Positions 1-11,185 of a stretch of 11,185 nt of DNA are shown one piece after another. Within the stretch, counting starts at the first letter, position 1, and every line of letters begins with the position of its first letter. This stretch comes from Acidobacteriota bacterium (GTDB taxonomy: Bacteria; Acidobacteriota; Vicinamibacteria; Vicinamibacterales; CAVVIG01). A program made the translations under genes and the position numbers. The stretch covers positions 24,496 through 35,680 of the forward strand of contig QHWL01000020.1 of assembly GCA_003222555.1 (NCBI GenBank), written 5' to 3'. Under the pieces are notes generated by a model, which was not told where the DNA came from, did no database searches, and saw only the letters and a program-made list of their open reading frames with translations.

Positions 1-1
1 A

Positions 2-73
2 GGCTACGGCGGTCCGCCGAAGCTTCATGCGAAGGCGGAAGGCGGACACTACGTACGGCGTGGATGGTCGTGA
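2..73 (+). other. Left-edge stretch with hairpin, possible tail of an upstream reading frame
   Basis: One frame is open from the left edge and stops with TGA at 71-73. It could be the last 23 codons of a gene that begins outside the window, or chance. The stretch holds a strong quasi-palindrome, CGGCGGTCCGCCG, at about 7-19, followed by a second small stem (CTTC-ATGC-GAAG, 23-34). The hairpins and the odd glycine/histidine-rich translation look more like a dispersed intergenic repeat than a protein end. I have only an impression that similar sequence recurs in acidobacterial genomes and cannot verify it here. Confidence 0.25.
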
Positions 74-80
74 GAAAAGC

Positions 81-1361
81 ATGGCGTTCACCCAAAGCTC
101 CTTGTTCGAAGACAATGTTGGGCCACGGCATCTCGACTCGCGGGCATTAGCGACTCAGCTCCGCGAATTTTGCTGGGACGGCAATGCCACATCGGTATTC
201 GCAATGTCGGTGAGCGTCGATGACCGGACGATTTGGGTCGATACCTTCGTCAATGAGTTTTGGACGAGCCGCCAACGCGCCGCGCACAGTCTCCACGAAG
301 TTTCCTATCGCGCGTGCTTCAAGCCGCAACTCCCGAGGTTCTTTACGGAGCGCCTCACGCGAGCAGGGGACACAGTCTACGACCCATTCATGGGGCGCGG
401 GACGACGTTGCTCGAAGCCGCGTTGCTCGGCAGAGTTCCCATCGGCTGCGACATCAATCCGCTGTGCAAGGTTCTCGTGGAACCACGGCTGCTGCCGCCG
501 GAAATCGATGCGGTGCGACAGCGACTCTCGACAATCGATTGGGCAGCGGGCGAGGAGTTCCCTGAAGACTTGCTGACGTTCTACCATTCAGACACATTGC
601 GCGAGATACGCGCGTTGAAGGCCTATCTTCTTGAAAAGCTCGAAGAGGGCCCGCTGGATATTGTGGACGGATGGATTCGGATGGTCGCTGTCAATCGGCT
701 GACGGGCCATTCGCCCGGCTTCTTTTCCGTTTACACGCTTCCACCGAATCAGGCGGTGTCGGTCCCCGCTCAACGAAAGATCAACGCCGACCGCCATCAG
801 GTTCCTCCGCGCCGGAGCGTGCCGAAACTCATCCTGGCCAAATCTCGTTCTCTGCTGTCGGATTGCGACGAGGAGACGCGGAGATTGCTCGGCAACATGT
901 GCGAGCGTTATCAGTTGCTGACGGGTCCCGCCTCGAGCACACCTGCCATCAAATCCTCTACGGTTGATTTGGTCGTCACGTCGCCTCCGTTTCTGGACGT
1001 CGTGAATTACGCAGGCGACAACTGGCTTCGCTGCTGGTTCTGTGGCATCGACCCTGCCGAGATCGAGTTGACCATCCGGAAGAAGATTGAGGACTGGCGT
1101 TCGGCGATGGCGCAGGTATTTGTGGAATTGGCTCGCGTGCTGAAACCCGGCGGCCACGTCGCATTTGAGGTGGGTGAGGTGCGTGGCGGGCGCGTTCGAT
1201 TGGAAGAGCACGTCATACCATGCGGGATTCATGCGGGCCTGGACCCCGTCCTCGTGTTGATCAATTCGCAAGAGTTCACGAAGACCGCGGCCTGCTGGGG
1301 TGTCGACAACAACCGCAAGGGAACCAACACGAACCGCATCGTCCTGTTCAGGAAGCCTTGA
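81..1361 (+). CDS. DNA methyltransferase (N6-adenine/N4-cytosine type), apparently solitary
   Basis: This is a predicted S-adenosylmethionine-dependent DNA amino-methyltransferase of 426 residues when started at ATG 81. Numbered from there, an SAM-binding loop of the DPFxGxGTT type (DPFMGRGTT) begins at residue 101 and is followed by an acidic GCDIN strand. The catalytic motif TSPPF lies at about residues 300-304. A conserved middle stretch, GHSPGFFSVYTLPPNQAVS, is typical of this family. The SAM motif comes before the catalytic motif, unlike the usual beta-class order. An in-frame ATG at 27 would add 18 residues, but these are low-complexity and read through a hairpin. ATG 81 has a weak TGAGA ribosome site and a MAFTQSSLF-type N-terminus. 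No endonuclease gene is adjacent on the right. One hand-counted line (541-600) is about 57 % GC, against about 77 % for a boxC line, which hints at acquisition by transfer. The target sequence cannot be read from the protein, and a role in defence or regulation is open. Confidence 0.85.
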   Translation: MAFTQSSLFEDNVGPRHLDSRALATQLREFCWDGNATSVFAMSVSVDDRTIWVDTFVNEFWTSRQRAAHSLHEVSYRACFKPQLPRFFTERLTRAGDTVYDPFMGRGTTLLEAALLGRVPIGCDINPLCKVLVEPRLLPPEIDAVRQRLSTIDWAAGEEFPEDLLTFYHSDTLREIRALKAYLLEKLEEGPLDIVDGWIRMVAVNRLTGHSPGFFSVYTLPPNQAVSVPAQRKINADRHQVPPRRSVPKLILAKSRSLLSDCDEETRRLLGNMCERYQLLTGPASSTPAIKSSTVDLVVTSPPFLDVVNYAGDNWLRCWFCGIDPAEIELTIRKKIEDWRSAMAQVFVELARVLKPGGHVAFEVGEVRGGRVRLEEHVIPCGIHAGLDPVLVLINSQEFTKTAACWGVDNNRKGTNTNRIVLFRKP

Positions 1362-1372
1362 GGTCGCTGGTC

Positions 1373-1386
1373 GGCCTGCTAAGGCC
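1373..1386. terminator. Short hairpin between convergent genes
   Basis: GGCCT (1373-1377) and AGGCC (1382-1386) form a perfect 5-bp stem around a GCTA loop in the 48-nt gap between two convergent genes. There is no T-tract on either strand, so intrinsic termination is only a guess from position. Confidence 0.2.
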
Positions 1387-1409
1387 CGCCCTGCGCTATC
1401 CGCTGACCT

Positions 1410-2066
1410 TCACGCCTGCCGTAAACCTGCGATGAGGTAGTCGGCGAATCGGTCGGCGATGTCCTGAGAGGTGGAAGGACCCGCAGGCGCGTACCACCGT
1501 GGAATCCAGTTGACCGCTCCAAGGATGGCGAAGGCGAGCAGCTTTGGGTCGCCCGGCCTGAAGACACCCGCATCCATCCCTTGTTGCAGCACCTGCCGTA
1601 CGGCCCGATCGAACCGGTCGCGCCGCACGATCACCGTTTTCAGGTGAGCGGGAGAGAGCGCCTCGAGGTCGAGAAAGAGGGCGGTGCCGTGTAGCTCGTC
1701 GAGAATCGTGTGCACGAACGAGACGATCAGCCGGCGCAGCTTCTGATCGGCCGTCAGGCCGCTTTGTTCGACCTGGTCGACGAGTTCCATCAGCCGATCG
1801 AGCGAATACTGGTGACAGGCAAAGAGGATGTCCTCTTTGTTCTTGAAGTAATAGTAGAGATTTCCTTTTTTCATGTGCAGCGCGTTGGCGATTTGCTCCA
1901 CTGTCGCGCCGTGATAGCCGAGCCGGCGGAAGGTCCTGGCCGCACTGTGGAGGATGTCGACGCGCGTCGAGGTCCGCAGGTCCGGGTTCGGGACGCGCCG
2001 CGCACGGGGGCGTCGCCGCCGGCCCGCCTGCTGCGGGGCTGGCGGGATTGACTGGCGTGTTCCCAC
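1410..2066 (-). CDS. TetR-family transcriptional regulator, probable repressor of boxCB
   Basis: This is a DNA-binding one-component regulator of about 218 residues. Numbered from GTG 2066, residues 15-24 form a very basic arm (GRRRRPRARR). Residues about 32-80 are a classic TetR helix-turn-helix, with the recognition segment around ATVEQIANALHMKKGNLYYYF. The C-terminal part is a helical ligand and dimer domain that ends with an AILGAVNWIPRWY-type stretch, as in TetR proteins of the KstR2-like, acyl-CoA-sensing type (family resemblance only). The longest frame starts at ATG 2135, but that overlaps boxC by 26 nt and would place the palindromic operator inside the coding sequence. GTG 2066, after a close AGGA, fits better but is not certain because the spacing is only 2 nt. 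The gene is divergent from boxC across a palindrome, which suggests control of boxCB and of itself. A benzoyl-CoA-type ligand is inference. Confidence 0.85.
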   Translation of the reverse strand: MGTRQSIPPAPQQAGRRRRPRARRVPNPDLRTSTRVDILHSAARTFRRLGYHGATVEQIANALHMKKGNLYYYFKNKEDILFACHQYSLDRLMELVDQVEQSGLTADQKLRRLIVSFVHTILDELHGTALFLDLEALSPAHLKTVIVRRDRFDRAVRQVLQQGMDAGVFRPGDPKLLAFAILGAVNWIPRWYAPAGPSTSQDIADRFADYLIAGLRQA

Positions 2067-2077
2067 CGTCCTAAAGT
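2048..2077 (+). promoter_or_regulatory. Candidate sigma-70 promoter for boxC
   Basis: TTGACT (2048-2053, 5 of 6 to the -35 consensus) is followed after 18 bp by TAAAGT (2072-2077, 4 of 6 to the -10 consensus). Transcription would start near 2084, inside the palindromic operator and about 25 nt ahead of the boxC start codon. The -35 region overlaps the start of the divergent regulator gene. This is a prediction by eye. The host's promoter consensus is not known. Confidence 0.35.
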
Positions 2078-2080
2078 AGT

Positions 2081-2096
2081 TTGAACGAGCGTTCAA
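2081..2096. promoter_or_regulatory. Palindromic TetR-type operator TTGAACG-AG-CGTTCAA
   Basis: Two perfect 7-bp arms, TTGAACG and CGTTCAA, flank a 2-bp centre. The site lies between the divergent tetR and boxC starts, just downstream of the predicted -10 box of boxC and 14 nt before the boxC ATG. The size and symmetry fit a TetR dimer site, and GAACGNNCGTTC-like palindromes are common among TetR regulators of acyl-CoA metabolism. Bound regulator would block initiation of boxC and could also block the regulator's own gene. Confidence 0.6.
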
Positions 2097-2109
2097 TTTC
2101 AAGGGGGCT

Positions 2110-3762
2110 ATGGGACACGCCACCACTCTCCCCATCGGCTTCGAAACTCACCCCCATCACTACAAGCACTGGAAGCTCAGTGTCGACGGCCCGATCGCGA
2201 CGCTGTCGATGGACGTGCGCGAAGACGCTGGACTCTCGCCCGACTACCGGTTGAAGCTGAACTCGTACGATCTCGGCGTCGACATCGAGCTGGCCGACGC
2301 GGTTCAGCGCATTCGCTTCGAGCATCCTGCCGTCCGGACCGTCCTGGTCACGAGCCTGAAGGAGCGGATCTTCTGCGCCGGCGCGAACATCATGATGCTG
2401 CGCGAATCGTCGCACGGCTTGAAGGTGAACTTCTGCAAGTTCACCAACGAAACTCGGCTCGCAATCGAAGACGCGAGCCAGAATTCTGGCATCACGTTTC
2501 TGGCGGCGATCAACGGCATCTGCGCCGGCGGCGGATACGAGTTGGCGCTCGCCTGCGACGAGATCATCCTGGTCGACGACGGCAACTCGGCCGTGAGCCT
2601 TCCGGAAGTGCCCCTGCTCGGGGTCCTTCCCGGCACCGGCGGGCTGACGCGCGTCGTCGACAAACGAAGAGTCCGCCGCGATCTGGCCGACTGTTTCTCC
2701 ACGCTCGCCGAAGGCGTCAAAGGCAAGCGCGCGGTCGAGTGGCGGTTGGTCGACGCGGTCCACCCGACCAGTCAGTTCAAAGACGCCGTGCAGAAGCGAG
2801 CGCGCGAGCTGGCGGAGAATTCTGGCCGACAGGCGAGCGGACCGGGCATAACGCTCAACCCGCTCAACCCGACCGTCACCGAATCGGCGATCACCTACTC
2901 GGCCGTGTCGCTGGCGTTCAACCGCGAGAAACGAACCGCCGACCTCACCGTGCACGCTCCGAGTGGCCCGCAGCCGGCGTCGCCGGACGAGATCCTGAGG
3001 GCCGGCGACCAGTTCTGGCCGCTGCGCGCTTTCCGCGAGCTCGACGACGCGCTGCTGCGGTTGCGGCTCAACGAGCCGGAGACCGGGACGATCGTGATTC
3101 GCACCGAAGGCGATCGCGACACGTTGCTCGCGATCGACAGAACGCTCGTGGCGCACGAGACGCACTGGGCCGTGCACGAAATCATCCTGCTGATGAAGCG
3201 CACGTTGAAGCGGCTCGACCTCACAGCGCGCAGTTTCTTCGCGTTGATCGAGCCCGGATCTGCATTCGCGGGATCGCTGTTCGAGCTGGCGCTTGCCGCC
3301 GATCGCTCGTACATGCTCGACGACCCTGCACAGGAGAGCTTCATCGCGCTCTCGCCGATGAACGGCGGGCGGCTGCCGATGAGCAACGGGTTGTCGCGTT
3401 TGCAGGGGCGGTTTCTCGCCGAACCAGAGAAAGCGGCGTCGCTTGTCGCCGGCCAGGGCCGCTTCGATCCCCGGGAAGCCGCCGAAGCGGGGCTCGTGAC
3501 GGTTGCACCCGATGAGATCGACTGGGACGACGAGGTGCGTCTCGCCGTCGAGGCCCGCGCGGCGTTCTCGCCGGACGCCTTGACCGGCCTCGAGGCGAAC
3601 CTACGATTTGCCGGCCCCGAGACGATGGAGACGAAGATCTTCGGACGGCTGACCGCCTGGCAGAACTGGATCTTCCAGCGGCCCAATGCCGTCGGCGAAA
3701 AAGGCGCGCTGAGGGTGTACGGGCAGCAGGGGAGACCGGAGTTCGATTGGAAGCGGACCTGA
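2110..3762 (+). CDS. boxC: BoxC, 2,3-epoxybenzoyl-CoA dihydrolase (benzoyl-CoA-dihydrodiol lyase)
   Basis: BoxC opens the ring in aerobic benzoate degradation. It converts 2,3-epoxybenzoyl-CoA with water to 3,4-dehydroadipyl-CoA semialdehyde and formate, in the cytoplasm. The protein has 550 residues, the usual length, and two crotonase-like halves. In the first half, FCAGANIMML (about 88-97) and NGICAGGGYELALACDE (about 135-151) carry the oxyanion-hole region, followed by SLPEVPLLGVLPGTGGLTR (163-181). The second half (about 310-480) is a diverged crotonase fold with FIALSPMNGGRLPMSNGL. The N-terminus with its histidine-rich PHHYKHW segment is diagnostic for BoxC. ATG 2110 follows AAGGGGG at 2101-2107 and stands just behind the operator. 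boxB follows after 109 nt, so the two are probably co-transcribed. No truncation or frameshift is seen. Confidence 0.95.
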   Translation: MGHATTLPIGFETHPHHYKHWKLSVDGPIATLSMDVREDAGLSPDYRLKLNSYDLGVDIELADAVQRIRFEHPAVRTVLVTSLKERIFCAGANIMMLRESSHGLKVNFCKFTNETRLAIEDASQNSGITFLAAINGICAGGGYELALACDEIILVDDGNSAVSLPEVPLLGVLPGTGGLTRVVDKRRVRRDLADCFSTLAEGVKGKRAVEWRLVDAVHPTSQFKDAVQKRARELAENSGRQASGPGITLNPLNPTVTESAITYSAVSLAFNREKRTADLTVHAPSGPQPASPDEILRAGDQFWPLRAFRELDDALLRLRLNEPETGTIVIRTEGDRDTLLAIDRTLVAHETHWAVHEIILLMKRTLKRLDLTARSFFALIEPGSAFAGSLFELALAADRSYMLDDPAQESFIALSPMNGGRLPMSNGLSRLQGRFLAEPEKAASLVAGQGRFDPREAAEAGLVTVAPDEIDWDDEVRLAVEARAAFSPDALTGLEANLRFAGPETMETKIFGRLTAWQNWIFQRPNAVGEKGALRVYGQQGRPEFDWKRT

Positions 3763-3784
3763 GAATAAGTCGATCGATGAACTA

Positions 3785-3853
3785 CCACAAAGGATACAAA
3801 GGACACAAAGGTCAAGATAGGTTTTTTCTTTGCGTCCTTCGTGTCCTTAGTGG
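3785..3853. repeat. 26-bp imperfect inverted repeat of the ACAAAGGACACAAAGG type
   Basis: The left arm (3785-3810) and right arm (3828-3853) match as inverted copies with 4 mismatches over 26 bp. They are separated by a 17-nt loop that ends in six T. The left arm is itself built of short units close to ACAAAGGA. It lies between boxC and boxB, with its right edge 9 nt from the boxB ribosome site. The RNA would form a long stem before boxB. Comparable ACAAAGG/CCTTTGT sequences occur as dispersed intergenic repeats in several environmental phyla (recollection, not checked). Confidence 0.75.
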
Positions 3854-3871
3854 CTGATCAGCGAGGCAAAG

Positions 3872-5290
3872 ATGATATCCGCCGAGCGAATACCGAACAA
3901 CGTGAACCTGTCGGGCAACAAACGGCTGCTGCGCGCGCTGGAGCACTGGCAGCCGAAGTACATCCAATGGTGGAGAGACATGGGGCCGCAAGGCTTTCAG
4001 GACTACCACCAGGTGTACGTCCGCACGGCGGTGAGCGTGGATCCCGAAGGGTGGGCGCACTTCGAATATGTGAAGCTGCCCGAGTATCGGTGGGGCATCT
4101 TCCTCGCGGATCCGACACCGGATCGGCGGATCGGATTCGGCGATTTTTTCGGCCAGCCGGTGTGGCAGGAAGTGCCCGGGGAGTTCCGGAATCAGCTGCG
4201 GCGTCTGGTCGTGACGCAGGGCGACACCGAGCCCGCCAGCGTCGAGCAGCAACGGTGGCTGGGACAGCGGTGCCCGAGCCTGTACGACCTGCGCAATCTG
4301 TTTCAGGTCAACGTCGAGGAGGGACGCCATCTGTGGGCGATGGTGTACCTGCTGCATTCGTACTTCGGCCGCGATGGGCGCGACGATGCCGAGGAGCTGC
4401 TCGAGCGCCAGAGCGGCAACCGTGACAAGCCACGCATCCTCCAGGCCTTCAACGAGCCGATCGACAACTGGCTCGATTTCTTCATGTTCACGATGTTCAC
4501 CGATCGCGACGGCAAGTCGCAGTTGATGTCGCTGTCGGAGAGCTCCCTCGATCCGCTGTCACGCACGACGAGGTTCATGCTGACCGAGGAGGCGCACCAC
4601 ATGTTTGTCGGCGAGACCGGCGTGGCGCGCATTCTCGAGCGCACCTGCCAGCTGATGAAGGAAGCCGGCTTCTCGGGAGACGTGCGCAAGCTCGGCGGTA
4701 TCGACCTTCCGACGATCCAGAAACATCTCAATCAGTGGTTCAGCCTCAGCGTCGATCTGCACGGCAGCGAGGTCTCGAGCAACGCCGCGTCGTACTTCGC
4801 CAACGGCCTCAAAGGACGCGCGAAGGAGGAGACCTTCGACGATCACCTCGTCACCAGCGCGGTTTACAACATGGAGTTCTTCGAAGAAGGACGCCCGGTG
4901 GGCCGGGAAGTGTCGATGCGCAACGCGATGAATGAAGTGCTGCGCGACTGGTATGTCGGCGACTGCGCGGCGGGCGTCGAGCGATGGAACCGAATCCTCG
5001 AGCAGTACGGCTTCTCCGATCGGCTGCGTCTGCCGGACCGGAAATTCAATCGGGGCATCGGCATGTATGCCGGTCTTCATTTCGAGCCCAACGGCGCTCC
5101 GCTGTCGCGCCAGGAGTGGGAGCGGCGCAAATACGAATGGCTGCCGTCACGGGCCGACAGCGAGTATCTGCTCAGCATCATGGCGCGGCCTGTCTACGAG
5201 CCGGGGAAATTCGCCAACTACATCGCGCCGCCGCGCCGCGGGATCAATCAGCAGCCAATCGACTTCGAGTACGTGCGCACCGAACACTGA
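3872..5290 (+). CDS. boxB: BoxB, benzoyl-CoA 2,3-epoxidase (diiron oxygenase component)
   Basis: BoxB is the oxygenase of the aerobic benzoyl-CoA (box) pathway. It uses O2 and two electrons, normally from the reductase BoxA, to make 2,3-epoxybenzoyl-CoA. The protein has 472 residues, the family's usual length. The N-terminal IPNNVNLSGNKRLLRALEHW stretch is characteristic. A carboxylate-bridged diiron site is visible on a four-helix bundle: E120 in GDTEPAS, E150 and H153 in EEGRHLW, D211 in FTDRDGKSQ, and E240 and H243 in LTEEAHHMF. This pattern fits the ligand set known for BoxB. ATG 3872 follows GAGG (3863-3866) with good spacing. boxC lies upstream across an inverted repeat, and the next gene to the right is convergent, so the transcription unit probably ends here. 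boxA is not in the window, so the electron donor must be encoded elsewhere. Nothing essential appears missing. Confidence 0.96.
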   Translation: MISAERIPNNVNLSGNKRLLRALEHWQPKYIQWWRDMGPQGFQDYHQVYVRTAVSVDPEGWAHFEYVKLPEYRWGIFLADPTPDRRIGFGDFFGQPVWQEVPGEFRNQLRRLVVTQGDTEPASVEQQRWLGQRCPSLYDLRNLFQVNVEEGRHLWAMVYLLHSYFGRDGRDDAEELLERQSGNRDKPRILQAFNEPIDNWLDFFMFTMFTDRDGKSQLMSLSESSLDPLSRTTRFMLTEEAHHMFVGETGVARILERTCQLMKEAGFSGDVRKLGGIDLPTIQKHLNQWFSLSVDLHGSEVSSNAASYFANGLKGRAKEETFDDHLVTSAVYNMEFFEEGRPVGREVSMRNAMNEVLRDWYVGDCAAGVERWNRILEQYGFSDRLRLPDRKFNRGIGMYAGLHFEPNGAPLSRQEWERRKYEWLPSRADSEYLLSIMARPVYEPGKFANYIAPPRRGINQQPIDFEYVRTEH

Positions 5291-5313
5291 GCGAACCGTC
5301 AACGTCCGCCTGC

Positions 5314-5408
5314 CTCATCACGAAGGCACCAAGAACGAAGGGCACGACAAATCGCTTTGTACAAGAGAGCTTCGTGTTCTTCCTGTCATTTCGTGCTTTC
5401 GTGATGAA
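5314..5408. repeat. Imperfect inverted repeat of the CATCACGAAGGCACGAAG type
   Basis: The outer arms pair as inverted copies. CATCACGAAGGCACCAAG (5316-5333) matches the reverse complement of 5389-5406 with 3 mismatches over 18 bp, and the pairing continues 2 bases outward with one mismatch. The inner parts contain further diverged GAAGG/CTTCG units. It lies between the convergent ends of boxB and the transporter gene, where it could serve as a shared stem-loop end for both transcripts. It is related in style but not identical to the repeat at 3785-3853. Confidence 0.65.
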
Positions 5409-5434
5409 GCGGGCGCTACGCGCACCCCCCTTCT

Positions 5435-6691
5435 TTAGCCGAACCGTGTCTGCGTGGCAAACATTCCGAGCGTCAACGCAATCATCACCACGACCGTGGT
5501 CCACGCGACGATGTTGTAGCGCTGCGAGTTGACGTATCGGCCCATCAGTTCGCGATCGTTGATGAGGCGCACCGTGAAAATCAGGACGAATGGCAACATG
5601 ACGCCGTTGACGACCTGCGACAGCACCATGATGTGAGCGAGCGGAAATCGTGGCACGAGCAGCACGCCGGCACCCGTGATGATCAGCAGCGTGTAGAGCC
5701 AGTAGAAAGCCGGCGCTTCATGAAACTTCTTATCCAGCCCCGATTCGAATCCCAGTCCTTCGCATACCGCGTAAGCGGTCGAAATCGGCAAGATCGACGC
5801 CGCAAAGAGCGACGCGTTGAAGAGGCCCGCGGCGAAGAGGAGGTACGCGTACTCGCCAGCCAGCGGCCGAAGCGCTTGCGCGGCGTCGGCCGCGTCGCGG
5901 ATCTCGGTGCGTCCTACCGAGTGCAGCGTGGCCGCACACGCCACGATGATGAACCAGGCCACCACCGCAGCGAATAGACACCCGAGGATGACGTCCCACC
6001 GCAACGCCCGGTACTGCCTCGCCGTCACGCCCTTTTCCACGACCGACGCCTGCAGATAGAACTGCATCCAAGGCGCGATCGTCGTGCCCACGAGCCCGAT
6101 CACCATGTACAGGTAGCCGTAGTTGCGGATCCCCACGCTCTCGGGGCGCGTCACGGTGGCGAAGGCCGCCGCGCGCCAGTCAGGATGCGCGAGCAGACCG
6201 GCGATGATGTAGCACACGTAGAACCCTGAGGCGACGAGGAAGATCTTCTCGACGCTGCTGTACGTGCCCTGGACGACGAGCAGCCATACGATCGCCGCCG
6301 CGGCAGGAACGACGATGTACTTCGAGACGCCGAAGAGCTCGAGGCTACTGGCCACACCGGCGAACTCCGCCATCACGTTCAAGATGTTGGTTATGACGAG
6401 CGCAACCATCAGGAAAAACGTCACGCGCAAGCCGAACTGTTCGCGGATGAGATCGCTCAGCCCTTTGCCGGTGACCGCCCCCATGCGCGACGCCATTTCC
6501 TGAACCACCACGAGCGCCACCGTGATCGGGATCATCGTCCAGAGCAGCGAGTAGCCGAACTGCGCGCCGGCCACAGAGTACGTCCAGATGCCGCCCGCGT
6601 CGTTGTCGACGTTGGCCGTGATGAAGCCCGGTCCGACGACGGCCAGAAAGAGCACCAGGCGGCTGCGCCAGCCTCTGCGAAGGAGCTTCAT
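5435..6691 (-). CDS. NRAMP-superfamily divalent metal transporter, probably of the NRMT (Mg2+) type
   Basis: This is an inner-membrane metal-ion carrier of 418 residues with about eleven hydrophobic segments and the NRAMP fold signatures. In helix 1 the usual metal-binding DPGN is replaced by DAGG (D31-G34, within ANVDNDAGGIWTYS): the aspartate is kept and the asparagine is lost. In helix 6 the usual MPH is replaced by APW (A206-W208, within GTTIAPWMQFYLQ), so the soft methionine ligand is lost. Manganese and iron NRAMPs use that methionine to select transition metals. Its loss is what I recall for the NRAMP-related magnesium transporters, so Mg2+ import is the likeliest job. The start at ATG 6691 lies 9 nt after the stop of an MgtE-like sensor gene on the same strand, so the two should be translated together. 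The alternative is a transporter for Mn2+ or another divalent ion with an atypical site. Confidence 0.88.
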   Translation of the reverse strand: MKLLRRGWRSRLVLFLAVVGPGFITANVDNDAGGIWTYSVAGAQFGYSLLWTMIPITVALVVVQEMASRMGAVTGKGLSDLIREQFGLRVTFFLMVALVITNILNVMAEFAGVASSLELFGVSKYIVVPAAAAIVWLLVVQGTYSSVEKIFLVASGFYVCYIIAGLLAHPDWRAAAFATVTRPESVGIRNYGYLYMVIGLVGTTIAPWMQFYLQASVVEKGVTARQYRALRWDVILGCLFAAVVAWFIIVACAATLHSVGRTEIRDAADAAQALRPLAGEYAYLLFAAGLFNASLFAASILPISTAYAVCEGLGFESGLDKKFHEAPAFYWLYTLLIITGAGVLLVPRFPLAHIMVLSQVVNGVMLPFVLIFTVRLINDRELMGRYVNSQRYNIVAWTTVVVMIALTLGMFATQTRFG

Positions 6692-6700
6692 GCCGCGCCG

Positions 6701-7939
6701 CTAGTCCCTGTGGCGCAGCATCGTGATCACGTCGTCGGCCGTGATGATGCCGGCCAGCCGCCCGTGCTCGTCGACGACGGGAAGGGTGAGCAGGTTGTAC
6801 TTGTCGAAGAGTGCGGCCACGTCGTTTTGCGGCGTGTCGGGCATGCACGACACCATCGTCTCGCTCAGCTGAGAGAGCTGGATGGCGGGCGAGGAGGTCG
6901 CAATCCTGACGAGCGGGACGGCGCCGACCAGCTTCTGCCCGGGACCCGTGAGGAAGATGGTCGCCAGCGCTTCGTAGCCGCCTTCGAAGCGTTTGAGCGC
7001 TTCGATCGCGTCGTCCACGACGGCCTCGGCCGGCACAGCCAGGAATTCGGTCGTCATGCGGCCGGCTGCGGTGTGCTCGTGGAACTCGAGAAGCTGCGTG
7101 ACTTCCTGCCGCTCCTCGGGTTCCATTTGCTGAAGAATCTCGCCCGACCGGTCTTCGGGAAGATCGCCCAGAAGGTCGGCCGCCGCGTCGGGGTCCATCT
7201 CTTCGACGATGTCGGCGGCCCGGTTGTTGTCGAGCGACTCGACAATCGACACCTGGATGTCCGGATCGATTTCCTCGAGCGCCTCGGCGGCCACTTCTTC
7301 GTCGATCGTTTCGAACACCGCTTCGCGCTCGGCGGGCGGCAGATCCTCGACGATGTCGGCGATGTCGGCCGGGTGGAGCTTAGAGAGGCCTTCGTAGGCG
7401 ATCTTGAGCTTGACGCGCCTGGCCGGGTCGGTCTCGAGGAGATCGATGTACTGCCACGGGATGACGCGGGGCGGAATCCTCTCGAGCAGCGCGCGCAGCG
7501 TAAAGGCCGGCACCATGCCCTTCACGAGACGCCGGATGGCGCCGCGCGCCCCGACGTCGACCGCGACGACGGTGAGGAAGAGATGGCTGTTGACGGGCGT
7601 CGAGTCGAGCTCGACGTCGTTGACGCGGACGACCTTGCGGCCGTGCACGTCGATGATTTGCTGGTCGAGGAGGTCGCGCTTCAGCAGCAGAACGCCGTCG
7701 GAGGGCGAGAACCGTTCCCACCCGGCGCCATCGTCGACGGCGCGCACCGTGACGCCGGCGGATCTCAACGCCTCGGGGGGCAGCATCCGCTCGCCGTCGG
7801 CGGTCGTGACGATCAGGTACGCGATGCGGGTGGGATGGTCCTGAGGCGCAACGGCGATTTCGCGCACCCGTCCGCGCACGGTGCCGGAGGCATCGCGCAC
7901 CGTAGCGCCGAGCAATTCGGACAAGGCCACGAGGGACAT
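6701..7939 (-). CDS. Soluble Mg2+-sensor-like protein: PRC-barrel-like, MgtE N-domain, two CBS domains, no channel
   Basis: This 412-residue protein has no membrane segments. Residues about 1-70 and 85-170 look like PRC-barrel-type beta modules (for example LLDQQIIDVHGRKVVRVNDV near 91-110). Residues about 184-290 are an MgtE intracellular N domain: helical, with repeated acidic turns such as LHPADIADIVEDLPP and EEMDPDAAADLLGDLPED. Residues about 297-350 and 357-410 are a CBS pair, ending TLPVVDEHGRLAGIITADDV. In the MgtE magnesium channel, the N domain and CBS pair bind Mg2+ and close a C-terminal transmembrane pore. Here the chain ends right after the second CBS domain and the pore is absent. 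The NRAMP-like gene starts 9 nt downstream, so this is probably its regulatory partner. ATG 7939 has a weak AGG close by. It is the first gene of the operon. Direct gating versus another sensing role is inference. Confidence 0.85.
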   Translation of the reverse strand: MSLVALSELLGATVRDASGTVRGRVREIAVAPQDHPTRIAYLIVTTADGERMLPPEALRSAGVTVRAVDDGAGWERFSPSDGVLLLKRDLLDQQIIDVHGRKVVRVNDVELDSTPVNSHLFLTVVAVDVGARGAIRRLVKGMVPAFTLRALLERIPPRVIPWQYIDLLETDPARRVKLKIAYEGLSKLHPADIADIVEDLPPAEREAVFETIDEEVAAEALEEIDPDIQVSIVESLDNNRAADIVEEMDPDAAADLLGDLPEDRSGEILQQMEPEERQEVTQLLEFHEHTAAGRMTTEFLAVPAEAVVDDAIEALKRFEGGYEALATIFLTGPGQKLVGAVPLVRIATSSPAIQLSQLSETMVSCMPDTPQNDVAALFDKYNLLTLPVVDEHGRLAGIITADDVITMLRHRD

Positions 7940-7948
7940 GAGCCTGGG

Positions 7949-7959
7949 TCAATCATTGA
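7949..7959. promoter_or_regulatory. Small palindrome TCAATCATTGA ahead of the sensor gene
   Basis: This is an 11-bp palindrome with arms TCAAT and ATTGA, 9 nt upstream of the sensor gene's start codon on the minus strand, overlapped by TGATCA (7957-7962). It could be an operator for the sensor/transporter operon. At this length chance is a fair explanation. Confidence 0.2.
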
Positions 7960-8002
7960 TCACTGCTCGCGGGGCCCCACCCCCGCTCGCTCTCGCTCGG
8001 CG

Positions 8003-8019
8003 GCCCGGCTTCGCCGGGC
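8003..8019. repeat. Hairpin GCCCGGC-TTC-GCCGGGC
   Basis: Perfect 7-bp GC-only stem with a TTC loop, part of the palindrome cluster. No T-tract follows on either strand. Confidence 0.8.
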
Positions 8020-8036
8020 TACCTTCCCGCGGGCCA

Positions 8037-8061
8037 CCCCAACGCGGCTGCCGCGTTGGGG
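8037..8061. repeat. 12-bp perfect inverted repeat with 1-nt centre
   Basis: CCCCAACGCGGC (8037-8048) and GCCGCGTTGGGG (8050-8061) are exact inverted copies around a single T. It would form a very stable cruciform or RNA stem and is the strongest palindrome in the window. Confidence 0.9.
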
Positions 8062-8108
8062 ACCCCGGCACCTCGCTCGGACCGCAGGCGCTATCACTGC
8101 TCACGGGG

Positions 8109-8444
8109 TCGCGGTCACAGGTGCTCACCGATCCGTACAAGGATAGCAGCATTTTCAGGTGCACGCGACGCATCGATGTGGCGGTCGAGGGACGCCGGCG
8201 CAGGAACACATGAAACGAATGAGGCGCGCCGTAAAACTCGAGCATGTTTTCCGGCGCTCAGCGAGACGTGACGGTAAAGGCAACGGCCGCGCTTCGACGT
8301 CCCTGGTCTCGACCGTTCGGCGTGTCGGGGCGCGAAGGGTCCCGAGAGCACGGGACGCAAAAGGGGTCGCGCCTCTTGCGAGCTCCCGACGGCCCCAGGG
8401 CGCCGGAACGCAGAAAGTGCAAAAGATTCCCGACCCCAGTATCA
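8109..8444. other. Non-coding stretch upstream of the ferredoxin operon
   Basis: I see no convincing gene here. The short frames on both strands are rich in arginine, alanine and proline and give no recognisable domain. The only structure noticed is a 7-bp inverted pair, GGGGTCG at 8363-8369 and CGACCCC at 8431-8437, 61 nt apart. The second lies in a phrase near GTGCAAAAGATTCCCGACCCC and the first in GCAAAAGGGGTC. They may be ends of a small dispersed repeat. The promoter of the ferredoxin-nuoB-nuoI operon should lie here, but no good -35/-10 pair stands out. Confidence 0.4.
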
Positions 8445-8459
8445 TTAAGTGTTTCTTAA
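8445..8459. promoter_or_regulatory. Palindrome TTAAG-N5-CTTAA overlapping the ferredoxin ribosome site
   Basis: Perfect 5-bp arms (8445-8449 and 8455-8459) surround TGTTT. The right arm runs into AAGGG (8458-8462), the likely Shine-Dalgarno sequence of the ferredoxin gene. It could be a dimeric regulator's operator, or an RNA hairpin that hides the ribosome site. Chance is possible. Confidence 0.3.
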
Positions 8460-8466
8460 GGGTCTC

Positions 8467-8730
8467 GTGGCCTATATCATTTGTGAACCGTGCGTTGGGA
8501 CCAAGGATACGGCTTGTGTCGATGTCTGTCCGGTCGATTGCATCCACCCGCGCAAGGACGAAGCCGGGTTTACGGCGGCCGAGATGCTCTACATTCACCC
8601 CGATGAGTGCATCGATTGCGGAGCCTGTGTGCCGGCCTGCCCTGTGGAGGCGATTTTCGCGCTCGACGAAACCCCGCAAAAGTGGGCGGATTTTATCCAG
8701 AAGAACTCGGAATATTATCGGAGCTCTTGA
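8467..8730 (+). CDS. fdxA: 7Fe-type ferredoxin ([3Fe-4S][4Fe-4S])
   Basis: This is a small cytoplasmic electron carrier of 87 residues, GTG start at 8467 read as Met. AAGGG at 8458-8462 precedes it by 4 nt, and the family N-terminus AYIICEPCVGTKD begins here. A start at GTG 8449 would add six unrelated residues. The cysteines are C9, C17, C21 and C25, then C48, C51, C54 and C58 in CIDCGACVPACPV. The first group lacks the second cysteine of a normal CxxCxxC motif, as in the 7Fe ferredoxins of Thermus and Azotobacter, which hold a 3Fe cluster plus a 4Fe cluster. The C-terminal PQKWADFIQKN tail also matches the Thermus type. The stop codon directly abuts the nuoB ATG, so the genes form one operon. 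This ferredoxin is a plausible electron donor or acceptor for the NuoB/NuoI-containing complex (inference). The symbol is by family resemblance. Confidence 0.88.
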   Translation: MAYIICEPCVGTKDTACVDVCPVDCIHPRKDEAGFTAAEMLYIHPDECIDCGACVPACPVEAIFALDETPQKWADFIQKNSEYYRSS

Positions 8731-9258
8731 ATGGGCCTGATCGATCACCGGTTCGAAGACAACTTCATCACGACCAGCATCGACCGCGTGCTCAACTGGG
8801 CGCGCGAGTCGTCGATCTGGCCGATGGGATTCGGCCTCGCGTGCTGCGCGATCGAGATGATGGCTGCCTCGGCGTCGCGCTACGACATCGCGCGCTTTGG
8901 CGCCGAAGTGTTTCGCGCCTCTCCGCGTCAGTCGGATTTGATGATCGTCGCCGGGACGGTCACCAAGAAGATGGCGCCGGTACTGCGCCGGCTCTACGAT
9001 CAGATGCCCGAGCCCAAATGGGTGATCTCGATGGGCAGCTGCTCGAACGCCGGCGGGCCGTTTCCCACTTACAGCGTGCTGCAGGGGGTCGACAAGGTGG
9101 TGCCGGTCGACGTCTACGTGTCGGGCTGTCCGCCGCGACCCGAGGCGCTGCTGTACGGGTTGATGCGGCTGCAGGACAAGATTCGCAAAGAGGGCACGGT
9201 GTTGAGAAAAGAGCGCACGATCATGTCGGGCGACACCGAGCCGACGCTGGTTGGGTGA
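8731..9258 (+). CDS. nuoB: NADH-quinone oxidoreductase subunit B
   Basis: NuoB is the complex I peripheral-arm subunit that carries the terminal cluster N2 and passes electrons to quinone at the membrane interface. The protein has 175 residues. The N2 ligands are visible: the tandem C38-C39 in [11 protein letters not shown]104 in [11 protein letters not shown] and C133 in SGCPPRPEA. The N-terminus and the length are normal for a NuoB with a short tail. The ATG follows the ferredoxin stop with no gap, which implies translational coupling. nuoA and nuoC, its usual neighbours, are absent, and nuoI follows 16 nt later. It may serve the main respiratory complex with the other subunits encoded elsewhere, or a variant complex. 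Confidence 0.95.
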
Positions 9259-9274
9259 GCGAGAGTGTCGGAAA

Positions 9275-9745
9275 ATGCAGACGATCATCAAGTTCCTCAA
9301 GACGGTCTTCCTCGTCGACCTCCTGAAGGGCATGTGGCTGACGCTCAAATACACGCCCCGGCCGGCCTTCACCTTCCAGTATCCGGCCGAACGGCGGCCG
9401 ACCGCGCCGCGCTTCCGCGGCGTCCTGAGGCTGCAGGTCGAGCCCGGAACCGGCGCGCAAACCTGCATCGTCTGCGACCAGTGCGCGAAGGTGTGTCCCG
9501 ACGATCTCATTGCTCTCGGCGGCCATCGCGAGCCGGGCCAGAAGATCAAGATCCTCGATTACTTCGATTTCAACCTGTCGCGCTGCAGTTTCTGCGGATT
9601 GTGCGCCGAAGTGTGCCCGACCAAGCCGATTAAAGCGCTGATCATGAGCGAAGACTACGAGCTTGGCAGCTACAGCCGGGACACGCAGATCCTGCGCGTC
9701 GATCAGATGTACGACGGCGTCGCAATCGAGCAGTACACGCATTGA
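9275..9745 (+). CDS. nuoI: NADH-quinone oxidoreductase subunit I
   Basis: NuoI is the complex I subunit that holds clusters N6a and N6b and relays electrons to NuoB. From ATG 9275 it has 156 residues. Two complete cluster motifs are seen: C64, C67, C70 and C74 in CIVCDQCAKVCP, and C104, C107, C110 and C114 in CSFCGLCAEVCP. The N-terminus FLVDLLKGMWLTLKY is the conserved amphipathic membrane-facing segment. An earlier in-frame TTG at 9251 overlaps nuoB and would add eight residues. ATG 9275 is preferred because of the family N-terminus, though its ribosome site is weak. The pairing of nuoB with nuoI without nuoCDH is unusual. The two encoded proteins are adjacent in the electron path. Confidence 0.94.
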   Translation: MQTIIKFLKTVFLVDLLKGMWLTLKYTPRPAFTFQYPAERRPTAPRFRGVLRLQVEPGTGAQTCIVCDQCAKVCPDDLIALGGHREPGQKIKILDYFDFNLSRCSFCGLCAEVCPTKPIKALIMSEDYELGSYSRDTQILRVDQMYDGVAIEQYTH

Positions 9746-9831
9746 AATCGGTTCTCGTCCGCATCTGCCGAGCGCCCGGCCGGCCCAGGAAGGCGCGCGC
9801 ATCCAAATCGGTGGCTTTTCGGGGAGGGACC

Positions 9832-11185
9832 ATGCAGCGCGGCTTCCAGGTCGTCGCCATCTCAGCCCTTGTCGCGGGGGCGACGCTGGCCATTCGCGCC
9901 GACGTCACCCCGCCGACGCAAGCGGCAGAAATCGAGCTCCAGCTCGGCCATCTGTTCTTCTCGGAAGGGCGGTTCCCCGAATCGCTCGACGCCTACCAGC
10001 ACGCGCTGCGCACGGACGACTCGTCGAGACTGCGCGAAGCCCGCTCGGGCGTCATCCAGTCGGCGCTGCGCCTCGCCGAGTACGACATCGCGCGCGTCCA
10101 CGCCGAGGCGCTGCTCAAGTCGTCTCCGCGCAACGCCGAGGCCGTGTCGCTCTATGGCGACTCACTGTGGGCCTCGGGACTGTTCGAACAAGCTGAAGCG
10201 AAGTACAAGGACGCGCTGTCGATAGTGCCCGAGCTCGCGCGCGGGCGCCACGGCCTCGCGCGGTCGCTCCTGGCACGCAGCCAGGTCGACGCCGCGATGA
10301 ACGAGGCGCAGGCGGCCTTGTTGCTGGCGCCGCGGGACCTCGAGATTCATCATACGGTCGGCGCCATCTACGAGCGCATGCACAAGTATGAAGAAGCGGC
10401 CGGCGCCTACAGCAACTACGTGAACTTGCTGCCAAACAAGGACACCAGCGACAAAGCCATCTGGTCGCGCGCAGAGATTGGATTCCTGCGCTCGTTCGGC
10501 CAGCGGATCCCGTTCGAGATGGATCCCGGCGCCGACACGATGTTGTACACGGTGCCTTTCAAGCTGGTCAACGACAAGATCGTCGTGCGCGCCAAAATCA
10601 ACAACCGGGGAGACCAGGATTTCATCGTCGATACCGGTTCGGAAAGCACGGTCATCACCGACACCACCGCGCAGAGGATCGGCGTGGCGCCGATCACGTA
10701 CACGCTGAGCGCCGGCGTGGGCGAAGTCGGGTTGCGCGGCCTTCAGCTGGCGCGGCTCGAATCGCTCACGATCGGGTCGCTGAAGTTGCGGAACGTGCCG
10801 TGCATCATCAAGAACCCCCCGCTGCGGAACCTTCCCATCAGGGAAAGGGAAAGCCTGTCGCCGCTCGCGCTCGGGTTCTCGATGATGATCGACTACAAGG
10901 CGAAGCTCCTCACCCTCGGCAAGCATTTGCCGCCCGAACCGATGGACGTCGAGCTGCCGCTCACGCTCTATCGACTGGCGACGGTGCGCGGCACCATCGA
11001 CGCGGACCATCAGGTCAACTTCGTCGTCGACACGGGCGGCGAAGTGATTTCGATCAGTCAGGCGACTGCGACCGCACTCCACCGGCCGGCGCAGGAACGG
11101 CGAATCAAGTTGAAGGTGTACGGCACGTCAGGATGGGATCGCGACGCGTTTCTTCTGCTGCCTGGCGTCGATCTGGCCTTCGACG
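9832..11185 (+). CDS. Secreted TPR protein with tandem retropepsin-like aspartic protease domains (3' end outside window)
   Basis: The frame is open for 451 codons from ATG 9832 to the right edge. A strong GGAGG (9823-9827) precedes the start. Residues 1-23 resemble a signal peptide, with a hydrophobic core VVAISALVAGATLA and a possible cut after AIRA, so export is likely. Residues about 33-205 form tetratricopeptide-like helix pairs (for example GLFEQAEAKYKDALSIVP and KYEEAAGAYSNYVNLLP). Two retropepsin-type catalytic motifs follow: DTGS at 267-270 in FIVDTGSESTVIT, and DTGG at 400-403 in FVVDTGGEVISIS. The end of the first lobe has the typical LGFSMMIDY strand. Each lobe gives one aspartate, so the chain could form an intramolecular active site. 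It is probably a periplasmic or surface protease, or a peptide-binding protein. Its substrate is unknown and nothing around it indicates one. The 86-nt gap after nuoI suggests a separate unit. Confidence 0.85.
   Translation, partial: MQRGFQVVAISALVAGATLAIRADVTPPTQAAEIELQLGHLFFSEGRFPESLDAYQHALRTDDSSRLREARSGVIQSALRLAEYDIARVHAEALLKSSPRNAEAVSLYGDSLWASGLFEQAEAKYKDALSIVPELARGRHGLARSLLARSQVDAAMNEAQAALLLAPRDLEIHHTVGAIYERMHKYEEAAGAYSNYVNLLPNKDTSDKAIWSRAEIGFLRSFGQRIPFEMDPGADTMLYTVPFKLVNDKIVVRAKINNRGDQDFIVDTGSESTVITDTTAQRIGVAPITYTLSAGVGEVGLRGLQLARLESLTIGSLKLRNVPCIIKNPPLRNLPIRERESLSPLALGFSMMIDYKAKLLTLGKHLPPEPMDVELPLTLYRLATVRGTIDADHQVNFVVDTGGEVISISQATATALHRPAQERRIKLKVYGTSGWDRDAFLLLPGVDLAFD

Follow-up and report, generated by a model that had tools for sequence, protein, structure and literature searches.

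The window, i.e., the whole stretch of DNA analyzed here (11,185 nucleotides of contig QHWL01000020.1 from an Acidobacteriota bacterium), encodes on its minus strand two proteins of 412 and 418 amino acids, which are found in one frame in the ORF listing and are separated by a 9-nt spacer between the stop codon (TAG) of the first and the start codon (ATG) of the second (6692..6700). The first gene (6701..7939, minus strand) encodes a soluble, pore-less MgtE-like protein, in the following termed the partner, which has been delineated from the ORF, Pfam, PDB sequence matches and a structural model. Along its chain it comprises a PRC-barrel domain 1 (residues 1-80, 7700..7939; Pfam PRC, beta-rich in the model, conservation), a second beta-rich and probably PRC-like domain (residues 86-168, 7436..7684; secondary structure of the model, conservation), an MgtE N domain (residues 188-288, 7076..7378; Pfam, ligand alignment) and a CBS pair that stops short of the plug helix (residues 291-411, 6707..7069; PDB matches, alignment, model), all on the minus strand. 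The second gene (5435..6691, minus strand) encodes an Nramp-fold transporter of the NRMT type. The initial annotation of this DNA, in which a pore-less protein with MgtE N domain and CBS pair precedes an NRAMP-fold transporter by 9 nt, is borne out by the ORFs and Pfam. The surroundings of the pair are of a different nature: boxC and boxB of the benzoyl-CoA epoxide pathway (1410-5290) adjoin a gene for a TetR-like regulator and are convergent with the NRMT pair, and genes for a ferredoxin (FdxA-like, under the NCBIfam cut-offs), NuoB and a NuoI-like protein are grouped at 8449-9745, with no further complex I genes recognized beside them among the nine window ORFs scanned. At 9742-11184, TPR repeats are fused to a retropepsin-like aspartyl protease domain in a frame that runs past the window end.

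Pfam assigns the transporter to Nramp (PF01566, 331.5 bits) and hence to the Nramp/SLC11 family. Its best solved match in the PDB sequence search is EleNRMT (PDB 7qia; 369 bits, E 3e-109), and the best MntH match reaches 107 bits (E 1e-29), so that of the two families the protein stands nearer to NRMT, as represented by EleNRMT, than to the MntH proteins. The alignment shows DAGG at the TM1 site (residues 31-34, 6590..6601, minus strand), where MntH carries DPGN, and TTIAPW at the TM6 site (residues 203-208, 6068..6085, minus strand), with A and W at the M and H places of the usual MPH, so that the initially claimed changes from DPGN to DAGG and from MPH to APW are correct. In the wider context, NDAGG and GTTIAPWM, the site letters of the window transporter and EleNRMT are identical, and DAGG together with TTIA satisfies DxxG-TxxA/T, the motif described for the NRMT metal site (PMC8806188). 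EleNRMT has been characterized as an uncoupled Mg2+ transporter without proton coupling, whose wide site has been explained by Gly replacing Asn in helix 1 and Ala replacing Met in helix 6 (PMC8806188), and its transport of Mg2+ has been found nearly equal to that of Mn2+ (PMC13060092). The expectation that NRAMP proteins devoid of the site methionine include magnesium transporters fits with EleNRMT as the closest solved relative bearing the same letters, and judged by its sequence the window transporter is a member of the magnesium-transporting NRMT group. The helix 1 letters are widely shared, as an alignment of the window protein with the best 80 of 394 relatives from species genomes (81 transporters) reads NDAGG in 57, NDSGG in 12, NDANG in nine and other variants in three.

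Regarding the transported metal, M-box riboswitches (Rfam) have been detected 68-108 nt upstream of the partner start, and thus upstream of the MgtE-like gene, in five of these best 80 of 394 loci (L002:2450-2634, L004:2459-2633, L005:2486-2668, L008:2505-2685 and L071:2483-2665). The transporters of these five are 80-83% identical to that of the window and all read NDAGG; an Alicyclobacillus pair carries an M-box as well, 122 nt upstream. None has been found in the other 75 of the best 80 loci, including the equally close relatives L003 and L006, nor in 99 genomes under stricter filters, by which the control has been detected in two known genomes. Locus L003 is labelled Bifidobacterium breve; its genes group with Acidobacteriota, and the assembly is probably mislabelled. 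In the window, no M-box is present at the gathering score; the riboswitch scan of the intergenic region 5' of the partner gene (7940..8448, minus strand) is M-box-free, and a relaxed threshold has returned for 7900-8460 three matches far under the family cut-offs, none of them an M-box. A tree gives no clear placement of the window among its relatives with and without M-box. The M-boxes of the five close relatives link the operon to Mg2+, and their absence from the window, from those 75 loci and from the 99 genomes speaks against the main reading given below.

The site of the transporter encoded in genome G153, which we take to be probably that of A. capsulatum, reads NDPNG, in contrast to NDAGG in the window and in EleNRMT, and the Mn2+ result published in 2014 for A. 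capsulatum may therefore not apply to members with NDAGG, which we regard as a lead. This difference, together with the M-boxes preceding the operon in five close relatives that all carry NDAGG, weighs against a mainly manganese system, in which the carrier would take up Mn2+ here and the partner would sense Mn2+ or report the Mg2+ status. We consider such a system unlikely, yet a serious contender: the A. capsulatum transporter has rescued a Mn2+ uptake defect fully and a Mg2+ defect weakly, the latter at low millimolar Mg2+ only (Shin et al., 2014; PMC4072509), and the window genome holds a single Nramp (PF01566 search) besides one full MgtE, which could supply Mg2+ and also counts against the main reading given below. 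CorA has not been found in this genome, which is 82% complete, so that another importer of Mn2+ may be missing from the assembly. Most likely, the two genes of this soil-type acidobacterium constitute an operon of the NRMT type, known already, that serves the uptake of divalent metal.

The partner reaches 107 bits for MgtE_N, 50 bits for CBS and 23.9 bits for PRC (PF05239; cut-off 21.2, and 17.5 bits for domain 1 cut out), and its N domain and CBS pair are supported by Pfam, by PDB sequence matches and by a fold search of the model. In the Pfam scan the MgtE pore (PF01769) is absent from the partner; the genome's other MgtE_N protein has it. In Thermus MgtE, Mg2+ is bound by E258 (Mg2), D259 (Mg3), D91 and D247 (Mg4), D226 and D250 (Mg5), D95 (Mg6) and E59 (Mg7; PMC5882242). 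The window partner keeps the places of E59 (E219), D91 (D251), D95 (D255) and D247 (D403) and has lost the Mg5 ligands (D226 to N382, D250 to T406), and asparagine replaces D226 in 97 of the 110 aligned partner rows, which represent 97 distinct sequences. Its last residue lies three past the equivalent of Thermus MgtE residue 253, and tails of 0-13 residues have been observed across the 110 rows; because the protein stops before E258 and D259, the plug helix is absent. The partner is consequently not classed as an MgtE channel, as it has neither the pore nor the helix holding the Mg2 and Mg3 ligands. The ATP-pocket residues of MgtE, Y170, R187, D188 and F227 (PMC5529423), are replaced in the window partner by T, V, R and L, respectively. 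Among the 97 distinct partners the places of E59, D95 and D247 are acidic in 93%, 97% and 88%, and in terms of acid retention D95 ranks second, E59 fourth and D91 11th of 24 acidic N-domain positions, while the D247 place ranks fifth of 27 in the CBS part. As this retention is unexceptional and the Mg5 ligands are lost, ligand conservation has been rejected as proof of Mg2+ sensing; the pattern is compatible with metal sensing by the partner and falls short of showing it.

The front end of the partner had been regarded initially as a further novelty, which does not hold. PRC is matched by 46 of the 54 partners first examined (E 1e-3), lies above the cut-off in all nine further Acidobacteriota partners and exceeds the Pfam cut-off in three plasmid partners from other phyla; to judge from these profile matches, it is a usual part of the MgtE-like partner and nothing special to the window locus. 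The second domain is beta-rich in the model and, excised from the window protein, has no Pfam match; in the partner of L121 the best Pfam PRC stretch falls at residues 114-176. No PRC structure appears for the front end among the fold-search matches listed, in searches that hardly covered this part. Domain 1 is among the least conserved parts of the partner (0.32-0.53 per block of 20 residues), which counts against domain 1 as the contact to the carrier, and residues 81-100 at the start of the second domain form the second-best conserved 20-residue block of the partner set (0.75). This value rivals the 0.62-0.80 per block of the MgtE N domain and, along with the loss of the plug helix, of the ATP-pocket residues and of the Mg5 ligands, would suit a partner that helps the carrier to assemble, acts as its chaperone or buffers metal for it, with the MgtE part as scaffold and no inhibitor, a metal-chaperone role having also been raised by Shin et al. 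(2014; PMC4072509). We judge this unlikely, as the places of E59, D95 and D247 are acidic in the large shares of partners given above and two Clostridium NRMTs have functioned in complementation without partner (PMC4072509).

The association of the two genes has been followed in the neighborhoods of the best 80 of 394 transporter relatives from species genomes. A partner gene lies upstream on the same strand in 68 of these 80 loci (in four of them truncated where the contig stops, in one broken across two reading frames), with gaps, which depend on the gene starts chosen from the alignment, of at most 13 nt in 37 and of 58-1251 nt in 31. Ten of the 12 assemblies without upstream partner carry one elsewhere, two of these as partial matches only, and for the two loci without any partner match (L001 and L033) the contig leaves only 133 and 78 nt of upstream sequence. 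Tandem NRMT genes without adjoining partner gene, two at each locus, have been observed at L051:3530-6109 and L076:3749-6620, in genomes that contain a partner elsewhere (two partial matches for L051). Across 99 Acidobacteriota genomes, i.e., that of the window and others at least 85% complete, co-occurrence is near-obligate under thresholds set after viewing the match lists (partner match starting before residue 100, transporter at least 200 bits): 28 contain both genes, none the partner only, two the transporter only and 69 neither (Fisher p 1.2e-22, for related and thus not independent genomes). The lone transporters (L122 and L123, in genomes G009 and G086) read DDDPSG and SPYLF and therefore belong to another Nramp-related group. 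This second group of Acidobacteriota, with site letters unlike those of MntH and NRMT, also includes L136, L137, L139, L141 and L144, and a further unusual variant, ENDGPS with GATVTPWM, occurs in the Nramp paralogs L138 and L140.

Within the 28 genomes the genes are adjacent with the partner first in 12 and with the transporter first in eight, lie on different contigs in five and are 3.8-199 kb apart on one contig in three. Plasmids carry the pair as well, among the matches listed with the partner first in Alicyclobacillus, Rhodococcus and Mycolicibacterium and with the transporter first in Citrobacter, Serratia and Pseudarthrobacter, thus spanning Bacillota, Actinomycetota and Pseudomonadota (positions from the best 15 of 87 and the best 15 of 381 records). 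That linkage is kept while gene order is reversed argues for a functional tie, and the search for the gene pair across genomes, as proposed at the outset, has found it to recur. Fusions of the two, which had been proposed for the same search, are absent from 72 partner and 84 transporter ORFs, from 56 and 59, and from 23 and 33, in three translated locus sets that share genomes; some open frames of 646-935 amino acids merely overlap the transporter in another reading frame. That the genes are mere neighbours without functional link, as the eight of 28 genomes with the pair on different contigs or at least 3.8 kb apart might suggest, is barely conceivable, since the partner never occurs without transporter in the 99 genomes, eight of them show the reversed order, and genomes with unlinked copies still retain both genes.

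We consider it probable, with moderate confidence, that the locus pairs an NRMT-type carrier with a dedicated soluble partner, which most likely is a cytoplasmic feedback sensor. By analogy to EleNRMT, the carrier would import Mg2+ (and Mn2+) down the gradient and uncoupled from protons, through a site whose Gly and Ala, in place of Asn and Met, most likely let hydrated Mg2+ (and Mn2+) enter. The MgtE N domain and the CBS pair of the partner may read cytoplasmic metal and, once metal is sensed, the partner would damp uptake by the carrier, a sequence of events in which we infer the sensing, the contact and whether uptake is lowered or raised. As the plug helix is missing, the partner has to engage the carrier by a contact unlike that of MgtE, and the candidate for it is the PRC front end, chiefly the conserved stretch with which the second domain begins. 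The pair has been modelled as proposed initially; the fused read-through model (19 rows; pLDDT 60.5, pTM 0.43) is useless for the interface. The initial view of a sensor controlling an unrelated carrier thus gains from the consistent pairing and from the M-boxes of five close relatives and loses its claim to novelty, with the regulation itself remaining inferred. In the sole co-expression test, the MgtE-like gene of A. capsulatum has not improved the rescue (PMC4072509); this result is not decisive, as better growth is not what an inhibitor would be expected to bring about, and the predicted regulation has had no visible effect in the one assay made. More tentatively, and with somewhat less than even confidence, the MgtE gating head may be a transferable, free-standing regulator, which, devoid of plug helix and ATP pocket, would dock via its PRC front end on an unrelated LeuT-fold carrier and shut it at high cytoplasmic Mg2+. 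If so, a single sensor fold would use different contacts to control two transporter folds that are unrelated, and a proven case would show the reuse of a metal sensor across such folds. The co-occurrence, the reversed order, the PRC part and the M-box relatives make the metal and the carrier contact of the partner accessible to testing.

The central idea is already known from Shin et al. (2014; PMC4072509), who have described that most NrmT genes adjoin one whose product resembles the N-terminal cytoplasmic domain of MgtE, have proposed that this product acts in feedback regulation or as a metal chaperone and have noted M-box control of some NrmT operons. Novelty of the gene pairing has therefore been rejected, and the modular swap of regulator and transporter, initially put forward as a new idea, was in print in 2014 as pairing and feedback hypothesis; the function of the partner was left open there, and the present locus is a further example of the published pair. 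Added here are the co-occurrence counts, the group with reversed order, the plasmid pairs, the PRC part as a standing element, the lost MgtE sites and the M-box relatives. The operons of 2014 (A. capsulatum Acp2976/Acp2977 and C. acetobutylicum Ca_c0685) resemble the window in an NRMT gene adjoining an MgtE-N-like gene; the window lacks an M-box, whereas some of theirs are M-box-controlled, and the window partner has a PRC front end, whereas the term "PRC-barrel" is absent from the full text of Shin et al. (PMC4072509). It is likewise absent from the papers on MgtE or NRAMP among the matches listed, a literature outside which most subscription papers fall. EleNRMT and the window transporter are alike in Nramp fold, site motif and site letters; the latter has an adjoining partner, whereas the accessible part of PMC8806188 mentions none, its references to MgtE concerning the channel, and in that of PMC13060092 MgtE comes up solely in connection with an assay and in a reference. 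With MgtE itself (PDB 2zy9 and 2yvx) the partner shares the N domain and the CBS pair, and differs from it in that pore and plug helix are gone, the ATP-pocket residues are replaced and a PRC front end has been gained.
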